Of a stretch of DNA of 64,000 nt, positions 1 through 64,000 are shown piece by piece; positions within the stretch are counted from its first letter, which is position 1; the number at the start of each line of letters is the position of its first letter. The notes beneath the pieces are model-generated. The model searched no databases. It was not told the DNA's origin and saw only the letters and a list, made by a program, of their open reading frames with translations. A program made the position numbers and the translations under genes. The DNA comes from Streptomyces davaonensis JCM 4913 (GTDB lineage Bacteria; Actinomycetota; Actinomycetes; Streptomycetales; Streptomycetaceae), in assembly GCF_000349325.1 (NCBI RefSeq), contig NC_020504.1, positions 248,001 through 312,000 on the forward strand, in the 5' to 3' direction.

Positions 1-352
1 CGTGCATGATCAGACGGGAGCGGAAATCCCCCAGGACGGTGAAGTCGAACCCCGGATCATCCAGCTCCAGCCCCAGCAAAAACTTCCAGTCCATTCTGGC
101 CCGCACCTGGTCAGCGGCCTGCCGGTCGGACAGACCCTCGGCATACTGCAGCACCGACACCAGAGCCAGAGCTCCCGGCGAGATCGCGGGCCGGCCTCGG
201 TCGGGGAAGGCGGCGGCGAAATCTTCATCCGTGAACAGCACACCGAGCGCCTCACGAATCCGGATGGCCAAGGTCCCCTTCGGGAACGAGGCCCGCACCA
301 CCCGAGCCGTCAGCTCAGGCACCCCGTCATCCGACCGCGACTCCAACGACAT
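1..352 (-). CDS. IS1182-type transposase, N-terminal part (runs off the window)
   Basis: An open minus-strand frame starts at ATG 350-352 and is still open at the window edge. About 117 codons are visible. The translation carries the N-terminal DUF772-like region of IS1182/IS5-type transposases: motif DRGRPAISPGALALVSVLQ near residues 50-68, then LSDRQAADQVRARMDWKF. The catalytic DDE region would lie outside the window. A hydrolase fragment immediately to the right begins in mid-gene, so this element probably truncated it. The family assignment is from motif recognition only; the terminal repeat was not identified. Confidence 0.7.
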   Translation of the reverse strand, partial: MSLESRSDDGVPELTARVVRASFPKGTLAIRIREALGVLFTDEDFAAAFPDRGRPAISPGALALVSVLQYAEGLSDRQAADQVRARMDWKFLLGLELDDPGFDFTVLGDFRSRLIMH

Positions 353-449
353 CCCGCCCCCATCCCGCCAACGACCATAGCCATCAACAAGACGAACGAC
401 ACGGCCCCGCCCGAATCACGACTTTCCCAACGGAGTCGTTTACGAGGGA

Positions 450-850
450 GAGCACTTCAACTCTCCGCCTTCCAGCTGGACGAGGGCGAATCCCTGTCCG
501 GCCTGAGCGGCGGCGCCCTCCCAAGCGGCGAGACCGGCACTTTGCCCGCCCACGAGGACGCCAGGAACCACCTGTACGCGGACGCCCAGGACGACGTCGC
601 GCGGCGCGCGGTCGGCCGGCTGGTGCTGCAGACCGTGAAGTCCTTCAGCGAGTCCCTGACCACGACGGCCTGGAAGACCGTGCCCTCCACCTTCATCGTC
701 TGCGAGCAGGACCGGGCGGTGGATCCGGGCCTGCAGGAGCAGTTGACGGCGCGCTCGGAACGGTCGTACCGGATCGCGGCCGGTCACTCGCCCTTCCTGT
801 CCGTGCCGGCGCAACTGGCCCGGCTGATCACGAAGGACGCGGACCGCTGA
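450..850 (+). pseudogene. alpha/beta hydrolase, C-terminal remnant
   Basis: The frame ending at the TGA of 848-850 encodes the second half of an alpha/beta hydrolase of the small secreted or cytosolic esterase type. It resembles the protein at 14699-15550, with a shared AWKT segment and a C-terminal HSPFLSVP that would carry the catalytic His. The nucleophile GxSxG region and everything before it are missing; homology seems to begin near position 450, just inside the IS-like sequence. I read it as a gene whose front half was removed by the transposase element at its left. A strong terminator still follows it. Confidence 0.7.
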
Positions 851-867
851 CCGTGTCACGGGCATGG

Positions 868-910
868 CCGCACTGGCGGCCCTGAGGGGGGACTCGGGCC
901 GCCAGTGCGG
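868..910. terminator. 15-bp perfect stem-loop terminator
   Basis: A perfect inverted repeat (arms 868-882 and 896-910) with a 13-nt loop follows the hydrolase remnant by 18 bp. There is no T-run, as is usual in actinomycetes. Confidence 0.75.
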
Positions 911-1059
911 GGACGGGGACGGACCACGAAGGCGTGGCTGGACTCCGAATGCCCCGTCACGGCCCCGCCACGCATGTCCGCGGCAGGGCCTTCCAGAAGG
1001 AGAAACGGAACGGCGGACCGAAAAGGTTCACCACAACTCGCCCGCTGTTTCGGGGTGTT

Positions 1060-1680
1060 TCAGAGATACATGGCTCGGTGGCTGCGCAGGGCGAACGCGT
1101 CGCCCGAGCTCAGAATCGTCACGATCTCCTGGCAGAAACACCGGTACTCCCTCTCCTGCTCCGGCGACAGGGTCACGCGGACGACCGGCCCCCGCAAGAC
1201 GGCATGCCGCAGTGAGCCCAGCAGACCCTGAGGCGGCGACAGTGACAGCACCTCCATGACGCGCCGGAAGGCATCGGTGAGGTGCTCCTCCCGGTCCGCC
1301 GGTTCGGCCTGGGCCTGCCCCGGGATCGCTCCCCAGGCCCTCTCGCCGTCGGCGAACAGGGCCAGACAGGCTGCCAGTTGCCCGAGGTCAGCCGCGTTCA
1401 GGTCGATCGGGCACAGGCTCGTCAACTGCTCGCCCCGCGCGCTGTACAGGGCGCACCTGCGCCACTCAGGCACCGCGGAATCGGCGGATACGTCATCGGA
1501 GTGCCACAGCGGCAGCTTCAGCAGCACCCGCACCCAGCTGTCGTAGGCGTCCGAGACGATCCGCTCGTCGTCGGAGTCCCCTCCCTCGCTGTGCAGCCGG
1601 TGGAGGTGGCGGAGCAGCGGTTGTTCCAGGCTCTGGAACTTCGCGAAGAACACGGGATCGTCTGGGACCAGGACGCGCAT
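1060..1680 (-). CDS. hypothetical protein, probable partner of the ECF sigma factor
   Basis: This encodes 206 aa from ATG 1678-1680, preceded on the minus strand by an AGAGGAGG-like ribosome site. I do not recognise the family. It is acidic and shows no signal peptide or membrane helix. There are single Cys in CALYSARG and SLCPIDL, and a CFCQE pair near the C-terminus. It lies 46 bp downstream of the sigma factor in the same direction, so the two are probably co-transcribed. A role as cytoplasmic anti-sigma or effector protein is only inferred from position. No zinc-binding anti-sigma (HXXXCXXC) motif is visible. Confidence 0.7.
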   Translation of the reverse strand: MRVLVPDDPVFFAKFQSLEQPLLRHLHRLHSEGGDSDDERIVSDAYDSWVRVLLKLPLWHSDDVSADSAVPEWRRCALYSARGEQLTSLCPIDLNAADLGQLAACLALFADGERAWGAIPGQAQAEPADREEHLTDAFRRVMEVLSLSPPQGLLGSLRHAVLRGPVVRVTLSPEQEREYRCFCQEIVTILSSGDAFALRSHRAMYL

Positions 1681-1726
1681 GGGCTCCTCCTCTGACCGGT
1701 ATGAACCACCCGGAGACCCGAGCAGG

Positions 1727-2245
1727 CTAGGCCGCCTCGGGCCGCACCACCGTCCGCAGCTTGCGCAGCGCGTTGTGCTGACGGCTCTTGACGGTGCCGG
1801 CCGGGACGCCGAGGATGCCGGCGGTCTCCTGGATGGTGCGGTCGCAGAAGTAGATGTGGACCAGCACGGCTCGCTGCTCGGGAGACAGTCGGTGCAACAG
1901 GGGCCTGGTGACCAGGGCGTCGTGCACCGCCTCGGTACCTTCGGCGCCGTACGCCGGCTCGTTGTGGGCGTATCCGACGACTTCCCGTCGCGCATGGGGC
2001 TTGCGTACCCAGTCGATGACCAGGTTTCGGGTCACGGTGAAGAGCCAGCTGCGGACCGAACCGTCCGTCCCCAGCAGACGATCGATGTTCCGCCAGGCCC
2101 GGATGACGGTCTCCTGGACGATGTCCTCGGCGAGTCCGCGGTCACCCAGCATCTTCTCCGCGTAGGAGACAAGTCCCTCCCGATGCTCCCTCATGATGGT
2201 GCCGAGCAGCTCGGCCCCGGACACGGCCGTGGGCGGGGTAGCCAT
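1727..2245 (-). CDS. ECF-family RNA polymerase sigma factor
   Basis: This encodes about 172 aa. Region 2 is seen as DRGLADIVQ-like residues (actual motif LAEDIVQETVIRAWR) followed by RSWLFTVTRNLVIDW. Region 4 is the C-terminal helix-turn-helix LSPEQRAVLVHIYF through GTVKSRQHNALRKLR. Length and order are typical of ECF sigma factors. The ATG at 2243-2245 gives the family-typical N-terminus. An upstream GTG at 2309-2311 has a better-spaced GAGAG ribosome site and would add 22 residues, so the start is uncertain. The gene is followed by an unknown protein that may be its regulator. Confidence 0.88.
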   Translation of the reverse strand: MATPPTAVSGAELLGTIMREHREGLVSYAEKMLGDRGLAEDIVQETVIRAWRNIDRLLGTDGSVRSWLFTVTRNLVIDWVRKPHARREVVGYAHNEPAYGAEGTEAVHDALVTRPLLHRLSPEQRAVLVHIYFCDRTIQETAGILGVPAGTVKSRQHNALRKLRTVVRPEAA

Positions 2246-2539
2246 AGTGTTCTGAACCGTCCTGGTCAGCGGTACGCGGCAGCGGAGTGATAGATACGTG
2301 TCGTCGTGCACCGGCGTCTCTCATGCACACACGTGTGAGTGACACACATCCTGCGCGAAAACCCCGTGTTTGTCGAGCCGCCCCGCCTCGCGGCGCATCG
2401 TCCCACCCGTCAGCCGTCCTTCTGAACAGCCATCCCCGGCAGGGGCCTTGACAGAGAAGTATCCGACACAACAGCCTATGGCAACGTTGTCAGATCACGG
2501 GAGCCGCACCCGCAACAGCCGACGCTCGCTTCCCGACGA

Positions 2540-3984
2540 CCCCTGCCCGCCGAGCGGATGGAGGCGGCAGTGCGGATGCACCGCGCCATGCACTTCACGA
2601 TGATCCGCAACTGGGTCGGCAGCAGCAACCGTGAAGAGTTCTACGCCGCTTGCGACCGGCACGGCATCATGGTGTGGAACGACTTCCCCAACGCCTGGAG
2701 CATGGACCCGCCCGACCACGAGGCGTTCCTGTCCGCGGCGCGCGACACCGTGCTGCGCTATCGCATCCACCCGAACGTGGCCGTGTAGTGCGGCGCCAAC
2801 GAGGGCAACCCGCCCGCCGCCATCGACCAGGGCATGCGCGAGGCGGTGCAGAGCCAGGCGCCCGGCATCCTGTACCAAAACAACTCCGCCGGCAACATCG
2901 TCACCGGCGGCGGTCCCTACGGCTGGGTCGAGCCGGAGCGGTACTTCGACACCTCGACCTACGGCAGCAAGCACTTCGGCTTCCACACCGAGATCGGCAT
3001 GCCCGTCGTCTCCACCGCTGCCAGCACCCGCGCCATGGTGGGCGAGGACGGTCCCGAATCGCCGATCGGCGGCGCCTGGTGCCACCACGACTGGAGCGAG
3101 CGCGGGAACCAGGCACCACACACCTACCGGGCCGCGATCGAGACCCGCCTCGGCACGGCCCGCGACCTGGACGACTTCACGCGCAAGGCCCAGTTCGTCA
3201 ACTACGAGAACTTCCGGGCCATGTTCGAGGCGTGGAACGCCCATCTGTGGGACAACGCCAGCGGAGTGATGCTGTGGATGTCCCACCCGGCCTGGCACAG
3301 CACGGTCTGGCAGACCTACGACTACGACTTCGACGTCAACGGCGCCTACTTCGGCTGCCGGAGCGCCTGCGAGCCCCTGCACATCCAGGCCGACCCGGTG
3401 CAGTGGCAGGTCATCGCGGTCAATCACATGCGGCGGGCCCTGAAGAACGCGAGGGTCTCCGCCGAGACGTACGACCTGTCCGGGCACCGCATCGCGAGCA
3501 CCCGGCACGCCCGCGCCGACGTGGATCCCGCGGCCTCGGCCGAGGCGTACACGTCGCCGTTCACGGACGACATGCCGGAGCTGCACCTGCTGCGACTGAC
3601 CCTCCGCGACGACCGGGGCCGGGTGCGCTCCCGCAACACCTACTGGCGCTCCCGCACGCCGGGAGCCCTGCGCACCCTGAACCAGCTCCAGCAGGCCGGA
3701 CTGTCGGCCTCGCTCACCCAGGTGTCGCGCCACGGGGAGTGGCACGAAGCGACCGCCACGGTACGCAACCGGGGGCCGTGGTGGCCGCGATGGTCCGGCT
3801 GTCCTTGCTCGACGAGGACGGCGCCCGGGTCCTGCCGACGCTCTACGACGACAATTATTTGTGGCTGCTGCCCGGCGAGACCCGCACGGTCACCCTGTCC
3901 TGGCCGGCCACCGCCCTCTCCTCCGGCCGCCCGAAGCTGGAGGTGGAGGGCTACAACACTGCCGCCGTCACGGTGCGGGGCTGA
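2540..3984 (+). pseudogene. GH2 family glycosidase (exo-glucosaminidase/mannosidase-like), decayed
   Basis: Three pieces join into the C-terminal two-thirds of a GH2 enzyme. Residues MEAAVRMHRAMHFTMIRNWVG and the acid/base region CGANEGNPP are recognisable. Three lesions are visible. The N-terminal half is absent. A TAG at 2786-2788 replaces what should be the Trp codon before CGANE. A one-base insertion around 3770-3778 shifts the last 70 codons, which resume as VAAMVRLSLLDEDG in another frame. A stem-loop terminator follows. Function in chitosan or mannan degradation would be the ancestral role; this copy cannot make the enzyme. Confidence 0.85.
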
Positions 3985-4003
3985 GCAGTACCGAGGAGAC
4001 ACC

Positions 4004-4036
4004 GAGCCCGCGACGCCTCTACGGCGGCGCGGGCTC
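4004..4036. terminator. stem-loop terminator after the GH2 remnant
   Basis: Arms GAGCCCGCG (4004-4012) and CGCGGGCTC (4028-4036) pair perfectly, and an inner CGCC/GGCG stem extends the hairpin. Confidence 0.65.
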
Positions 4037-4226
4037 TCGTGTGTCGGTCAGGACCCGACATGTATCTCGTGCGGGCGTTTGTCCTCATGATCTGATGACG
4101 AGGTGCCCCACGCGGGCCGCGACTTCCTCGACCAGGTGTCCGTCGGGCAGGTACTCGCCCCGGCATGGCGGCCCGGTGTGCTCCCTTGGACGCCCTGGTC
4201 ACGGCTCACGAGGTGACACACATTTG

Positions 4227-4244
4227 CCCTTGTTGCGACAAGGG
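4227..4244. promoter_or_regulatory. palindrome upstream of the coiled-coil regulator
   Basis: CCCTTGT-N4-ACAAGGG is a perfect 7-bp dyad. It sits about 100 bp before the GTG start at 4343 and 26 bp before a TTGACA (4270-4275) that could be a -35 element. It may be an operator. The rest of the 3985-4342 gap holds only the terminator above. Confidence 0.4.
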
Positions 4245-4342
4245 AACTTGCCCTGCGACCGGTCGGGAGTTGACACTTATCTGCGAGGGGCCCACGGTGT
4301 GGGTACCATGCGCAACGTCATGCTTATCGAGGGAGGAATGGT

Positions 4343-4900
4343 GTGACCAGCCAATCAGCCGCCACGCTCCGGTCGCGTTACCTGGAGCAGGCCGCATCGG
4401 ATCTGGAGCAGAACCGTCGGCAACAGCAGGAGTTGGCGGACAGGCTCGCAGCGTTGAAGCAGGAGGAGGGACTCCTCGCGGGCATCCTGAATCTCGCCGA
4501 GCAGTACGAGGGTTTCTCGGATGCGTCGCGTCTGCCCGAGCAGGCACAGGACGAGCCCGTCGTGGCGAAGTCCAAGAGGGCGCCGTCCGGCGGTGGTTCG
4601 AAGCGGTCGGCGTCGGCCAGGACCACTCACTCGCCCACCACGGCGAAGAGGTCCGGTGCGAAAAAGTCACACCAGCCTCTGCTCGGTGACCTTCTGACCG
4701 ACCTGCTCGGCAAGTACGACGAGCCGCGTCCGGCGAAGGAGTTGCGGGACGAACTCCTGAAGAAGCACCCCGACCGCAACCCGACGCCACAGGTCGTACG
4801 GAACACCCTCGAATCCCTGGTCGCCAAGGGGCGCATCCAACGTCACAAGCAGGATCGCTCGGTCATGTACACCCTCGTGGAGCCGGGCGCGACCGCCTGA
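4343..4900 (+). CDS. coiled-coil / winged-helix protein, probable DNA-binding regulator
   Basis: This encodes 185 aa from GTG 4343, with GGGAGG at 4331-4336 as ribosome site. Residues 1-60 are a Gln/Leu/Glu-rich coiled coil. Residues 70-110 are a basic Ser/Ala/Lys linker. The C-terminal 70 residues (DLLTDLLGKYDEPRPAKEL through VMYTLVEP) look like a winged helix of the type used for transcriptional control of a promoter. Similar short proteins occur widely in Streptomyces but have no assigned function that I know. It appears monocistronic. A palindrome lies upstream. Confidence 0.7.
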   Translation: MTSQSAATLRSRYLEQAASDLEQNRRQQQELADRLAALKQEEGLLAGILNLAEQYEGFSDASRLPEQAQDEPVVAKSKRAPSGGGSKRSASARTTHSPTTAKRSGAKKSHQPLLGDLLTDLLGKYDEPRPAKELRDELLKKHPDRNPTPQVVRNTLESLVAKGRIQRHKQDRSVMYTLVEPGATA

Positions 4901-4927
4901 CGCCTCCCCCCGGCCGCAGTACCGCGC

Positions 4928-5530
4928 CTAACCTCGCCAGATGTTGTCGAAGGCGGCGTCCTCGATGTCCCGGCGCAGCCGTACCGCCCGCAGCTCCGTC
5001 ACCGCGTCCCCGACCGCGCCCAACACCTTGGTCACCGCGTCCTCGTCGGGGTTCTCGTGGTGCTCGGGCTGCGCGTCACCGAGACTCAGGACCGAGGTCA
5101 AAGCAGCGAGGACGGGCTCGCCCGATGCCTGGCGCTCCGCCGCGCGGCCGCGCTCGGGCGCGTCGGTCGGCAGACTCCGCGAGGACCGCAGTCGCAATCC
5201 GCGCCCCCTCGCGGGGACGAGGAGCCCGGCCCCTTCCAGGTTCTTGGCGTACACCTCGGCAAGTCCGCTGCCCCGGCGCCACAGCCAGTCCTCGACCGTC
5301 TCGTACGGCTCCTGCCGGACGAGCGAGTCGATCGCCTGGCCCAGCAGCGGGTCGTCCGTCGCCATCTGCGGTCCGGGCACCATGCGGTCGTCGTCCAGGG
5401 TCAGCGCCCCGGCCTCCAGCAGATCGATCGCCTCGGCCCCTGCCAGCGCCAGGGAGAGGTCGCCCCGCTCCACGGTCCGGTCCGGCGGCAAGCCCAGAGC
5501 GACGAGAGCGAGGTCGCGTGCGGTGGTCAC
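4928..5530 (-). CDS. GPP34 family phosphoprotein
   Basis: This encodes 200 aa from GTG 5528-5530, behind a GAGGAGG ribosome site. The N-terminal segment TTARDLALVALG and the helical repeats match the GPP34 (Golgi phosphoprotein 3-like) family, which actinomycetes carry in many copies. In eukaryotes GOLPH3 binds phosphoinositide membranes; the bacterial role is unknown. The start overlaps the stop of the flavoprotein gene upstream (GTGA), so the two are translationally coupled. That pairing is unusual and gives no clear functional link. Confidence 0.8.
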   Translation of the reverse strand: MTTARDLALVALGLPPDRTVERGDLSLALAGAEAIDLLEAGALTLDDDRMVPGPQMATDDPLLGQAIDSLVRQEPYETVEDWLWRRGSGLAEVYAKNLEGAGLLVPARGRGLRLRSSRSLPTDAPERGRAAERQASGEPVLAALTSVLSLGDAQPEHHENPDEDAVTKVLGAVGDAVTELRAVRLRRDIEDAAFDNIWRG

Positions 5531-6966
5531 TGGTCCCTCCTCGTCTCCAGCAGACGCAGCCATACCTCGCTGATAGTAGGAAACGCGGGCACGGCGTGCC
5601 ACAGGCGCTCGACGGGCACCTCACCGACGATCGCAACGGTGGCCGATTGCAGGAGTTCGGCGACGCCCGGCCCGGCGAAGGTGGCGCCGACCACGGTGTT
5701 GCGGTTCCGGTCGATGACGAGGCGTGCCCTGCCCTGGTAATCGGAGCGGTACTGGTGGGCTCCCGCCAGTTGGCCCATGTCGTAATCGACGACCTCCACG
5801 GCCCGGCCGTCGCGTTCGGCGTCGGCGGCGGTCAGCCCCACGGAGGCGATCTCGGGGTCGGTGAAGACGACGCCGGGGACGGCCTCGATGTCAGCGGCTG
5901 CGGTGTGCGGCGCCCAGCGGCCGCTGCCCAGTGTCTCGCCCCGGGCCCGGGCACCGATCACGGCGCCGGCGATACGGGCCTGGTACTTGCCCTGGTGGGT
6001 GAAGAGCGCCCGGCGATTGACGTCGCCGACGGCGTACAGCCAGTCCCCTGGTACGGCGGTGACGGTCAGGGTGTCGTCGGTGGTGAGCCAGTCCCCCGGG
6101 ATGAGCCCCACCGTGTCGAGCCCGATGTCCTGCGAGCGCGGAGCGCGACCGGTGGCGAAGAGGAGCTCGTCGGCGGTGAGTTCACCGCCGTCCGCCAGGG
6201 TGATCCGGAGCTCGCCGTCCGGCAGGCGCTCGGCCGCGACGACCGAGGTGTTGAAACGTATGTCCGCACCGGCTTCCCGCAGGTGCTCGGCGACCAGTTC
6301 GCCCGCGAAGGGCTCCATGCGCGGCAGCAGCCCCTCGCCGCGGGCAAGCAGGGTCACCCGGCTGCCCAGCCCCTGCCAGGCCGTGGCCATCTCGACGCCG
6401 ACCACACCGGCACCGACGATCACCAGGCGCCCCGGGGGCCGTTGGGCGCTCGTCGCCTCCCGGCTCGTCCAGGCGCGCAGGTTCTCGATTCCGGGCAGGT
6501 CGGGCAGGGCCGCCCGACTGCCGGTGCACACGGCGACGGCGTGCCGGGCCCGCAATCGGACAGTGTCGCTGTCAGGTGTCTCCACGGACACCTCGCGCTG
6601 CCCCACGAGGCGGCCATGGCCGCGCAGCAGGTCGATACCGGCCGACTTGATCCATTCGACCTGCCCGTCGTCCTTCCAGTCGGCCGACATGCGGTCGCGG
6701 TGCGCGAGGACCGCCTCGGTGTCGAGGGGACCTTTGAGGGCCGGGCCGAAACCCGGAACGTGCAGGGCGTCGGCGCGCAGCAGGACGGGGCGCAGCAGCG
6801 CCTTGCTCGGTTCACACGCCCAGTACGAGCATTCGCCGCCGACCAGTTCGCTCTCCACGATGACGGTGCTCAGGCCGGCGGCGGTGGTGCGGTCCGCGAC
6901 GTTCTCGCCGACCGGGCCCGCGCCGATCACGATGACGTCGTAGGTTCCTGCGGTATCGGTCGTCAC
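5527..6966 (-). CDS. FAD/NAD(P)-dependent disulfide oxidoreductase (lipoamide dehydrogenase / mercuric reductase class)
   Basis: This encodes 479 aa from GTG 6964-6966 behind GGAGG. Features in order are the FAD site VIGAGPVGENVADR, the redox-active CX4C in GGECSYWACEPSK, the NAD(P) site VIVGAGVVGVEMA, and a second FAD motif YAVGDVNRRALFTHQGKYQ. The dimerisation domain ends in FPTISEVW. In classical members that site reads HPTxxE, so the catalytic-base His is replaced by Phe here. The substrate is therefore not clear. It is coupled to a downstream GPP34 gene. Confidence 0.88.
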   Translation of the reverse strand: MTTDTAGTYDVIVIGAGPVGENVADRTTAAGLSTVIVESELVGGECSYWACEPSKALLRPVLLRADALHVPGFGPALKGPLDTEAVLAHRDRMSADWKDDGQVEWIKSAGIDLLRGHGRLVGQREVSVETPDSDTVRLRARHAVAVCTGSRAALPDLPGIENLRAWTSREATSAQRPPGRLVIVGAGVVGVEMATAWQGLGSRVTLLARGEGLLPRMEPFAGELVAEHLREAGADIRFNTSVVAAERLPDGELRITLADGGELTADELLFATGRAPRSQDIGLDTVGLIPGDWLTTDDTLTVTAVPGDWLYAVGDVNRRALFTHQGKYQARIAGAVIGARARGETLGSGRWAPHTAAADIEAVPGVVFTDPEIASVGLTAADAERDGRAVEVVDYDMGQLAGAHQYRSDYQGRARLVIDRNRNTVVGATFAGPGVAELLQSATVAIVGEVPVERLWHAVPAFPTISEVWLRLLETRRDQ

Positions 6967-7073
6967 GTGTCCTCCGGGGTGGGTGCCGGTCGGGTGTCGG
7001 CCGGTCGCATGGGTGTCGGTTGGGGGTGGGTCGGCCCCGGCGCGGCAGGGGGTGGCCGCGCCGGGACCGGGTC

Positions 7074-7520
7074 TCAGCGGCCGGGAGCGCGTTCCGTGAC
7101 CTCCTGCAGGAACCACTCGTTGCCGTCCACGTCCTTGAAGGCGGCGAAGGTGCCGTAGCTGGCCCGCTCGGGGTGCGGGCCGGGGACGCGGTGCGCGTCG
7201 CCTGCGTGGTGGAAGGCGCCGGTCTCGTCGCGGAAGGGTCCGGAGACCTCCACACCACGGGAGGTCAGCTCCTCCTGGGCCTTGACGATGTCGGTGACGG
7301 TCAGCTGGAGGCCGTGCAGCGTGCCCGCCTCCTGCTGGGTGAGTCCCGTTCCGAAGATGATCGAGCACTCGGAGCCGGGTGGGGTCACCTGCACGATCCG
7401 GTAACTGCCGTTGATCGGGAAGTCGGCGTCGAGGCGCCAGCCGAGCCGCCCCACGTAGAAGCCCAGGGCACGGTCCACGTCGGAGACGGGGAGGATGACG
7501 ACTTCGAGCTTCATGTCCAT
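7074..7520 (-). CDS. VOC (glyoxalase/bleomycin-resistance fold) family protein
   Basis: This encodes 148 aa with paired beta-alpha-beta-beta-beta modules. The first starts KLEVVILPVSDVDRALGFYV, and the second ends FKDVDGNEWFLQEV, whose Glu is the usual metal ligand. VOC proteins are metal-dependent lyases, dioxygenases or binding proteins, and the substrate cannot be read here. The start at 7520 could instead be the ATG two codons in. An 8-bp inverted repeat lies 64-94 bp upstream. Confidence 0.85.
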   Translation of the reverse strand: MDMKLEVVILPVSDVDRALGFYVGRLGWRLDADFPINGSYRIVQVTPPGSECSIIFGTGLTQQEAGTLHGLQLTVTDIVKAQEELTSRGVEVSGPFRDETGAFHHAGDAHRVPGPHPERASYGTFAAFKDVDGNEWFLQEVTERAPGR

Positions 7521-7583
7521 GGCTGTGATCTCGCTTTCAGCGGTTCGGATCGAGGGTGTGCGAGGGATATACGTGTGCGGAGC

Positions 7584-7614
7584 GGGTCACAGTGCTCGGC
7601 AGGACATGTGACCC
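7584..7614. promoter_or_regulatory. inverted repeat GGGTCACA-N15-TGTGACCC upstream of the VOC gene
   Basis: A perfect 8-bp dyad with a 15-nt spacer lies between the VOC and ohr genes. The outer half-sites look CRP-like (GTCACA/TGTGAC) but the spacing is too wide for one standard site. It may be an operator or a transcript hairpin. Confidence 0.35.
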
Positions 7615-7764
7615 GAGGAGGCTCGAAGCCGCTGGGCCGTATCCCAGCAGCGCCACGCTCTGCGACCAGTGCCACACCTGCGTGTTGGCGTCTTCCTGAG
7701 GCGGCTGCCCGGCGTTGACGGCGGAGGAGAACATGTCCTGACCTCGGTCGCGGGAAGGGGCGGA

Positions 7765-8193
7765 TCAGGCCGCGGCCGTCGCCGTGATGGTGACGGGGAT
7801 GTTGTCCCGCGTGGCCTTGGAGTACGGGCAGATCTGGTGGGCGGCGTGCGCGAGTTCCTCCGCCGTAGCCTGGTCGACGCCGCCGAGGACGGGGCTGAGG
7901 ACCGCGGACAGGGAGAACTCGCCGTCGTCCCCGTGGGTGAGGGTGATCTCGGCGGTGATGGCCGTGCTGGTCAGCCGTATCTTGCGGAGCGTGGCGGCGC
8001 GGCGCAGGGCGCCGAGGAAGCACGCGGCCCAGCCGGCGGCCAGGAGCTGCTCGGGGTTGGTCGCGGTACCCGAGCCACCGAGTTCCTTGGGGAGGGCGAG
8101 GCCGGTCTCCAGCAGACCGTCGGAGGAGCGGACGCGGCCGCCGTTCCTGCCCTCTCCGTCGACGTCGACAACGGCGGTGTAGCTGACTGCCAT
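7765..8193 (-). CDS. ohr: Ohr-type organic hydroperoxide reductase
   Basis: This encodes 142 aa of the Ohr/OsmC fold. The two catalytic cysteines are seen in AAGWAACFLGAL (about residue 59) and HQICPYSKATR (about residue 123). The N-terminus YTAVVDVDGEGRNGGRV is standard Ohr. The enzyme reduces organic hydroperoxides with dithiol (lipoyl) electrons in the cytosol. Two copies of the GTCACC-N9-GGTGAC dyad lie 64 and 105 bp upstream of its ATG. No OhrR gene is adjacent, and the dyad is not the AT-rich OhrR box. Confidence 0.92.
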   Translation of the reverse strand: MAVSYTAVVDVDGEGRNGGRVRSSDGLLETGLALPKELGGSGTATNPEQLLAAGWAACFLGALRRAATLRKIRLTSTAITAEITLTHGDDGEFSLSAVLSPVLGGVDQATAEELAHAAHQICPYSKATRDNIPVTITATAAA

Positions 8194-8256
8194 GGCTGGT
8201 GCTCCCCATCTGGGTCGAAAAGTCGTGGGTCGCCTCCCGACCAGGACATTCCCTGC

Positions 8257-8318
8257 GTCACCGGTTGAGGAGGTGACGAAATCATGGCAGCACCGATGTC
8301 ACCAGTCAAGTCGGTGAC
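8257..8318. promoter_or_regulatory. two GTCACC-N9-GGTGAC operators upstream of ohr
   Basis: Sites 8257-8277 (spacer GGTTGAGGA) and 8298-8318 (spacer AGTCAAGTC) have exact 6-bp inverted arms. Their centres are 41 bp apart, which is close to four helical turns. The same dyad recurs at 8703, 9809, 14582 and 14621. Confidence 0.7.
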
Positions 8319-8356
8319 GGAGGGAATGCCGCTCGCCGGACAGGCGGTCAAGAACG

Positions 8357-8413
8357 CGGCGACGCCGCGACTTCGACAGCCCCGAGGGGGCCACCGGAGC
8401 CGCGGCGTCGCCG
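8357..8413. terminator. 13-bp perfect stem-loop
   Basis: CGGCGACGCCGCG (8357-8369) pairs with its reverse complement at 8401-8413. It sits just after the end of the minus-strand 64-aa gene, and so probably ends that transcript. Confidence 0.55.
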
Positions 8414-8437
8414 AGATCGGACCGTCTCGAGATCGGC

Positions 8438-8632
8438 CTACAGCCCGAGATCCAGAGCCAGGCACGAGTAGTGCTTCCACGAGCCTTCAGGGTTGTACGT
8501 GGCGTTCACCCCACCACCCGGCTCACCTTCGACCTCTTCGGTCATGTCCTCGAAGCGGATCCGCTCGGGGAGCTTGCCGAACCGTGCGTGACGCGCCGCC
8601 GCGGCGGCATCCATCGCGAGTTCCTTGTCCAT
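8438..8632 (-). CDS. small hypothetical protein (64 aa)
   Basis: The ATG at 8630-8632 (an alternative ATG lies two codons upstream) is preceded by GAGGTGGGGA. The protein begins MDKELAMDAAAAARHARFG and ends GSWKHYSCLALDLGL. There is no signal peptide or membrane helix, and one Cys is present near the C-terminus. I do not recognise it. It has its own GTCACC-N9-GGTGAC site 71 bp upstream and a hairpin downstream, which argues that it is a real gene in the redox regulon. Confidence 0.55.
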   Translation of the reverse strand: MDKELAMDAAAAARHARFGKLPERIRFEDMTEEVEGEPGGGVNATYNPEGSWKHYSCLALDLGL

Positions 8633-8702
8633 GACCATTCCCCACCTCGTGGATCGCGTACTGCTTGTCGCCTTGGACGACCATCAGCATGCCCTGATCC
8701 TC

Positions 8703-8723
8703 GTCACCCGTCAAACAGGTGAC
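8703..8723. promoter_or_regulatory. GTCACC-N9-GGTGAC operator
   Basis: The spacer is CGTCAAACA, and the arms extend to 7 bp (CGTCACC/GGTGACG). It is upstream of the 64-aa gene and 16 bp past the end of the epoxide hydrolase pseudogene. Confidence 0.65.
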
Positions 8724-8738
8724 GAACATGCTGCACGG

Positions 8739-9750
8739 TCATGTCATCGCGTCGACTTCGACAACGGCGTCGGCGAACGCCCGGGGCTGCTCCTGCGGGA
8801 GGTTGTGGCCTGCGTCGGGGACGACATGGTGGGCCCAGGGGCCCGAGAAGTGCGGGGCGTAGGAGCTGCCGTCCGTGGGCGGGATGACGCCGTCGGCCTG
8901 CCCGTCCAGCGTGACCGCGGGGGCGGTGATCCTCGGCTGGCCCAGCAGCTTCCGTTCCGGACCGGAGCAGCGGGGGTCACCGGCGGCCACGGCGAGGCGG
9001 TGACGGTAACTGTGGATCACGACGTCGACGTAGTCCGGATTGGCCCACAGCTCCGCCGCCTGCGCGAACTCGGCCTCGATGAAGCGCCATTCGGGCGAGT
9101 TGCGTCGCCAGACGACGCGCGCCAGGTCCTCCCGGTTGCGCTGGAGCCCCTTTCGCCCGCGCTCGGTGGCGAAGTAGAAGAAGTACCAGTACCCCAACTC
9201 CGTCGCAGGGGTGAGCGGTTCCTGCGCGAGGGCCAGGTTCTGGATGAGGTAGCCGTTCACGGAGACCAGTCCGGTGCACCGCTCCGGCCACAGCGCCGCG
9301 GCCACGTCGGCGGCCCGCCCACCCCAGTCGTACCCGGTGAACAGGGCCTGGGGAACGCGCAGGGCATCCATGAAGGCGACCACGTCCGCGCCGAGTGCCG
9401 CCTGCTGACCGGACCGGAAGGTGTCCGCGTGGAGGAATCGGGTCGCTCCGAGGGATGTAGCAACGGTATCCCCGGCGGACGAGCGCGGGCGCCACCTCGG
9501 CGTAGGAGCCGACCGGGCTGAAGGGCCAGCCGTGCAGCAGGATCACCGGTTTGCCGCGCGTCGACCCCACGTCGTGATAGGCGATGTCCAGAACGTCGGT
9601 GCGGGTGTGCCGCACCGGTCCCAGGTCGCGTTCGGTCCGGCCGGCCGGCGCCGCCGCGGTGCCCGGCAGCGCCGACGCCTGGGGCACGCCGATCGCTCCC
9701 GTCACCGTTGCCGCCGTCATGAGCTGGGTCAGTCTCCGTCTGCTGATCAT
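8739..9750 (-). pseudogene. Tat-exported epoxide hydrolase-like alpha/beta hydrolase, frameshifted
   Basis: The start is ATG 9748-9750 behind GAGGAA. The N-terminus MISRRRLTQLM is a twin-arginine signal, followed by HGWPFSPVGSY (oxyanion region). After GYRCYIP the frame is lost. Compared with the intact paralogue at 13005-14072, roughly a dozen bases coding YLRGHG are missing near 9455-9465. The protein then continues in another frame as ATRFLHADTF, the nucleophile-bearing GYDWGGRAAD, and the catalytic His in DAGHNLPQE. The small deletion leaves no single reading frame. A sequencing error is less likely than with a one-base shift, since several codons are gone. Confidence 0.8.
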
Positions 9751-9808
9751 GTCGCTTCCTCGCGTTCGACCTGGAGCGGGCGAGCAGCGCGTGCACACCT
9801 TCACGCCC

Positions 9809-9829
9809 GTCACCGCTCTGACGGGTTAC
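9809..9829. promoter_or_regulatory. imperfect GTCACC-N9-GGTTAC operator
   Basis: This site has the same spacing as the others, with one mismatch in the right arm (GGTTAC). It lies 59 bp upstream of the start of the frameshifted epoxide hydrolase. Confidence 0.55.
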
Positions 9830-10035
9830 GAGAATCGCGGTGTCAGGTGTCACTGTCAAGGCGACTCCTGGAGAGCGATGACCACGGAGACCAATGACCT
9901 AAAACAGGTCTCCCCTCTCCGGCGATGCGCGAGAAACCCGCAGTCAAACGACGGACGTCCCTTGCGGGGCCGGCGAGGACATTGGGAGACACACATGTGG
10001 TGCCTCACCACTCAGCCTCGACGAAGGACACAGCA

Positions 10036-10869
10036 ATGGCTCGTACATGGTTGATCACCGGCGCGTCCCGTGGTTTCGGGCGCGCTCTGGCGGACGCGGT
10101 TCTGGCGGTCGGCGACCGGCTGGTGGCCACCGCGCGCCGTCCGGAGCAGCTCGCGGACCTCGTCTCCCGCCACGGGGACCAGGTCCGGGCGGTGGCCCTG
10201 GACGTCACCGACACCGCAGCCGCCGACCACGCGGTGCGCGCAGCCGTCGACGCCTTCGGCCGGCTCGACGTCGTGGTGAACAACGCCGGGTACGCCAACA
10301 GCGCGCCGATCGAGGAGATGGCCGAGGAGGACTTCCGCGCCCAGTTCGAGGCGAACTTCTTCGGGGTCGTCAACGTCACGCGGGCCGCTCTTCCGGTTCT
10401 GCGCGCGCAGCGCTCGGGGACGTTCCTCCAGTTCTCCTCCCTCGGCGGCCGGGTGGGCGGCACTCCGGGTATGGGCGCCTATCAGAGCGCGAAGTTCGCC
10501 GTGGAGGGCTTCTCCGAGGTGCTGGCGAGCGAGGTCGCCCCGTTCGGGGTGAAGGTCGTCATCGTCGAACCGGGTGCCTTCCGTACCGACTGGCAGGGTT
10601 CGTCGATGGAACTGCACGCCGTGGGTCCCGACTACGAGCAGACCGTCGGCGCCATGAACACCTACCGGGCGGAGAACAACGGCACCCAGCCCGGCGACCC
10701 GGTCCGCGCCGCCAAGGTACTCATCGACGTCGTCGGCCACGACGACCCGCCGCGCCGGCTCCTGCTGGGCGCGCAGGCCGTGGCCATGGCCCTGGACACG
10801 GGCGAGGCCCGCGCCGCCGAGACGAGGAAGTGGGCCGAGGCCAGCAGCGCCGCGGACTTCCCGTCGTAG
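10036..10869 (+). CDS. short-chain dehydrogenase/reductase (first of three)
   Basis: This encodes 277 aa from ATG 10036. It is a classical SDR with the cofactor site ITGASRGFG, NNAG at VVVNNAGYAN, and the catalytic Ser then Tyr-X3-Lys in FSSLGG and YQSAKFA. The Arg-rich start of strand 2 (TARRPEQ) suggests NADP(H). It begins an array of three parallel SDR genes spaced 94 and 80 bp apart. It is closest to the third; the second differs in its active-site surroundings. The substrate is unknown. Confidence 0.9.
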   Translation: MARTWLITGASRGFGRALADAVLAVGDRLVATARRPEQLADLVSRHGDQVRAVALDVTDTAAADHAVRAAVDAFGRLDVVVNNAGYANSAPIEEMAEEDFRAQFEANFFGVVNVTRAALPVLRAQRSGTFLQFSSLGGRVGGTPGMGAYQSAKFAVEGFSEVLASEVAPFGVKVVIVEPGAFRTDWQGSSMELHAVGPDYEQTVGAMNTYRAENNGTQPGDPVRAAKVLIDVVGHDDPPRRLLLGAQAVAMALDTGEARAAETRKWAEASSAADFPS

Positions 10870-10963
10870 GCCCGCTGCCCGCTCGTACGCCCAAAGGCTC
10901 CGCAGGCCACACCCTTCCTCCCTCTCTCTGTCCCGAACTCACCCGATCCGAAGGAGATCACCC

Positions 10964-11821
10964 ATGTCTCGCAAGACCTGGCTCATCACCGGCGCGTCCA
11001 GCGGGCTGGGCAAGGCCCTCGCCGAGCACGTCCTGGCCCACGGCGACCAGGTGGTGGCGACGGCCGGCTCGACGCGGGCCACGACCGAACTGGCCGCCCG
11101 CCACCCGCAGACCGCGCTGGCGGTCAAGCTCGACGTCACCGAGCCCGCGGACCGCGAAGCCGCGGTGCGCGCCGCCGAGGAGCGCTTCGGCGGCATCGAC
11201 ATCCTGGTCAACAATGCCGCGATCGACTTCATCGGCGCCCTGGAGGAGCAGGAGGAGAGCGACTACCGCCGGCTGTTCGAGGTCAACTTCTTCGGCGCGG
11301 TCGCCCTCACCCGCGTGGTGCTGCCCGGCATGCGGGTGCGGCGCAGCGGTGTCATCGTCAATGTCTCCTCCATGGACGGCCTGGCCAGTCTCGCGGCCAA
11401 CGGCTACTACTCCGCCAGCAAGTTCGCGCTGGAGGGCTTCACCGAGGCGCTCTGGCAGGAGATCGAGCCGATCGGGCTGCACGCGATGATCATCCAGCCC
11501 GGTTCCTTCCGTACCGGCATCGAGAACCGGACCCGGGCGTCCGGGGAGCCCATCGAGGACTACGCGGCCACGGCCGGTGCCTTCCGCGCCATGATGGGCG
11601 GTCTCACTCCGCAGATGTTCCCCGGTGACCCGGAGCGGGCCGCCGCGGCGATCCGCCAGGTCGTCATCGCCCCGAAGCCGCCGCACCGGGTTGTCCTGGG
11701 CAGCGACGCCCAGCGGCGCATCGGCGTCAAGCTCGACCATCTCCGGGCCGAGTTCGAGGCCGGCGAGGAGCTCGCGTACAGCACGGACTTCCCGGGTGCC
11801 GCCGACAACGCGGTGCTGTGA
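10964..11821 (+). CDS. short-chain dehydrogenase/reductase (second of three)
   Basis: This encodes 285 aa with GAAGGAG before the ATG at 10964. Motifs are ITGASSGLGK, NNAAIDF in place of NNAG, VSSMDG, and YYSASKFA. The C-terminal part carries KPPHRVVLGSDA, a segment common in actinomycete SDRs of unknown substrate. It is co-directional with its neighbours and probably in the same transcript. Confidence 0.9.
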   Translation: MSRKTWLITGASSGLGKALAEHVLAHGDQVVATAGSTRATTELAARHPQTALAVKLDVTEPADREAAVRAAEERFGGIDILVNNAAIDFIGALEEQEESDYRRLFEVNFFGAVALTRVVLPGMRVRRSGVIVNVSSMDGLASLAANGYYSASKFALEGFTEALWQEIEPIGLHAMIIQPGSFRTGIENRTRASGEPIEDYAATAGAFRAMMGGLTPQMFPGDPERAAAAIRQVVIAPKPPHRVVLGSDAQRRIGVKLDHLRAEFEAGEELAYSTDFPGAADNAVL

Positions 11822-11901
11822 GCGGTGCGGACCGTCACCACGCCCGCTGCACCAGGCAGCCGGACACATCCCGAACCCGCGACTGAATGCGAGGCATCGT
11901 C

Positions 11902-12720
11902 ATGAGCAAGACCTGGCTGATCACGGGGAGTTCCCGTGGACTGGGCCGTACCCTCGCCGAGTCGGTCCTGGAGGCCGGACACCGACTCGTCGCCACCGCC
12001 CGGCGCACCGAGTCGCTGAGCGACCTCACCGAGACCTACGGCGACCGGGTCCGGCTGGTCACCCTGGACGTACGGGACGCCGCCGCGGCCGAGGGAGCGG
12101 TGCGGGCGGCCGTGGAGACGTTCGGGCGGCTGGACGTCGTCGTCAACAACGCCGGCTACGCCGACATGGCCGCCATCGAGGACATGTCCGAGCGGGCCTT
12201 CCGCGACCAGATCGACGCCAACCTCTTCGGCGTCGTCCACGTGACCCGGGCCGCCCTGCCCGTCCTGCGCGAGCAGGGTGCGGGGCACATCATCCAGATC
12301 TCCTCCGTCGGCGGACGCGTGGGCGTCCCGGGTCTGGGCGCCTACCAGGCGGCCAAGTGGGCGGTCGGTGGCTTCTCCGAGGTGCTGGCCCAGGAGGTCG
12401 CTCCCCTCGGCATCAAGGTCACCGTCGCCGAGCCGGGCGGCATGCGCACCGCATGGGCCGGCTCCTCCATGGCCACCCCTGCGGTCAGCGCGCCCTACGA
12501 GCCCGTGGTCGGGGCCGCCATCGCCCAGATCCGTGGGGCGGACGGCCGCCAGCCCGGCGACCCGGCCCGCATCGCACGGATCCTGCTGGACATCACGGAG
12601 ATGGACCACCCGCCGCTGCGTCTGCTGCTGGGCGGTGACGCGGTCGCCGTCGCCCAGCGCATGGCCGACCGACTCGCCGCCCAGGACGCCGAATGGCGCC
12701 ATGTCAGCGAGTCCGTATGA
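11902..12720 (+). CDS. short-chain dehydrogenase/reductase (third of three)
   Basis: This encodes 272 aa from ATG 11902 (GCGAGG 10 bp before; an ATG at 11887 is in frame but has no ribosome site). Motifs are ITGSSRGLGR, NNAGYAD, ISSVGG and YQAAKWA. The last gives the Tyr-X3-Lys pair. It is very similar to the gene at 10036, which suggests local duplication. A strong terminator follows at 12773. Confidence 0.9.
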   Translation: MSKTWLITGSSRGLGRTLAESVLEAGHRLVATARRTESLSDLTETYGDRVRLVTLDVRDAAAAEGAVRAAVETFGRLDVVVNNAGYADMAAIEDMSERAFRDQIDANLFGVVHVTRAALPVLREQGAGHIIQISSVGGRVGVPGLGAYQAAKWAVGGFSEVLAQEVAPLGIKVTVAEPGGMRTAWAGSSMATPAVSAPYEPVVGAAIAQIRGADGRQPGDPARIARILLDITEMDHPPLRLLLGGDAVAVAQRMADRLAAQDAEWRHVSESV

Positions 12721-12772
12721 CCCGCTGAGCCGGATCACGGGTCTGGAGGGCCGGGACAGCGAGGAAATGCCG

Positions 12773-12809
12773 CGACGGCGGCAGGTGGTTCGCCCACCTG
12801 CCGCCGTCG
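12773..12809. terminator. 16-bp perfect stem-loop terminator of the SDR array
   Basis: Arms 12773-12788 and 12794-12809 pair without mismatch around a 5-nt loop, 53 bp after the third SDR stop codon. Confidence 0.8.
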
Positions 12810-12865
12810 GCGCGTGTGTCGGCGGTCTGTCCCGTACGACCGGGTCATACGGTGATGGTCCTGTT

Positions 12866-12877
12866 CAGTCGAATGAC
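12866..12877. promoter_or_regulatory. CAGTCGAATGAC motif, shared with 21521
   Basis: The 12-bp string is identical to 21521-21532, where it is part of the perfect dyad CAGTC-GAAT-GACTG. Both copies sit near the start of an alpha/beta hydrolase gene (about 140 and 90 bp upstream). This may be a weak operator or chance. Confidence 0.3.
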
Positions 12878-13004
12878 CTCTCACACGTCGGCCGCTCCTG
12901 CTCGCGTCGTACCGTCACATGGCTGATGTGTGCACGTGTGCCACGGGCGAGAGTGTGTGGTGTCGGCCCACCTCGGCGACAAGGCACACGACGGAAGGCT
13001 TCAC

Positions 13005-14072
13005 ATGATCAACAGGCGCACATTCGGCAAGGCAGTCGGCCTGGGCACCGGTGCGGCGGCGGCCTCACTGTCCGGACTGCAGAACAGCGCGTTCGCCACG
13101 ACCGCCGCGCACGAGCCGGGCGGCGCACACCTTTCCGCGGTATCGACCGTCACGCCGGGTACGCACACCGGTTTCGGCGCGCTCAAGCAGGTCAAGGCGG
13201 GTGTCCTGGACATCGGTTACGCCGAGCTCGGACCCGCCCACGGCCCGGTCGTCATCTGCCTGCACGGCTGGCCCTACGACATCCACAGCTACGTCGACGT
13301 CGCTCCGCTGCTGGCCGATCAGGGCTACCGGGTCATCGTTCCCTATCTGCGCGGCCACGGCAGCACCCGCTTCCTGTCACGTCGCACGCCCCGCAGCGCC
13401 GAGCAGTCCGCCATCGCGCTCGACATCATCGCGCTGATGGACGCCCTGAAGATTCATCAGGCCGTGCTGGCCGGCTTCGACTGGGGCTCGCGGACCGCCG
13501 ACATCATCGCCGCCCTGTGGCCCGACCGCGTCAAGGCCCTTGTCTCCACCAGCGGTTACCTCATCACCAACCGCAAGGCCCAGTTGGAGCCCGCCGCCCC
13601 GGCCGTCGAGCGCAACTGGTGGTACCAGTGGTACTTCGCCAGCGATCGCGGCAAGAAGGCCATGGAGAACGTCGACGACCGCATCGACCTGTGCCGCTAC
13701 GTGTGGACCCTCGTCTCCCCCGACTGGGACTTCGACGAGGCCACCTTCCAGCGCACCGCCGAGGCTTTCAAGAACCCGGACTACGCCGCTGTCGTCCTCT
13801 ACAACTACCGCTGGCGGATCAGCCTGATCGAAGGTGAACACCGGTACGACCGCTACGAGAAGCAGCTCGCCGCCCAGCCCCTCATCCACGTCCCCACCCT
13901 CACCCTGGACGCCGCCCTCGACCCCTTCACCCCGCCCGGCGACGGCTCCAGCTACCGCAAGTACTTCACCGGCCCCTACGAGCACCGCACGATCGCGGAC
14001 ATCGGCCACAACCTCCCCCAGGAGGCTCCCACCGCCTTCGCCCAGGCCGTCATCGACGCGGACCGCCTCTGA
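13005..14072 (+). CDS. Tat-exported epoxide hydrolase-like alpha/beta hydrolase
   Basis: This encodes 355 aa from ATG 13005 with GGAAGG before it. A twin-arginine signal (INRRTFGKAV, then an Ala-rich stretch to about residue 35) predicts folded export. The catalytic core shows HGWPYDIHSY (HGWP oxyanion motif), YLRGHGSTRF, the nucleophile Asp in GFDWGSRTAD, and the catalytic His in IGHNLPQEAP. The HGxP plus Asp nucleophile pattern marks the epoxide hydrolase/dehalogenase branch. The intact sequence shows what was deleted from the paralogue at 8739-9750. Confidence 0.88.
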   Translation: MINRRTFGKAVGLGTGAAAASLSGLQNSAFATTAAHEPGGAHLSAVSTVTPGTHTGFGALKQVKAGVLDIGYAELGPAHGPVVICLHGWPYDIHSYVDVAPLLADQGYRVIVPYLRGHGSTRFLSRRTPRSAEQSAIALDIIALMDALKIHQAVLAGFDWGSRTADIIAALWPDRVKALVSTSGYLITNRKAQLEPAAPAVERNWWYQWYFASDRGKKAMENVDDRIDLCRYVWTLVSPDWDFDEATFQRTAEAFKNPDYAAVVLYNYRWRISLIEGEHRYDRYEKQLAAQPLIHVPTLTLDAALDPFTPPGDGSSYRKYFTGPYEHRTIADIGHNLPQEAPTAFAQAVIDADRL

Positions 14073-14108
14073 GCCGACCGGCCTCGCCCTCGGACCGCGG
14101 ACACGCAC

Positions 14109-14141
14109 GCGGCCGGGCAGGAATCAACCCTGCCCGGCCGC
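14109..14141. terminator. bidirectional terminator between the epoxide hydrolase and msrA
   Basis: A 13-bp perfect stem (14109-14121 / 14129-14141). The msrA stop codon (14124-14126) lies in the loop, so the hairpin serves both converging genes. Confidence 0.75.
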
Positions 14142-14576
14142 GCGTGTGTTCAGGACTCGGTACTCCGGCTCGGCCTCCCAGAACTCGCCCGCCGGCACAA
14201 CCTCGGTCACCACCGACCCGGGCCACAGCCCGGACGCCTCTACGTCGGCGATGGTGTCCTGCGCGACGAGCCGCTGCGTGTCGTCGGCGTAGAAGATCGC
14301 CGAACGGTAGCTGAGGCCGAAGTCGTTGCCCTGCCGGTTGCGCGTGGTCGGGTCATGGATCTGGAAGAAGTACTCCAGGATCGCGCGATAGTCGGTGACC
14401 TTGGGGTCGAAGACGATCTCGATCGACTCCGCGTGCTTCCCGTGATCGCGGTAGGTGGGACGGAGCTTGTCGTCGTCGCCGCTGTAGCCCACGCGGGTGC
14501 GCACCACCCCGGGAAGCAACCGGATCAGCTCCTGCATACCCCAGAAGCAGCGCACACCGGGCTCGAATTCCCGCAT
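14124..14576 (-). CDS. msrA: peptide-methionine (S)-S-oxide reductase
   Basis: This encodes 150 aa. The active-site motif is [10 protein letters not shown]; the family consensus is GCFWG, so Gly is replaced by Arg while the catalytic Cys is kept. [11 protein letters not shown] and [14 protein letters not shown] follow, as in MsrA. The enzyme repairs oxidised methionine using thioredoxin. The protein starts almost at the active site, only nine residues before the Cys, so it is a short-N-terminus form. It is divergent from a secreted hydrolase, with two shared operators between them; one sits only 6 bp upstream of the msrA start codon. Confidence 0.9.
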
Positions 14577-14581
14577 CTTCC

Positions 14582-14641
14582 GTCACCATCTTGACAGGTG
14601 ACGCGCGTGATGACAAATTCGTCACCAGTCAGGGCGGTGAC
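14582..14641. promoter_or_regulatory. two GTCACC-N9-GGTGAC operators in the msrA/hydrolase divergent promoter
   Basis: Sites 14582-14602 (spacer ATCTTGACA) and 14621-14641 (spacer AGTCAGGGC) have exact arms. Their centres are 39 bp apart, close to the 41 bp seen at ohr. The spacers share a GTCA or TGAC element beside one arm. Confidence 0.72.
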
Positions 14642-14698
14642 ACAGTCCAATGCAGCCGGAGGCCCGCCCGTTGTCGAAACATCTGAGAGGGGTTTGTC

Positions 14699-15550
14699 GT
14701 GCTGAGCATCAAGGGTGGACGCAACCGACTGGTGACGGGTGTGGTCTCGATGGCCACGGCGGGTCTGGCGCTCGGAGCGTTTGCCCTCAGCGGCACCGCC
14801 ACCGGCGCGACGAAGACCACCGGGGCCGACAGCCGCACCAAGCCCACCATCGTGCTGGAGCACGGCGCCTTCGCCGACGGCTCCAGCTGGAACGGCGTCA
14901 TCGCCGACCTGCGCGCCGACGGCTACCCGGTCGTCGCCGCCGCCAACCCGCTGCGCGGCCCGGCCTCCGACGCCGCCGCCCTGCGCACCGTCCTCGACCA
15001 CGTCAAGGGCCCCAAGATCCTCGTCGGCCACTCCTACGGCGGCAACGTGATCAGCCAGGCCGCCGCTGACGACCCCCAGGTCAAGGCGCTCGTCTACGTC
15101 GCCGCGTTCCTTCCCGCCCCCGGGGAGAGCGCGCTGGAGCTCACCAACAAGTACCCGGGATCCACCCTCCCCGGCACCCTCGACCCCGTCACCTACCCGC
15201 AGGCCGACGGTTCCACCGCGACCGACCTGTACATCCAGCAGGACAAGTTCCGCCAGCAGTTCGCCGCAGACGTCCCGGCGAAGCAGGCCGCCCTCATGGC
15301 CGCCGCGCAGCGCCCCATCGCCCAGGCCGCCCTGGAGGAGAAGGCCACCGCGGCCGCGTGGAAGACCAAGCCCACCTGGGACATCGTCACCACACGCGAC
15401 CTGAACATCCCCGCCGCCGTCCAGCGCTTCATGGCCAAGCGAGCCCACGCGCACACCACCGAGGTCGCCGCCTCCCACTCGGTCGCCGTGTCCCACCCGC
15501 ACTTGGTCGCCGACGTCATCGAGCGAGCCGCCCGGTCCACGGTCCGCTGA
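14699..15550 (+). CDS. secreted alpha/beta hydrolase
   Basis: This encodes 283 aa from GTG 14699 with GAGAGGGG as ribosome site. A Sec-type signal spans residues 1-37 (basic start, hydrophobic VTGVVSMATAGLALGAFAL, Ala-X-Ala-like end). The mature part begins KPTIVLEHGAFADGSSW, with the oxyanion HGAF, the nucleophile Ser in VGHSYGGNV, and the catalytic His near AASHSVAVSHP. It belongs to the salicylate-esterase/HNL-like branch of small hydrolases, and its substrate is unknown. It appears to be in the same redox regulon as msrA. A 15-bp hairpin terminator follows. Confidence 0.88.
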   Translation: MLSIKGGRNRLVTGVVSMATAGLALGAFALSGTATGATKTTGADSRTKPTIVLEHGAFADGSSWNGVIADLRADGYPVVAAANPLRGPASDAAALRTVLDHVKGPKILVGHSYGGNVISQAAADDPQVKALVYVAAFLPAPGESALELTNKYPGSTLPGTLDPVTYPQADGSTATDLYIQQDKFRQQFAADVPAKQAALMAAAQRPIAQAALEEKATAAAWKTKPTWDIVTTRDLNIPAAVQRFMAKRAHAHTTEVAASHSVAVSHPHLVADVIERAARSTVR

Positions 15551-15578
15551 CATCCGGGCAGCCCGGGCACTCAGGACA

Positions 15579-15612
15579 GACGCCGTCGCTCCGATCACGG
15601 AGCGACGGCGTC
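15579..15612. terminator. 15-bp perfect stem-loop terminator
   Basis: Arms 15579-15593 and 15598-15612 around loop ATCA, 28 bp after the secreted hydrolase. Confidence 0.8.
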
Positions 15613-15708
15613 GCTCTGCCCGGGCAGGGCGCGATGAGTTTCGGCCGCGGCACAAGTCCATCCCGGTGACCGCCGCAGGGCGCGCTACGGCGCTGCCCCG
15701 CACCAGAC

Positions 15709-16402
15709 ATCACGGAGAACACCAGGACGACCGATCCGGACGACGGAACCGCCGCGCAGCCCGGCCGGCCGGCCACCCATCGTCGACCTCGCCACCTGGC
15801 AGACCGCCCGGGACGAACTGCTGGTCCGCGAGAAGGCCCACACTCGCGAGGGCGACGCCCTCGCCGCCGCCCGCCGCCGACTGCCGATGGTGGAGTGCGA
15901 CGGGACGGTCGAGGTCGTCGGACCCGACGGCGCACCGCACCAAGGTCAGTGCGAGGGCTGCACCACCACGGCCTGGCACCTCAAGGACGCCGTCTACCTC
16001 AACGCCCGCGGGGTCTCCTCCGCCGTCCTGACCACAGGCCGTTGGGACGAGGTCGCCTCCTACGTCGAGTTCATGGGCTACACCCAGCCCTGGTACTCGG
16101 TGCGTGACGTGGACGCGCCGGTCGGCGGCGAGATGGGCTACCTCACCTACTCCACCACCGGCCGGGGCAACGAGCGCGTCAACGGCTCCCTCGGTCTGCT
16201 CGACATGACGCCGTACGGCCGTGGCGAGGCCTGGGAGGGCAAGCCCGAGGGGTGGCCCAAGGGCGGCGAACCGTGCTGGTCGTGGCGTTCGGACGCGGAC
16301 GGGAACGCCATCTGGGGACCCAACAGCCGGCCCGTGCCGCAGTGGACCCGCCCCGGCGCGGCCCCGGTGGAGAGCCTCGGCCGGCGCGGCCATCACCACT
16401 GA
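15709..16402 (+). pseudogene. DUF899 family (thioredoxin-like) protein, decayed
   Basis: The sequence matches the DUF899 family: VDLATWQTARDELLVREKAHTREG, then GQCEGCTTTAWHLKD with the conserved cysteines. Four lesions are visible. The expected start is ATC (15709) rather than ATG. A frameshift near 15771-15778 separates the first 20 codons. About 20 residues are missing in frame between VEVVGPDG and APHQGQC. About 10 are missing between GEMGYLT and YSTTGRG. Both in-frame losses remove parts I know to be present in typical members, so the product would not fold normally. An internal ATG at 15887 leaves a 171-codon open frame. Confidence 0.75.
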
Positions 16403-16418
16403 CGCTCCCGCCGTCAGG

Positions 16419-17219
16419 TCACCGCGCCAACCCGTAGAAGTGCATGGGAGAGTTCGGCTCGAACCCGATCCGCGGGTACACAGGGGCGCCGGCGACGGTC
16501 GCGTGCAGGGTGGCCCGCGTCAGGCCGGTCGCACGGCCCCCCTCGTACAGGGCCTTGCGGGTCACCGCCTCGCCGTAGCCCCGGCGCTGATGGTCGGGGT
16601 CGGAGGCGACGAGCACGACGAACAGGCGGCCCTCGGACTCGACGGTCGCGGCACATGCGACGGGGACACCGTCGCGTACGGCCAGGAACGCGTAGACCTC
16701 CTTCTTCCAGAGCGCGGAGCCGTCCAGGCCGTCGCGGCCGTCCTCCGGGCTGAAGCCGTACGCACGCGAGTTGATGTCCGCGTAGGCCCGCAGCTGCGCG
16801 TCCGTGGTCACGCGCTCGAAGGTGAGCTCCAGATGGTGCGGCTCCGGTACGGGCAGCAGGTCACCGGCCATGCCCGTGCCGGGGAAGGCGTACGCCAAGC
16901 CCGCCCGACGTGCCGCCTCGTCCAGTACGACGCGCGCGTCATCCGCGAGCAGGTCCTCGAAGAGCCACAGGAAGCCCGGCTGATTCTTGGTCCGCATGAT
17001 GTCCGCCGCCTGACCGAGCCGCCGTTGCAGAAGCCCGGCGTCCGCGCCGACGTCGGTGAGGGTGATCGCGTTCCAGAACGCGAACCTGCAGTCCGCCCAG
17101 CGGACGGCGATACCGGGCAGATCCCGGACATCCGCGTTCTTGTCCCGGTCGAGCACCATCGCCCGCCAGACCGTGGAGAGCTGTCCCACCGATTCGACCG
17201 CCAACCCGAAATCCGTCAT
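16419..17219 (-). CDS. GNAT family N-acetyltransferase
   Basis: This encodes 266 aa from ATG 17217-17219, chosen because GGAG lies 6 bp before it (a GTG two codons earlier has no site). The C-terminal half is a GNAT domain with the acetyl-CoA loop SDPDHQRRGYGEAV and the later LHATVAGAPVYPRIGF strand. The N-terminal 120 residues are a less conserved extension. Substrate unknown. It is convergent with the DUF899 remnant. Confidence 0.85.
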   Translation of the reverse strand: MTDFGLAVESVGQLSTVWRAMVLDRDKNADVRDLPGIAVRWADCRFAFWNAITLTDVGADAGLLQRRLGQAADIMRTKNQPGFLWLFEDLLADDARVVLDEAARRAGLAYAFPGTGMAGDLLPVPEPHHLELTFERVTTDAQLRAYADINSRAYGFSPEDGRDGLDGSALWKKEVYAFLAVRDGVPVACAATVESEGRLFVVLVASDPDHQRRGYGEAVTRKALYEGGRATGLTRATLHATVAGAPVYPRIGFEPNSPMHFYGLAR

Positions 17220-17833
17220 CGCCACTCCTCAACTTGTCGTGTGTCCCGGAACGTGTTCTGCCCAGCCCGCCGGACCGTTCCATGCGGGCCCGGGATCCTG
17301 ACCGATGCTCGACCCCACGAAGATGCCGGCCTGGGGAGCCCGGGGCACGCGGGCAACTACGCAGGTCTGCCGCGGAGTTCGAGCGCGTACGACGTCGTGG
17401 GTGAACCGGAGGACATTGGCCGGGTCGTAGCGCTTCTGACATCGTGGTCGACACTCTCCTGAACGGTCTCGGAACACCCTGACATGACGAAGCCGGCGAG
17501 AACACATGTGTCTGCGGTCTATCACGCACACAGAACACGTATGTCATGCCACCGTGTCCTGGCTGGTCAAACCCGGGGAAGTGCGAGCAACAATAGCCAA
17601 AACACGTGACGCCATCGCCTGAGACATCTACTCTTCTCGGTGTGAGGGGGCGGTGGCACATCACGGCCGATCCGCCCTTCCGTCTCCGGACCGCTCGCAC
17701 CCGCGTGTGGCGTGCCGGAAACCGGCTGTGCGGCGGGGCGACGTAACCTCGCTCTTGCCTGGCAGTTCGAGTGCCTGCGCAAGGCGGCGTACGACGCGGA
17801 CGTTGCTTCGGCGGGGAGGAGAGTGGGGGAAGT
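17220..17833. other. intergenic, no gene seen
   Basis: This 614-bp gap separates divergent genes. The open frames in it are shadows without family motifs. It should hold the promoters for the GNAT gene and the LAL regulator. I see no clear repeat. Confidence 0.5.
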
Positions 17834-20593
17834 ATGGATTCCGTCGTCGGAGCCATGGTCGGCCGCGAACGCGAACAAGAGCTGCTGTCCGAGTTCGTGA
17901 CGGCCCCGGGAGGCCGGGCTCTCGTCCTGCGCGGCGAGACGGGTGTGGGCAAGAGTGCCCTGCTCGACCATGTCGCCGACCTGGCCACGGGCGAGAAGCA
18001 CCGGGTGATACGTGCGGCCGGTGTCGAGGCCGAGTCGGAGCTTCCGTTCGCCGGTCTGCACCAGTTCCTGTATCCGCTGCTGTCCTACGTCGACCGCCTG
18101 GACGATGTGCACCGACGCGTCTTCGACGTCGTCTTCGGCAGGGACGAGAGCACACCCCCCTCGGTCATGACCCTCGGCATCGCCGTGCTCGACCTGCTCT
18201 CGCTCGCCGCGTCGCAAAGGCCCCTGCTCCTGATACTCGACGACGGCCAGTGGCTGGACACCTCCAGCACCGAGGTATGCGGCTTCGTGGGGCGCCGTCT
18301 CACGGGCGGTTCCGTCCGCCTCGTCGTCGGCCTGCGTTCCGACATACCGTCAGGCTTCGACACCGCGGCCCTGTCCGCTCTGCCGGTGACCACGCTCTCC
18401 GAGAAGGCCTCCGAACAGCTCCTGGACGAGCGCCACCCCGGCCTCGACGCCCGGGTCCGCCGTCTGGTCCTCGACGAGTCCCAGGGAAATCCGCTGGCCT
18501 TGCTGGAACTTCCGCCCTACGTCGAGCGGGCGGGGCTCGACCCGACGGAAGGATTCGGGTACACCGGCGTCCCGTTGCCCCTGCGGCTGCAGCAGGTGTA
18601 CGGCTCCCGCATCGGAGCTCTCGGCGACGCCCTGCGCGCGGAGTTGCTGCGCGGCGCGCTGGACGGCGTCGGGGCGGGCACGGCGGCGGGCAGCACCCGG
18701 GGCACGCGCTACCGCATGCGCGACGCCGACGAGGCCGTGGCGGCCGGCCTGCTCGACATCGACCCGCTCGGCGGCGCCTTCGTCTTCCGGCATCCTCTGG
18801 TGCGCTCGACCGTGGTCCAGATGGCCACCCCCAACGAGCGGCGCGCGGCGCACGCGGCGCTGGCCCACGTGCACCGTGACGACGTGGAGCGACGAGCCAC
18901 CCACCTGGCGGCCTCGGTGATCGACCCCGACGAGCAGGTGGCCCTGGCGCTGGAGGCCGCCGCGGAGTCGGCCACACGGCGGGGCGGCGCGGTGGCCGCC
19001 GTCGCCTGGCTGACCCGGGCCGCGGAGCTGAGCGAGAGTCACGAGGACCGCTCCCGCAGACTCGGCGACGCGGCCTTCGTCGCCGGCCACACCGGCCGCC
19101 TCGACAGGGCGCGGCAACTGCTCCGCTCCGACACCGGGTCCGGGACGGCCGACTCCCCGGCCTCGGTGGTCGCCTCTGCCTACGCCGCCCTGTACGAGGA
19201 CGGCGACGTGCGGTCCTCGCAGCACCTGGTGCGGGCGGCGATCGAGAGCATCCGGGACGGCGGCGCACGAGAGCCGAGCGAGGTACTGACCCGGCTGGTC
19301 AACCTGCTGCTGGCCATCAATCAGTACGCGAGCGACGAGGAGTCCTGGCAGCGCACCCATGAGCTGATCGACTCACTGGGCGACCTGGTGCCGCCGTACT
19401 CCCGCGTCTACCAGGACTCCTGGAGCGATGTGGTGCGTCGCGGCGCCGGCGTACGCGAGCGGGTGGAGCGTGCCTTGGCCGACCTGCGCATACTCGAACC
19501 GTGGGACATCAGCCGGCTGAGCGTGGCCGCCTACCACGTGGACACCCTCAGCCAGTACCGGCCGCATCTCCAGCGGACCGTCGACCGCGAAGTGGCGACC
19601 GGGGCCAAAACGCCGGGCATGACGATGCTGCATCTGATCATGCTCGATCAGATCGCGGTCGGCGAGTGGGAGGAAGCCGAGCGGACCGGGCAGCGCGGCC
19701 TGGAGCTGATGACCTCGCACGGCCACGCCCTCTTCGCGCACCACAGCCAGGCCTATCTGGGGCTGCTCGCCGCGCTGCGCGGCGACACCGACCGGGCCCG
19801 CGAACTCCAGGCCACCGTCGACGCCTGGGCCCGGCCCCGCGGCGTCGGCTTCCTCACCCAGATCGCCGACGCCATCGGCACCACGGCCGCCCTCAACGAC
19901 GGCGACTACGAAGCTGCATACCTCCACGCCATCGGCATCACACCCCCCGGCACCTTCCAGCCGTACACGCACCAGGCCTCCCGCACCCTCCTCGACCTCG
20001 TCGAGGCAGCCCTCCACACCGGCCGCACCGAACAGGCCCGCAGCCACGCCCTCGCCGCCCAGCAGGCCCGCCTCCCCGACCTCTCCCCCCGCCTCGCCCT
20101 GCTCACCTACGGCGCCCTGGCCATGACCGCCACCAACCCCGCGGAAGCGGACACCATGTACCGCCGGGCCGAAACACACCCCGGCGCCGCAGGCTTCCCC
20201 TTCGAACTCGCCCGCATCCGCCTCGCGCACGGCATCCGCCTGCGTCACACACAAGGCCGCAAGGCTGCACGGCACACACTCATGATCGCCGCAGAGACCT
20301 TCGAGCGGCTCGGCACACCCGCCTGGGCCGAACGGGCCCGAGCCGAGCTTCGTACCGCCGGCGCCTCCGCCCCTGCCGCCTCGGCTCACCCCACCACCCT
20401 GACATGGCAGGAGCGTCGGATCGCGGACCTCGCCGCCGGCGGGCTGACCAACAAGGAGATCGGTGACCGGATGCACCTGTCACCGCGCACGGTCAGCTCG
20501 CACCTCTACCGCGTCTTCCCCAAGCTGGGCATCACCTCCCGCGCCGCATTGCGCGACGCGTTGGGAAAGCTGTCGAGTGATCAGGACGTGTGA
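17834..20593 (+). CDS. LAL-type LuxR family transcriptional regulator with AAA ATPase domain
   Basis: This encodes 919 aa from ATG 17834. The N-terminal ATPase has Walker A GETGVGKSALLDH (residues about 37-49) and Walker B LLLILDDGQWLD (about 135). The middle is TPR-like helical repeats over some 500 residues. The C-terminal LuxR helix-turn-helix is LTWQERRIADLAAGGLTNK then SPRTVSSHLYRVFPKL. This is the MalT/LAL architecture; such proteins bind ATP and an inducer and activate nearby or pathway genes in Streptomyces. The convergent hydrolase at 20626 is the closest gene; no biosynthetic operon is adjacent. Confidence 0.93.
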   Translation: MDSVVGAMVGREREQELLSEFVTAPGGRALVLRGETGVGKSALLDHVADLATGEKHRVIRAAGVEAESELPFAGLHQFLYPLLSYVDRLDDVHRRVFDVVFGRDESTPPSVMTLGIAVLDLLSLAASQRPLLLILDDGQWLDTSSTEVCGFVGRRLTGGSVRLVVGLRSDIPSGFDTAALSALPVTTLSEKASEQLLDERHPGLDARVRRLVLDESQGNPLALLELPPYVERAGLDPTEGFGYTGVPLPLRLQQVYGSRIGALGDALRAELLRGALDGVGAGTAAGSTRGTRYRMRDADEAVAAGLLDIDPLGGAFVFRHPLVRSTVVQMATPNERRAAHAALAHVHRDDVERRATHLAASVIDPDEQVALALEAAAESATRRGGAVAAVAWLTRAAELSESHEDRSRRLGDAAFVAGHTGRLDRARQLLRSDTGSGTADSPASVVASAYAALYEDGDVRSSQHLVRAAIESIRDGGAREPSEVLTRLVNLLLAINQYASDEESWQRTHELIDSLGDLVPPYSRVYQDSWSDVVRRGAGVRERVERALADLRILEPWDISRLSVAAYHVDTLSQYRPHLQRTVDREVATGAKTPGMTMLHLIMLDQIAVGEWEEAERTGQRGLELMTSHGHALFAHHSQAYLGLLAALRGDTDRARELQATVDAWARPRGVGFLTQIADAIGTTAALNDGDYEAAYLHAIGITPPGTFQPYTHQASRTLLDLVEAALHTGRTEQARSHALAAQQARLPDLSPRLALLTYGALAMTATNPAEADTMYRRAETHPGAAGFPFELARIRLAHGIRLRHTQGRKAARHTLMIAAETFERLGTPAWAERARAELRTAGASAPAASAHPTTLTWQERRIADLAAGGLTNKEIGDRMHLSPRTVSSHLYRVFPKLGITSRAALRDALGKLSSDQDV

Positions 20594-20625
20594 GTACGCC
20601 GCATGCGCGCCGCAGCCCCCGACGG

Positions 20626-21435
20626 TCACGCTGTCAGCCCTCCCCCGGGCAGCGGTCGGACGCCGTGCTCGTCCAGCCAGCCGAGCACGTAGTCGGCGAC
20701 GAAACGCCATCCGCCGTCGATGACCAGTGAGTGGGCGCGGTCCGCGAACTGCTTCAGGTCGGTCACCGCCGTGGAATCGCCGTACTGCTTGTAGACCGCG
20801 CGGGTCACGGAGTCGGGCACGAGCCGGTCCTCCTGCCCCGAGATCAGCAGGAGCGGTCCGCGGCGCGCGTTGCCGGTGTCCGCCACGGCGAGCGGGTTGC
20901 GCACGCCACCGGCGCAGCCGAGGTCGGTGAGCAGGCGGTGTGGTGCCGGTATGGCGTAACGCTCGAAGAGCCGGTCGGACTCCTCGGGCGCGACGGTGTT
21001 CGCGACGACGTGACGAAACCGCTCCGGGGACAGGGCCACCAACTCGTCGGCGCCCTCGGCCTGTCCGGGTGTCCACAGCGGCGGCGCGGGCCGGGTGACG
21101 TCGTTGATCGGGGCAGGTGCGATCGCCACCGCCGCCCGGCCGACATTGGCGCCGATGAGGTGCTGCGCGATGAGCCCGCCGACGGAGTGTCCGACGATCA
21201 CCGGCGAGACGTCGAACGACCGCACGATACCGGCGTAGTGGTCCATCAGCGCGTCCAGGCCGAGGCCGCCGAGCGGCTCCGGAGACAGGCGTACGTCCAT
21301 GGCGGCCGCGGCCTCCCCGGGCCACCCGGGCGCCGTGGCGATGAACCCCCGACTCGCGAACCGCTCCACCCATGCCTCCCAGGACAGCGCGTGCAGCCAC
21401 GCGCCATGGATGAAGACGACGGGAGTACGGTTCAC
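20626..21435 (-). CDS. alpha/beta hydrolase
   Basis: This encodes 269 aa from GTG 21433-21435 behind GGAGGAA. The N-terminus PVVFIHGAWLHALSWEAW has the HGAW oxyanion motif. The nucleophile Ser is in VGHSVGGLIAQ, Asp in SGQEDRLVPDS, and His in DRAHSLVIDG. No signal peptide is present. It ends 32 bp from the convergent LAL regulator. Confidence 0.87.
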   Translation of the reverse strand: MNRTPVVFIHGAWLHALSWEAWVERFASRGFIATAPGWPGEAAAAMDVRLSPEPLGGLGLDALMDHYAGIVRSFDVSPVIVGHSVGGLIAQHLIGANVGRAAVAIAPAPINDVTRPAPPLWTPGQAEGADELVALSPERFRHVVANTVAPEESDRLFERYAIPAPHRLLTDLGCAGGVRNPLAVADTGNARRGPLLLISGQEDRLVPDSVTRAVYKQYGDSTAVTDLKQFADRAHSLVIDGGWRFVADYVLGWLDEHGVRPLPGGGLTA

Positions 21436-21759
21436 GGCTGGTTCCTCCGAGCATCACGACCACCCGGCACCGGCACGCGGGCGATTGGTTCAGCATGGTT
21501 CAGGTGTGAGTCGCGGGCGACAGTCGAATGACTGAATGTCCAAGGCCCTCCCCTGCGGGCCCGCAGACTCCCGTCCGTGCCCGAACACGCCGCTCCCTCG
21601 GCACCCAAGACGGGATAGCTGGGCACATACCAACCACCCGGCACGGTGATCATCCTCAGGTCGGGTGCGTCAGGGCAGTCAAGTTACTTATGTACAAGGC
21701 TCCCGCGGCGACGAGAGTAGATCGGGCCACCGTCCGTCACAGCGAAGGACCACCCCGAC
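21436..21759. other. divergent promoter region with a perfect dyad
   Basis: The 324-bp gap lies between a minus-strand hydrolase and the SsgA-like gene. It contains CAGTC-GAAT-GACTG at 21521-21534 (a perfect dyad, partly shared with 12866) and an AT-rich ACTTATGTACAAG stretch near 21685 that could be a promoter. No gene is visible. Confidence 0.4.
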
Positions 21760-22209
21760 ATGAGCGGCAACGAACCCGGTGTCCAGGCCCGCCCTGGCCT
21801 GACCCTGGACATCGAGCGCGTGCTCGACGTCTCCACGCGGCAGGCCGTCCGAGCGGAATTCCGGTTCAGCGCGGCATCCCCCTTGATCGTGAGCGTGGAG
21901 CTTGTCGTCGAAGGCGGTCCGCGTGTCGTGTGGCGGATCGGGCGGGACCTCCTCCAGCAGGGGCTGCACTCGATGGGTGGCCTCGGCGACGTTCGGATGT
22001 GGCCGTCGCACCTGGAGGAGCGAAGCACCGCGTGGCTTCAGCTGGCCTCGGGTGACATGGCGGCCCTGTTCGAGCTTCCCGTGCCACCGCTGGCGGAGTG
22101 GCTGGAGCACACCTATCGGCTCGTGCCCGCGGGAGACGAGCTCGCCGGAGTCGACTGGGACGCCGCCGGTGCGGAACTGCTCCCCGCTCACGGAGCCCGG
22201 TCCGACTGA
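21760..22209 (+). CDS. SsgA-like sporulation/cell division regulator (SALP)
   Basis: This encodes 149 aa. The pattern RAEFRFSAASPLIVSVELVV, VVWRIGRDLLQQGL, GDVRMWPS and LFELPVPPLAEWLEHTYRLVP is the SsgA-like fold found only in sporulating actinomycetes. Family members (SsgA, SsgB and others) guide septum placement and peptidoglycan synthesis by recruiting FtsZ or related proteins. The N-terminal 15 residues are extra. Which SALP subtype it is cannot be decided here. Confidence 0.85.
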   Translation: MSGNEPGVQARPGLTLDIERVLDVSTRQAVRAEFRFSAASPLIVSVELVVEGGPRVVWRIGRDLLQQGLHSMGGLGDVRMWPSHLEERSTAWLQLASGDMAALFELPVPPLAEWLEHTYRLVPAGDELAGVDWDAAGAELLPAHGARSD

Positions 22210-22250
22210 TCGCCTGCCCCACGCGGCGAGCCCCGCCCGCCCGCCGAACA

Positions 22251-23281
22251 TCACTCCGTGTGGCCGGCCTCGGCCCACCAAGCGGCAGTCGTCGCGGTGG
22301 CCTCGGTCACGGCGGCCAGCCTCTCGTAGTCCAGCGTTCCGGGCAGGTCCGTCGACCGGTGGTAGTGCGGATTCCGGAAGTTCGCGGTGACCGTGAGCAT
22401 GAGCGCGGGGATCCCCCGGTTCCAGAAGGCCCCGTGGTCGCTGCGCCCCAGGTGCTTGGCGGGCGGAACGGCCAGTCCGGCGAGCAGTCCGAGCAGACCG
22501 TCCGGCCGCGGGTCCCGCAGCAGCAGACCGGGGACGGCCGGGGAGGCCGCCGCGGCGGCCCGCTTCCACACCTCGGCCGCCGCCGCCGAGGAGCGGCGGT
22601 GCACCACGAGGGTGAAGTCACCCCGGTACCCGTGCGCGCACGTCGCGGCGGACGCCTCCGGGAAGACCGTTCGAAACCGACCGGGAGCCGCTGCGTGCCC
22701 GGGGCTTCGTCGACGTAGCCGACCGACTCCAGGCAGATCATCCCGCGCACCCGGCCGTCCCGGCCCAGTTCACGGGCGACTTGCCGAGCGCCGATCAGGC
22801 CGAGCTCCTCCATGTCGAACACGGCGAGGACGATGCGCGGCGCGGTCAGCAGCGCGGCCAGCAGCCGTGCCGTCTCCAACAGCGACGCCACGCCTGAGGC
22901 GTTGTCGTCCGCGCCGGGACTGCCGCTGACCGTGTCCAGGTGAGCGCCCACCACAACGACCGGCCCGGTTCTGGAACGAGGCAATGAGGCGAGGAGATTC
23001 GCCCCGGACAGGCGCGGGTGCAGCCGGGGTTCGAGGGCGAGCGCCCGGTGACCGTGCTGGTCCGTCGAGCCGATCCGCCGGCGCACGTCGAACGCCCGCC
23101 GTTCCACCAGCCAGCCCGCTGCCGCCAGTTCGTCACGGACGTACGCCTCGGCACGTTCCATCGCCTCGGACGTCCCGCGCCGACCGCGTGGCTCGGCGGC
23201 GAGGAACTCCACATGACGCCGCAGCAGCCCGGCGTCGGCCAGTGGTCCACGTGGGCGCGACGGTGTCGGGTCGTTCGTCAT
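22251..23281 (-). pseudogene. M28 family zinc aminopeptidase, one-base frameshift
   Basis: The first 205 codons encode an M28 peptidase with the metal motifs GAHLDTVSGSPGADDNASG and FDMEELGLIGA. Just after LPVGFER the frame shifts near 22668. One base appears lost, since restoring a G gives RVFPEASAATCAHGYRGDF. The C-terminal third, including the last metal site DHGAFWNRGIP, continues in the other frame to 22251. A single-base change in a G/C run could also be a sequencing error. There is no signal peptide. Confidence 0.8.
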
Positions 23282-23352
23282 GGAGCGCTACCGTCTCCGA
23301 GGGGTCATGGGCGCCGGGCAAGTCAACGGGCCCTTGGCGCGCGTGGCGACAC

Positions 23353-23802
23353 TCAAGGTTTCGCCGAGGTGAGTACCTCGCAGTCGGCCGCCCTGACGGC
23401 CTCGAGGGCGCTCAGGAGGCCGGTCGGCGGTGCGGTGATCCTGCGAGCACGGACGTCGATCCACGCGCCGAGGGTGCGCACGACAGCGGCTTCGGTTCCG
23501 TCTTCCCGCGCGAAGGCGTGCTCGAAGCGCCACCGTGCGCCGTCCGGGCTCAGGCCGACGACGCGGGATGCCACGGTGATCACTTCGAGGGGAAGGATCT
23601 CGCGCAGGTAGGCCACCTCCTCACCGAGCGACACGGCGGCATACCCCGCTTTCAGCAGGTCCTTCGGCTTCCACCCCGACTCGACCAGAAAGCCGAGCCT
23701 GGCCGTGGAGGCGTATTCCAGATACCTGGTATTGCGGAGATGGCCGTTCAGGTCCACATCGTCCCAACGGACTTCGAAGGACTTCGTCAGTTCCTTGGAC
23801 AT
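23353..23802 (-). CDS. acyl-CoA thioesterase, 4HBT hot-dog fold
   Basis: This encodes 149 aa from ATG 23800-23802; two in-frame upstream starts exist and no ribosome site is strong. VRWDDVDLNGHLRNTRYLEYAS matches the 4-hydroxybenzoyl-CoA thioesterase active site, with Asp and the NGH turn. Members hydrolyse acyl-CoA thioesters in the cytosol. The start choice is uncertain by up to 20 residues. Confidence 0.8.
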   Translation of the reverse strand: MSKELTKSFEVRWDDVDLNGHLRNTRYLEYASTARLGFLVESGWKPKDLLKAGYAAVSLGEEVAYLREILPLEVITVASRVVGLSPDGARWRFEHAFAREDGTEAAVVRTLGAWIDVRARRITAPPTGLLSALEAVRAADCEVLTSAKP

Positions 23803-24102
23803 AACAGCAGGCCAGCCTTTCCGTGCCATGGTCACCGATCCGGGTGCGATCTCCACGTACACGAGAGGGAGAGGGGTGATGGTTCACTTCTGGGGATGTA
23901 CGGGCTGGCACACGTGTGGGTAGGTGCTTCACTTCGGCGAAGCCGATGTTGGTGACGTACTCGTACTGACCCCACTCCGAGCCGAGATCCACCGTCGCGT
24001 CGCTGACCCACGCCTCGTCCAGGGCCGTGTCGTCGGCGGTGGCCCAGGCCTCGACGATCCGGTCCCAGTGGCGGACGTTCAGCGTGCGGCGGCGCATGGG
24101 GC
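23803..24102. other. region with an unrecognised coding fragment on the minus strand
   Basis: A minus-strand frame near 23920-24097 (start MRRRTLNVRHWDRIVEAW, then TALDEAWVSDATVDLGSEW) reads like real protein but loses sense after about 60 codons. It looks like the N-terminal scrap of a lost gene. I cannot name the family. Confidence 0.3.
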
Positions 24103-24882
24103 ATGCGGGAGGTCTCCGAGCTGGGTCTGCTCGTTCCCCTCCCGCTCACCGCGGAGGGGTTCTACGACGCTTCCCTCACAGTGCCGTCACTTGAGGACGT
24201 GCTTTTCATGGCCGACTGCATCGCGTTCGACCACGACTCCCCCACGGTCGTCGCACCCTTGCAGGAGCCGGCCGCGGCTCCCTACGAACCGATCGGGCAC
24301 GACCGCCCGTGGCTTCCTGCCAATCACACCTACCGTGACATCCTCGCCTCCGTCGCCGAGCAGGCCCACGAGATCCGCTACACCGACATGTTGCGGCTGC
24401 GGTACAGCACGTCCGGTGACCCGTTGACCCGGTTCAGCCACCGGTTCGCGGGGCGCGTCGAGCCGCTCGCCCTTTACGCCATGGTCATCCGGCACGTTGA
24501 TCTGCTCGCCGAGTACATGGGGTTGTTCCGGGTGCTGGAAGCGCCGCGGGGCAGCAACGGGCTGGACTTCATCACCGGCCACCTCGATTCTCTTGAGGGG
24601 TACGACTTCGGGAGGCTGGTGACCGTTCCGGCGTTCCTCCCGGAGCAAGCCGAGGAGCCCGTCGAAGTGTTCTCCGTGCTCAAGGAAAGGGCGCTCGGCC
24701 GCATGGAGGCACTGGTAACCGCCGGCATCGATACCGCCAGGCATCTCTACGCCATCCGCAACGGACTGGCACAGGGCAAGAAGGATCTCATCCTGAACGA
24801 TTTCGGGATCGCCGTTGACACGTGGCGGCCGACCTGCCTCTGCTGAAGCTGCTCGCGCGTATCGCTGTCGAGCAAGGCTGAC
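24103..24882 (+). pseudogene. unrecognised protein, frameshifted near its C-terminus
   Basis: The main frame has 247 codons and protein-like composition: SLEDVLFMADCIAFD, ADMLRLRYS-like and RHLYAIRNGLAQGKKD segments. After FGIAVD the sequence turns to nonsense and stops. A shift at about 24812 continues as VAADLPLLKLLARIAVEQG and ends at 24882. The two bases AC of GACAC look inserted. The beginning may also be missing, since no ribosome site is seen. I do not recognise the family. Confidence 0.45.
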
Positions 24883-25134
24883 TGCCACAACGCCTGCCAG
24901 CACCCGGCTGCTCCACACCGGCAAGTGCGCACCGGGCGGCTCAGGTTGCTTTCAGCGGGATGTGGCACACGCTCCGCGGAGCGGATGCCAGTTACGTTCA
25001 GCGGCTGTCGTCGACTGCCACCGTGCAGGAGCCACTCGACAGTCGTCATGCGGCTGGGCACGAAGTAGCGTTCCATTTCTTGCAAGCGCGGCCGGGGATG
25101 ACTTCTCTGGAAGGAAACCGGGGTGCGGTACGGA

Positions 25135-26097
25135 TCACGTGCCCGGCCCAGGAGCGGGCGGGTGTATTGGACAGTGCGGATCTGGTGGTGCGGCGCGGTA
25201 TGGCGCGAAGGCGGTGTCTGCGGCGTCCCGGTACGGGCGCCGGGACATCCGGGTGACAAGCCGCCACATGGTGCGTTCCTCAGCCAGTTGCTGCGGCAGG
25301 ACGAGTCCGAGCGAGTCAGCCAGCGGTTTGCGGCCCAAGTTGACCATGGCCCGCACAGCGGCAGCCCACTCGTCGGTGGCGTACACGGCGGAGCGGTACC
25401 ACAGCGGAATGAGCGCGCTCAGCGTGATGGCAATGACAACCAGAAGGGGTCGCTCAGCATCGGCTGATGTCAGGGCCGCCATTGCGAGCACCGCCACCGC
25501 CCCGTGCCCATACAGCAATGCCACGAAGAAGTCCACGCTGGTACGTGCCGTTTCCACTTGGCGGCGTGCTTGTGCAGGTGCGGTGGCGTTGAGCTCGTTC
25601 CACAGCACCTGCGTGTCGAGCAGGAAGCGGTTATGACCGTATTCCTCGAAGCGGCGGATGGCGTTGCCGAGCCGGGTCGGGGCGAGTTGGCCGTCGTCGG
25701 CCGGGTAGCGAGCCAACTGCTCGTTGAGGAGTGCGCGCTGTACGGGAGTGCGGTCTTCCGGGTGGGCGATCAGATCGGCAATTCGCTCTTTGCGGGCTTG
25801 CTGGCGCCGACACCCGCGGTCGTACGCGCCACGGGGCCACAGCAGGTAGCCCTCAAGGATCCGGTAGAGGGGGGTCTGGAGAGCGTTGAGCACAATGCCG
25901 AAGAGAACGGCGGCGCAGAGCAGCAGCAAGGCTGTCTGACTGGCCGAGCCGGGCCAGACACGCTCGATGACTGCGGTGCGCTGCAGGCTGGGGGCGACAC
26001 CGAAGAAGAAGACTGCGAGATTGAGCGCGGCAGGCAAGAGCCAGCCGACGACCAGGGCCCATCCGCCCCCAAGGACGCCCTTGGCGATGTCACCCAC
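25135..26097 (-). CDS. membrane protein in a Trypco2 operon
   Basis: This encodes 320 aa from GTG 26095-26097 with GGAGCG before it. Four hydrophobic helices are visible. Two are near the N-terminus (GWALVVGWLLPAALNLAVFF and TALLLLCAAVLFGIVLNAL), and two are in the middle (FFVALLYGHGAVAVLAMAAL and LLVVIAITLSALIPLWY). Between the pairs lies a charged cytoplasmic segment of about 80 residues. No family is recognised. It starts 3 bp after the stop of the Trypco2 gene, so the two form one unit, perhaps a membrane-localised partner in a conflict or signalling system. Confidence 0.7.
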   Translation of the reverse strand: MGDIAKGVLGGGWALVVGWLLPAALNLAVFFFGVAPSLQRTAVIERVWPGSASQTALLLLCAAVLFGIVLNALQTPLYRILEGYLLWPRGAYDRGCRRQQARKERIADLIAHPEDRTPVQRALLNEQLARYPADDGQLAPTRLGNAIRRFEEYGHNRFLLDTQVLWNELNATAPAQARRQVETARTSVDFFVALLYGHGAVAVLAMAALTSADAERPLLVVIAITLSALIPLWYRSAVYATDEWAAAVRAMVNLGRKPLADSLGLVLPQQLAEERTMWRLVTRMSRRPYRDAADTAFAPYRAAPPDPHCPIHPPAPGPGT

Positions 26098-26100
26098 GGA

Positions 26101-26469
26101 TCAGCGCTCCTGCTGCGGCCAGTCGTCGTCCGGATCGTTTTCTGGCCCAGGTGAAGTGTGCCCGGCGACGGGGATACGTTCGATGTCGCCGGCACTGATG
26201 CGGGCGGGACGGCCGGAGACCTCAGCCCGCGGCTGAAGGGTCAGAGTGATTCGCTGAGTGCCAGAACGCGGCTGCGCGCCGTCCTCGGCTTCAGCGTCCA
26301 CGACCCAGAGGCGAATCCCGCCTCGGGCGCTGGACTCGCGGGTCACCGTCACCGTGACCTCGATCTCCACCGGCCCCAGGTCAAACTGGACCGCTTGCCC
26401 CTCCTGCTCCTGTGCTGCGGTGGCCAGCTGCTGCCGCAACTCGCGGATCAGGTCGGATAGTTCAATCAC
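26101..26469 (-). CDS. Trypco2 family protein
   Basis: This encodes 122 aa from GTG 26467-26469. IELSDLIRELRQQL, then VQFDLGPVEIEVTVTVTRES and IRLWVVDAEAE, is the trypsin-co-occurring domain 2 pattern. This domain was described from genomic context in actinobacterial and cyanobacterial conflict systems, together with trypsin-like proteases and effector-associated domains. No protease is found here. The partner is the membrane protein immediately downstream. The C-terminal 25 residues are acidic and probably disordered. Confidence 0.75.
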   Translation of the reverse strand: MIELSDLIRELRQQLATAAQEQEGQAVQFDLGPVEIEVTVTVTRESSARGGIRLWVVDAEAEDGAQPRSGTQRITLTLQPRAEVSGRPARISAGDIERIPVAGHTSPGPENDPDDDWPQQER

Positions 26470-26748
26470 CCACGCGCCCCTAACTGCATGCAGCCACGAT
26501 CTCCGTAGCATGGCATAGCGCCGAGAGCACTTGCCCGCCGATGCTCGAAGGTGCCCGGCTCGGTTGCCCGGGCTGGGGACGACGTCCAGCCGGGCGCCAC
26601 TCGGGGACAGATGACCCAGGAACCACACTCATTCCGCTCGCCGGTTGCGGGGAGGGCGGGACAGACACCCTGCGCTCCAGTGGGTGACGACGTACACGAT
26701 CTCGTCGCTGGGCAGCGCTGGTTCGCCGCCTCGGGAGTGGCGGGCAGG

Positions 26749-27060
26749 TCACTCGAGCCAGTCATTGGGGATCAGGGCTTGGCGCCGTCCGTCGTGCGGC
26801 CGCCAGTTCTCAACGATGGCGTCCTGGAACCAGGACCCCTCCGTGAGGTTGACGTGGTCGCACACGATGATCTGCAGTGCGCCCTCGTTGAGTTCCGCCA
26901 CGTCCCTGAGGAGTTCGAAGTAGGCCGTGACAGTGTCCCAGTCTGCGAGGTGTGTGGTGACGAATCTGGCGGCGCCAACGGGGCGCCGAAACAGTCCATG
27001 CAAGCGGCGATGTCACGGCAACTTCTCGGCCACTCCACTGCCGACTCAGTAGGACTCATC
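26749..27060 (-). pseudogene. DUF3732-type SMC-like ATPase, C-terminal remnant
   Basis: The frame ends [29 protein letters not shown], with [12 protein letters not shown] and LIPNDWLE following. This matches the extreme C-terminus of DUF3732 proteins, which are RecF/SMC-like ATPases often found in defence-type loci. No ATPase core is present upstream; the sequence loses sense above 27010. It is a fragment and no product is expected. Confidence 0.55.
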
Positions 27061-27476
27061 GCTGGAAGAGCCAGTTGCCGAAGACGGCGTGGGCTTCGAG
27101 GAGGGCGCGGGGGACGGTCATCGGTGGGGGCACGTAGGCGTTCTCACAACTTCTGCGGCCGCCTCAATCAGCTTGCAGGAACGCAGTTCAGGTGTGCTTC
27201 TCTCCCCCGAACCGCCCAGGCGATCGGCAACGATGGTGCTCTTTGAACTTGGCTCTGACCGCGATTGCGTGAAGGACCTCCGGTGGTGAGGAGGTGTGCT
27301 GCTTGCACGAGTTGGCGTGCGAGGGCGCGGGTGGCACTCGGCGAGGCCGATGATGTCGAGCTGTCCAAGTCCCAGATCAGATCGTTTGGTAATGCGTCGG
27401 ACGACTACCGCCGTCTTGACTGGAACCTGTCAAGGTATCGACAATTGCCCGTACCTCCCCACCCCTTGGAGGACCG
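27061..27476. other. intergenic, short coding scraps only
   Basis: A minus-strand stretch at 27057-27120 reads TVPRALLEAHAVFGNWLFQR before a stop. This is probably the tail of another lost gene, family unknown. Nothing else is recognisable. Confidence 0.3.
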
Positions 27477-27725
27477 TTGCCCCACGGCCCGTCTCGCCGC
27501 GCGACACTGCTGGCGGCAGCCGCCGGCGCGTTCGCGCTGCCAGCCATCTGTTCCGGACCCGCGCGTGCCGACACCCCCCTCCCGCCGGGACGCCGTGAAC
27601 TCCCCATCGTCACGCACTCCCGCCACCCCGGCGCCGTCCACGGCCCCGAAGCCGCGCGCGGCGCCCACACCGAACCCCTCAACGCCGCCGTCAACTGCGC
27701 CCTGGACCGAGGAGGGCGGAACTGA
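27477..27725 (+). CDS. small exported protein (82 aa) overlapping an amidase gene
   Basis: The TTG start at 27477 follows TTGGAGGA. The first 32 residues look like a twin-arginine or Sec signal: SRRATLLAAAAGAFALPAI, then ARADTPLPPG. The rest is Pro/Arg/His-rich and not recognisable. Its TGA overlaps the ATG of the next gene (TGATG), so the two are coupled. It could be a small secreted partner, or the detached signal region of an ancestral amidase preprotein. Confidence 0.5.
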   Translation: MPHGPSRRATLLAAAAGAFALPAICSGPARADTPLPPGRRELPIVTHSRHPGAVHGPEAARGAHTEPLNAAVNCALDRGGRN

Positions 27726-28465
27726 TGGCCACGTTCGTCACCCGCTCCCAATGGGGCGCCAGGGCACCCAAAAGCGTCAGCAACGACATCACCCCGGCCC
27801 AGGGCGGCGTGGTCGTCCATCACGTCGACGCCGTGAAGGTGGCCAAGGCCAATCACGCCGACTGCGCCGCCCAGGTGCGGGGCATCCAGAACTTCCACAT
27901 GGACTCCAACGGCTGGTCGGACATCGCCTACAGCCACCTCGCCTGCGTCCACGGCTACCTCTTCCAAGGCCGCGGCGAGTACGTCCGCACCGCCGCCCAG
28001 GGCACCACACAGGGCAACGACGACTGGTACGCGGTCTGTGCCCTGACCGGCGGCACCGCCAGCAGCTACGACACCATCACCGCCGGGCTCATCGACGCCG
28101 TCCGCCACGGCATCAACCGCCTGCGGGTGTCGGGCGGCGCCGCGCGGGCCATCACCGGCCACCGGGACCACCACGCGACGGCCTGCCCGGGCAACCTGTA
28201 CGCCAGGGTGCTCAGCGGCGAGGTCAACCCCGGCGGCGGCCCCCTGCCCTACCCCGGCGTCAATTTCCGCCAGCCGCCGACCTTCGTGCATGCCAGCGTG
28301 GCGACCTGGCAGTACCGGATGAACAGCGCGCACGGTTACTCCCTCGCCGTGGACGGCCAGTACGGGCCGGGATCCGACTCCGCCTGCCGCAGCTTCCAGT
28401 CGAGCAGGGGTCTGAGCGTGGACGGCGTCGTCGGGCCGGCCACCTGGGGCGCCACGTTCGCCTAG
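27725..28465 (+). CDS. peptidoglycan amidase (PGRP/amidase_2) with C-terminal PG-binding domain
   Basis: This encodes 246 aa. The amidase domain has FVTRSQWGARAPK, the zinc His in VVVHHVD, SDIAYSHLAC, and GHRDHHATACPGN (second His and Cys ligands). The final 60 residues are a PG_binding_1 repeat ending RGLSVDGVVGPATWG. N-acetylmuramoyl-alanine amidases cut the bond between muramic acid and the stem peptide. This frame has no signal peptide of its own. The overlapping upstream ORF carries one, so secretion is uncertain. Confidence 0.88.
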   Translation: MATFVTRSQWGARAPKSVSNDITPAQGGVVVHHVDAVKVAKANHADCAAQVRGIQNFHMDSNGWSDIAYSHLACVHGYLFQGRGEYVRTAAQGTTQGNDDWYAVCALTGGTASSYDTITAGLIDAVRHGINRLRVSGGAARAITGHRDHHATACPGNLYARVLSGEVNPGGGPLPYPGVNFRQPPTFVHASVATWQYRMNSAHGYSLAVDGQYGPGSDSACRSFQSSRGLSVDGVVGPATWGATFA

Positions 28466-28538
28466 AGCCGGCCAGAGCCCCCGCCTTCCCACGGCGTACG
28501 CCCGCAGCCGACGAACTCCACCGGGGGGACACCTCGAC

Positions 28539-30113
28539 ATGCGTTTGCCTCGCGTACTCACGATCCTGGCGGCGAGCCTCGGCCTGCTCCTCGGCGCGGT
28601 CACCGCGCCACCTGCCCACGCCCGTGCCGACGACGGCGCGGCGGCGCCGGCCCAGTGGCGCAGCTACTGGGTGGACGCGTTCAACCCGGGCATCTACACA
28701 CCCGCCCAGGTCACGGCCCTGGTCGAGGACGCGTTGGACGTCAACGCCAACGTCCTGATCGTGCAGACGGCCCGGCGCTACGACTGCTTCTGCAACAACG
28801 CCCTGTACCCGCGCACCGACGCCGCGATCGCCCCGGAGCCCTACGACCCGCTGGCGGAAGTTGTCCGGCAGGGACACGCGGCCGGGCTGCAGGTGCACGC
28901 CTGGGTCAACGTCAACACCATGTGGAACAGCAGCACCCCGCCCCGCTCCCCGGCCCACGTCTTCAACCAGCACGGCCCGAACGCCACCGGAGCCGACCGC
29001 TGGCTCAACAAGAAGGCCGACGGCCAGGAACGGGTGGGTGCCAACGCCTATGTGGACCCCGGCCATCCGGCGGCCGTCGACTACATCGTCCGCGGCATCC
29101 AGAGCATCGTGCGCAACTACGACGTGGACGGCGTCAACCTCGACTACGTCCGCTACCCGGACGGCAGTTCCACCACCACCCACAGCGACTGGGGCTACAA
29201 CGCCGTGTCCGTCGCCCGCTTCCAGCAGACGACGGGCCGGACGGACGTACCCCTGCCGTCCGACACCGCCTGGAGCGACTGGCGGCGCAGCCAGGTCACC
29301 CAGCTGGTGCGCAGGATCTATCTCGGAGTCTGGGAGGTCGACCCGCGGGCCCGCCTGTCGATGGACGCCATCACCTACGGACACGGGCCGCAGGCGGTCG
29401 GCGGCTGGCGGGCCACCCGCACGTACGCCGAGGTCCTGCAGGACTGGGCGGGATGGCTGGACGAGGGGATCATGGACACCGCCGTGACCATGAACTACAA
29501 GCGCAACTGGAGTCCGGACCAGGCGCAGATGTTCTCCGAGTGGTCCGAGTTCCTGGCCGACCACCAGGGCGAGCGGCAGGCGGTCAACGGACCCGCCCTG
29601 TACCTGAACGGCGTCGCGGACTCGCTCAGCCAGGTCAGGGAGGCGCTGAGCCCCAGCGCGGCAGGCAACACCGCGGCCGGCTGGAGCGGCTACTCCTACG
29701 CCGCCCCCAGCAAGGACGTGGCGGCCAACGGCGTGGCGGCCGAGCGGGCCAAACTGGTGCAGGCGCTGACGCGGGGCGAGGACGCGCCGTTCAGCAACGA
29801 GGCGGCGGTGCCCGGCATGCCGTGGAAGACGGCACCCCGGGACGGGCACGTGACCGGCAGGCTGGTGCTCCGGAGCGGCGACCCGCTGGACCAGGTACCG
29901 GTGACGCTCGCCCCGCTCACCGGCGGCGGCCGCAAGACCGCCCGGCTCAGCGACGGCTCGGGCTGGTTCGGCTTCGCCCATGTGCAACCAGGTCTGTATC
30001 TCCTCACCCTCTCCCTGCCGGAGGATGTGATCGGCGCTCCGAAGACCGTGGTGAGAGTGACGAAAGGCAGCATCGCGAAAACGGCGTTCCCGCCGTTCCT
30101 CACCATGCCATGA
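28539..30113 (+). CDS. secreted glycosyl hydrolase-like 10 (DUF187-type) protein
   Basis: This encodes 524 aa from ATG 28539. The signal peptide spans residues 1-30 (LTILAASLGLLLGAVTAPPAHA). The barrel domain shows YWVDAFNPGIYTPAQV, VHAWVNVNTMWNS, AYVDPGHPA, YDVDGVNLDYVRYPD (likely acid residues) and TVTMNYKRNW-type segments, as in the GHL10 family of putative glycosidases. The C-terminal 85 residues resemble a carboxypeptidase-regulatory beta-sandwich (GHVTGRLVLRSGDPLDQVPV). It follows the amidase by 73 bp, suggesting a joint role in wall or polysaccharide turnover. Confidence 0.85.
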   Translation: MRLPRVLTILAASLGLLLGAVTAPPAHARADDGAAAPAQWRSYWVDAFNPGIYTPAQVTALVEDALDVNANVLIVQTARRYDCFCNNALYPRTDAAIAPEPYDPLAEVVRQGHAAGLQVHAWVNVNTMWNSSTPPRSPAHVFNQHGPNATGADRWLNKKADGQERVGANAYVDPGHPAAVDYIVRGIQSIVRNYDVDGVNLDYVRYPDGSSTTTHSDWGYNAVSVARFQQTTGRTDVPLPSDTAWSDWRRSQVTQLVRRIYLGVWEVDPRARLSMDAITYGHGPQAVGGWRATRTYAEVLQDWAGWLDEGIMDTAVTMNYKRNWSPDQAQMFSEWSEFLADHQGERQAVNGPALYLNGVADSLSQVREALSPSAAGNTAAGWSGYSYAAPSKDVAANGVAAERAKLVQALTRGEDAPFSNEAAVPGMPWKTAPRDGHVTGRLVLRSGDPLDQVPVTLAPLTGGGRKTARLSDGSGWFGFAHVQPGLYLLTLSLPEDVIGAPKTVVRVTKGSIAKTAFPPFLTMP

Positions 30114-31388
30114 CGCCCGCAACTGCGACTGTAGGGAGCACAGCACCGACCCGGACGGGGCCGCTCAAGCCGTCGCGTCACGCCCGCCGTCCTCGGGGAC
30201 GACTTCACCGGACGCGACCCCTCCTCGTTCCGCGACCGCAGGGCTCATACGGTCGGCTCGAGGTGTGTAGTGGCACCGGGCCTGGCCTCACCGCTCGCCA
30301 TGTCGTGGTGCCGCCCGAGGACCACTCACCCTTGGCGTCGGCGGATACGACGTACACCCGCACGCCACCGCCCGCGGTGGCCGAGCACGCCGGCGCCCGC
30401 GTGATCCGCGCCCGTGACCTCGCCGGACTCCACGTCCAGCGCCGCCCCGCCAGCGTGTGCTTCACCTTCGCCCTGTTCACCGAAGGCGAGCCCCAGCAGG
30501 GCGCCGCCGCAACCCACCAAGCACTGGGCCACGCCAGCCGCGTCGACTCCACACTGGTGACCTCCCGGCTCAACACCCTTTCGGACGCCGCCCGCCCCTA
30601 CCGGGCCCCTGCGGTGGGCGATGTACGCACCCGTGCGGCGACCTCGCTGCCGCCCGGCATGCCACCGTCGCGGCCTGAGACCATCGCACGCCAGGGAAGC
30701 ACTCCCGACGCAGTCCCCCGAACCAGCTGTCCCCCGCCCTCCCCCGCGCCGACGGCGACCCGCTCTCGGCGTACGAGAAGCGGCGCCGTCCGCCGCTGGA
30801 CGTCTGGCGCTGGCACCACCCGCTGCACGGCGGCGGCAGTCACCTCCGGCCCGACGAGCCGAGGGCATTGAAGGAGTGGATTCTCCTACGAACCCGCAGG
30901 CACCGCAGAAGGCAATCGCACGCCGACACACGCAAGTCAGCCGGGGCCAAGACCGGGGCAACAGAGAGGGTCTCCCCCGCACTCGAGTTGAGATCCCGTT
31001 CGATCAGAACCGCCCGTTTCTGGGCCGTCGAACGGTGCTCAACTACAACCAACGCTGACAACCGGCGACGGCTAGTTCGCAGGTCGCAGCATTGACCACC
31101 CACATGGCAGCTCGGTGCAGGCGGCCGCGGCACCGCCGCCTCCCCCGCGGCCACAGCATCGCCGGCTACGCGTCCGGGCGCTCCCGCGTCCGCCTGGTCT
31201 CGCACAGCGGAATCACCCTGGCACCGATCCCGGGGTGGCCGGCCGCGAGCGATCAACACCGATCACACGCAGGACCTCCTGCGGCCTGTTCGGCCGACCT
31301 GATACACCGGCGTACCGCGCGCGGACGCGGAGGTCGACCAGCCGCGAGGCGCGCCGGCGCGTTCCCGGACCCGCGTCGAGCCGAGCCC
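30114..31388. other. 1.3-kb region without an intact gene
   Basis: Short stretches look coding. One is AVLGDDFTG near 30187, and another is LSAYEKRRRPPLDVWRWHHP near 30765 on the plus strand. Neither extends into a recognisable family and stops interrupt both. I treat the region as decayed sequence upstream of the sulfur island. Confidence 0.4.
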
Positions 31389-31389
31389 T

Positions 31390-31474
31390 TACCCCTCGGG
31401 TAAATACCCCCAGGGGTATTTGACGCTACCCCGTTGGCCGCCGTACTCTCGCCAGAGAGATACCCCCGGGGGTA
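31390..31474. promoter_or_regulatory. three CstR-type operators before the first sulfur operon
   Basis: Sites are 31390-31403 (TACCCCTCGGGTAA, imperfect), 31403-31420 (AA-TACCCC-CA-GGGGTA-TT) and 31461-31474 (TACCCC-CG-GGGGTA). The last lies 17 bp before the ATG. The pattern is the type expected for CsoR/CstR repressors, whose gene is at 41603. Confidence 0.8.
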
Positions 31475-31491
31475 ATTGAGGAGGTAACGAA

Positions 31492-31812
31492 ATGGCTCGT
31501 GAAGTGACACAGGAGGCGTTCGCCGCGGCGTGGGCCGACGGCCCGCTCACGGTCGACGTACGGGAGGCGGAGGAGTACGCGACTGGGCACATCCCCGGGG
31601 CACGGCTGATGCCGCTGCGCACCGTGCCCGCCCGCCTCGGAGAGCTGCCCACCGACCGACCGGTGTACGTGATCTGCGCCAGCGGCAACCGCAGCAAGAC
31701 GGCCGCCGACTGGATGACCTCCCAGGGCATCGATGCCTACTCCGTGGCCGGCGGCACCGGCGCCTGGGCCCGCGGCGGCCGTCCCGTCGCGGCCGGTATG
31801 CACGCGGCCTGA
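31492..31812 (+). CDS. single-domain rhodanese sulfurtransferase
   Basis: This encodes 106 aa with GAGGAGG before ATG 31492. The rhodanese fold shows TVDVREAEEYATGHIPGA and the catalytic Cys in VICASGNRSKTA. Rhodaneses move sulfane sulfur between thiosulfate, persulfides and thiol acceptors. It is the first gene after three operators and probably co-transcribed with the sulfide:quinone reductase 41 bp downstream. Confidence 0.9.
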   Translation: MAREVTQEAFAAAWADGPLTVDVREAEEYATGHIPGARLMPLRTVPARLGELPTDRPVYVICASGNRSKTAADWMTSQGIDAYSVAGGTGAWARGGRPVAAGMHAA

Positions 31813-31853
31813 CGCCCCCCGCCCCGCACGGCCCCATGGGAAAGGAGCCCGAC

Positions 31854-33083
31854 TTGGCCGCCACCCCCTCCCCCACCGACGAACCACTCGTCGGCCGTCA
31901 TCGAGTCGCCGTCATCGGCGGCGGCAGTGCCGGCATCAGCGTCGCGGCCCGCCTGCGCCGCGCCGGCGTCCGCGACATCACCCTGATCGAACCGTCCGAC
32001 ACGCACTGGTACCAGCCGCTGTGGACCCTGGTCGGAGGCGGCCAGGCGCCCCTGCGCATCAGCCGTCGCCCCGAGGGGTCGGTCATACCCGACGGTGTGC
32101 GATGGATCCGCCGCCGCGCCCTGGCCGTCGACCCCGACACCCGCGTGGTGACACTCTCCGACGGCGCCGAACTCACCTACGAGCACCTCGTGATGGCGCC
32201 GGGCCTGCACCTGGACTGGGGCGGCGTGCCGGGGCTGGCGGAGGCGGTCGGTCACGACGTGGTGAGCAGCAACTACGCACCCGAGTACGCCCCGCGCACC
32301 TGGGAGCTGATCCGGCAGATGCGCTCGGGCACGGCCGTCTTCACCCACCCGGCGTCCCCGCTGAAGTGCGGCGGCGCCCCGCAGAAGATCGCCTACCTGG
32401 CCGCCGACCACTGGCGCAGGCGGAAGGTGCTCGACAACATCCGGATCGTCCTCGTCCTCCCCGACCCGACGATGTTCAAGGTCCCCGCCTGGTCTCAGGT
32501 ACTGGAGAAGGTGGCCGACCGGTACGGCATCGAGGTGCGGCTGCGCTCGGAGATGACCGCCGTCGACGGCAACCGCCGCGAGATCAGCGTCGCCGACCAC
32601 GCGAGCGGCACGAAGGAGACCCTCGGCTACGACTTCCTGCACGCCGTGCCGCCACAGCGCGCCCCCGACTGGGTCAAGACCGGTCCGCTCGCCGATCCGG
32701 CCAGCCCGCAGGGTTTCGTCGCCGCCGACCGGCACACCCTTCAACACCCGACCTATGACAACGTCTTCGCCCTCGGCGACGTGGCAAACCTGCCCACTTC
32801 CAAGACCGGCGCGGCCGTACGCAAGCAGGCCCCGGTGGTCGCGGCGAATCTGCTGGACGTGATGAACGGCCGCTCTCCGTCGCGCCGCTACGACGGCTAC
32901 ACATCCTGCCCGCTGGTGACGGCCCGCGACCGGATGCTGCTCGCCGAGTTCGACTACGACCTGCGCCCCTCGCCCACCTTCCCGCTGATCGACACGTTCA
33001 AGGAGCGGCGGGACATGTGGGTGTTCAAGAGGTACATACTGCCGCCGGCGTACTGGCACGGCATGCTCACCGGCCGCCTCTGA
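31854..33083 (+). CDS. sqr: sulfide:quinone oxidoreductase, human-like type
   Basis: This encodes 409 aa. The TTG at 31854 is chosen because AAGGAG lies 6 bp before it; an ATG at 31836 is also in frame. FAD site VAVIGGGSAGISVAARL, then the first redox Cys in SPLKCGGAPQKIAYL (about residue 171) and the second in GYTSCPLVT (about 352). This cysteine pattern is that of the SQOR/type II group. The enzyme oxidises sulfide to persulfide and passes electrons to quinone at the membrane face. Its C-terminus (RYILPPAYWHGML) is the usual membrane-contact helix. Confidence 0.88.
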   Translation: MAATPSPTDEPLVGRHRVAVIGGGSAGISVAARLRRAGVRDITLIEPSDTHWYQPLWTLVGGGQAPLRISRRPEGSVIPDGVRWIRRRALAVDPDTRVVTLSDGAELTYEHLVMAPGLHLDWGGVPGLAEAVGHDVVSSNYAPEYAPRTWELIRQMRSGTAVFTHPASPLKCGGAPQKIAYLAADHWRRRKVLDNIRIVLVLPDPTMFKVPAWSQVLEKVADRYGIEVRLRSEMTAVDGNRREISVADHASGTKETLGYDFLHAVPPQRAPDWVKTGPLADPASPQGFVAADRHTLQHPTYDNVFALGDVANLPTSKTGAAVRKQAPVVAANLLDVMNGRSPSRRYDGYTSCPLVTARDRMLLAEFDYDLRPSPTFPLIDTFKERRDMWVFKRYILPPAYWHGMLTGRL

Positions 33084-33161
33084 CCGGCCGGCCCGGGCAT
33101 CCCCCGACCCGGGCCGGCCACCGCCCCGCCCTCCGACAAGGGCTGACCAAACCCTTCTGTA

Positions 33162-33175
33162 TACCCCCCGGGGTA
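33162..33175. promoter_or_regulatory. CstR-type operator TACCCC-CC-GGGGTA
   Basis: A perfect dyad 34 bp upstream of the persulfide dioxygenase start. Confidence 0.8.
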
Positions 33176-33209
33176 ATTCATTCCCATGCGACCTGGAGGT
33201 CACCCGACC

Positions 33210-34595
33210 ATGTTCTTCGCCCAGTACTACCTCGACTGCCTCTCGCAGGCGTCCTACTTGATCGCCGACGAGACCACGGGCCGGGCCGTCGTCGTCGACC
33301 CGCGCCGCGACGTCTCGGAGTACCTCGCCGACGCCGCTGCCCACGGCTTCACCATCGAGGCCGTCGTCAACACCCACTTCCACGCCGACTTCCTCGCCGG
33401 CCACCTGGAGCTGGCCGACCGCACCGGCGCGTGGATCGGCTACGGGCAGCGCGCCGAAGCCGAGTACCCCATCCGCAAGCTGACCGACGGGGAGCGGATC
33501 AACCTCGGCGACGTCCAGCTCCAGATCCTCGAAACCCCGGGCCACACCCCCGAGTCGATCAGTGTGCTGGTGTACGAGCACACCGGCGACACCGTCCCCT
33601 ACGGGGTGCTGACGGGTGACGCGCTGTTCATCGGTGACGTCGGCCGGCCCGACCTGCTCGCCTCGATCGGCGTGACCGCCGACGAACTCGGCCACATGCT
33701 CTACGACACCATCCAGCACAAGCTGATGGCCCTGCCCGACGCGGTCCGGGTCTTTCCCGCGCACGGGGCCGGCTCGGCCTGCGGCAAGAACCTCTCCACC
33801 CAGCGCCAGTCCTCCATCGGCGAGCAGCGCGTCACCAACTACGCCTGCCGCCCGATGAGCGAAGAGAAGTTCGTCGAGCTGGTGACGGCCGGACAGCCCT
33901 CCGCGCCCGCCTACTTCGTCTACGACGCCATCCTCAACCGCAAGGAGCACGGCCTGTTCGACGCGGCGGCCGCACCGCAGCCCCTGTCGGTCGAGGAGTT
34001 CATGCAGCGGCGCGCGGCCGGCGCGGTCGTCCTCGACGCCCGTTCACCGCAGGACTTCGCGCCCGGGTATCTGCGCGGCTCGGTCAACGTGCCCGCGGAC
34101 GGCCGCTTCGCCGAGCAGGCGGGCATGGTCGTCGGCCCCGAGCAGGAGGTCGTCGTGGTGGCGCCGCAGGACCGTGAGGAGGAGGTCGTCACCCGGCTCG
34201 CCCGGATCGGCTTCGACAAGGTCGGCGGGTATCTGCGCGAACCCGAGGGCGCCTTCCCCGCCCTGGCCGACGACATGGTGCAGGCCAGCCGCCTGACCGC
34301 CGACGAGCTGCGCGGGCTCCTGGACGGCGGCGAACCTCCGCTGGTGCTCGACGTGCGCAACACCGCCGAACGCGAAGAGGGCTTCATCGAGGGCTCGCTG
34401 CACATCCCGCTGGCCGAACTGGCACGCCGCCTGGACGAGATCCCGGCCGACCGGTCCCTGGTCGTGCACTGCGCGGGCGGCCACCGCTCCTCGATCGCCG
34501 CCAGCCTGCTCCGGCACAAGGGCCGCACCGACGTCTCCGACCTGCTCGGTGGCTACGGCGCCTGGCTGGCCCAGCCCGCGCCCGCCGACGTCTGA
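33210..34595 (+). CDS. cstB: CstB-like persulfide dioxygenase-rhodanese fusion
   Basis: This encodes 461 aa from ATG 33210 (TGGAGG before it). The N-terminal beta-lactamase-fold domain has THFHADFLAGH and TGDALFIGDVGRPD metal ligands, as in ETHE1. A middle rhodanese-like domain (VVLDARSPQDFAPGYLRG) lacks the Cys, with VVAPQDREE in its place. The C-terminal rhodanese has it in VHCAGGHRSS (about residue 421). MBL plus pseudo-rhodanese plus rhodanese is the CstB arrangement. The reaction is oxidation of low-molecular-weight persulfide to sulfite or thiosulfate. A CstR operator precedes it. Confidence 0.88.
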   Translation: MFFAQYYLDCLSQASYLIADETTGRAVVVDPRRDVSEYLADAAAHGFTIEAVVNTHFHADFLAGHLELADRTGAWIGYGQRAEAEYPIRKLTDGERINLGDVQLQILETPGHTPESISVLVYEHTGDTVPYGVLTGDALFIGDVGRPDLLASIGVTADELGHMLYDTIQHKLMALPDAVRVFPAHGAGSACGKNLSTQRQSSIGEQRVTNYACRPMSEEKFVELVTAGQPSAPAYFVYDAILNRKEHGLFDAAAAPQPLSVEEFMQRRAAGAVVLDARSPQDFAPGYLRGSVNVPADGRFAEQAGMVVGPEQEVVVVAPQDREEEVVTRLARIGFDKVGGYLREPEGAFPALADDMVQASRLTADELRGLLDGGEPPLVLDVRNTAEREEGFIEGSLHIPLAELARRLDEIPADRSLVVHCAGGHRSSIAASLLRHKGRTDVSDLLGGYGAWLAQPAPADV

Positions 34596-34681
34596 CCCGC
34601 CGCGCCCCGGGCGGCGACCGCGGCGTCGGCCGCCGCCCGCCCATCGACACAGAACGCTTCACCGACAGCAGGGAACCCCCG

Positions 34682-35263
34682 ATGACCCTCCACGCCGACA
34701 AACCACGCCTCGACCCCGCCGCCCTGCGCGAGCTGACCCGCTCCGGCGAAGGCCCGCGCCTGCTGGACGTGCGCACGCCCGGCGAGTTCCGCACCGCCCA
34801 CATCCCCGGCTCCTACAACGTCCCCCTCGACACCCTGCGCGAGCACCGCGCCGAGCTGCTGAACCACCTCGACGAGGACGTCATCCTCGTCTGTCGCTCC
34901 GGCGCCCGCGCCGCCCAGGCCGAACAGGCGCTCGCCGAGGGCGGATTGCCCAACCTGCGTGTCCTCGACGGCGGCGTCATGGCCTGGGAGTCCGCCGGCG
35001 GCCCGCTCACCCGCGGGCCCGCCCGCTGGGACCTGGAACGCCAGGTCCGGCTCGTCGCCGGAAGCCTGGTGCTGGTGACCGGGGCCGCGGGCCTGTTCGT
35101 GCCCGGGCTGCACCTGATCGGCACGGCCGTCGGTGCGGGGCTGACCGTCGCCGCGCTCACCAACACCTGTGCGATGGGCATGCTGTTGTCGAAGCTGCCC
35201 TACAACCGCGGCCCGCGCACCGACCTCGACACGGTGGTCGCCGCCCTGAGGGACGCCCCGTGA
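34682..35263 (+). CDS. membrane-anchored rhodanese (YgaP-like)
   Basis: This encodes 193 aa. The N-terminal rhodanese shows LLDVRTPGEFRTAHIPG and the catalytic Cys in LVCRSGARAAQA. The C-terminal 70 residues form two transmembrane helices (VAGSLVLVTGAAGLFVPGLHL and AVGAGLTVAALTNTCAMGML) of the DUF2892 type, as in YgaP. It is in the operon with the persulfide dioxygenase and overlaps the exporter gene downstream by GTGA, suggesting it delivers sulfur species to or from the membrane. Confidence 0.87.
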   Translation: MTLHADKPRLDPAALRELTRSGEGPRLLDVRTPGEFRTAHIPGSYNVPLDTLREHRAELLNHLDEDVILVCRSGARAAQAEQALAEGGLPNLRVLDGGVMAWESAGGPLTRGPARWDLERQVRLVAGSLVLVTGAAGLFVPGLHLIGTAVGAGLTVAALTNTCAMGMLLSKLPYNRGPRTDLDTVVAALRDAP

Positions 35264-36180
35264 TCGCCGCCGTCATCGCCGCGTCCCTGCTCATCGGCGT
35301 CAGTCTCGGAGTCCTGGGCGGCGGCGGGTCCATCCTGACCGTGCCCATCCTGATCTACCTGGCCGGAATGGAGACCAAGGAGGCCATCGCCACCTCGCTG
35401 TTCGTCGTCGGCGTCACCAGCGCCGCGGGCGTCGTCTCGCACGCCCGCGCCGGACGCGTTCGGTGGCGTACCGGGCTGCTGTTCGGTCTGGCCGGCATGA
35501 CCGGCGCCTACGCGGGCGGACGCCTGGCGGGGTTCATCCCCGGCACCGTCCTGCTCATCGCGTTCGCCCTCATGATGATCGCCACCGCCGTCGCCATGAT
35601 CCGCGGCCGCCGGAAGGCAACGACGAAGACCCATCACGAACTCCCCGTCCTCCACGTCCTGCTCGACGGCATCGTCGTCGGGCTGGTCACCGGACTGGTC
35701 GGCGCGGGCGGCGGCTTCCTCGTCGTACCGGCGCTCGCCCTGCTCGGCGGCCTGCCGATGACCGTCGCGGTCGGCACCTCCCTGCTGGTCATCTCCATGA
35801 AGTCCTTCGCAGGGCTGGCCGGTTACCTCGCCACCGTGCACATCGACTGGGGCTTCGCTGCGCTCGTCACGGCCGCCGCCGTCGTCGGCAGCCTGCTCGG
35901 CGGCCTGCTCGCCGGGCGCATCCCGCAAGACGCGCTGCGCAAGTCCTTCGGCTGGTTCGTCGCTGTCATGGGGGTGTTCGTCCTCGGCCAGCAGATCGGC
36001 TCCGATCTGCGTCACACGCTGCTCACCAGCCCTTGGACGTGGGCCTGCGCGGCCGCGGCGGCGGGTGTCGGGGTCAGCTGGTACCTGCTCAGGCGTATCG
36101 CGCGCACGCCGGAGCGGACGAGCACCACCCCGGCGGTGCCGGACACCGAAAGCCCTGACTCCCTCATCACCCGCCCCTGA
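35260..36180 (+). CDS. TauE/SafE family sulfite/sulfonate exporter
   Basis: This encodes 306 aa from GTG 35260. Two repeated modules are typical: IGVSLGVLGGGGSILTVPIL and GLVTGLVGAGGGFLVVPALA. There are about eight transmembrane segments. The Arg-rich loop MIRGRRKATTKTHH separates the halves. TauE/SafE proteins export sulfite or organosulfonates. Placed after a persulfide dioxygenase, it probably removes the sulfite that enzyme makes. Translation is coupled to the rhodanese gene before it. Confidence 0.9.
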   Translation: MIAAVIAASLLIGVSLGVLGGGGSILTVPILIYLAGMETKEAIATSLFVVGVTSAAGVVSHARAGRVRWRTGLLFGLAGMTGAYAGGRLAGFIPGTVLLIAFALMMIATAVAMIRGRRKATTKTHHELPVLHVLLDGIVVGLVTGLVGAGGGFLVVPALALLGGLPMTVAVGTSLLVISMKSFAGLAGYLATVHIDWGFAALVTAAAVVGSLLGGLLAGRIPQDALRKSFGWFVAVMGVFVLGQQIGSDLRHTLLTSPWTWACAAAAAGVGVSWYLLRRIARTPERTSTTPAVPDTESPDSLITRP

Positions 36181-36246
36181 GCGCAGCGCCGCGGAGCAGG
36201 CGTCCGTGCGAGGGAACAATGCGGACTCGCGGAGCGCTGTGACAAA

Positions 36247-36260
36247 TACCCCTCAGGGTA
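36247..36260. promoter_or_regulatory. CstR-type operator TACCCC-TC-AGGGTA
   Basis: One mismatch in the right arm. It lies 62 bp upstream of the 96-aa gene. Confidence 0.65.
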
Positions 36261-36321
36261 TCCAGGTCGCAGACAGCGCGACCGGGGACTGCCACTCACC
36301 CGGCGAAGGAGCGTGAGCACG

Positions 36322-36612
36322 ATGGCGACCACAGACCGTGACCGGCCCGCTACGAGCGGGGACAGCTACGTCGTGACCACCTGCGGGCGCAGGATCGGCG
36401 TGCGGCGCCTGGAGCTCGCGCCTGCGGAGCGGCCCATCAGCCGGGTCGCTCTGGACGTGGGCCGGGACCAGGGCGGCGAACCGGGAGTGTGGGCGGCCCT
36501 CACCGCCGACGAGGCACGTGACCTGGCCCGTCTGCTCCTCCTGCACGCCGCCCTGGCCGAGCGCGGCACCGAGCCCGTCGAGGCGACGCGGGAGGAGGCC
36601 CCCTCACCGTGA
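36322..36612 (+). CDS. hypothetical protein of the sulfur island (96 aa)
   Basis: The ATG at 36322 has AAGGAG 10 bp before it; a GTG at 36313 is too close to that site. The sequence VVTTCGRRIGVRRLELAPAE is followed by a helix AALTADEARDLARLLLLHAA. This resembles small actinomycete proteins of unknown role. One Cys (about residue 19) is present. Its own CstR operator makes it a likely member of the persulfide regulon. It converges on the DsrE-like gene. Confidence 0.65.
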   Translation: MATTDRDRPATSGDSYVVTTCGRRIGVRRLELAPAERPISRVALDVGRDQGGEPGVWAALTADEARDLARLLLLHAALAERGTEPVEATREEAPSP

Positions 36613-36623
36613 AGCCGGATAGC

Positions 36624-37097
36624 TCAGGTGTAGATGATCTGGCCGGCGGCCGCGCGTTCGTAGAACTCGCCGACAGTGATGATCCCCTGCACCTGCTCGA
36701 CGAGGTCGTCCTTGTCGAGTTCGAAGAGGTCCACCGACGCCTTGCAGGCGTAGATGCCCGCGCCGGTGTCGGCGATCATCTCGATGAACTCGGGGATCGG
36801 CGGGATGTCGAGCCGGTCCATCTTCCGTTCCATGTAGCGCGTGACCAGGTCGGGCACGCCCGGGAAGCCGCCCAGCAGGGTCGGCAGGTGCAGCCCGGGG
36901 TTGCCGACCGTGGCGAGCTTGATGTGCTCCCAGCGCTTCTTCGTGATGGCGTCAAGGCCGAAGAAGGTGAAGAACAGGTCGGCCTCGATGCCCTCGGCGC
37001 GGGCGCCGTTGGCCATGATCAGGGCTGGGTAGATCCCCTCGAGTGACCCCTTGGAGACGATGATCGAGACCTTCTCGATCGTGGCGGTGTCGGCCAT
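36624..37097 (-). CDS. DsrE/DsrF/DrsH-like sulfur carrier protein
   Basis: This encodes 157 aa from ATG 37095-37097 behind GGAGCG. The N-terminus KVSIIVSKGSLEGIYPALIMA and GIEADLFFTFFGLD fit the DsrE2/DrsH-like family. The single Cys in GAGIYACKASVDLF is the likely sulfur-carrying residue. It is last in a minus-strand operon SQR - TusE/DsrC-like - DsrE-like, which gives a pathway sulfide to persulfide to protein-bound sulfane sulfur. Confidence 0.85.
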   Translation of the reverse strand: MADTATIEKVSIIVSKGSLEGIYPALIMANGARAEGIEADLFFTFFGLDAITKKRWEHIKLATVGNPGLHLPTLLGGFPGVPDLVTRYMERKMDRLDIPPIPEFIEMIADTGAGIYACKASVDLFELDKDDLVEQVQGIITVGEFYERAAAGQIIYT

Positions 37098-37111
37098 GAG
37101 CGCACGCTCCT

Positions 37112-37429
37112 TCAGATGCAGCCGCGGGGCTTGGGGATGCCGGCGATCCTCGCGGCGGTCTTCGCAGGCCCCTTGGGGAAGAGCTGGTAGAGCTCCTTGA
37201 CGCTGACGCCGGAGGTCTTGCCGAGCACGCGCACGGTGGGGCCGGTGCCCTTGGCGGCGTACTGCTCGCGCATGAAGCGGATGACCGTCCAGTGCCGGTC
37301 GGTCAGCGCCTCGATGCCGGCTTCCGTGGCGATCTGCTCGGCCATCGGCTCGGTCCAGCGCGCGGGGTCGGTGAAGAAGCCCTCGTCGTCGACCGGGACG
37401 GCCGTGTCGGCGTAGGTGGCGGTGGGCAT
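37112..37429 (-). CDS. TusE/DsrC family sulfur relay protein
   Basis: This encodes 105 aa. VDDEGFFTDPARWTEPMAE, then ALTDRHWTVIRFMREQY, then the flexible C-terminal arm ending IAGIPKPRGCI, which is the DsrC/TusE signature. The penultimate Cys (CysA) is kept. The second Cys of true DsrC, ten residues earlier, is Ala here (TAARIAG), so this is the TusE-like form that carries a persulfide but cannot make the DsrC trisulfide loop. It is co-transcribed with its neighbours. Confidence 0.88.
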   Translation of the reverse strand: MPTATYADTAVPVDDEGFFTDPARWTEPMAEQIATEAGIEALTDRHWTVIRFMREQYAAKGTGPTVRVLGKTSGVSVKELYQLFPKGPAKTAARIAGIPKPRGCI

Positions 37430-37441
37430 GTCGGGGTCCTC

Positions 37442-38683
37442 TCAGAGGGCTACGTGGTTCTTGCCGCGCTCGGGCATGGCCGAGCCGATGCCGGGCAGCT
37501 CCCGGCCGGGCAGCAGGCTGTGCCAGTACAGCCACTCGAAGGCGAGCTTGCCGAGGTGGGCGGCGTGCGACTCCTTCAGCAGCGGCAGGCCGACCAGGCC
37601 CGGGAAATGGCCGGGCAGCGGCTCGGTGTCGTAGTTGAAATCGATGAGCAGGGCCTTGTGGAAGCCGGTCTCCACAAAGCAGTTGGCGTGTCCGTCGAAG
37701 GACGCGTCCAGCGGCCGTCCGGTCAGGAACCGGCCGATGTTGTGCACCAGCACCTCACCCTCGAAGTGCGCCACCGAACCCGCCTTGGACGCCGACAGGC
37801 CCGCCGCGTCCCCGATCGCGAACACCTCCGGGTGGCCCGGGAGCTGGAGCGTGTGCGGATCGACGGGGACGAAGTCGAGTTCGTCGCCCAGGCCCGCGGA
37901 GCGGCCCACGTACTCCGCTCCGCCGTGCAGGGGCACGACGACCGCCAGGTCGAAGGGCACCTCGCGCTCGTCGTACGAGACGAGCCGACCGCCCGCCCCG
38001 TCGACCTCGCCGAGGGTGAACTCGGTGACCAGCTCGACCCCTTTGTCCCTGAGGAGCCCGCCCAGCGCCTTCGCCGCGACCGGCTTGGTGAACGCACCGT
38101 CCAGCGGAGTGACGTACGTCAGCTCGACTCGGTCCCGGAGCCCTCGCCGCTGGAAGTACCAGTCGGCGAGGAAGGCGAATTCCAGTGGGGCGACCGGACA
38201 CTTGACCGGCAGGTCGGCCACGTCGATCACCACGCGGCCGCCGTCGAAACGCTCCAGCGCGTCGTGCAGGCCGGCCGCGCCGGGCAGGTCGTAGAAGGTG
38301 AAGACCTTCTCCCCCCAGCCGGGACCGGTCAGCCCGTCGGTCTCCTGCGGCAGCAGCCTCGCTCCGGTGGCGACCACAAGGACGTCGTACGACAGCCGGA
38401 TGCCACCGGCGAGGTGGACGGTCCGCGCGTCCGGGTCGACCCGTTCGATCCGCGCCTGCTTGTAGTCGACGGCCGCCTCCAACTGCCGGGGCCGGGAGCG
38501 CACCAGGTGGTGCGGTTGGGCGAGCCCGAACGGCACGAACAGCAGTCCGGGCTGATACAGGTGGTCGTCGTCCTGGTCGACGACCGTGATCCGGCACTCG
38601 TCCCGGTCGTACGTGCGACACAGTCGGTTGGCCGTCATGGCGCCGGCGGTTCCGCCGCCGAGAATCACGATGTGTTTGCCCAT
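37442..38683 (-). CDS. second sulfide:quinone oxidoreductase-like flavoprotein
   Basis: This encodes 413 aa from ATG 38681-38683; an upstream ATG would add 12 residues. FAD motif IVILGGGTAGAMTANRL, redox cysteines in LPVKCPVAPLEFAFL (about residue 161) and HANCFVETG (about 334), and a C-terminal amphipathic region FEWLYWHSLL for membrane contact. The spacing and surroundings differ from the SQR at 31854, so this is a different SQR type and not a recent duplicate. It heads an operon with TusE- and DsrE-like carriers. Confidence 0.85.
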   Translation of the reverse strand: MGKHIVILGGGTAGAMTANRLCRTYDRDECRITVVDQDDDHLYQPGLLFVPFGLAQPHHLVRSRPRQLEAAVDYKQARIERVDPDARTVHLAGGIRLSYDVLVVATGARLLPQETDGLTGPGWGEKVFTFYDLPGAAGLHDALERFDGGRVVIDVADLPVKCPVAPLEFAFLADWYFQRRGLRDRVELTYVTPLDGAFTKPVAAKALGGLLRDKGVELVTEFTLGEVDGAGGRLVSYDEREVPFDLAVVVPLHGGAEYVGRSAGLGDELDFVPVDPHTLQLPGHPEVFAIGDAAGLSASKAGSVAHFEGEVLVHNIGRFLTGRPLDASFDGHANCFVETGFHKALLIDFNYDTEPLPGHFPGLVGLPLLKESHAAHLGKLAFEWLYWHSLLPGRELPGIGSAMPERGKNHVAL

Positions 38684-38741
38684 GTCCCCACTGTCGTGCG
38701 GGAGATGACGGCCGGACATGGGCCACTGGTCCCCGCTCCAG

Positions 38742-38833
38742 TACCCACCCGGGTATGTCATCGACCGGGCCCACCGGCCCTCCGGAGCCCAGTTGCCCGC
38801 CCCGAATGCCCTGGTAAAATACCGGGCAGGGTA
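38742..38833. promoter_or_regulatory. two weaker CstR-type operators in the divergent SQR/OsmC promoter
   Basis: 38742-38755 reads TACCCA-CC-CGGGTA and 38820-38833 reads TACCGG-GC-AGGGTA. Both keep the TACC/GGTA ends but have shorter C/G tracts. They lie between the minus-strand SQR operon and the plus-strand OsmC operon, and one may serve each. Confidence 0.6.
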
Positions 38834-38958
38834 TCTCGTCGCGACATAGGACGCGAGGGCCGAACGGTCCCCGCAGCACCCCGCCGGCCCCTCCCCCGGC
38901 CCCGCGCTCAGCGGTCGACTGGAATCGGACAGCCGACACCAGCGAGAAGGGCCCGGCC

Positions 38959-39411
38959 ATGACCGGCAGCACACCGCAGACCGTCAGCACGAACCACACC
39001 GACTCCATGGACGTGCACCACCTGGAGGTCGTCCATGTCGAGCGCGACGCCTACACCGTGAACGTCCGCGGTCACCGCCTCCAGGTCGACCAGCCCGTCG
39101 AGGCGGGCGGCACGGACACCGCACCCACTCCCACCGAGCTCTTCGCGGCTTCGCTGGCCACCTGCGTGGCCTTCTACGCGGGCCGCTACCTCCACCGCCA
39201 CAACCTGCCCCGAGCCGGCCTGCGCGTGCGCACGGAGTTCACCATGGCCACGGACCGCCCGGCGCGTGTCGCCTCGCTGCGCCTGCTGATCGTCCCGCCG
39301 CCGGAGCTGCCCGAGCAGCGCCGCGCCGCGCTGCTGGCCGTGGCCTCGCGCTGCACGGTCCACAACACCCTCCACGAGCCACCCGAGATCGACATCGAGC
39401 TGGAACCATGA
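38959..39411 (+). CDS. OsmC family protein
   Basis: This encodes 150 aa with GAGAAGG before ATG 38959. The two OsmC cysteines are seen in LFAASLATCVAFYAG and VASRCTVHNTLH. Upstream is a 25-residue polar extension. OsmC proteins reduce hydroperoxides. In sulfur operons related proteins may act on persulfides, which is inferred from context. The stop overlaps the next ATG (ATGA), so it is coupled to the PLP enzyme. Confidence 0.85.
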   Translation: MTGSTPQTVSTNHTDSMDVHHLEVVHVERDAYTVNVRGHRLQVDQPVEAGGTDTAPTPTELFAASLATCVAFYAGRYLHRHNLPRAGLRVRTEFTMATDRPARVASLRLLIVPPPELPEQRRAALLAVASRCTVHNTLHEPPEIDIELEP

Positions 39412-41102
39412 CCACGACCTCGGCACCGACCGCATCGGCACTGCTGGACCGCATCCGGGACGGCCTCATCGGCGACGACGAGGTACTGGAGGGCCCTTAC
39501 GGCCCGAAGCGGATCGTCTACGCCGACTACACCGCCTCGGGCCGCGCCCTCGACTTCATCGAGGACTTCGTCCGCGAGCAGGTGCTGCCGCGCTACGGCA
39601 ACACCCACACAGAGAGCTCCAGCACCGGCCTGCAGACGACCCGGCTGCGCGAGGACGCCCGCCGGATCATCCGGGACGCGGTCGGCGGCACCGAGGACGA
39701 CCTCGTCCTCTTCTGCGGATCCGGCGCCACCGCCGCGGTCAACAAGCTGGTCGGCATCCTGGAGCTGCGGCACCCGGACCGGCCTGCGCCGGCCGAGCGG
39801 CCGGTGGTGTTCGTGGGCCCCTACGAGCACCACTCCAACGAACTGCCCTGGCGCGAGTCCATCGCCGACGTCGTCGTGATCGACGCAGACGCCGACGGCC
39901 ACATCGACCTGGCCGCTCTGGAGGCGGGGCTGCGGCGGTACGCCGACCGCCCGATGCGCATCGGCAGCTTCTCCGCGGCCTCCAACGTCACCGGCATCCT
40001 CACCGACACCGAGCGCGTCGCGAGGCTGCTGCACGCCTACGGCGCCCTGTCCTTCTGGGACTACGCGGCGGCGGCACCGTACATCCCGATCAGGACGGCC
40101 CGGAGCGCCCCGGGTGTCGAGGACCACAAGGACGCGCTGTTCCTGTCCCCGCACAAGTTCGTCGGCGGCCCGCAGACCCCTGGGGTGCTCGTCGTACGGC
40201 GCGAGCTGGTGCGCAACCGGGTGCCCACCGTACCCGGCGGCGGCACGGTCGCCTTCGTCGATCCGCTCGGCCACCGCTATCTCGATGATCCAGTGGCCCG
40301 CGAGGAGGGCGGTACCCCCGCGATCGTCGAATCCATCCGGGCCGGGCTCGTCCTCACCCTCAAACAGGCGGTCGGCACCGACACCATCCAGGCCGCCGAA
40401 GAGCGCCACTGGCGTCGCGCACTCGCGGAGTGGGACCGCAACCCCGGCATCGAGATCCTCGGCAACCACGACGCCCGCCGCCTGTCCATCGTCTCCTTCC
40501 GCATCCGCCATGGCGAGCACACCTGGCTGCACCACAACTACGTCGTCGCCCTGCTCAATGACCTGTTCGGCATCCAGGCCCGCGGCGGCTGCTCCTGTGC
40601 GGGGCCCTATGGCCATCGCCTGCTGGCCATCGACGCCGCCACCTCGCACGCCCTGCTCGACGAGGTCGTGCACGGCTGTGACGGCATCAAGCCCGGCTGG
40701 ACTCGCATCAACTTCAACTACTTCATCAGCGACAGCGTCCGCGACTACCTCATCGACGCCGTCGACCTGATCGCCGCCCACGGTCACCGTCTCCTGCCCG
40801 ACTACCGCTTCGACCCGCACACCGGACAGTGGCACCACCACGCCGGCCCCGCCGACCCGCCGCTGCGGCTGACCGATGCGCGCTTCACCGCCGACGGCGA
40901 GCTCGCCGCCCCGGCCGTTCGCCATCGCCGGCTGGGGGAAGAGGCCCTGCCCGGTCAGCTCGACCGCGCCCGCGAGGTGCTGGCCGCTCGCCGCGACCGT
41001 CTCGATGGCGGCCCCACCGGACTGCCGGCCGACTTCGAGCGCATGCGCTGGTTCCCTCTTCCTCCCGTCTGCCTGGAACAAACCCGGACCGACGCTGGTT
41101 GA
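39408..41102 (+). CDS. class-V aminotransferase-fold PLP enzyme (cysteine desulfurase-like)
   Basis: This encodes 564 aa. N-terminal VYADYTASGRALDFIEDF, the cofactor Asp-Ala region SFWDYAAAAPY, and the PLP Lys in LSPHKFVGGPQTPG. A Cys pair lies in ARGGCSCAGPYGH, where desulfurases carry the catalytic Cys loop. It is about 150 residues longer than IscS/SufS because of a C-terminal extension. Coupling to OsmC, and thioredoxin next door, suggests sulfur release from a cysteine or persulfide derivative. The substrate is not proven. Confidence 0.82.
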   Translation: MTTTSAPTASALLDRIRDGLIGDDEVLEGPYGPKRIVYADYTASGRALDFIEDFVREQVLPRYGNTHTESSSTGLQTTRLREDARRIIRDAVGGTEDDLVLFCGSGATAAVNKLVGILELRHPDRPAPAERPVVFVGPYEHHSNELPWRESIADVVVIDADADGHIDLAALEAGLRRYADRPMRIGSFSAASNVTGILTDTERVARLLHAYGALSFWDYAAAAPYIPIRTARSAPGVEDHKDALFLSPHKFVGGPQTPGVLVVRRELVRNRVPTVPGGGTVAFVDPLGHRYLDDPVAREEGGTPAIVESIRAGLVLTLKQAVGTDTIQAAEERHWRRALAEWDRNPGIEILGNHDARRLSIVSFRIRHGEHTWLHHNYVVALLNDLFGIQARGGCSCAGPYGHRLLAIDAATSHALLDEVVHGCDGIKPGWTRINFNYFISDSVRDYLIDAVDLIAAHGHRLLPDYRFDPHTGQWHHHAGPADPPLRLTDARFTADGELAAPAVRHRRLGEEALPGQLDRAREVLAARRDRLDGGPTGLPADFERMRWFPLPPVCLEQTRTDAG

Positions 41103-41118
41103 ACCCAGCACATGCACA

Positions 41119-41132
41119 TACCCCACCGGGTA
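41119..41132. promoter_or_regulatory. CstR-type operator TACCCC-AC-CGGGTA
   Basis: One mismatch. It lies 20 bp upstream of the thioredoxin start, overlapping the likely promoter. Confidence 0.7.
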
Positions 41133-41152
41133 TATGGAAGCGGAGGGGCCCC

Positions 41153-41533
41153 ATGCCGACCGTCGAACTGACCCAGGACAACTTCGAGGAGACCGTCACC
41201 GGCTCCGCCATCGTGCTCATCGACTTCTGGGCCGCGTGGTGCGGACCGTGCCGGATGTTCGGACCCGTCTACGAGAAGGCCTCGGAGCGCCACCCGGACA
41301 TCGTCTTCGGCAAGGTCGACACCGAAGCACAGCCCGAACTCGCGGGAGCCTTCCGCATCTCGTCCATCCCCACCCTGATGGCCGTCCGCGACCGGACCGT
41401 CCTGTACGCACAGCCGGGCGCGCTGCCTCCTCAGGCGCTGGAGGAGCTCATCGGCAAGATCCGGGCCGTCGACATGGAGGACATACGCCGGAAGGCGTCA
41501 GCAGGCTCGGCGGAGGCAACGAAACAGGTGTGA
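41153..41533 (+). CDS. trx: thioredoxin
   Basis: This encodes 126 aa with GGAGGGG before ATG 41153. Active site DFWAAWCGPCRMF (WCGPC) and cis-Pro in ISSIPTLM. The last 20 residues are an extra polar tail. Thioredoxin reduces protein persulfides as well as disulfides. A CstR operator of its own marks it as the regulon's dedicated reductant. Confidence 0.93.
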   Translation: MPTVELTQDNFEETVTGSAIVLIDFWAAWCGPCRMFGPVYEKASERHPDIVFGKVDTEAQPELAGAFRISSIPTLMAVRDRTVLYAQPGALPPQALEELIGKIRAVDMEDIRRKASAGSAEATKQV

Positions 41534-41572
41534 TCCTTAGCGGTCGACGCCGCACCGAACCGGGACGTACAG

Positions 41573-41890
<318 letters not shown>

Positions 41891-42415
41891 TCCAGTCGCA
41901 CACGGACGGCATGAGCTGAGCAAGAAAGCAGCCTCAACCACCGGAGGCGCATTTCCGCATGGCCTTCGACGACTCACGCCTGACGGCCGCATCGCAGTCG
42001 GCCCCGTCGAGCAACTGACCCGCATCGTTGATCGAGTGGGCGACCGCACTGAGTTCAAGGGGCGCACCGCAGTGGACTCGCCGAACTCAGACGTCGGCGC
42101 CATCCTGGTGGCCAAGCCCGATGACGGCTGCCCTCTTGCGTACGCTCATTCACGTTCACGCCCCTCGGTGACGGCACGTCGGCCCGCCCGCTGCGGGCCT
42201 TGGCATGCACCAGAGCACCGCACCCGGTACGGCTGCAGCAGGGGCGCTGCAATGGGCCGCAAGGCCGTTTGCATCTGGTGCAAACCACTGTTGCCGCCCA
42301 CCAGCCCGGTCTACGGTGTAGAGCGGCCTTCCCCTGAGAACACCGACGCGCGCGCCTCCACATGGTGATCCAGCTTGATCTTTAACCTCCGGTGTCGCCG
42401 GTGCGTCGAACTTGA
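41891..42415. other. gap with a short coding fragment
   Basis: A plus-strand frame from about 41960 to 42140 (TPDGRIAVGPVEQLTRIVDR, then DSPNSDVGAILVAKPDDG) has coding character but no start or end. It is probably debris. Nothing else is recognisable. Confidence 0.3.
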
Positions 42416-42976
42416 TCATTCGGTCACGTCCACCGTGGGCCACGCCGCGGCAGTGCGGAACGTGCTGGGGCTCTGGCCCTTGTGGCGTTTGAAGGCGTCG
42501 GCGTAGCCGACGCTCTTCGCGATCTGGGCGATGCCGAGATCCGTGTCGGCCAGGAGCATCTCGGCGTCGTCCATGCGCCATTCGGTGAGATAGGCAAGGG
42601 GCGCGCGGCCCATCAGTCGGGTGAAGCGTCTTGCGAACAGTGCCCAGAAGACGCCTGCTTGCGCAGCCAGCGACGCGACCGTCCAGGTATTGGCGGGCTG
42701 GCCGTGGAATGCGCGCAGAGCCGGCGCGAGGACCGGGTCGGCGAGGCCACGCTACCAACTCGGGGCGTCCGCGCCGACCCGATCGAACCAGGTGCGCAGT
42801 GTGCACATCAGTGCCCAGTCGAGGAGCCGGTCCCTCAGTGCCTGCGAACCGGAGGAGAGCCGGGCGGCGTCGGCGGCGGAGATCTCCAGCCAGGCGCAGA
42901 CGTCAGCGTCCTCAGTGGGGAGTGTAAATCTAACGGCGGATCCGACGATCATGGGAGAGACGTCAAGTGACTGCAA
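42416..42976 (-). pseudogene. AraC family regulator (cupin type) with internal stop
   Basis: A single minus-strand frame encodes the C-terminal end of a cupin domain (LSSGSQALRDRLLDWALM), a TAG at 42752-42754 where PSWWRGL would be expected, and then the AraC helix-turn-helix. The second helix pair has also lost several residues: SVGYADAFKRHKGQSP lacks the usual SPFAF segment. The N-terminal cupin half is missing. The regulator cannot be functional. Confidence 0.75.
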
Positions 42977-43010
42977 CCGCCGTGGAGTTGGAGACCGTGG
43001 GGCGGGTCGC

Positions 43011-43589
43011 TTACGCGCTCGGTGGTGTCGTGCGCAAGCCTTCGAGGAGAGCGGCGAGGTAGCGGTGTGCGGCGTCGGCCCGGTCGGCGGGGGTGCCGCC
43101 GTGGACGCTCACGGCGTGGGCGATGCCGCACATGAGCGGGACGAGGTCGGCGGCGGCGAGGTCGGGGCGGACCACTCCGGCATCGCGGGCCCGGGCGAGC
43201 AGGGTGGCGCCGGCCGACGCGAGTGACTTCTTGAGTTCCGTGGTGCGCGGCACGGCGTCCGTGGCCGCGGCGGCGACGGGGGGCAGGGCGGCGTCGGTGA
43301 CCTGCGCCTCGACGGTGTGGAAGAGGAAGCCCGTCAGGCTGCGCCAGGGGTCGGCATCGGTCAGCGCCTGCTGGCCGTGGGCGGCCAGGGCCTCCAGGCA
43401 TGGGGCGGCGACGGTCTCCAGCAGCGCCTCGGGCGTGGCGAAGTGCCGATAGACGGTGCCGACCCCGAGTCCTGCCCGGCGTGCGACGTCGTTGAGCTGC
43501 AGTGGGGTGCCCTCGTCGACCAGGTCGCGGGCGACGGAGACGATCCGCTGCCAGTTGCGGGCCGCGTCCTTGCGTAGAGGCGTCGTCAT
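43011..43589 (-). CDS. TetR family transcriptional repressor
   Basis: This encodes 192 aa. The N-terminal helix-turn-helix reads VARDLVDEGTPLQLNDVARRAGLGVGTVYRHFATPEAL (split here only for description). The C-terminal ligand domain is Ala-rich. A dyad CGGATG-N3-CATCCG lies 15 bp upstream of its start, and two related sites precede the SDR gene next to it. It probably represses itself and that SDR. Confidence 0.9.
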   Translation of the reverse strand: MTTPLRKDAARNWQRIVSVARDLVDEGTPLQLNDVARRAGLGVGTVYRHFATPEALLETVAAPCLEALAAHGQQALTDADPWRSLTGFLFHTVEAQVTDAALPPVAAAATDAVPRTTELKKSLASAGATLLARARDAGVVRPDLAAADLVPLMCGIAHAVSVHGGTPADRADAAHRYLAALLEGLRTTPPSA

Positions 43590-43603
43590 GAGGCCATGCT
43601 AAT

Positions 43604-43618
43604 CGGATGGTTCATCCG
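43604..43618. promoter_or_regulatory. CGGATG-GTT-CATCCG operator before tetR
   Basis: A perfect 6-bp dyad with a 3-nt spacer, 15 bp upstream of the TetR ATG. It recurs with one change at 44583 and 44624. Confidence 0.7.
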
Positions 43619-43666
43619 GATAGTTCCGCCGCCCGCCCGGTGGCCGCCCCGCCGCGCGTATGACGC

Positions 43667-44557
43667 TCAGTTGAGGGCGAGCGGTGCGTGCCGTTCGCTG
43701 AGTCGGCGTACGGCTTCGGCGACGCGGAGGTCGGCCGCCGCGCGGTGCGGGGCGACTGGGTGTGCCTGGGCGCCGATGACGATGCCGGTTCGGCCCGTCA
43801 GTGTGTCGTCGGTGGCGGCCATGATGGAGGGCCTGGCTGCCGCGGATGCCGGACCCGAGGTCGAGCGTTCGAATGTGCGGCGCACCAAGGGCCACAGCAG
43901 CCGCAGGGCGGGTGAGACGATCTTCGGGTCGGTCATGGTGCCGTTGGTCATGTCGGTCGCGGCCCCTCCGGGATCGGCGGCGAAGACCGAGACGCCGGTG
44001 CCGTCCAGCCGGGCTGCCAGGTCCAAGGTGTAGGCCAGGTTGGCGAGCTTGGCGCGACCGTACCAGTGGAAGCCGTAGTAGCCGCCCGGCGGCTCGATGG
44101 CGTCGAACACTCGCTTGCCCAGGGCGACTGCACCCGACGTCACGTTCACGATCCTGCTCGGCGCACCGGCCGTGAGTGTGGGCAGCAGCAGTTCGGTCAG
44201 CAGGTAGGGCGAGAGGTGGTTGACGACGAACGACGCCTCGACACCGCCCCGGGTCTGGCGCTCGGCGAACATCGCCCCGACGTTGTTGACCAGCACCGTC
44301 AGCGGTTCCCCCGAGGCGGCGTGGTCGGCCGCGATCCTACGGGCGAGCGCACGCACCTGGTCGAGCGCGGCGAGGTCCGCGGACAGGAAGCGGGCCGGAT
44401 GCACCGGGCCCGTCGTGTTGATCCGCTCGACGGCCTTGGCTCCCCGTTCGGCGTCGCGCCCGATCACTGTGACCGCGAACCCGGCGACGGCCAGCCCCAG
44501 CGCCGTCTCCAGGCCGATGCCCCCTGTTCCAGCCGTGACCACTGCTGTCTTCTTCAT
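43667..44557 (-). CDS. short-chain dehydrogenase/reductase
   Basis: This encodes 296 aa from ATG 44555-44557 behind GGAGGAG (an in-frame start at 44581 lies inside the operator region). TAGTGGIGLETAL replaces the TGxxxGIG site, followed by NNVGAMFAE, VTSGAV and a Tyr-X3-Lys in WYGRAKLANL. The protochlorophyllide reductase/retinol dehydrogenase-like branch has this appearance. It is probably controlled by the TetR gene 77 bp downstream. Confidence 0.88.
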   Translation of the reverse strand: MKKTAVVTAGTGGIGLETALGLAVAGFAVTVIGRDAERGAKAVERINTTGPVHPARFLSADLAALDQVRALARRIAADHAASGEPLTVLVNNVGAMFAERQTRGGVEASFVVNHLSPYLLTELLLPTLTAGAPSRIVNVTSGAVALGKRVFDAIEPPGGYYGFHWYGRAKLANLAYTLDLAARLDGTGVSVFAADPGGAATDMTNGTMTDPKIVSPALRLLWPLVRRTFERSTSGPASAAARPSIMAATDDTLTGRTGIVIGAQAHPVAPHRAAADLRVAEAVRRLSERHAPLALN

Positions 44558-44582
44558 GTGCTCCTCCACCCCGGCAGCCAAT

Positions 44583-44638
44583 CGGATAGATCATCCACTT
44601 AGTCCCGGACGGTAGCACACATGCGGATGAACTATCCG
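44583..44638. promoter_or_regulatory. two TetR operators before the SDR gene
   Basis: 44583-44597 reads CGGATA-GAT-CATCCA and 44624-44638 reads CGGATG-AAC-TATCCG. The same 6-3-6 pattern occurs as at 43604; the centres are 41 bp apart. Confidence 0.68.
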
Positions 44639-45064
44639 GTTGAGGCTTCGGCGCAGCGGCGGTCCGCCCGCCGACAGGAGACAGGCGGATGCCTGGGGAA
44701 TTGCGTGACGTTTGCGCTGGGGAATCGCGTGACCGTCGGCACAGGCCGAACCGGCGACCGCGCTCGACGTCGAACACCACCTCCACACGCAGGGGTTCGC
44801 TGCTCCACAGAACTCAAGCGGGGGCGCGACCGCTGCCGCCGCCGATGCCGAAGAGTGGCCCCTGGTGTCCGCCTGCCCGTTGGTGCACTCAGACGAGTAC
44901 GCGGAAAGGGGCCCTGGCCGGGGCCCCGAGTCGGGCAGCCTGGTCGAACCTGCCGTGGTCGCGTCCCGCTCGCGCGTTGGGGCGAAGTCGACGCCGCGCT
45001 CGGGTTGTACCCCTCAGGCCGGACGACGCCTGCCGGCCATGGTCATCGCCCGGCCCGGTCCCGG
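44639..45064. other. intergenic, no gene seen
   Basis: This 426-bp gap lies between the SDR promoter and the 3' end of the LysR gene. Open frames here are GC-driven and show no motif. Confidence 0.4.
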
Positions 45065-45940
45065 TCAGGACGGCGGGGCGGTCAGGACGGCCTTGGCCGC
45101 CAGCCGGAGATTCCTGATCATCCGATTCGGGTCGCCCTTGCGGCTGACCAGGACGACCCTGCTTGGGGGTGCGCCCTCGATCGGGATGGTGACGAGGTCG
45201 GGACGTAGTGAGCTGCGCCGATCTCCGACCGGCAGTACGGCGATCGCCCTGCCACTCGCGACGAGTTCGAGCTTGTCCTCGTAGCTCTCGACCGGCGGCA
45301 CGCCGGCCCCGAGGATGCGGTAGGAAGTCCAGTCCGCGGTCTCGAACGCGCACGGCGCCGCCTCTTCGCCGGCCAGTTCTTCCGCGGTCACCGACGCGCG
45401 GTCGGCCAAGGGATGACCGTGCGGGACCACGAGCATCCGGGGCTCCTCGTACAGCGGGGTGGTGAACACGTCGTCGGCGGCGAGCGGCAGTGGGGCCCGC
45501 GCGATCAGGGCGTCGACTCGCTTGTCGGTCAGCGCCCCGACGTCGCGGCAGCTCAGGTACCGGGTGGCGATCTCGGCGTCCGGGTAACGGCGGCGCAGTT
45601 CCCGTAGGGCGGGAGTGATCACCAGGTCTTCGACGTAGCCGATGGCGATTCGTTCGGTCTCGGCTTGTTCACGCACGGCCAGCTCGGCCTGACGGGCGGC
45701 CTGCAGCAGGGCTTGGGCCCGGGGGAGGAATGTCTGGCCGGCCGGAGTGAGCCGGGTGCCGTGGGGGGTGCGGTCCAGCAGTCGTGTGCCGAGATATTTC
45801 TCGAGCCGTTGGATCTGGCGGCTCAGCGCCGGCTGGGCCACGTGCAGGTCGGCGGCGGCCCGGCCGAAGTGCTGGTGCGCCGCCACCACGGTGAAGTAGC
45901 GCACCAGCCGCAGTTCCAGGTCCTGTCCGAGATCGTTCAC
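45065..45940 (-). CDS. LysR family transcriptional regulator
   Basis: This encodes 291 aa from GTG 45938-45940. Helix-turn-helix LRLVRYFTVVAAHQHFGRAAA, then LHVAQPALSRQIQRLEKYLG. The effector domain follows with ERIAIGYVEDLVITPALREL. It is divergent from the quinone oxidoreductase-like gene at 46063, the classic LysR-target layout. The dyad GGTT-GCCG-AACC at 45979-45990 in the shared promoter may be its site. Confidence 0.9.
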   Translation of the reverse strand: MNDLGQDLELRLVRYFTVVAAHQHFGRAAADLHVAQPALSRQIQRLEKYLGTRLLDRTPHGTRLTPAGQTFLPRAQALLQAARQAELAVREQAETERIAIGYVEDLVITPALRELRRRYPDAEIATRYLSCRDVGALTDKRVDALIARAPLPLAADDVFTTPLYEEPRMLVVPHGHPLADRASVTAEELAGEEAAPCAFETADWTSYRILGAGVPPVESYEDKLELVASGRAIAVLPVGDRRSSLRPDLVTIPIEGAPPSRVVLVSRKGDPNRMIRNLRLAAKAVLTAPPS

Positions 45941-46062
45941 CCGTGCAGCGTACGTGTCATGCCGTTTCGGAATGACGAGGTTGCCGAACCGGTCTTGGAC
46001 GGCCATGCCGCCCTGGATCTTGACTGAAGGAGCAATGTCTCCCCGAGAAAGCGACAGGCGCG

Positions 46063-47061
46063 ATGAAGGCGATCCAGTTCCACGAAGCAGGCGGGCCGGA
46101 AGTTCTGCAGTACGACGAGGTGCCGGTCCCCGAGACCGGCCCGGGTGAGGTGCTCGTCCGGGTGCACGCGGTGGGCATCAACCCGCCGGACTGGTACCTG
46201 CGTGAGGGGATGAAGGTCATGCCGGCCGAGATGAGGCCGGTGCTGGAGTTCCCCCTGATCCCCGGAACGGACATGTCGGGCGTGGTCCAGGCGGTCGCTC
46301 CGGACGTGCGGGGGTTCGCCGTCGGTGACGAGGTCTTCGGCATGCTGCGGTTCCCCGGATTCGACGGCCGGACGTACGCAGAGTACGTGGCCGCGCCGGC
46401 TTCGGACCTGGCTCACAAGCCGGCCGGTATCGACCATGTGCAGGCGGCCGGGGCGCCGATGGCCGTGTTGACGGCCTGGCAGTACCTGGTCGATATCGGC
46501 CACGACGTGCCGTCTCCCTTCACCGGCCAGGTGCACCAGCCGGTGCCGATCACGCCAGGGATGACCGTGCTGGTCAACGGGGCCGCCGGCGGAGTGGGCC
46601 ACTTCGCGGTGCAGCTGGCGAAATGGAAGGGGGCACACGTCATCGCGGTGGCCTCAAGCCGGCACGAGCAGTTCCTGCGCAAGCTCGGCGCCGACGAGTT
46701 CATCGACTACACCAGGACGCAGGCCGCGGACGTGGTCAGCGGCGTCGACCTGGTGATCGACACCGTCGGTGGCCCGGACAGCTCACGCTTCCTGACCGTG
46801 CTCAAGCGCGGCGGCACCATGCTTCCGGTGTTCTTCGCCCAGTACGACCCCGAAGAGACGGCGCGTCTGGGCATCACTGTCTCCAACATTCAGGTACGTT
46901 CCAACGGCCCCCAGCTCGCCGAGATCGGGCGCCTCTTCGACGAGGGCAAGCTCCAGGTCGGGGTGGACAGCGCCTACCCGCTGCCCGAAGCGGTCAGCGC
47001 ACACAGGCGAGCCGCGCAGGGCCACATCCAGGGCAAGATCGTGCTGACGGTGCTCTCGTGA
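46063..47061 (+). CDS. zinc-independent NADP-dependent oxidoreductase (quinone reductase, MDR family)
   Basis: This encodes 332 aa. MKAIQFHEAGGPEVLQYDEVP is the MDR start. GINPPDWYLREG and the nucleotide site VLVNGAAGGVGHFAVQLAK identify the zeta-crystallin/quinone oxidoreductase branch. No catalytic-zinc His-Cys set is visible. It is probably under control of the divergent LysR, and its stop overlaps the start of the next gene (GTGA). Confidence 0.9.
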   Translation: MKAIQFHEAGGPEVLQYDEVPVPETGPGEVLVRVHAVGINPPDWYLREGMKVMPAEMRPVLEFPLIPGTDMSGVVQAVAPDVRGFAVGDEVFGMLRFPGFDGRTYAEYVAAPASDLAHKPAGIDHVQAAGAPMAVLTAWQYLVDIGHDVPSPFTGQVHQPVPITPGMTVLVNGAAGGVGHFAVQLAKWKGAHVIAVASSRHEQFLRKLGADEFIDYTRTQAADVVSGVDLVIDTVGGPDSSRFLTVLKRGGTMLPVFFAQYDPEETARLGITVSNIQVRSNGPQLAEIGRLFDEGKLQVGVDSAYPLPEAVSAHRRAAQGHIQGKIVLTVLS

Positions 47062-47459
47062 CCGCCGAACCCCAGCAGGCCGTGGCGCACTACGCCCACG
47101 CCCTGGACGAGCTCAATGTGCCCGAGCTGGAAGCGGTCCTGACCGAAGACACCACCTGGACCTTCACGATGCCCGGACAGGGAGTGCTCGGCCCATTCGC
47201 CGGACGCACGGCGGTGCTCGAGTTCATCCGTGACGGGCACACTGCCCAGGCCGGAAGGGTGCGGCACCACCTGGGCAACGTCGTGGTCACGGCGACGGAC
47301 GCCGCCACCGCCGAGGTGCGGGCCTATCTGCTGCAGACGAGGAACACCGGCGAGAGCATCCAGACGATCTCGACCGGCGTCTACACGTTCAGCCTGCGCC
47401 GGTCCGACGGTGAGTGGCGGATCGCCGAACTCATCCTGACCCTGGACAACGCCTTGTAG
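47058..47459 (+). CDS. SnoaL-like / NTF2-fold protein
   Basis: This encodes 133 aa from GTG 47058. HYAHALDELNVPELEAVLTEDTTW and the VLEFIRDGH and EWRIAELILTLD segments fit the SnoaL/NTF2 cone fold. Members are cyclases, isomerases or binding proteins for small hydrophobic compounds. It is translationally coupled to the oxidoreductase. Confidence 0.82.
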   Translation: MTAEPQQAVAHYAHALDELNVPELEAVLTEDTTWTFTMPGQGVLGPFAGRTAVLEFIRDGHTAQAGRVRHHLGNVVVTATDAATAEVRAYLLQTRNTGESIQTISTGVYTFSLRRSDGEWRIAELILTLDNAL

Positions 47460-47889
47460 GACGACGCCAGGCAGTGCATCCGGTGGATCGTCGGATGCCT
47501 GCCGACCGCGCCCGGGTGCCGATCGGGGCGACGACGAACAGCACGGCCCTGTGCAGGGAGATGATCAGCCGGTCGACACGTTGTCGAGCGCCAGCAGGCT
47601 CGGCTGCCCCATGACAGATCGGGAAGGCGTCGGGGACAGCCACAGTGGTGACGGCCCTCCAACGGATGCAGGGCCGCAGCCCTCCACGTGGACAACAGGC
47701 AGACGGCCACAGCACCTGGCACGGGAGAAAACGCCGCTGTGCTCATCATCAGCGGCCTGGCGGTAGGCGCCGTGCTCCTCGCCGACGCGGGGGTAGTTCG
47801 TCCAAGGACGGGCAGAGCCGGAGCTGGTCTGGTGCTCCCTGTCCGACGCGGGTGGTTCGCACCTCGGGCGTCGCGGCGCAACCAGATGA
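47460..47889. other. gap left of the group II intron remnant
   Basis: The 430 bp show only short frames without motifs. The 5' part of the intron is not visible, so the intron seems truncated inside this gap. Confidence 0.35.
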
Positions 47890-48149
47890 CGTTCACGATT
47901 GGGTGAACTGGTTCTCGGTCGCTTCGCGTGCGCTCAACGTGCACCACGTCGTCTACCGGCGTGCAGGTGGCTCCGACGAGTGGAAGAACCTGGAACTCCG
48001 ACGCACCGCCTGTCACCAGCAGCACCACGCTGGTGATCACCGGAGAGGGCAGTGTCAGCCCTCGCGGCCTGCTTGAGCCGTGTGCGTCGAGAGACGCACG
48101 CACGGTTCTGAGGGGGCGGGGACGCAGCAATGCGTCCCCGCTACCCGAC
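47890..48149 (+). mobile_element. group II intron, 3'-terminal remnant with end of its reverse transcriptase/maturase
   Basis: The frame ending at TGA 48074-48076 encodes the C-terminal HNH endonuclease part of an intron-encoded protein: LNVHHVVYRRAGGSDEWKNL, then RTACHQQHH. Its stop overlaps the first bases of intron domain V, as usual in bacterial introns. Domains V and VI and the intron 3' end follow. The reverse transcriptase domains and the intron 5' end are absent, so it cannot move by itself. Confidence 0.82.
48075..48149 (+). ncRNA. group II intron domains V and VI
   Basis: Domain V is 48075-48108. It starts GAGCCG with the catalytic AGC, has an 8-bp lower stem and a 5-bp upper stem, closes on a GAGA tetraloop, and has a 2-nt CG bulge on the 3' side. 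Domain VI (about 48110-48149) has a GGGGACGCA/TGCGTCCCC stem. An unpaired A at 48143 lies 7 nt from the end CCCGAC, the position of the branch-point adenosine. Confidence 0.82.
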
Positions 48150-48403
48150 ACGCCTGCCGCAGCACTCCGAAGCCCATCTGAACTGGGCACTCATCACCAT
48201 CATGACCCGGCGCCCCACGCGCAAGAAAACCGCTGCCAGCTGGACGAGGCGGCAGGCGGAACCTTCTCCCGACGGAGCCGGGAAGGGCTCATCGCAAAAG
48301 AGGGCGTAGTCGGGGGCTGACGGTTTTCGAGGTCGCCTGCACGGACTTTCACGTTCGCCTGCACTCCTGTCCGGGCGCTGCGAGACGTGCGCCGAGGAAT
48401 GAG

Positions 48404-48862
48404 CTATGCACCGTCGTTGCCATCGCGCAGGGAATGAATCATGCTCTGCAGGATCCGGAACGCGGCTGACTGCTCGGTCTCGGCCAGGCCGGCCAGCATT
48501 CTGACCTCGACGGACCGGACCGCTACGGTCGCCTTCTCCAGGCTCCGTCGGCCGCGAGGCGTGAGCCGCGCGGGAAGCACCTTCCCGACGGGCGCCTCCG
48601 CGGGCCTGGTCACGTAGCCCTCCCGTTCCAGGGTCTGGAGCAGCACGTTCATCGTCTGCCGTGTCACGAACGCGCCCCGCGCGAGCTCGGAGTTCGACAA
48701 GCCCGGCCGTTGAGCCAGCAGCTCGAGGCAGGCGTAGTGCGTCACGCTCATCCCAAGTGGCCGCAGCACCTCCTCCATGGCTGCGCGCAGGGCGCTCGAA
48801 GTCTCTTTCAGCAGGTAGCCCAGTGATTTGTCCAGGTCGACGCCGACAGCTCTTTGACTCAT
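48404..48862 (-). CDS. MarR family transcriptional regulator
   Basis: This encodes 152 aa. The winged helix reads LRPLGMSVTHYACLELLAQ, SNSELARGAFVTRQTMNVLL and the wing ARLTPRGRRSLEKA. It is divergent from a VOC gene, with two near-perfect palindromes between. One overlaps its own start codon, so autorepression is likely. Confidence 0.9.
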   Translation of the reverse strand: MSQRAVGVDLDKSLGYLLKETSSALRAAMEEVLRPLGMSVTHYACLELLAQRPGLSNSELARGAFVTRQTMNVLLQTLEREGYVTRPAEAPVGKVLPARLTPRGRRSLEKATVAVRSVEVRMLAGLAETEQSAAFRILQSMIHSLRDGNDGA

Positions 48863-48906
48863 GTCAGGATTCTGACATACGTTGGCCCGTGTCAGGAATC
48901 TGACAC
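48861..48906. promoter_or_regulatory. twin MarR operators, ATGTCAG-N4-CTGACAT and GTGTCAG-N4-CTGACAC
   Basis: 48861-48878 and 48889-48906 are 18-bp dyads with 7-bp perfect arms. Their centres are 28 bp apart. The first includes the MarR start codon; the second lies 20 bp before the VOC ATG. Confidence 0.82.
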
Positions 48907-48925
48907 GAAGAGAAGGAGCATCATC

Positions 48926-49294
48926 ATGCCCGCCACCGGCCCCGACTTCATCTCGCTCCAGGCGCGCGATCTCGACGCTTCACAGGCGTTCTACGAGCAG
49001 TACCTCGGCCTCGTCCGCTCGCCGGCCGGACCTCCGCACGCCGTCGTCTTCGAGACGAAGCCGATCGCGTTCGCACTCCGCGACGTCATTCCCGGCACCG
49101 ACCTCGCATCCGTTGCCCAGCCCGGCATCGGTGCCGCGATCTGGCTCCACGCCACCGACGTCCAGGCCATCCACGATGCTCTCGTCGCCGACGGTCACAC
49201 CATCGTCTCCGCACCGATCGACGGCCCCTTCGGCCGGACATTCACCTTCGCCGACCCCGACGGCTACCACGTCACTCTCCACGACCGCGCCTGA
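48926..49294 (+). CDS. VOC family protein controlled by MarR
   Basis: This encodes 122 aa with AGAAGGAG before ATG 48926. FISLQARDLDASQAFYEQYLG and FTFADPDGYHVTLHD are the two halves of a VOC fold; the second ends in the metal-ligand region. It is likely induced when the divergent MarR leaves its operators, for example in resistance or detoxification, but the ligand is unknown. Confidence 0.85.
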   Translation: MPATGPDFISLQARDLDASQAFYEQYLGLVRSPAGPPHAVVFETKPIAFALRDVIPGTDLASVAQPGIGAAIWLHATDVQAIHDALVADGHTIVSAPIDGPFGRTFTFADPDGYHVTLHDRA

Positions 49295-49508
49295 CAATCC
49301 AAACGCCACCGACGATCACCGTTCGAAGACCGCCGGTTGCAGCGCATGGTTGAAAAACACCTACAGTGAGTGTTTTTAATCCTGACATCGGATGACCGCA
49401 TGGTCGGCCGCGCGGCGTGACCGGCCAGTTGCGGCTGTCGGGCTTGGAACTCGGTATCGCTGTCACCAGTGACCAGTTGAAGATGGCGGCATGGACGCGC
49501 AGAAGGTG

Positions 49509-49981
49509 ACCTTGCGGAAAATGACGCCGTCGGAGTAAGAGGCGGCGACTGAGTATCGTGAAGCCGAGACGGCTCGTGAACTCGGCAAGTTCATGCCCCA
49601 AGGGCTGGCGCGAGAGCGGGCTCATCAGGGCACGCTCAGTTCCTTCCGGACGGGCTCGACACGGCTGGTCATCATCTCGTGGTGGCGGAGAACGGTTCGG
49701 GCGAGGCTGTGGGGAACGCGTGGATCGGCCCGGATCCGCGCCAAGCTTCTTCGGGCACCGCTAGCTCGGCCTGGCTGTACGACATCAACGTCTTCGCTCC
49801 GTTCCGGCGACGCGGATACGGCTCCGCCATCCTCGCCGCTGCCGAGGAACTCGTTGCCCACGAGGGCAAGACGTCGCTCAATTTGAACGTCGTTGGGGAC
49901 AATGAGGGAGCCATCGCCATGTATCAACGCAACGGCTATGGAGTGTCGTCAATGTACCTATCCAAGAGCGTGCAGCGATAG
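49509..49981 (+). pseudogene. GNAT acetyltransferase with nonsense and frameshift mutations
   Basis: The N-terminal piece VTLRKMTPSE runs into a TAA at about 49537 (Tyr expected), then EAATEYREAETARELGKFM. A one-base loss near 49640 moves the frame. The rest is read as MVAENGSGEAVGNAWIG with the acetyl-CoA loop VFAPFRRRGYGSAIL and ends at 49981. Two independent lesions make it a pseudogene. Confidence 0.8.
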
Positions 49982-50210
49982 ATCAGCCGATGGGTGTCCG
50001 CTTCTTGGGGGTTGAGGAACATCGGAGCGAAAGCCGGCGCTAAGCCTCGATCTGCCCTGGTGGGCTGCTGACGGATGGTCGGCGGCGGGATCCGTCTGAA
50101 GTCTTCCGCAGATAACGCCCTGAATCTGCGGCATCGCTGACCACGACCTGCGGCGATGTTCTCGGGGCTGTGCACGAAGCGGCCCCGTTATCTGTGGCAA
50201 GGGGTAAGCG

Positions 50211-50820
50211 GTGCCCGCCGTCGTACGACTGCCCGTCGGGAAGGCGTTGACCGTCCGCGCGGCGGCCGACGTGTTCCTCGACCCGCTCGACAACGCGAAC
50301 ACGCTCCGGTCGGACGGAATTGGCGTCGGCAAGACCGCCGAGCGCCTCGGTGATGCCCGTCCGCTCGCCACCGTCGCGGACGACGAGATCTGCGGCGCCC
50401 TCGGACAACTGTGGGGCGAGGCCGCGGTCAACACGTGGAACGCCCGGCGGGCGGCGGTGCTGTCGTGGCTGGGCTGGTGTGCCGAGCGCGGATACGACGG
50501 CCCGGCTGTCGCGGCCTGGGTGAAGCGGATGCCCCCGCGAACTCGCAGATCCCGGTCCGCTCGAAGCTGGCCGTGGACCGGCTGGTCGCCCGGCGCGAGG
50601 TCCACCTGCGGGAGAAGACGCTGTGGCGGATGCTGGGACCTGCACGCATACCGCCATTCTGGTCTCACCCACCTCGGCGAGGCCGGGGCCAGCCTGCCCA
50701 TGCTGATGGGCGAAGTCCCGGCACAAGAAGCCGGAGAACGTACGGCGCTACTTCCACCCCTCGGCGGAGGCGATCGCCGAGGTCACCAGCCTGCTCGCGC
50801 CCGGAGACAGCAGACGCTGA
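50211..50820 (+). pseudogene. tyrosine recombinase/integrase, internally deleted and frameshifted
   Basis: The N-terminal core-binding part (NTWNARRAAVLSWLGWCAERGY) changes frame near 50537 and continues as SQIPVRSKLAVDRLVARREV. A large internal section, including the first catalytic Arg, is gone. DLHAYRHSGLTHLGEAGASL keeps the second-box His-X2-Arg. After another shift near 50712 the sequence ends [16 protein letters not shown] with the catalytic Tyr. It is a dead integrase. No attachment sites were identified. Confidence 0.78.
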
Positions 50821-50866
50821 GGCTTGGCCAAGGCTGAAGCGTACGACCGGAACTCGTCGACTTCAC

Positions 50867-51835
50867 CTATGCGGCGGGGTTCGTGGCCAGGAGTCGGGCG
50901 AGCCAGTCGGTGCGGGTCCGGCGGGCTGTGGCCGAGATGTGTGCCTGCGGGTACAGGGCGTCGAATCCGTGGAAGCCGCCTGCCCAGACGTGGAGTTCGG
51001 CCTGGCCGCCGGCCGCCCAGATGCGGGTGGCGTAGTCGGTGTCCTCGTCTCGGAAGACTTCGGCGGAGCCGGTGTCGATGTAGGTGGTCGGCAGGTCCGC
51101 GAGGTCGTCGGCCAGGGCGGGTGAGACGTATGCGGGTACCTCGTCGTCGGTGAGGTCGCCGAGGAGGCAGCGCCATCCGAATCCGTTCATCTCGCGGGTC
51201 CAGACGCCGGGCCCGTTGGAGTACTGGAGGCTGGAGGTGGTGGTGTTGCGGTGGTCGAGCATGGGGCCGATCAGTACTTGGGCGGCGATCGTCGGGGTGC
51301 CGAGGTCGCGGGCCAGGAGGGTGACGCCGGCGGCGAGGCCGCCGCCCGCGCTGGCGCCTGCGACGATGATCCGGGCGGGGTCAATGCCCAGTTCTTCGGA
51401 GTGTTCGGCGACCCAGAGCAGTCCCTGGTAGCAGTCGTCGACCGGGACGGTGCCGGTGGACTCGGGCGCGAGCCGGTAGTCGACGGAGACCACGACGGCG
51501 CCGAACTCCTCGAGCCACTCCAGCGGGATGTCGATCTGTGAGAAGCGGTCGCCCATGACCATCCCGCCGCCGTGCATCCAGTAGACGCAGGGTGCGGCGG
51601 TGGTGCGATCGGTGTTCGCGGGGCTGAAGACGGACAAGGGGATCGGGGTGCCGTCCGGACTCGCAGCGGTGACCTCGCGCCGGTCGATAGCGCGACCTTC
51701 GAGGAGGGGTTCGACGGGCATCGAGGAGAAGGGGCGTACCTGCGCCAGCACTTCCGGGCTGAGCTGGGGCATGAGGGGCATGTCGGCCAAGAGTTCATGC
51801 AGTTCGGGGTCGAGGGCGGGTCGTGCCGTGGTCAT
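50867..51835 (-). CDS. alpha/beta hydrolase, hormone-sensitive-lipase type esterase
   Basis: This encodes 322 aa. The HSL family marks are CVYWMHGGGMVMGD (HGGG oxyanion), the nucleophile Ser in VAGASAGGGLAAG, Asp near GSAEVFRDED, and the catalytic His in AGGFHGFDA. It is cytosolic, with no signal. It lies in the same direction as the ABM gene 104 bp upstream and may share its promoter, opposite an AraC regulator. Confidence 0.9.
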   Translation of the reverse strand: MTTARPALDPELHELLADMPLMPQLSPEVLAQVRPFSSMPVEPLLEGRAIDRREVTAASPDGTPIPLSVFSPANTDRTTAAPCVYWMHGGGMVMGDRFSQIDIPLEWLEEFGAVVVSVDYRLAPESTGTVPVDDCYQGLLWVAEHSEELGIDPARIIVAGASAGGGLAAGVTLLARDLGTPTIAAQVLIGPMLDHRNTTTSSLQYSNGPGVWTREMNGFGWRCLLGDLTDDEVPAYVSPALADDLADLPTTYIDTGSAEVFRDEDTDYATRIWAAGGQAELHVWAGGFHGFDALYPQAHISATARRTRTDWLARLLATNPAA

Positions 51836-51939
51836 GGTCGTTGCCTTTCAGGGGGTGGTGGCGGGACGGTCGGGCGAGGAGGGAGTCTCCTCGGCGGGCA
51901 CCGCGGCGGCAGGGGCTGGGGGGTGGGGTGTTCGGCGGG

Positions 51940-52257
51940 TCAGAAGGCGGCCTTGCCGCGGACCGGCACGTAGTCGGTGTATTCGGACTCCTTGGCCAGC
52001 AGTCCGTCGATCTGCGCCACGATGGCCTGGGCGGCCTCGCCGGCGAAGATCCGGTGGTGGTCCTCCTCGCTGGTCCAGCCCTCGGTGACGTGGACGACGT
52101 CGGGGTCGGACGCGGAACGGGAGACGAGGTAGACCACGCAGTACTCGCTCGCGCCGGGGCTGCCCTCGTGCAGGCCGGTCAGCAGCAGCTCGACCAGCCG
52201 GTCGCCCATGCCGGGCCTGGCGGTCAGGGTGGCGTTGAAGCCGTACGTGGCAATCAT
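51940..52257 (-). CDS. antibiotic biosynthesis monooxygenase (ABM) domain protein
   Basis: This encodes 105 aa from ATG 52255-52257. ATYGFNATLTARPGMGDRLV and HVTEGWTSEEDHHRIF fit the ABM dimeric ferredoxin-like fold. Members include cofactor-free quinone-forming monooxygenases and LsrG-like enzymes. The AraC-type gene is divergent 144 bp away and probably regulates it. Confidence 0.83.
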   Translation of the reverse strand: MIATYGFNATLTARPGMGDRLVELLLTGLHEGSPGASEYCVVYLVSRSASDPDVVHVTEGWTSEEDHHRIFAGEAAQAIVAQIDGLLAKESEYTDYVPVRGKAAF

Positions 52258-52401
52258 TGAGTGCCTTCTTCTCGGTCGTGGAGTGAGGTGATTCCATTCA
52301 ATCGCCGTGACCTGCGTAAACGTTAGAACGATGCTCGCTGGTACTTGCACGATCCTCGCGAGCACGGGAATTGCAGCACAGAACAGTGCTGCAATGGACG
52401 C

Positions 52402-53295
52402 ATGCACCTCGAAGAGCTCCGCACCCTGCTGGCCCGGCACGCCCGGCCCGACTGGACCACCGCCATCGACGGCGTCCTCATCTCCAAGGTCGACCGGCCG
52501 GATCCGCCGGAGCCCTCGATGTCCGGCACGGTGCTCGCAGTCATCGCCCAGGGCGCCAAACGCCTCGCGCTGGGCGACCGGGTCTACGCGTACGGCGCCG
52601 GGCAGTACCTGGTCGCATCCGTCGACCTGCCCGTCACCGGACAGTTCACCCAGGCCGACCCCGAGCAGCCGGCCCTCGGCTTCGGCCTCACGCTGGAACC
52701 GCCGGTTGTCGCCGAACTGCTGCTGCAAGCCGGTCCCGGCGACATCCCCCGCCCCGCCGGAGGCACTCCGTCGGGGATCGCCGTCAGCGACGCCCCGCCC
52801 GCCTTGCTCGACGCGGTGGTCCGGCTGCTGCGCCTGCTCGACGAGCCCCGCGACCGCGCCGTACTGGCCCCGCTGGTCACACGCGAGATCCTGTGGCGCC
52901 TGATCACCGGCGACCAGGGCGCCACAGTCCGCCAACTCGGCCTCGCCGACAGCAGCCTCAGCCACGTCTCCCGGGCCGTGCGCTGGATCCGCGAGCACTA
53001 CGCCGAGGCCTTCCGGGTCGAGGACGTGGCACGGCTGTCCGGGATGAGCGTCTCCGCCTTCTACCGCAACTTCCAGGCGGTGACCGCGATGAGCCCCATC
53101 CAGTTCCAGAAACAGATCCGGCTCCAGGAGGCCCGGCTGCTGCTCGCCACCCACCCGGGCGACGTCACCGGAGTCGGCCACCGCGTCGGCTACGACAACC
53201 CGTCACAGTTCAGCCGCGAATACCGCCGCCAGTTCGGCGCACCCCCGAGCCGGGACGTGGCCCGCCTGCGAAGCGCCGCAGGCGTCCTTCCTTGA
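52402..53295 (+). CDS. AraC family transcriptional regulator
   Basis: This encodes 297 aa from ATG 52402; an in-frame ATG at 52345 is less likely. The N-terminal AraC_N arm/cupin domain contains SGTVLAVIAQGAKRLALGD and the C-terminus has two helix-turn-helices (FRVEDVARLSGMSVSAFYRNF and VGHRVGYDNPSQFSREYRR). It faces the ABM-esterase genes on one side and an SDR on the other; both are candidate targets. Confidence 0.9.
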   Translation: MHLEELRTLLARHARPDWTTAIDGVLISKVDRPDPPEPSMSGTVLAVIAQGAKRLALGDRVYAYGAGQYLVASVDLPVTGQFTQADPEQPALGFGLTLEPPVVAELLLQAGPGDIPRPAGGTPSGIAVSDAPPALLDAVVRLLRLLDEPRDRAVLAPLVTREILWRLITGDQGATVRQLGLADSSLSHVSRAVRWIREHYAEAFRVEDVARLSGMSVSAFYRNFQAVTAMSPIQFQKQIRLQEARLLLATHPGDVTGVGHRVGYDNPSQFSREYRRQFGAPPSRDVARLRSAAGVLP

Positions 53296-53450
53296 GCGGC
53301 CGGACCATGAGGGAGGATCGTGCAAGACGATGCGACGATAGTTCTACTATTCCAGCAGGTCAGAGCGATTCAATGGGATCAGCCGTTCTTCCGCGGGGCA
53401 GGAAAATGCCTGTCCATCCGCGGATCCCACTCCATCGCAAGGATCACCGC

Positions 53451-54200
53451 ATGAAGACAGTTCTGATCACTGGTGCCTCATCCGGATACGGACGGGAGAC
53501 CGCCCTGTACTTCCACTCGCAGGGGTGGAACGTCATCGCCACGATGCGCACTCCGCGTGCGGGCGTCCTGCCAGAGTCCGGCCGGCTCCGCGTCGTCGAG
53601 CTCGACGTGACCAAGCCCCAGACCATCACCGCCGCGTTCGAGGCGGCCGGGCCCATCGACGTCCTGGTCAACAACGCGGGCGTCCCGTCAATCAGCGTGT
53701 TCGAGGGCACCCCCATGGCCCGGGTGCGGGAAGTCTTCGAAACCAACACGTTCGGCGTGATGGCGACGACGCAGGCGGTGCTGCCCCAGTTCCGCGAGCG
53801 CGGCTCCGGTGTGGTGGTCAACGTGACCTCCAGCGTGGTGCTGGGCCACATGCCGCTCTCGGCCGTCTACAAGGCAAGCAAGATGGCCATCGAGGGGTTC
53901 ACCGCATCCCTCGCGCTCGAGCTCGCGCCCTTCGGTGTGCAGGCCAAGACGGTCGAGCCGGGCGCCTGCCTGACGACGAACTTCGCGGCCAACGCGACGA
54001 AGGGCGCCTCGCTGGACGAGCTGGTCCCGGCGCCCTACGCGGCATGGGCGCAGAAGGCCATGGGCGACTTCACGGGCCAGGACCTGTTCACCAAGGAGAG
54101 CGACGTCGCCGAGACAGTGTGGCGAGCCGTGCACGACACGACCGGCCAGCTGCGATTCCCCGCCGGCCCCGACGCGGTCTCGCTCTCCCAGGCGAAGTGA
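53451..54200 (+). CDS. short-chain dehydrogenase/reductase
   Basis: This encodes 249 aa from ATG 53451. Cofactor site ITGASSGYGRETA, NNAGVPS, the Ser in VTSSVVLGH, and Tyr-X3-Lys in YKASKMAI. It lies 155 bp after the AraC gene in the same direction. A sequence with GATTCAATGGGATC upstream (about 53367) recalls GATTCCATTCAATC near 52290, which might be a shared site. Confidence 0.88.
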   Translation: MKTVLITGASSGYGRETALYFHSQGWNVIATMRTPRAGVLPESGRLRVVELDVTKPQTITAAFEAAGPIDVLVNNAGVPSISVFEGTPMARVREVFETNTFGVMATTQAVLPQFRERGSGVVVNVTSSVVLGHMPLSAVYKASKMAIEGFTASLALELAPFGVQAKTVEPGACLTTNFAANATKGASLDELVPAPYAAWAQKAMGDFTGQDLFTKESDVAETVWRAVHDTTGQLRFPAGPDAVSLSQAK

Positions 54201-54299
54201 TCAGCCAGCAGGCACGGTCACGCCCCACTGACACCAGGAGCCGGCCCCGCGTCCACGCACCGGGCCGGCTCGCCGTCGGGCGCTCACCCCGGTGAACGG

Positions 54300-54678
54300 G
54301 AACCTGACCAACGACGAGAAGCCGGACCGGTTCGCCCTGGGCCACGGAGTTGTCCCGTACGTACGTGTCGAAGACCGTCCGCGCGTCCTGGATGGGCACG
54401 GGGAGCATGTCGAAGAGCCAGGGCACCCAGCCGCCCAGCGTCATCGAACGCAGCCGGACGAGGGGCACACCGGTCCGCTCGGCGAGTGCGGTGACCATGG
54501 CGAGTGGCGGGTCGACGCCGAGGTCGGCCGGGACCGCCAGGTCGACGAGGCCGAGGTTGTGCTTGAGCAGGTCGGTCACCGGCATCTCGTACAGCTGGAC
54601 CAGTCTGTTCAGCCACGACGAGAGGGCTTCTAGCGGGGCGGGCTGGGGGTGCAGGGGCCAGCGCCGGGCGGCGCTCAC
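54300..54678 (-). pseudogene. TniQ N-terminal fragment (Tn5053/Tn7-like transposon)
   Basis: From GTG 54676-54678 the frame encodes RRWPLHPQPAPLEALSSWLN and LYEMPVTDLLKHNLG, the TniQ N-terminus. The similarity fades after FDTYVRDNSV, and the rest of the protein is absent. The start overlaps the stop of the TniB remnant by GTGA, as in intact tniB-tniQ operons. Confidence 0.72.
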
Positions 54679-54920
54679 GTCAGCTCGCGCTCGAACAGCC
54701 AGCGCCGTTCACTGGGCCCGGTATAGGGCGCGAGCAGCAGGGTCCGATGGTTAATGGCTTCCTCGCCGGACTCGATCGCGGACACTGCGGCGTCGGTGAG
54801 CAGGAGTGCCAGCTCGCCGATGGTGCCTTCGCTGCGGGTGAGCAGGGAGCCGGTCATCTCTATGGTGGCGATCGGCCAAGGCCTGCGCAGCGGGAACGAA
54901 GGGCCTGGCTCCTTGTCCCC
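54675..54920 (-). pseudogene. TniB C-terminal fragment
   Basis: FPLRRPWPIATIEM then LLTRSEGTIGELALLLTDAA and INHRTLL match the C-terminal part of TniB AAA ATPases. The Walker motifs are absent upstream, and a TAA breaks the frame near 54930. Confidence 0.62.
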
Positions 54921-55045
54921 TGGTTCTTATAGAACAAGCTCATGACCTGGGCGTACGGCGGTAGGCACAGTTGAGGTGGGCACCATCCGCGGGCACACCT
55001 TCAAGGCCGGGCAGTGACGTGACTCTGTTTGACACGCCATGCTCG

Positions 55046-55116
55046 CGAACGGGTGGGCCGTCGTCTCCCCGACCTGCCCAAAGCCGGCTGCCATGCCGAC
55101 GGCCCACCCGCGTTCG
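55046..55116. repeat. 18/20-bp inverted repeat with 33-bp loop
   Basis: The left arm 55046-55063 and the right arm 55097-55116 pair except for a 2-nt bulge (GC) in the right arm. It lies among transposon debris at 54921-55223, where I see no gene. It may be a terminator or a remnant element end. Confidence 0.45.
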
Positions 55117-55223
55117 GCCAGCGGGACAGCCGACTCAAGGAGTTCTCTCGCTCAGTCGCGGCGTACTGCCCGCTGTCCAGCAGGTTGTGACGGAGAGGTA
55201 GAACGGCGTCTTCGGCTGTGTGT

Positions 55224-55817
55224 TCATCGGGGCGCCGTGTCGTCCGCCATGAACTCGGCGCCGTGGCCGGGAACGATCCGGTCGGCAGCGGCGAGTACCC
55301 GGAGCCGGGAGGCCCGCAGCACCTCACGGTCCGGGGCCACCGGGTCCTCGGCCGGACCGTCCGGGCGCCACCACAGATCGCCTACGAACGCCACCACGCC
55401 AGCGTCTGTGCCCGCGAGCAGCGTGATGTCCTCGGGGCTGTGTCCCGGCGTGCGGATCAACCGCAACGAGGGGGTGAGCTCGAAGCCCTCGGCGTCCCGG
55501 TCGGTCCACTGGTCGGCCTCGTAGATCGCCTTGTGATCGTGGACCCGGGCCCGTTCGAACAGGCCCACGTTCATGATGTTGTCGGGGTGGTGGTGACTGA
55601 GCACCACGTCGGTGATGTCGTCAGCACCCAGGCCCAGTTCGGCGAGTGGGCCAAGGATGCGATTGCGGCTCGCCACCATGCCGGGATCGATGATCACGTG
55701 CCAGCCCGCATCGGAAACGTAGGAGACGGTTGCCGCCACGCCGGGGCCGGTGGAGAGGGTGTAACCGACGGTCAGGACCTGGTACTTGGCGCTGCGGCCG
55801 AGCTGCGTGTCTGTCAT
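55224..55817 (-). CDS. metallo-beta-lactamase fold hydrolase (MBLAC1-like)
   Basis: This encodes 197 aa from ATG 55815-55817. VLSHHHPDNIMNVGLF takes the place of HxHxDH (the last His is Asn). Further ligands are in RTPGHSPEDITLL, VAFVGDLWW and DRIVPGHGAEF. The small size and the HHHPDN motif resemble the MBLAC1 branch. The substrate is unknown. It is divergent from a GlxA-type regulator, which may control it. Confidence 0.82.
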   Translation of the reverse strand: MTDTQLGRSAKYQVLTVGYTLSTGPGVAATVSYVSDAGWHVIIDPGMVASRNRILGPLAELGLGADDITDVVLSHHHPDNIMNVGLFERARVHDHKAIYEADQWTDRDAEGFELTPSLRLIRTPGHSPEDITLLAGTDAGVVAFVGDLWWRPDGPAEDPVAPDREVLRASRLRVLAAADRIVPGHGAEFMADDTAPR

Positions 55818-55880
55818 GGTCCCATCCTTTTGAGTTGAGAGAACCCGCACGAGTGGCAGGGATGCCATCGATCGCAGGAA

Positions 55881-56867
55881 ATGTGCCAGACTCCGCGTGT
55901 GCTTCCCTTCAAGACTGTCGCCGCCTACGCCCCGCCGGGAGTCGGCATGCTCGCCGTCGGCATCGTCGCCGAGGTGTTCGCTCCGCACGGGCAGGCGGCC
56001 CCCGGCTTCGACTTCACCCTGTGCGGCGAGGGGCCGGGTATCGTCCCCACCGACGTGGGCGTGCCGCTCACGATCACGCACGGACTGGACCGGCTGGCCG
56101 GCGCCGACCTCGTACTCGTGCTGCCAGGGGCCGACTTCCGCACGCCACCGGCCCCCGCCGTCCTCGATTCCCTCCGGGCCGCGCACGAGCGCGGCGCACT
56201 GATCGCCGCGCACTGCGTCGGCACGTTCACGCTCGCCGCCGCCGGCCTCCTCGACGGCCTACGGGCCACCACTCACTGGCGGTTCGCCGAACTCCTGGCC
56301 CGCACCCATCCGGCCGTCACCGTCGAACCCGACGCCCTGTACCTCGACCAGGGCAGGATCAGTACGGGTGCCGGAGCCGCCGCGGGCTTCGACCTCTGCC
56401 TGCACCTGCTGCGCCGCGAACACGGGGCCGCGATGGCCAACCACATCGCACGTGACATGGTGTTGCCCTCGCACCGCGACGGAGGGCAGACCCAGTACCT
56501 GGCCGCCCCCGTCCCGGAGGATGGTCAGGACGAGCGCCTCGCCGAAGTTCTCGCCTGGGCCCGCGACCACCTCCACGAGCCGCTGCCGGTAGCGGAGTTG
56601 GCCCGGCGTGCCGTGATGAGCAAACGGTCCTTCGCACGCCGCTTCACCGCGGCCACCGGCACCACACCGCACGCCTGGCTGCGGGAACTGCGCCTGAGCC
56701 GGGCCGAGGAACTGCTGGAGACGACCGACCTGCCGGTCGAGGAGGTTGCCCGCAGAGTCGGGTACGGCAGCGCGTCCGTGCTGCGCGAGCGGTTCGTGAG
56801 CCGCCGGGGAGTTCCACCGCGCTCGTACCGCCGCGCCTTCACCCGCACCTCCCGACCGGCAGGCTGA
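55881..56867 (+). CDS. GlxA family regulator (DJ-1/PfpI plus AraC)
   Basis: This encodes 328 aa. The N-terminal DJ-1/PfpI domain has the nucleophile-elbow Cys in GALIAAHCVGTFTLAAAG. The C-terminal AraC domain is ELARRAVMSKRSFARRFTA then PVEEVARRVGYGSASVLRERF. The ATG at 55881 is used; a GTG at 55899 is an alternative. It is divergent from the MBL gene with a 63-bp shared promoter. Confidence 0.9.
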   Translation: MCQTPRVLPFKTVAAYAPPGVGMLAVGIVAEVFAPHGQAAPGFDFTLCGEGPGIVPTDVGVPLTITHGLDRLAGADLVLVLPGADFRTPPAPAVLDSLRAAHERGALIAAHCVGTFTLAAAGLLDGLRATTHWRFAELLARTHPAVTVEPDALYLDQGRISTGAGAAAGFDLCLHLLRREHGAAMANHIARDMVLPSHRDGGQTQYLAAPVPEDGQDERLAEVLAWARDHLHEPLPVAELARRAVMSKRSFARRFTAATGTTPHAWLRELRLSRAEELLETTDLPVEEVARRVGYGSASVLRERFVSRRGVPPRSYRRAFTRTSRPAG

Positions 56868-56951
56868 AGCAGTCACGAAGCGCAGGCGAAAGCGTCCTGC
56901 CGTCCCCCCGTCGGCCCCGAAGCCCAGACACGGGCGCGATGATGCCCAGTC

Positions 56952-57110
56952 ATGGACGCGATCCGTCGCCGCACCGGCGTGGTCGGCATCTTCCCCGATC
57001 GCACCGCCGTGCTCCGCTTGGCCGACGCCGTCCCGGCAGAGCAGAACGACGAAGGGACGGAAGCCCGCCGCTCCAGGGGACTTGACCTGCTGGCCAAGGC
57101 CCGCCTCGAT
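56952..57110 (+). pseudogene. IS256-family transposase, C-terminal remnant
   Basis: IRRRTGVVGIFPDRTAVLRL then AVPAEQNDEGTEARRSRG and LDLLAKA is the conserved end of IS256 transposases. WTEGRRYM, normal in the family, is degraded to GTEARRSRG. Only about 50 codons remain. The 57110-57451 stretch after it holds nothing I recognise. Confidence 0.7.
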
Positions 57111-57451
57111 GGGATCGAGTCAGAAACCGACGACACAGTCCTGCCCACCGAACTCACCGCATCGCCCCGGAACGAGATCACCGAGTGGGCCATCGATGCA
57201 CCACTCCAGTGGACGAGACGCTCCCATCGCGGCCCAACACTCGACGCTCACATAGGCCCAACCTGGCTGCGGGGCCCCACATCGAGAACTCGCACATCAG
57301 GCACTCTCTCTGGCCGTGAAGGACGAGTGTGTTGCCGGTTCCGGGCGCCGGAGGCGAACCGGGGCCGCTTCGGTCAAGAGTTGGATCCCTTATGGATCCC
57401 GTTCAGGAAAGACGCTGGATGCCGGCTCGGACCGAGCCTTACGGTCACGTC

Positions 57452-57566
57452 ATGAGTAATCACTTGGATGCACCTGTCACACCCGTCGAGGCCTTTGAAC
57501 CCCCCTACTACGTCGCCGTCTTCTCCACGGTTCGCAGCCACGACCAGAGTGAGGTTCCCCTCCTAC
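57452..57566 (+). pseudogene. probable ABM-domain N-terminus cut by the IS3 element
   Basis: ATG 57452 opens MSNHLDAPVTPVEAFEPPYY, then VAVFSTVRS, which resembles the start of stress-type ABM monooxygenases. After HDQSEV the coding sense ends at the insertion, and no continuation is found beyond the element at 58859. Low-confidence assignment. Confidence 0.35.
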
Positions 57567-57600
57567 TGTGGAGACCGTGACCGGAGGGATAGTTGGGGTC

Positions 57601-57934
57601 ATGGCATCCAAGGAGCGCCTCTACGATGCAGAGTTCCGCGATGGGGGCGGTACGGATCGTGATGGAGACCGGGAAGTCGATCCCGGAGGTGGCCGCGGAT
57701 CTGGGCATCCATTCCGGGACACTGCACAGCTGGGTGTCGCGGGCGAGGCGTAACGGGTCACCGTCGTCGGACCGGCCGGTGGCCGAGGCGTCGCCCGGTG
57801 GTCGGCTGCGGGAGAGTGAGCGGGCGGAGCTGGACCGGCTGCGGGCCGAGGCCAGGGAGAAGGACAAGCGCATCCGCGAGCTGGAGATGGAGCGTGATGT
57901 GTGCAAGCGATTCGTGGCCTTGTGGGTGAAGTAG
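57601..57934 (+). pseudogene. IS3 OrfA, frameshifted by an extra G
   Basis: ATG 57601 gives MASKERLYDAEFRDG, then the frame breaks in the G-run 57643-57647. Removing one G restores AVRIVMETGKSIPEVAADLG, the helix-turn-helix, and the leucine-zipper tail LDRLRAEAREKDKRIRELEM. OrfA gives DNA binding and the partner for frameshifted OrfAB, so mobility is probably impaired. Confidence 0.7.
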
Positions 57935-58842
57935 CTGACGCGGACCCGGCCGTGGCGGTCGGGGTGATCAGCAGCTGCAAGGCCGAGCAGAAGATTCCGT
58001 ACCGCACCGCATTCCGGGCACTTGGGGTGTCGGAGTCGTGGTTCTACAAGTGGCGCGACCGCCCGCCCACGGCGCGGGAGATGCGCCGGCAGCGTCTGGC
58101 GGAGGAGATCGAGGAGATCTTCCGCGGCTCGGGCGGCACCTACGGCTCGCCCAAGGTGTTCATCGAGCTGATCCGCCGGGGCTGGCGGGTGTCGGTGAAC
58201 ACCGTCGCCAAGCTCATGGCCGAACTCGGCCTGGCCGGACGGAAGATCCGAAGGCGCCGGGGCCTGACCCGGCCCGGGAAGCGGGCGGCGGCCCCGGACT
58301 TCGTGCGCCGGGACTTCACCGCCGAGGAACCGGACCTTGTCTGGGCGGGCGACATGACCGGGATCGACACCGGCGAAGGCAAGCTCTACCTCGCCACCGT
58401 CATCGATCTGTTCTCCCGGCGGCTGCTCGGCTACGCGATGGGCGTCCGTCACGACACCGAGCTGGTGGTGGCCTCACTCAACATGGCCGCGGCCACCCGG
58501 GGCGGCGACGTCCGCGGCGTGATCATGCACACGGACAGGGGCAGCGAGTACTGCTCGCGGCGCTTTCGCCGGGCCTGTCGGCGCCTGGGCGTGACCCAGT
58601 CCATGGGCAGAGTCGGATCTTGTTTCGATAATGCCGTGAGCGAGGCGTTCAACAGTGTGCTCAAGGTCGAGTACGTCCACCGACACACCTTCCGCACCCG
58701 CACCGAGGCCCGGATCAGGATAGCCACCTGGATCACCGACTTCTACAACACCAGGCGGCTACACAGCGTATGCGGGTTCAAGAGCCCGATCGACTACGAA
58801 CGCGAGTACCGAGCCACCCTGGCCGAGGGACTGGCCGCATAG
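57901..58842 (+). CDS. IS3-family transposase OrfB (DDE integrase domain)
   Basis: This encodes 313 aa in the -1 frame relative to OrfA and overlapping its end, as expected for programmed frameshifting. HTH_21 region YGSPKVFIELIRRGWRVS; rve core with the first Asp in WAGDMTGID, the second in IMHTDRGSEYCS and the Glu in NAVSEAFNSVLKVE; end YNTRRLHSVCGFKSP. The catalytic triad is intact. Confidence 0.92.
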   Translation: MQAIRGLVGEVADADPAVAVGVISSCKAEQKIPYRTAFRALGVSESWFYKWRDRPPTAREMRRQRLAEEIEEIFRGSGGTYGSPKVFIELIRRGWRVSVNTVAKLMAELGLAGRKIRRRRGLTRPGKRAAAPDFVRRDFTAEEPDLVWAGDMTGIDTGEGKLYLATVIDLFSRRLLGYAMGVRHDTELVVASLNMAAATRGGDVRGVIMHTDRGSEYCSRRFRRACRRLGVTQSMGRVGSCFDNAVSEAFNSVLKVEYVHRHTFRTRTEARIRIATWITDFYNTRRLHSVCGFKSPIDYEREYRATLAEGLAA

Positions 58843-58864
58843 ATCGTCTCCACACTACGAGGGG

Positions 58865-59068
58865 ATTGACAGTGGCGACGTTGTAGTGCTCGTGGAGGTG
58901 GCGGGCGATCGCGGACTCAGCGTCGGCGAGGACGACGTCCCCGACGGCGATCGGCTTTGAAGTGGGCCTCGCCACGCAGGGCGTGCCGGCCTCGGACTCC
59001 CCGTCCGGGGCCGGTTCCTCCGGTACCGCCCTGATCCGCGTACACGACTCCTGACTACTTGCCGCGGA
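58865..59068. other. tail region of the lasso cluster with an unrecognised minus-strand fragment
   Basis: On the minus strand a frame from about 59056 reads EEPAPDGESEAGTPC, then VARPTSKPIAVGDVVLA and HLHEHYNVATVNPL before running into the IS3 end at 58858. It may be the start of a further gene of the cluster that the element interrupted. I do not recognise it. Confidence 0.35.
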
Positions 59069-60886
59069 TCACGCCAGGGGAGGTGGAAGCGGGCCGTTCG
59101 GCGGTGGCACGGCGCGCGTGCGGCCGCGCTCGGCGGCTCCGTGTGCCAGCGCGAGGCTCCGGTAGGCACCGCTGCCGGCGAGGAGTTCGTCGTGTGTGCC
59201 GGTGGCGACGACGCGGCCGTCGTCGAGGGCGACGATCCGGTCCGCGGCCTGGACCGTGGAAAAGCGGTGGGCGATGACCAGGAGGGTGCACTCGCGGCTG
59301 ATCCGGCGCACCGACCGGCGCAGCGCCGCCTCGCTGATCGGGTCCAGCTGGGAGGTCGGCTCGTCCAGGAGCAGCAGCGCGGGCCGGGCGAGCAGTGCGC
59401 GGGCGATGGCGACGCGCTGCCGTTCCCCGCCGGAGATGCGGGCGCCGCGCTCGCCGACATCGGTGTCCAGCCCTTCGGGGAGCCGGTCCACCAGTGCGTC
59501 GAGGTCCGCCAGTGCCACGGCCCGGCGGAGGTCTGCGTCGCCGGCTTCCGGGGCGGCGTACAGCAGGTTCTCCCGCAGCGTGCCGTACAGCACTGGCGCG
59601 TCCTGCTCCACCAGCGCCATGCGGCCGCGGGACTCCGCGCGGTCCATGGCGCGCAGGTCGGCGCCGCCCAGCAGGATGCGGCCGCGGTCGGGATCGTAGA
59701 ACCGCTCGGTGAGGGCGAAGACCGTCGACTTGCCCGCGCCCGACCGGCCGACGAGCGCGGTGGCGTGCAGGGCCGGCACACAGAAGGACACCCCGCGCAG
59801 CACCGGACGGGCCGGCTCGTAGCCGAACCACACGTCCTGGAACTCCAGCACCGAGTCCCCGGTTCCGGCCCGCGGTGAGGCAGGCTCCGCGGCCGGGGGT
59901 TCCACGGGCAGGCGCAGGGCGTCGTTGATGCGCTGGAGGGCGCCGCTTCCCTGCTGGAGGGCGCTCATCGCCTGGAAGACGGCGTCGATCGGCATCACCA
60001 GGTACGTCATGTACAGCAGGAAGGCGACGAGGTCGGCGACCGAACCGTTGCCCTGCGCCACGCGGAGGCCGCCCACCAGCAGGACCACCAGGAACGAGCC
60101 GTTGACGGCGAGCCGGGTCGCCGGGCCGATCACCGCTTCGAGGCGGGCCATGCGCAGGCTCGCCGTGTACGCGGCCCGGGCCTGGGCGGCGATCCGGTCG
60201 CACTCGCGCGGCTCGGCCCGGCTGGCGCGTACCGTTCGGATCGCGCCGAGCGCCCGCTCCATCTCGGCGGCCATGGCACCGACCGACGTCTGCCGGTGCA
60301 GCGAGGCCCTGCGCAGGCCGCGCAGGGCCGACGCCACCGCGAGACCGCCCACGGTCACGAGCACGAGCACGATCAGGAAGAGCACCGGGTCCAGCCACAC
60401 CATGAGCGCCACGGCGCCCGCCACACCCACCACACCGGTGACGGCATCCGCGAACGAGTCGGCCACCAGCCGGCGCACCTCGACGCCGTCCGTGCCGAGC
60501 CGCGAGATCAGATCCCCGGTGCGGTGACGTTCGTACACCGGCATCCGCAGCCGAAGAAGCCGGCCGATCAGGCTGACCCGCAGGCCGAGGGTGACCCGCT
60601 CGCTGGTGCAGGCGAGTACATAGCGGGCGGCCGTCTCCACCACTGCCTCGCCGAGAAAGAGTGCGACCAACGCGCCGACGAGGGCGGCGGAGACGGTGCC
60701 GGTGCCCGCAGTGTCGATGACCTGTCGGACCAGAAGGGGCTGGGCGAGACCCAGCGCGGCTCCGGCGAGGGTCAGCGCGCATGCCGCAAGCACCCAGCGG
60801 CGGTACGGGCCCATCAGGCGCAGGACGTCCCTCAGGCCCGCCCGGTTGTCCGTCGGCTGTCCGGCCTGCTCCCCGTCGTGCGCCAT
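59069..60886 (-). CDS. lasso peptide exporter, ABC transporter (D protein)
   Basis: This encodes 605 aa from ATG 60884-60886. Six membrane helices span residues 20-310. The ATPase has Walker A GRSGAGKST, signature ISGGERQRVAIA, Walker B LLLLDEPTS and the switch His in IAHRFST. It is a half-size fused exporter that works as a homodimer. Being last in the cluster A-C-B1-B2-D, it probably exports the mature lasso peptide and gives self-protection. The C-terminus is Pro-rich. Confidence 0.9.
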   Translation of the reverse strand: MAHDGEQAGQPTDNRAGLRDVLRLMGPYRRWVLAACALTLAGAALGLAQPLLVRQVIDTAGTGTVSAALVGALVALFLGEAVVETAARYVLACTSERVTLGLRVSLIGRLLRLRMPVYERHRTGDLISRLGTDGVEVRRLVADSFADAVTGVVGVAGAVALMVWLDPVLFLIVLVLVTVGGLAVASALRGLRRASLHRQTSVGAMAAEMERALGAIRTVRASRAEPRECDRIAAQARAAYTASLRMARLEAVIGPATRLAVNGSFLVVLLVGGLRVAQGNGSVADLVAFLLYMTYLVMPIDAVFQAMSALQQGSGALQRINDALRLPVEPPAAEPASPRAGTGDSVLEFQDVWFGYEPARPVLRGVSFCVPALHATALVGRSGAGKSTVFALTERFYDPDRGRILLGGADLRAMDRAESRGRMALVEQDAPVLYGTLRENLLYAAPEAGDADLRRAVALADLDALVDRLPEGLDTDVGERGARISGGERQRVAIARALLARPALLLLDEPTSQLDPISEAALRRSVRRISRECTLLVIAHRFSTVQAADRIVALDDGRVVATGTHDELLAGSGAYRSLALAHGAAERGRTRAVPPPNGPLPPPLA

Positions 60887-60905
60887 GATCTCGGCCTCCC
60901 GCCTC

Positions 60906-61322
60906 TCACGGGACCGTGAAGAGAGTCCGGAAGTAGCCGGGCGGGAAGTCCTCGCCGACGGCCACGCCATCGGTCTCCACCCACGCGTGTGCGCCGAACG
61001 GCGAGGTGAAGCGCACCCCTACGCACCAGGTGGGCCAGCGGCGGTGGAGTCGGCACAGCAACACGGTGGCCAGGGACCGGGTGAGGCAGCCCTCGGGCCC
61101 TCCGCAGGCGATGCTGACCGCGACCACTGTGTCCCGTGCCTTCTTCGTCTCAGCCGGTCCGGCGGGGCGGGCGCCGCGCCGGACCACGCAGAGGACACTG
61201 CGGATCCGGCGCGGCGAGCGGGTGGCCAGCAGCCGTGCCGCGCCCACAGCGGCATGGGCCTCGACCCGCTGGAGGAGGGGAACGGAACGAGGATCGTGCA
61301 GGACCGCGCCCTGCATCGTCAT
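60906..61322 (-). CDS. lasso peptide leader peptidase (B2, transglutaminase-like)
   Basis: This encodes 138 aa. The Cys protease core is GGPEGCLTRSLATVLLCRL (catalytic Cys), then GVRFTSPFGAHAWVETDG (catalytic His). Asp or Glu follows in GVAVGEDFPPG. This is the B2 protein that cuts the leader after the Thr-X step while the peptide is held by B1. Its ATG overlaps the TGA of B1 (ATGA). Confidence 0.9.
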   Translation of the reverse strand: MTMQGAVLHDPRSVPLLQRVEAHAAVGAARLLATRSPRRIRSVLCVVRRGARPAGPAETKKARDTVVAVSIACGGPEGCLTRSLATVLLCRLHRRWPTWCVGVRFTSPFGAHAWVETDGVAVGEDFPPGYFRTLFTVP

Positions 61323-61609
61323 CGCGGATCGTCTCCCTGCGGCCCGCCGGGCGTCGTCTCGATCAGCCGGGCCCTCCGGAGGGCGGCGACCAGTTCCTCG
61401 ACGTCGTGCTGCGCGGTGCCGGCGTCGACGGAGTACTCCTGGGCGATCTGCCGTGTGGCCTCGCCGGGCGTACCGCCGTCCAGGAGGGTGCGGAGCACGA
61501 CGGCCCCGGTGGGGTTGAGCGCCCAGTAGTCCCCCGAGTCCTCGTCGAGGAGGGCGACGCCGTCCTCGGTGGGCGCGAGGGACACGTGGCCCCGCAGTTT
61601 CACAGTCAT
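61319..61609 (-). CDS. lasso peptide RRE protein (B1, PqqD-like)
   Basis: This encodes 96 aa with GGAGGAG before ATG 61607-61609. KLRGHVSLAPTEDGVALLDE, then DYWALNPTGAVVLRTLLDGG, is the PqqD-like precursor recognition fold. It binds the YxxP part of the leader (Tyr4-Pro7 in the precursor at 63538) and presents it to B2. Its start overlaps the end of the cyclase gene, and its end overlaps the B2 start. Confidence 0.9.
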   Translation of the reverse strand: MTVKLRGHVSLAPTEDGVALLDEDSGDYWALNPTGAVVLRTLLDGGTPGEATRQIAQEYSVDAGTAQHDVEELVAALRRARLIETTPGGPQGDDPR

Positions 61610-63414
61610 GACTCCTCCTGCTCCTTGGGTAGGCCGGTGAGCGGCCGCTCGATGGCGCGCAGCCAGGTCTCGCAGGCGACGGTCTGGTACAGCACGTCTG
61701 CGCCCAGCCGAGGATCGAGCGGCCGGGCGCAGACGTCCCGCACCGCGTCGGCGTCGATGAGACCCAGGCGGGCGAGGCGGGATTCCTCCCAGAGGGCCAA
61801 CAGCGCTGCCCGGTGGCGGCGCAGGCCCGGCGCCTCGTCGCAGTCGGCCGTGGCCTTGGTCTGCCGTACACGGGTCTCCTCGGGGACGACACCGCGCATG
61901 GCCTCCTGGATCAGCGGCTTGTACCTCCAGGGGGTGATGCGGTCCTCGGGCCGCACGGCGAGACCGGCCTCGATGACGCGGTCGTCGTAGTACGGCGACG
62001 CAACGGTCATCCCGATGCGGGCGCCCATCTCCTCCACCTCGGCGGCCACGCGTGACACGGCCTGCATGGCGGCCAGCTCGCGGTGCTGGCCGCGGCGTCC
62101 GGCCAGCGGCAGCGCCGTGTGTGCGGCCTCCCGGACGAGGTCCCGTACGGCTGTTGCGGCGTCCGGGGTCGTCCAGGGCGGCAGCCGGGGCGTGAAGCCC
62201 CAGGCCAGCAGCGGGTCGTTCAGGGGTGGCTGCGGCTCGACGAGGTGGTCGGCGACGTCGAGCAGCCAGGCGCCGTACGGGCGGCGGTCGGCGAGCTGGC
62301 GCAGCACGGCCGCGCGGGGCCAGCGGTACTTGGCGCAGAAGCCGCGGATCAGGCGTGCCGCGAGCCGGGGGCGGGTCCGTGCGAGGGTGTGCAGGTGAGC
62401 GAGGGATCCGTACAGGAGTTCGTCGCCGCCCATTCCGGTGAGGTGGGTCGTGGACCCCAGATCGGCGGCGTGGCGGACCGTGACGAGTCCGCGCTCGCGT
62501 TCCCCGCCCGAGGTGGGTTCCTCCAGCGGGTCGTCGAGGTTGTGCACGCCCGCGTAGAAGAGCGGCACGTCGGTGGCCGGGATCACGTGGTGCTCGATGG
62601 AGCCGAGCGCGGCCGCGGTGCGCACGGCCCAGGGGACGTCGTCGCCGCGGGCGTCGCGCAGGCCGATCGTGCAGGCCGCCACCCGGGGCGTGCGGTGGGC
62701 CGCGAGGCAGCAGACGGCAGTGGAGTCCAGGCCGCCGAGGTCACAGCTGACCGTGCCGTGGCGGTCGGTCCGTACCGCGACCGCCGCCGCCAGCGCGTCA
62801 CGCAGGGCGGGTGCGCCCTCGGCCATCGGGAGCTCCGGCTCGGGTGGAGTCCACCAGCGCAGGTGCCGGGGCCGTCCCGACTCGTCGATCAGCAGACTGC
62901 TGCCGCCGGGCACCTCGGTCACTCCGCGCCAGACGGGAGTCCGGGTCAGTGGCGGCAGGATGAACGGTTCCAGCAGGCGAAGCGCGAGGCACGGCTCGTC
63001 CAGGGGGAGATCGGCCAGCCGGGCCAGTACGTCGGCGTGGTCGGCGGCCACGGTGATCCCTCTGACGCGGACGTGGCAGACGCGCCGCATCGATGTCACG
63101 GTGCCCTGTATCCGGACCCTGCCGTCGACCGAGGCGATCAGGTGGGCGCTGCCGGGTGCGCTCCGGGCCAGGCCGTCGAGCCGGGCGTGGGGATCCATTG
63201 CGACGCGCCACAGCTCTTTCGTCGTGACCGCGTGCTGGCCGATGACGGCGATGCGGTTGCGGCCCGCCCCGCCGAGAGTCAGGGCATCTTGGGGCCAGTG
63301 ACCGAGAATCCAGGGACGCCCGGAGGCATGGTCGATCTCGTCGACCCGCTCGGGCGTACGGTCCCGCAGGGCCGCCGCGATGGGGGACGCCGGCCGGCAG
63401 TCGGGGAGCACCAC
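61606..63414 (-). CDS. lasso cyclase (asparagine synthetase-like, C protein)
   Basis: This encodes 602 aa read from GTG 63412-63414. The N-terminal glutamine-hydrolase-like fold is followed by the ATP-dependent synthetase. The PP-loop reads SCDLGGLDSTAVC; the family form DLSGGLDST has one more Ser, which is absent here. HLTGMGGDELLYGS and SPYYDDRVIEAGL are normal. It activates the Asp8 side chain and closes the ring. The start is unclear: no ribosome site precedes GTG 63414, while AGGAGGG sits before a GTG at 63454 that is one base out of frame. Confidence 0.85.
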   Translation of the reverse strand: MVLPDCRPASPIAAALRDRTPERVDEIDHASGRPWILGHWPQDALTLGGAGRNRIAVIGQHAVTTKELWRVAMDPHARLDGLARSAPGSAHLIASVDGRVRIQGTVTSMRRVCHVRVRGITVAADHADVLARLADLPLDEPCLALRLLEPFILPPLTRTPVWRGVTEVPGGSSLLIDESGRPRHLRWWTPPEPELPMAEGAPALRDALAAAVAVRTDRHGTVSCDLGGLDSTAVCCLAAHRTPRVAACTIGLRDARGDDVPWAVRTAAALGSIEHHVIPATDVPLFYAGVHNLDDPLEEPTSGGERERGLVTVRHAADLGSTTHLTGMGGDELLYGSLAHLHTLARTRPRLAARLIRGFCAKYRWPRAAVLRQLADRRPYGAWLLDVADHLVEPQPPLNDPLLAWGFTPRLPPWTTPDAATAVRDLVREAAHTALPLAGRRGQHRELAAMQAVSRVAAEVEEMGARIGMTVASPYYDDRVIEAGLAVRPEDRITPWRYKPLIQEAMRGVVPEETRVRQTKATADCDEAPGLRRHRAALLALWEESRLARLGLIDADAVRDVCARPLDPRLGADVLYQTVACETWLRAIERPLTGLPKEQEES

Positions 63415-63537
63415 GAACCATGTCGGCGCCGGTTGTGGAGACGTGCCGCGTCACCGCCCTCCTGCGCGAGACAGACGGGCCGGACCGCAGCACGCCGGCT
63501 GCACCGGCCCGCCAGTGATGTGCGGAATGTGTTGGCC

Positions 63538-63648
63538 TCAAAGGAGCTGGTGCCGGAAGAGCACGTCCTTGGGACCGCGTCCGCCTAGACCGGTGAGGGT
63601 CCTGAAGGAACCCGCCAGGATCAGGGTCGGAGGCTCGTACATACGCAT
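63538..63648 (-). CDS. lasso peptide precursor (A), predicted core LGGRGPKDVLFRHQLL
   Basis: This encodes 36 aa from ATG 63646-63648 behind AAAGGAGG; the ATG two codons on is an alternative. The leader is residues 1-20, MRMYEPPTLILAGSFRTLTG, with the canonical Tyr4-X-X-Pro7, Leu9, Gly13, Phe15 and the penultimate Thr19. Cutting after Gly20 gives a 16-residue core. Asp8 of the core (Asp28) is the only acidic residue and at the standard ring position, so a Leu1-Asp8 macrolactam with tail VLFRHQLL is predicted. No Cys, so class II. The gene is too short for ordinary ORF calling. Confidence 0.88.
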   Translation of the reverse strand: MRMYEPPTLILAGSFRTLTGLGGRGPKDVLFRHQLL

Positions 63649-63751
63649 GCCGTACACCTCCTTTCCACGTTTCCCGTATACCCGTTAATCAAGCTATATC
63701 AGCAAATATGCCATCCTTCCAGGCGGTTTGAATTGGGCGAACCTTCAACTA
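63649..63751. promoter_or_regulatory. AT-rich promoter region of the lasso operon
   Basis: The 100 bp before the precursor are far richer in A/T than the surroundings. It contains the dyad TTGAA-N11-TTCAA at 63728-63748 and the strong ribosome site AAAGGAGG at 63657-63664. Several TATA-like hexamers are present, and none is clearly best. Confidence 0.5.
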
Positions 63752-63994
63752 TTAGGCCGACTTGAAGAGTTGCTCCACCGCGCCCGCGACGGATCCTCGC
63801 GGGAATCGGCCTTCGTGCGACCCTGCCTGCATAGCGACCACCGCGCGATTGCGGGCCGCGCATGTCGAACGTTGAACCAAAAGGTATGCCGTCTCGCCCA
63901 AGTCCCCGAACAGTCCGAGGAGTTCGGGGGCGCCGAGAGGGGTGTAGCCTGCGGCGATGAGCAGCTCCGCCTCCAGCCTGGTGCCGGTCCACAT
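63752..63994 (-). CDS. hypothetical protein, possibly truncated by the window edge
   Basis: At least 80 codons: RLEAELLIAAGYTPLG, ELLGLFGDLGETAYLLVQRS, ending VAGAVEQLFKSA. The ATG at 63992-63994 lies six bases from the end of the window, so the true start may be further on. No family is recognised. It is upstream of and co-directional with the lasso operon, across the AT-rich promoter region. Confidence 0.4.
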   Translation of the reverse strand: MWTGTRLEAELLIAAGYTPLGAPELLGLFGDLGETAYLLVQRSTCAARNRAVVAMQAGSHEGRFPRGSVAGAVEQLFKSA

Positions 63995-64000
63995 CGGACA

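Follow-up and report, generated by a model that had tools for sequence, protein, structure and literature searches.

A probable lagmysin-type lasso peptide cluster in Streptomyces davaonensis, with a shortened ATP loop in its predicted cyclase

Gene content of the cluster

We find that a locus of Streptomyces davaonensis JCM 4913 is, with a probability of about 0.88, a lagmysin-type class II lasso peptide cluster, a reading that draws at the level of sequence on gene content and order, family membership, a lagmysin-type core and a cyclase ATP loop that is one residue short. The short loop and a predicted variation in ring size among the relatives are the parts most worth specialist attention. 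Coordinates are positions in the window, the whole 64,000-nt stretch that was analysed (NC_020504.1, 248,001-312,000), and the five genes of the cluster lie on its minus strand.

The locus holds the sequence features by which we recognise a lasso cluster: a precursor with a lasso leader, an RRE/PqqD-like B1, a transglutaminase-like B2, an asparagine-synthetase-like cyclase and an acid at core position 7-9. The 36-residue precursor is encoded by lasA (63538..63648, stop codon included; NF033521 27.9 bits, cut-off 19; PF19397 35.4 bits, cut-off 22.6). It is followed by the body of the cyclase gene lasC (61606..63414, from GTG 63414, in a frame open up to 63450; PF00733 139.5 bits, cut-off 21), by lasB1 for the PqqD-like leader-binding (RRE) protein (61319..61609; NF033530 109.5 bits, cut-off 70; PF05402 61.2 bits), by lasB2 for the transglutaminase-like leader protease (60906..61322; NF033537 113.9 bits, cut-off 33; PF13471 85.3 bits) and by lasD for an ABC exporter (59069..60886; PF00664 142.2 bits, PF00005 101.6 bits). 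By their coordinates C and B1, and likewise B1 and B2, overlap by four bases, ATGA, as the translationally coupled genes of an operon would. A scan of 58800-64000 for consensus promoters and terminators gave no match to the types it covered.

An earlier sequence-only reading had called the order A-C-B1-B2-D complete. All five genes are present in that order, but the word overstates the case for C, where the usual 5' start stands in another frame than the body. The span given there, 58865..63751, has to be trimmed on the left, where an IS3-type insertion element (57556..58865, plus strand; 20-nt terminal inverted repeats, 90% complementary; transposase domains) ends with its inverted repeat at 58865 and lasD stops at 59069. 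The element, which ends 0.2 kb past the lasD stop, is a neighbour of lasD that stands outside the pathway.

Read from ATG 63648, lasA gives MRMYEPPTLILAGSFRTLTG|LGGRGPKDVLFRHQLL, a leader (63589..63648) and a predicted core (63541..63588) whose boundary is placed from the Thr at -2. The short open frame is as it had been claimed, with YxxP, GxF and Thr at -2, as well as Asp8 in the core, and both family models score above cut-off; by these scores lasA is more than a chance frame. A ribosome-binding site, AGGAGG (63657..63662), lies 8 nt upstream of the ATG and is overlapped by the alternative, mechanically called 39-residue GTG start, so that the 36-residue start is the better one. Across the genome (9.56 Mb, 2 contigs) the NF033521 leader model matches twice, both times next to a lasso cluster, and the B2 model matches at the same two places. 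None of 14 control genomes has a match to the leader model and one has a match to the B2 model, which is therefore not exclusive to the genus. A protein search with the longer lasA frame returned no homologue, which does not amount to absence, since the whole-genome search turned up relatives of the precursor: at E <= 0.001, 20 of the 392 genomes of the genus contain a match, the window's own included.

In lasso peptide biosynthesis B1 holds the leader, B2 cuts it, C adenylates the acid of the ring and forms the macrolactam so that it encloses the tail, and D exports the product and may protect the producer. By analogy we infer the cleavage site, ring, threading and export here: B1 would bind the leader (YxxPxL...GxF), B2 would cleave after Thr(-2)-Gly(-1), C would activate Asp8 with ATP and join it to the Leu1 amino group around the threaded tail, and D would export the 16-residue product (general statements on lasso biosynthesis are found in PMC9266682 and PMC7549694).

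A lagmysin-type core

When the cut follows Thr(-2)-Gly(-1), the core LGGRGPKDVLFRHQLL has 16 residues, with the acid at Asp8. It is equal in length to lagmysin (LAGQGSPDLLGGHSLL, which the table of PMC12427821 places in class II), has the same ring Asp8, and without gaps is identical to it at 8/16 positions (Leu1, Gly3, Gly5, Asp8, Leu10, His13, Leu15 and Leu16), a score that 29 of 200,000 shuffled versions of this core reach. The two systems also share leader type and gene content, and the short ATP loop described below recurs in the cyclases beside exact lagmysin cores (L045 and L046). They differ in the other eight core residues, among which Arg4, Lys7 and Arg12 give the window a basic product whereas lagmysin counts -1, in the cyclase, which shares about 52% identity with its counterparts in L045 and L046, and in the displaced start of lasC. 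The window core lacks Cys and its peptide is thus class II, as that class and a ring acid range of 7-9 are given in PMC9266682.

The term lagmysin-type is a grouping of this analysis, comprising a gap-free 16-residue core with Asp8 and a C-terminal Leu, and a cyclase in the short-loop clade. The window cluster shows both the core and a cyclase of this clade with the shortened loop, and the assertion that its core matches no known lasso peptide does not survive the comparison with lagmysin. The related prediction of a new core holds for the exact sequence and fails for the kind. Neither that sequence nor related fragments, except a lagmysin fragment, appear in the literature searched (most subscription journals lie outside it), and the core stands only as a new sequence within the known lagmysin kind. 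A lagmysin-like cluster, at 80% similarity, is already listed for another Streptomyces in a genome report (PMC11596116).

Among the 19 matching precursors in other genomes, nine cores are of the form xxxxGPKDVLGGKxxL, two are exactly lagmysin, two are LAGTGSPDLLGGHSLL and one is citrulassin-type. The highest identity to the window core is 11/16, found in L038, of the same genus, and in L078 (LGGQGPKDTLVKHQAL), whose core lies in a similar lasso cluster in another class of the same phylum; the lagmysin core type extends, then, to another class of actinobacteria.

Counting Lys and Arg with one C-terminal carboxylate, and taking the ring acid and His as uncharged, the predicted lasso carries a charge of +2. 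The positive charge had been thought unusual, yet by the same count 19 of the 23 clade relatives are net positive (20/24 with the window; 17 of 19 distinct sequences), and the four that count -1 are lagmysin or lagmysin-like, so that a positive charge is ordinary for the group. What the cluster adds to the lagmysin group is a basic member bearing Arg and His.

Ring and cleavage site

The proposed ring from Leu1 to Asp8 gains support by analogy for Asp8 as the probable ring acid, and the Thr(-2)-Gly(-1) pair is confirmed in the sequence. The calculated monoisotopic mass of the 16-residue lasso is 1787.03, with [M+2H]2+ at 894.52 and [M+3H]3+ at 596.68.

Across the 24 clade cores, the window's included, the first acid is at position 8 in 20, at 9 in one (L006) and at 10 in three (L005, L050 and L081, reading GRVKRTGPPD, MALKRKGPPD and MALKRTGPPD under the Thr(-2) rule), all four of the latter loci falling in the same subclade. 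Within the clade, either the Thr(-2) rule has exceptions or rings differ in size, and these three clusters would have either ten-residue rings or a shifted cut. Ten-residue rings, if true, would lie outside the range of 7-9 given for known lasso peptides, and a literature search on lasso rings of ten residues returned no papers. The same three clusters are what could be said for a different boundary or ring in the window itself, for example another cut site or an unthreaded branched-cyclic product. We regard this as improbable, given that the window core has the length and the Asp8 of lagmysin and that the acid is at 8 in most of the clade.

Two further clade precursors, L052 and L079, one from the window's genus and one from another class, have Glu8 in place of Asp8 (LGTTRGPE and LGTNRGPE), and their leaders have one residue fewer between GxF and Thr.

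The cyclase and its ATP loop

The best NCBIfam model for lasC, NF033561, scores 242 bits, below its cut-off of 300, and none passed. The cyclases of L078 (237 bits), of L046 with its exact lagmysin core (248 bits) and of a citrulassin-type cluster (249 bits) are also under this cut-off, and the score therefore points to a gap in the model and is not a mark of the window gene. The structure predicted from GTG 63414 has a pLDDT of 89.6 (93 in the first block) and an asparagine-synthetase fold; a profile search of PDB sequences gave no match, whereas the fold comparison did. Solved structures of beta-lactam synthetase, carbapenam synthetase, AsnB and TsnB9 are 14-19% identical in fold-level alignments, and these enzymes differ from the lasso cyclase in their substrates.

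The ATP (PP-loop) signature of lasC (62719..62742) reads DLGGLDST, one residue short of the ordinary DLSGGLDST. This ATP-pyrophosphatase signature is usually regarded as essential in the enzyme superfamily, to which a clade-wide short loop would be a testable exception. The shortened loop is present in all 119 of the best homologues listed, appears as one change on a quick cyclase tree built without bootstrap, and is accompanied by a lasso precursor beside the cyclase at 24 of 24 short-loop loci read, the window's included. The tree omits L003 (the window itself), L015, whose loop DLSGDLDS is of full length, and L016, whose cyclase matched only in its second half. L049 and L080 are in the tree and were left unlabelled by the motif script; on direct reading L049 is short and L080 long, as their places in the tree predict, the branch of L080 being long. 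A lesion confined to the window gene was considered as the origin of the short loop and rejected, as the other clade members read share this loop.

A DNA pattern written at codon level for the short loop is found in 14 of 392 genomes (a control pattern in one of 392), at places that comprise nine lasso cyclases (L060 and L069 read, seven by locus position) and five unrelated sites; the count is a lower bound only, because the loop of the window itself differs from the pattern in its last codon and is missed. No close orthologue was found among 150 relatives, a search from another centre leading to the same genomes, and no paper describing lasso cyclases with a shortened ATP loop was found by title or start of abstract. 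We suggest tentatively, and well short of even odds, that lagmysin-type cyclases form one clade in which SGG(L/M)DS became one residue short by a single change, that they may bind ATP or time adenylation differently, and that their predicted rings have 8-9 residues and, in three clusters, 10.

The start of lasC

The usual start of lasC appears to have been displaced. A GTG at 63454 with AGGAGG upstream overlaps the body-frame stop at 63451-63453 (63451..63454, minus strand) and lies in a different frame from the lasC body. The body frame has no start codon between that stop and GTG 63414, and the starts that remain in frame, GTG 63414 and the next codon, have no ribosome-binding site that could be seen. 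A Trp-Phe (WF) motif, found by script pattern in 109 of the 119 listed homologues other than the window and by eye in eight more, two being incomplete, stands in the window in the body frame after ten relative-like codons without a start codon, bounded by the same stop. All 25 relatives scored with the motif have a start in the same frame no more than 40 codons upstream of it (nine further rows without the motif were left unscored), and in 20 of them a start precedes the Trp by exactly 12 codons. This constant spacing carries more weight than the presence of a start, since GTG codons often fall in frame in DNA so rich in GC.

With no start in the body frame and GTG 63454 outside it, either the beginning of lasC carries a frameshift or the assembly contains an error at this point; on the reading frames the start looks frameshifted, which puts production of the peptide in JCM 4913 in doubt. 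Gene order by itself is no proof of a working cluster. It is to us a serious possibility, not far short of an even chance, that the cluster is silent or in decay: a genuine frameshift would block the full cyclase, and the precursor, protease and exporter would then yield no mature product. To the evidence of the frames and the relatives may be added the insertion element 0.2 kb past lasD, and both the 99.99% completeness of the genome and the open frames of its second lasso cluster speak mildly against a poor assembly. On the other side, the rest of lasC and the four other genes are open, and the structure predicted from GTG 63414 has high confidence from its first residue, so that a slightly shorter enzyme could work. 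A sequencing error is also possible, there being a single assembly; the window protein is the only member of its large-database cluster, which offers no second strain for comparison. The assignment to a lagmysin-type cluster aside, its function in JCM 4913 is doubtful.

Citrulassins and a second lasso cluster

Like the window core, citrulassin A (LLGLAGNDRLVLSKN in the table of PMC12427821) has Leu1 and Asp8 at the ring positions, its cluster has the gene content A, C, B1, B2 and D, and a Leu1-Asp8 ring is given for citrulassin N in PMC12971885. The genome moreover carries a gene for a peptidylarginine deiminase (PAD; PF03068, 381 bits). We nonetheless consider it very improbable that the window peptide is citrulassin-type. 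Citrulassin A has a 15-residue core, and only 4 of the 15 residues compared are equal; Arg9, the defining feature of citrulassins according to PMC12971885, is Val9 in the window. The citrulassin-type cyclases of L004 and L051 have the ordinary loop DLSGGLDST and are separated from the window's by a supported branch, and the genome has a citrulassin-type cluster of its own apart from this one.

That second cluster, L004 (G000:C1:1365000-1382000), is a complete A-C-B1-B2-D set with a precursor at 8969-9151 on the minus strand and the core LLGRSGNDRLILSKN, which is also listed for Lechevalieria xinjiangensis in PMC12971885. The deiminase gene (G000:C1:8300751-8302055) is distant from both clusters, as described for citrulassin producers, and with this gene in the genome the product of the second cluster may carry citrulline.

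Among the other loci, a contig of Micromonospora foliorum (L012; 5675, plus strand, and about 12914, minus strand) has a second lasso-like precursor, with the leader YEPPALAEVGDF, about 7 kb from the first and on the opposite strand.
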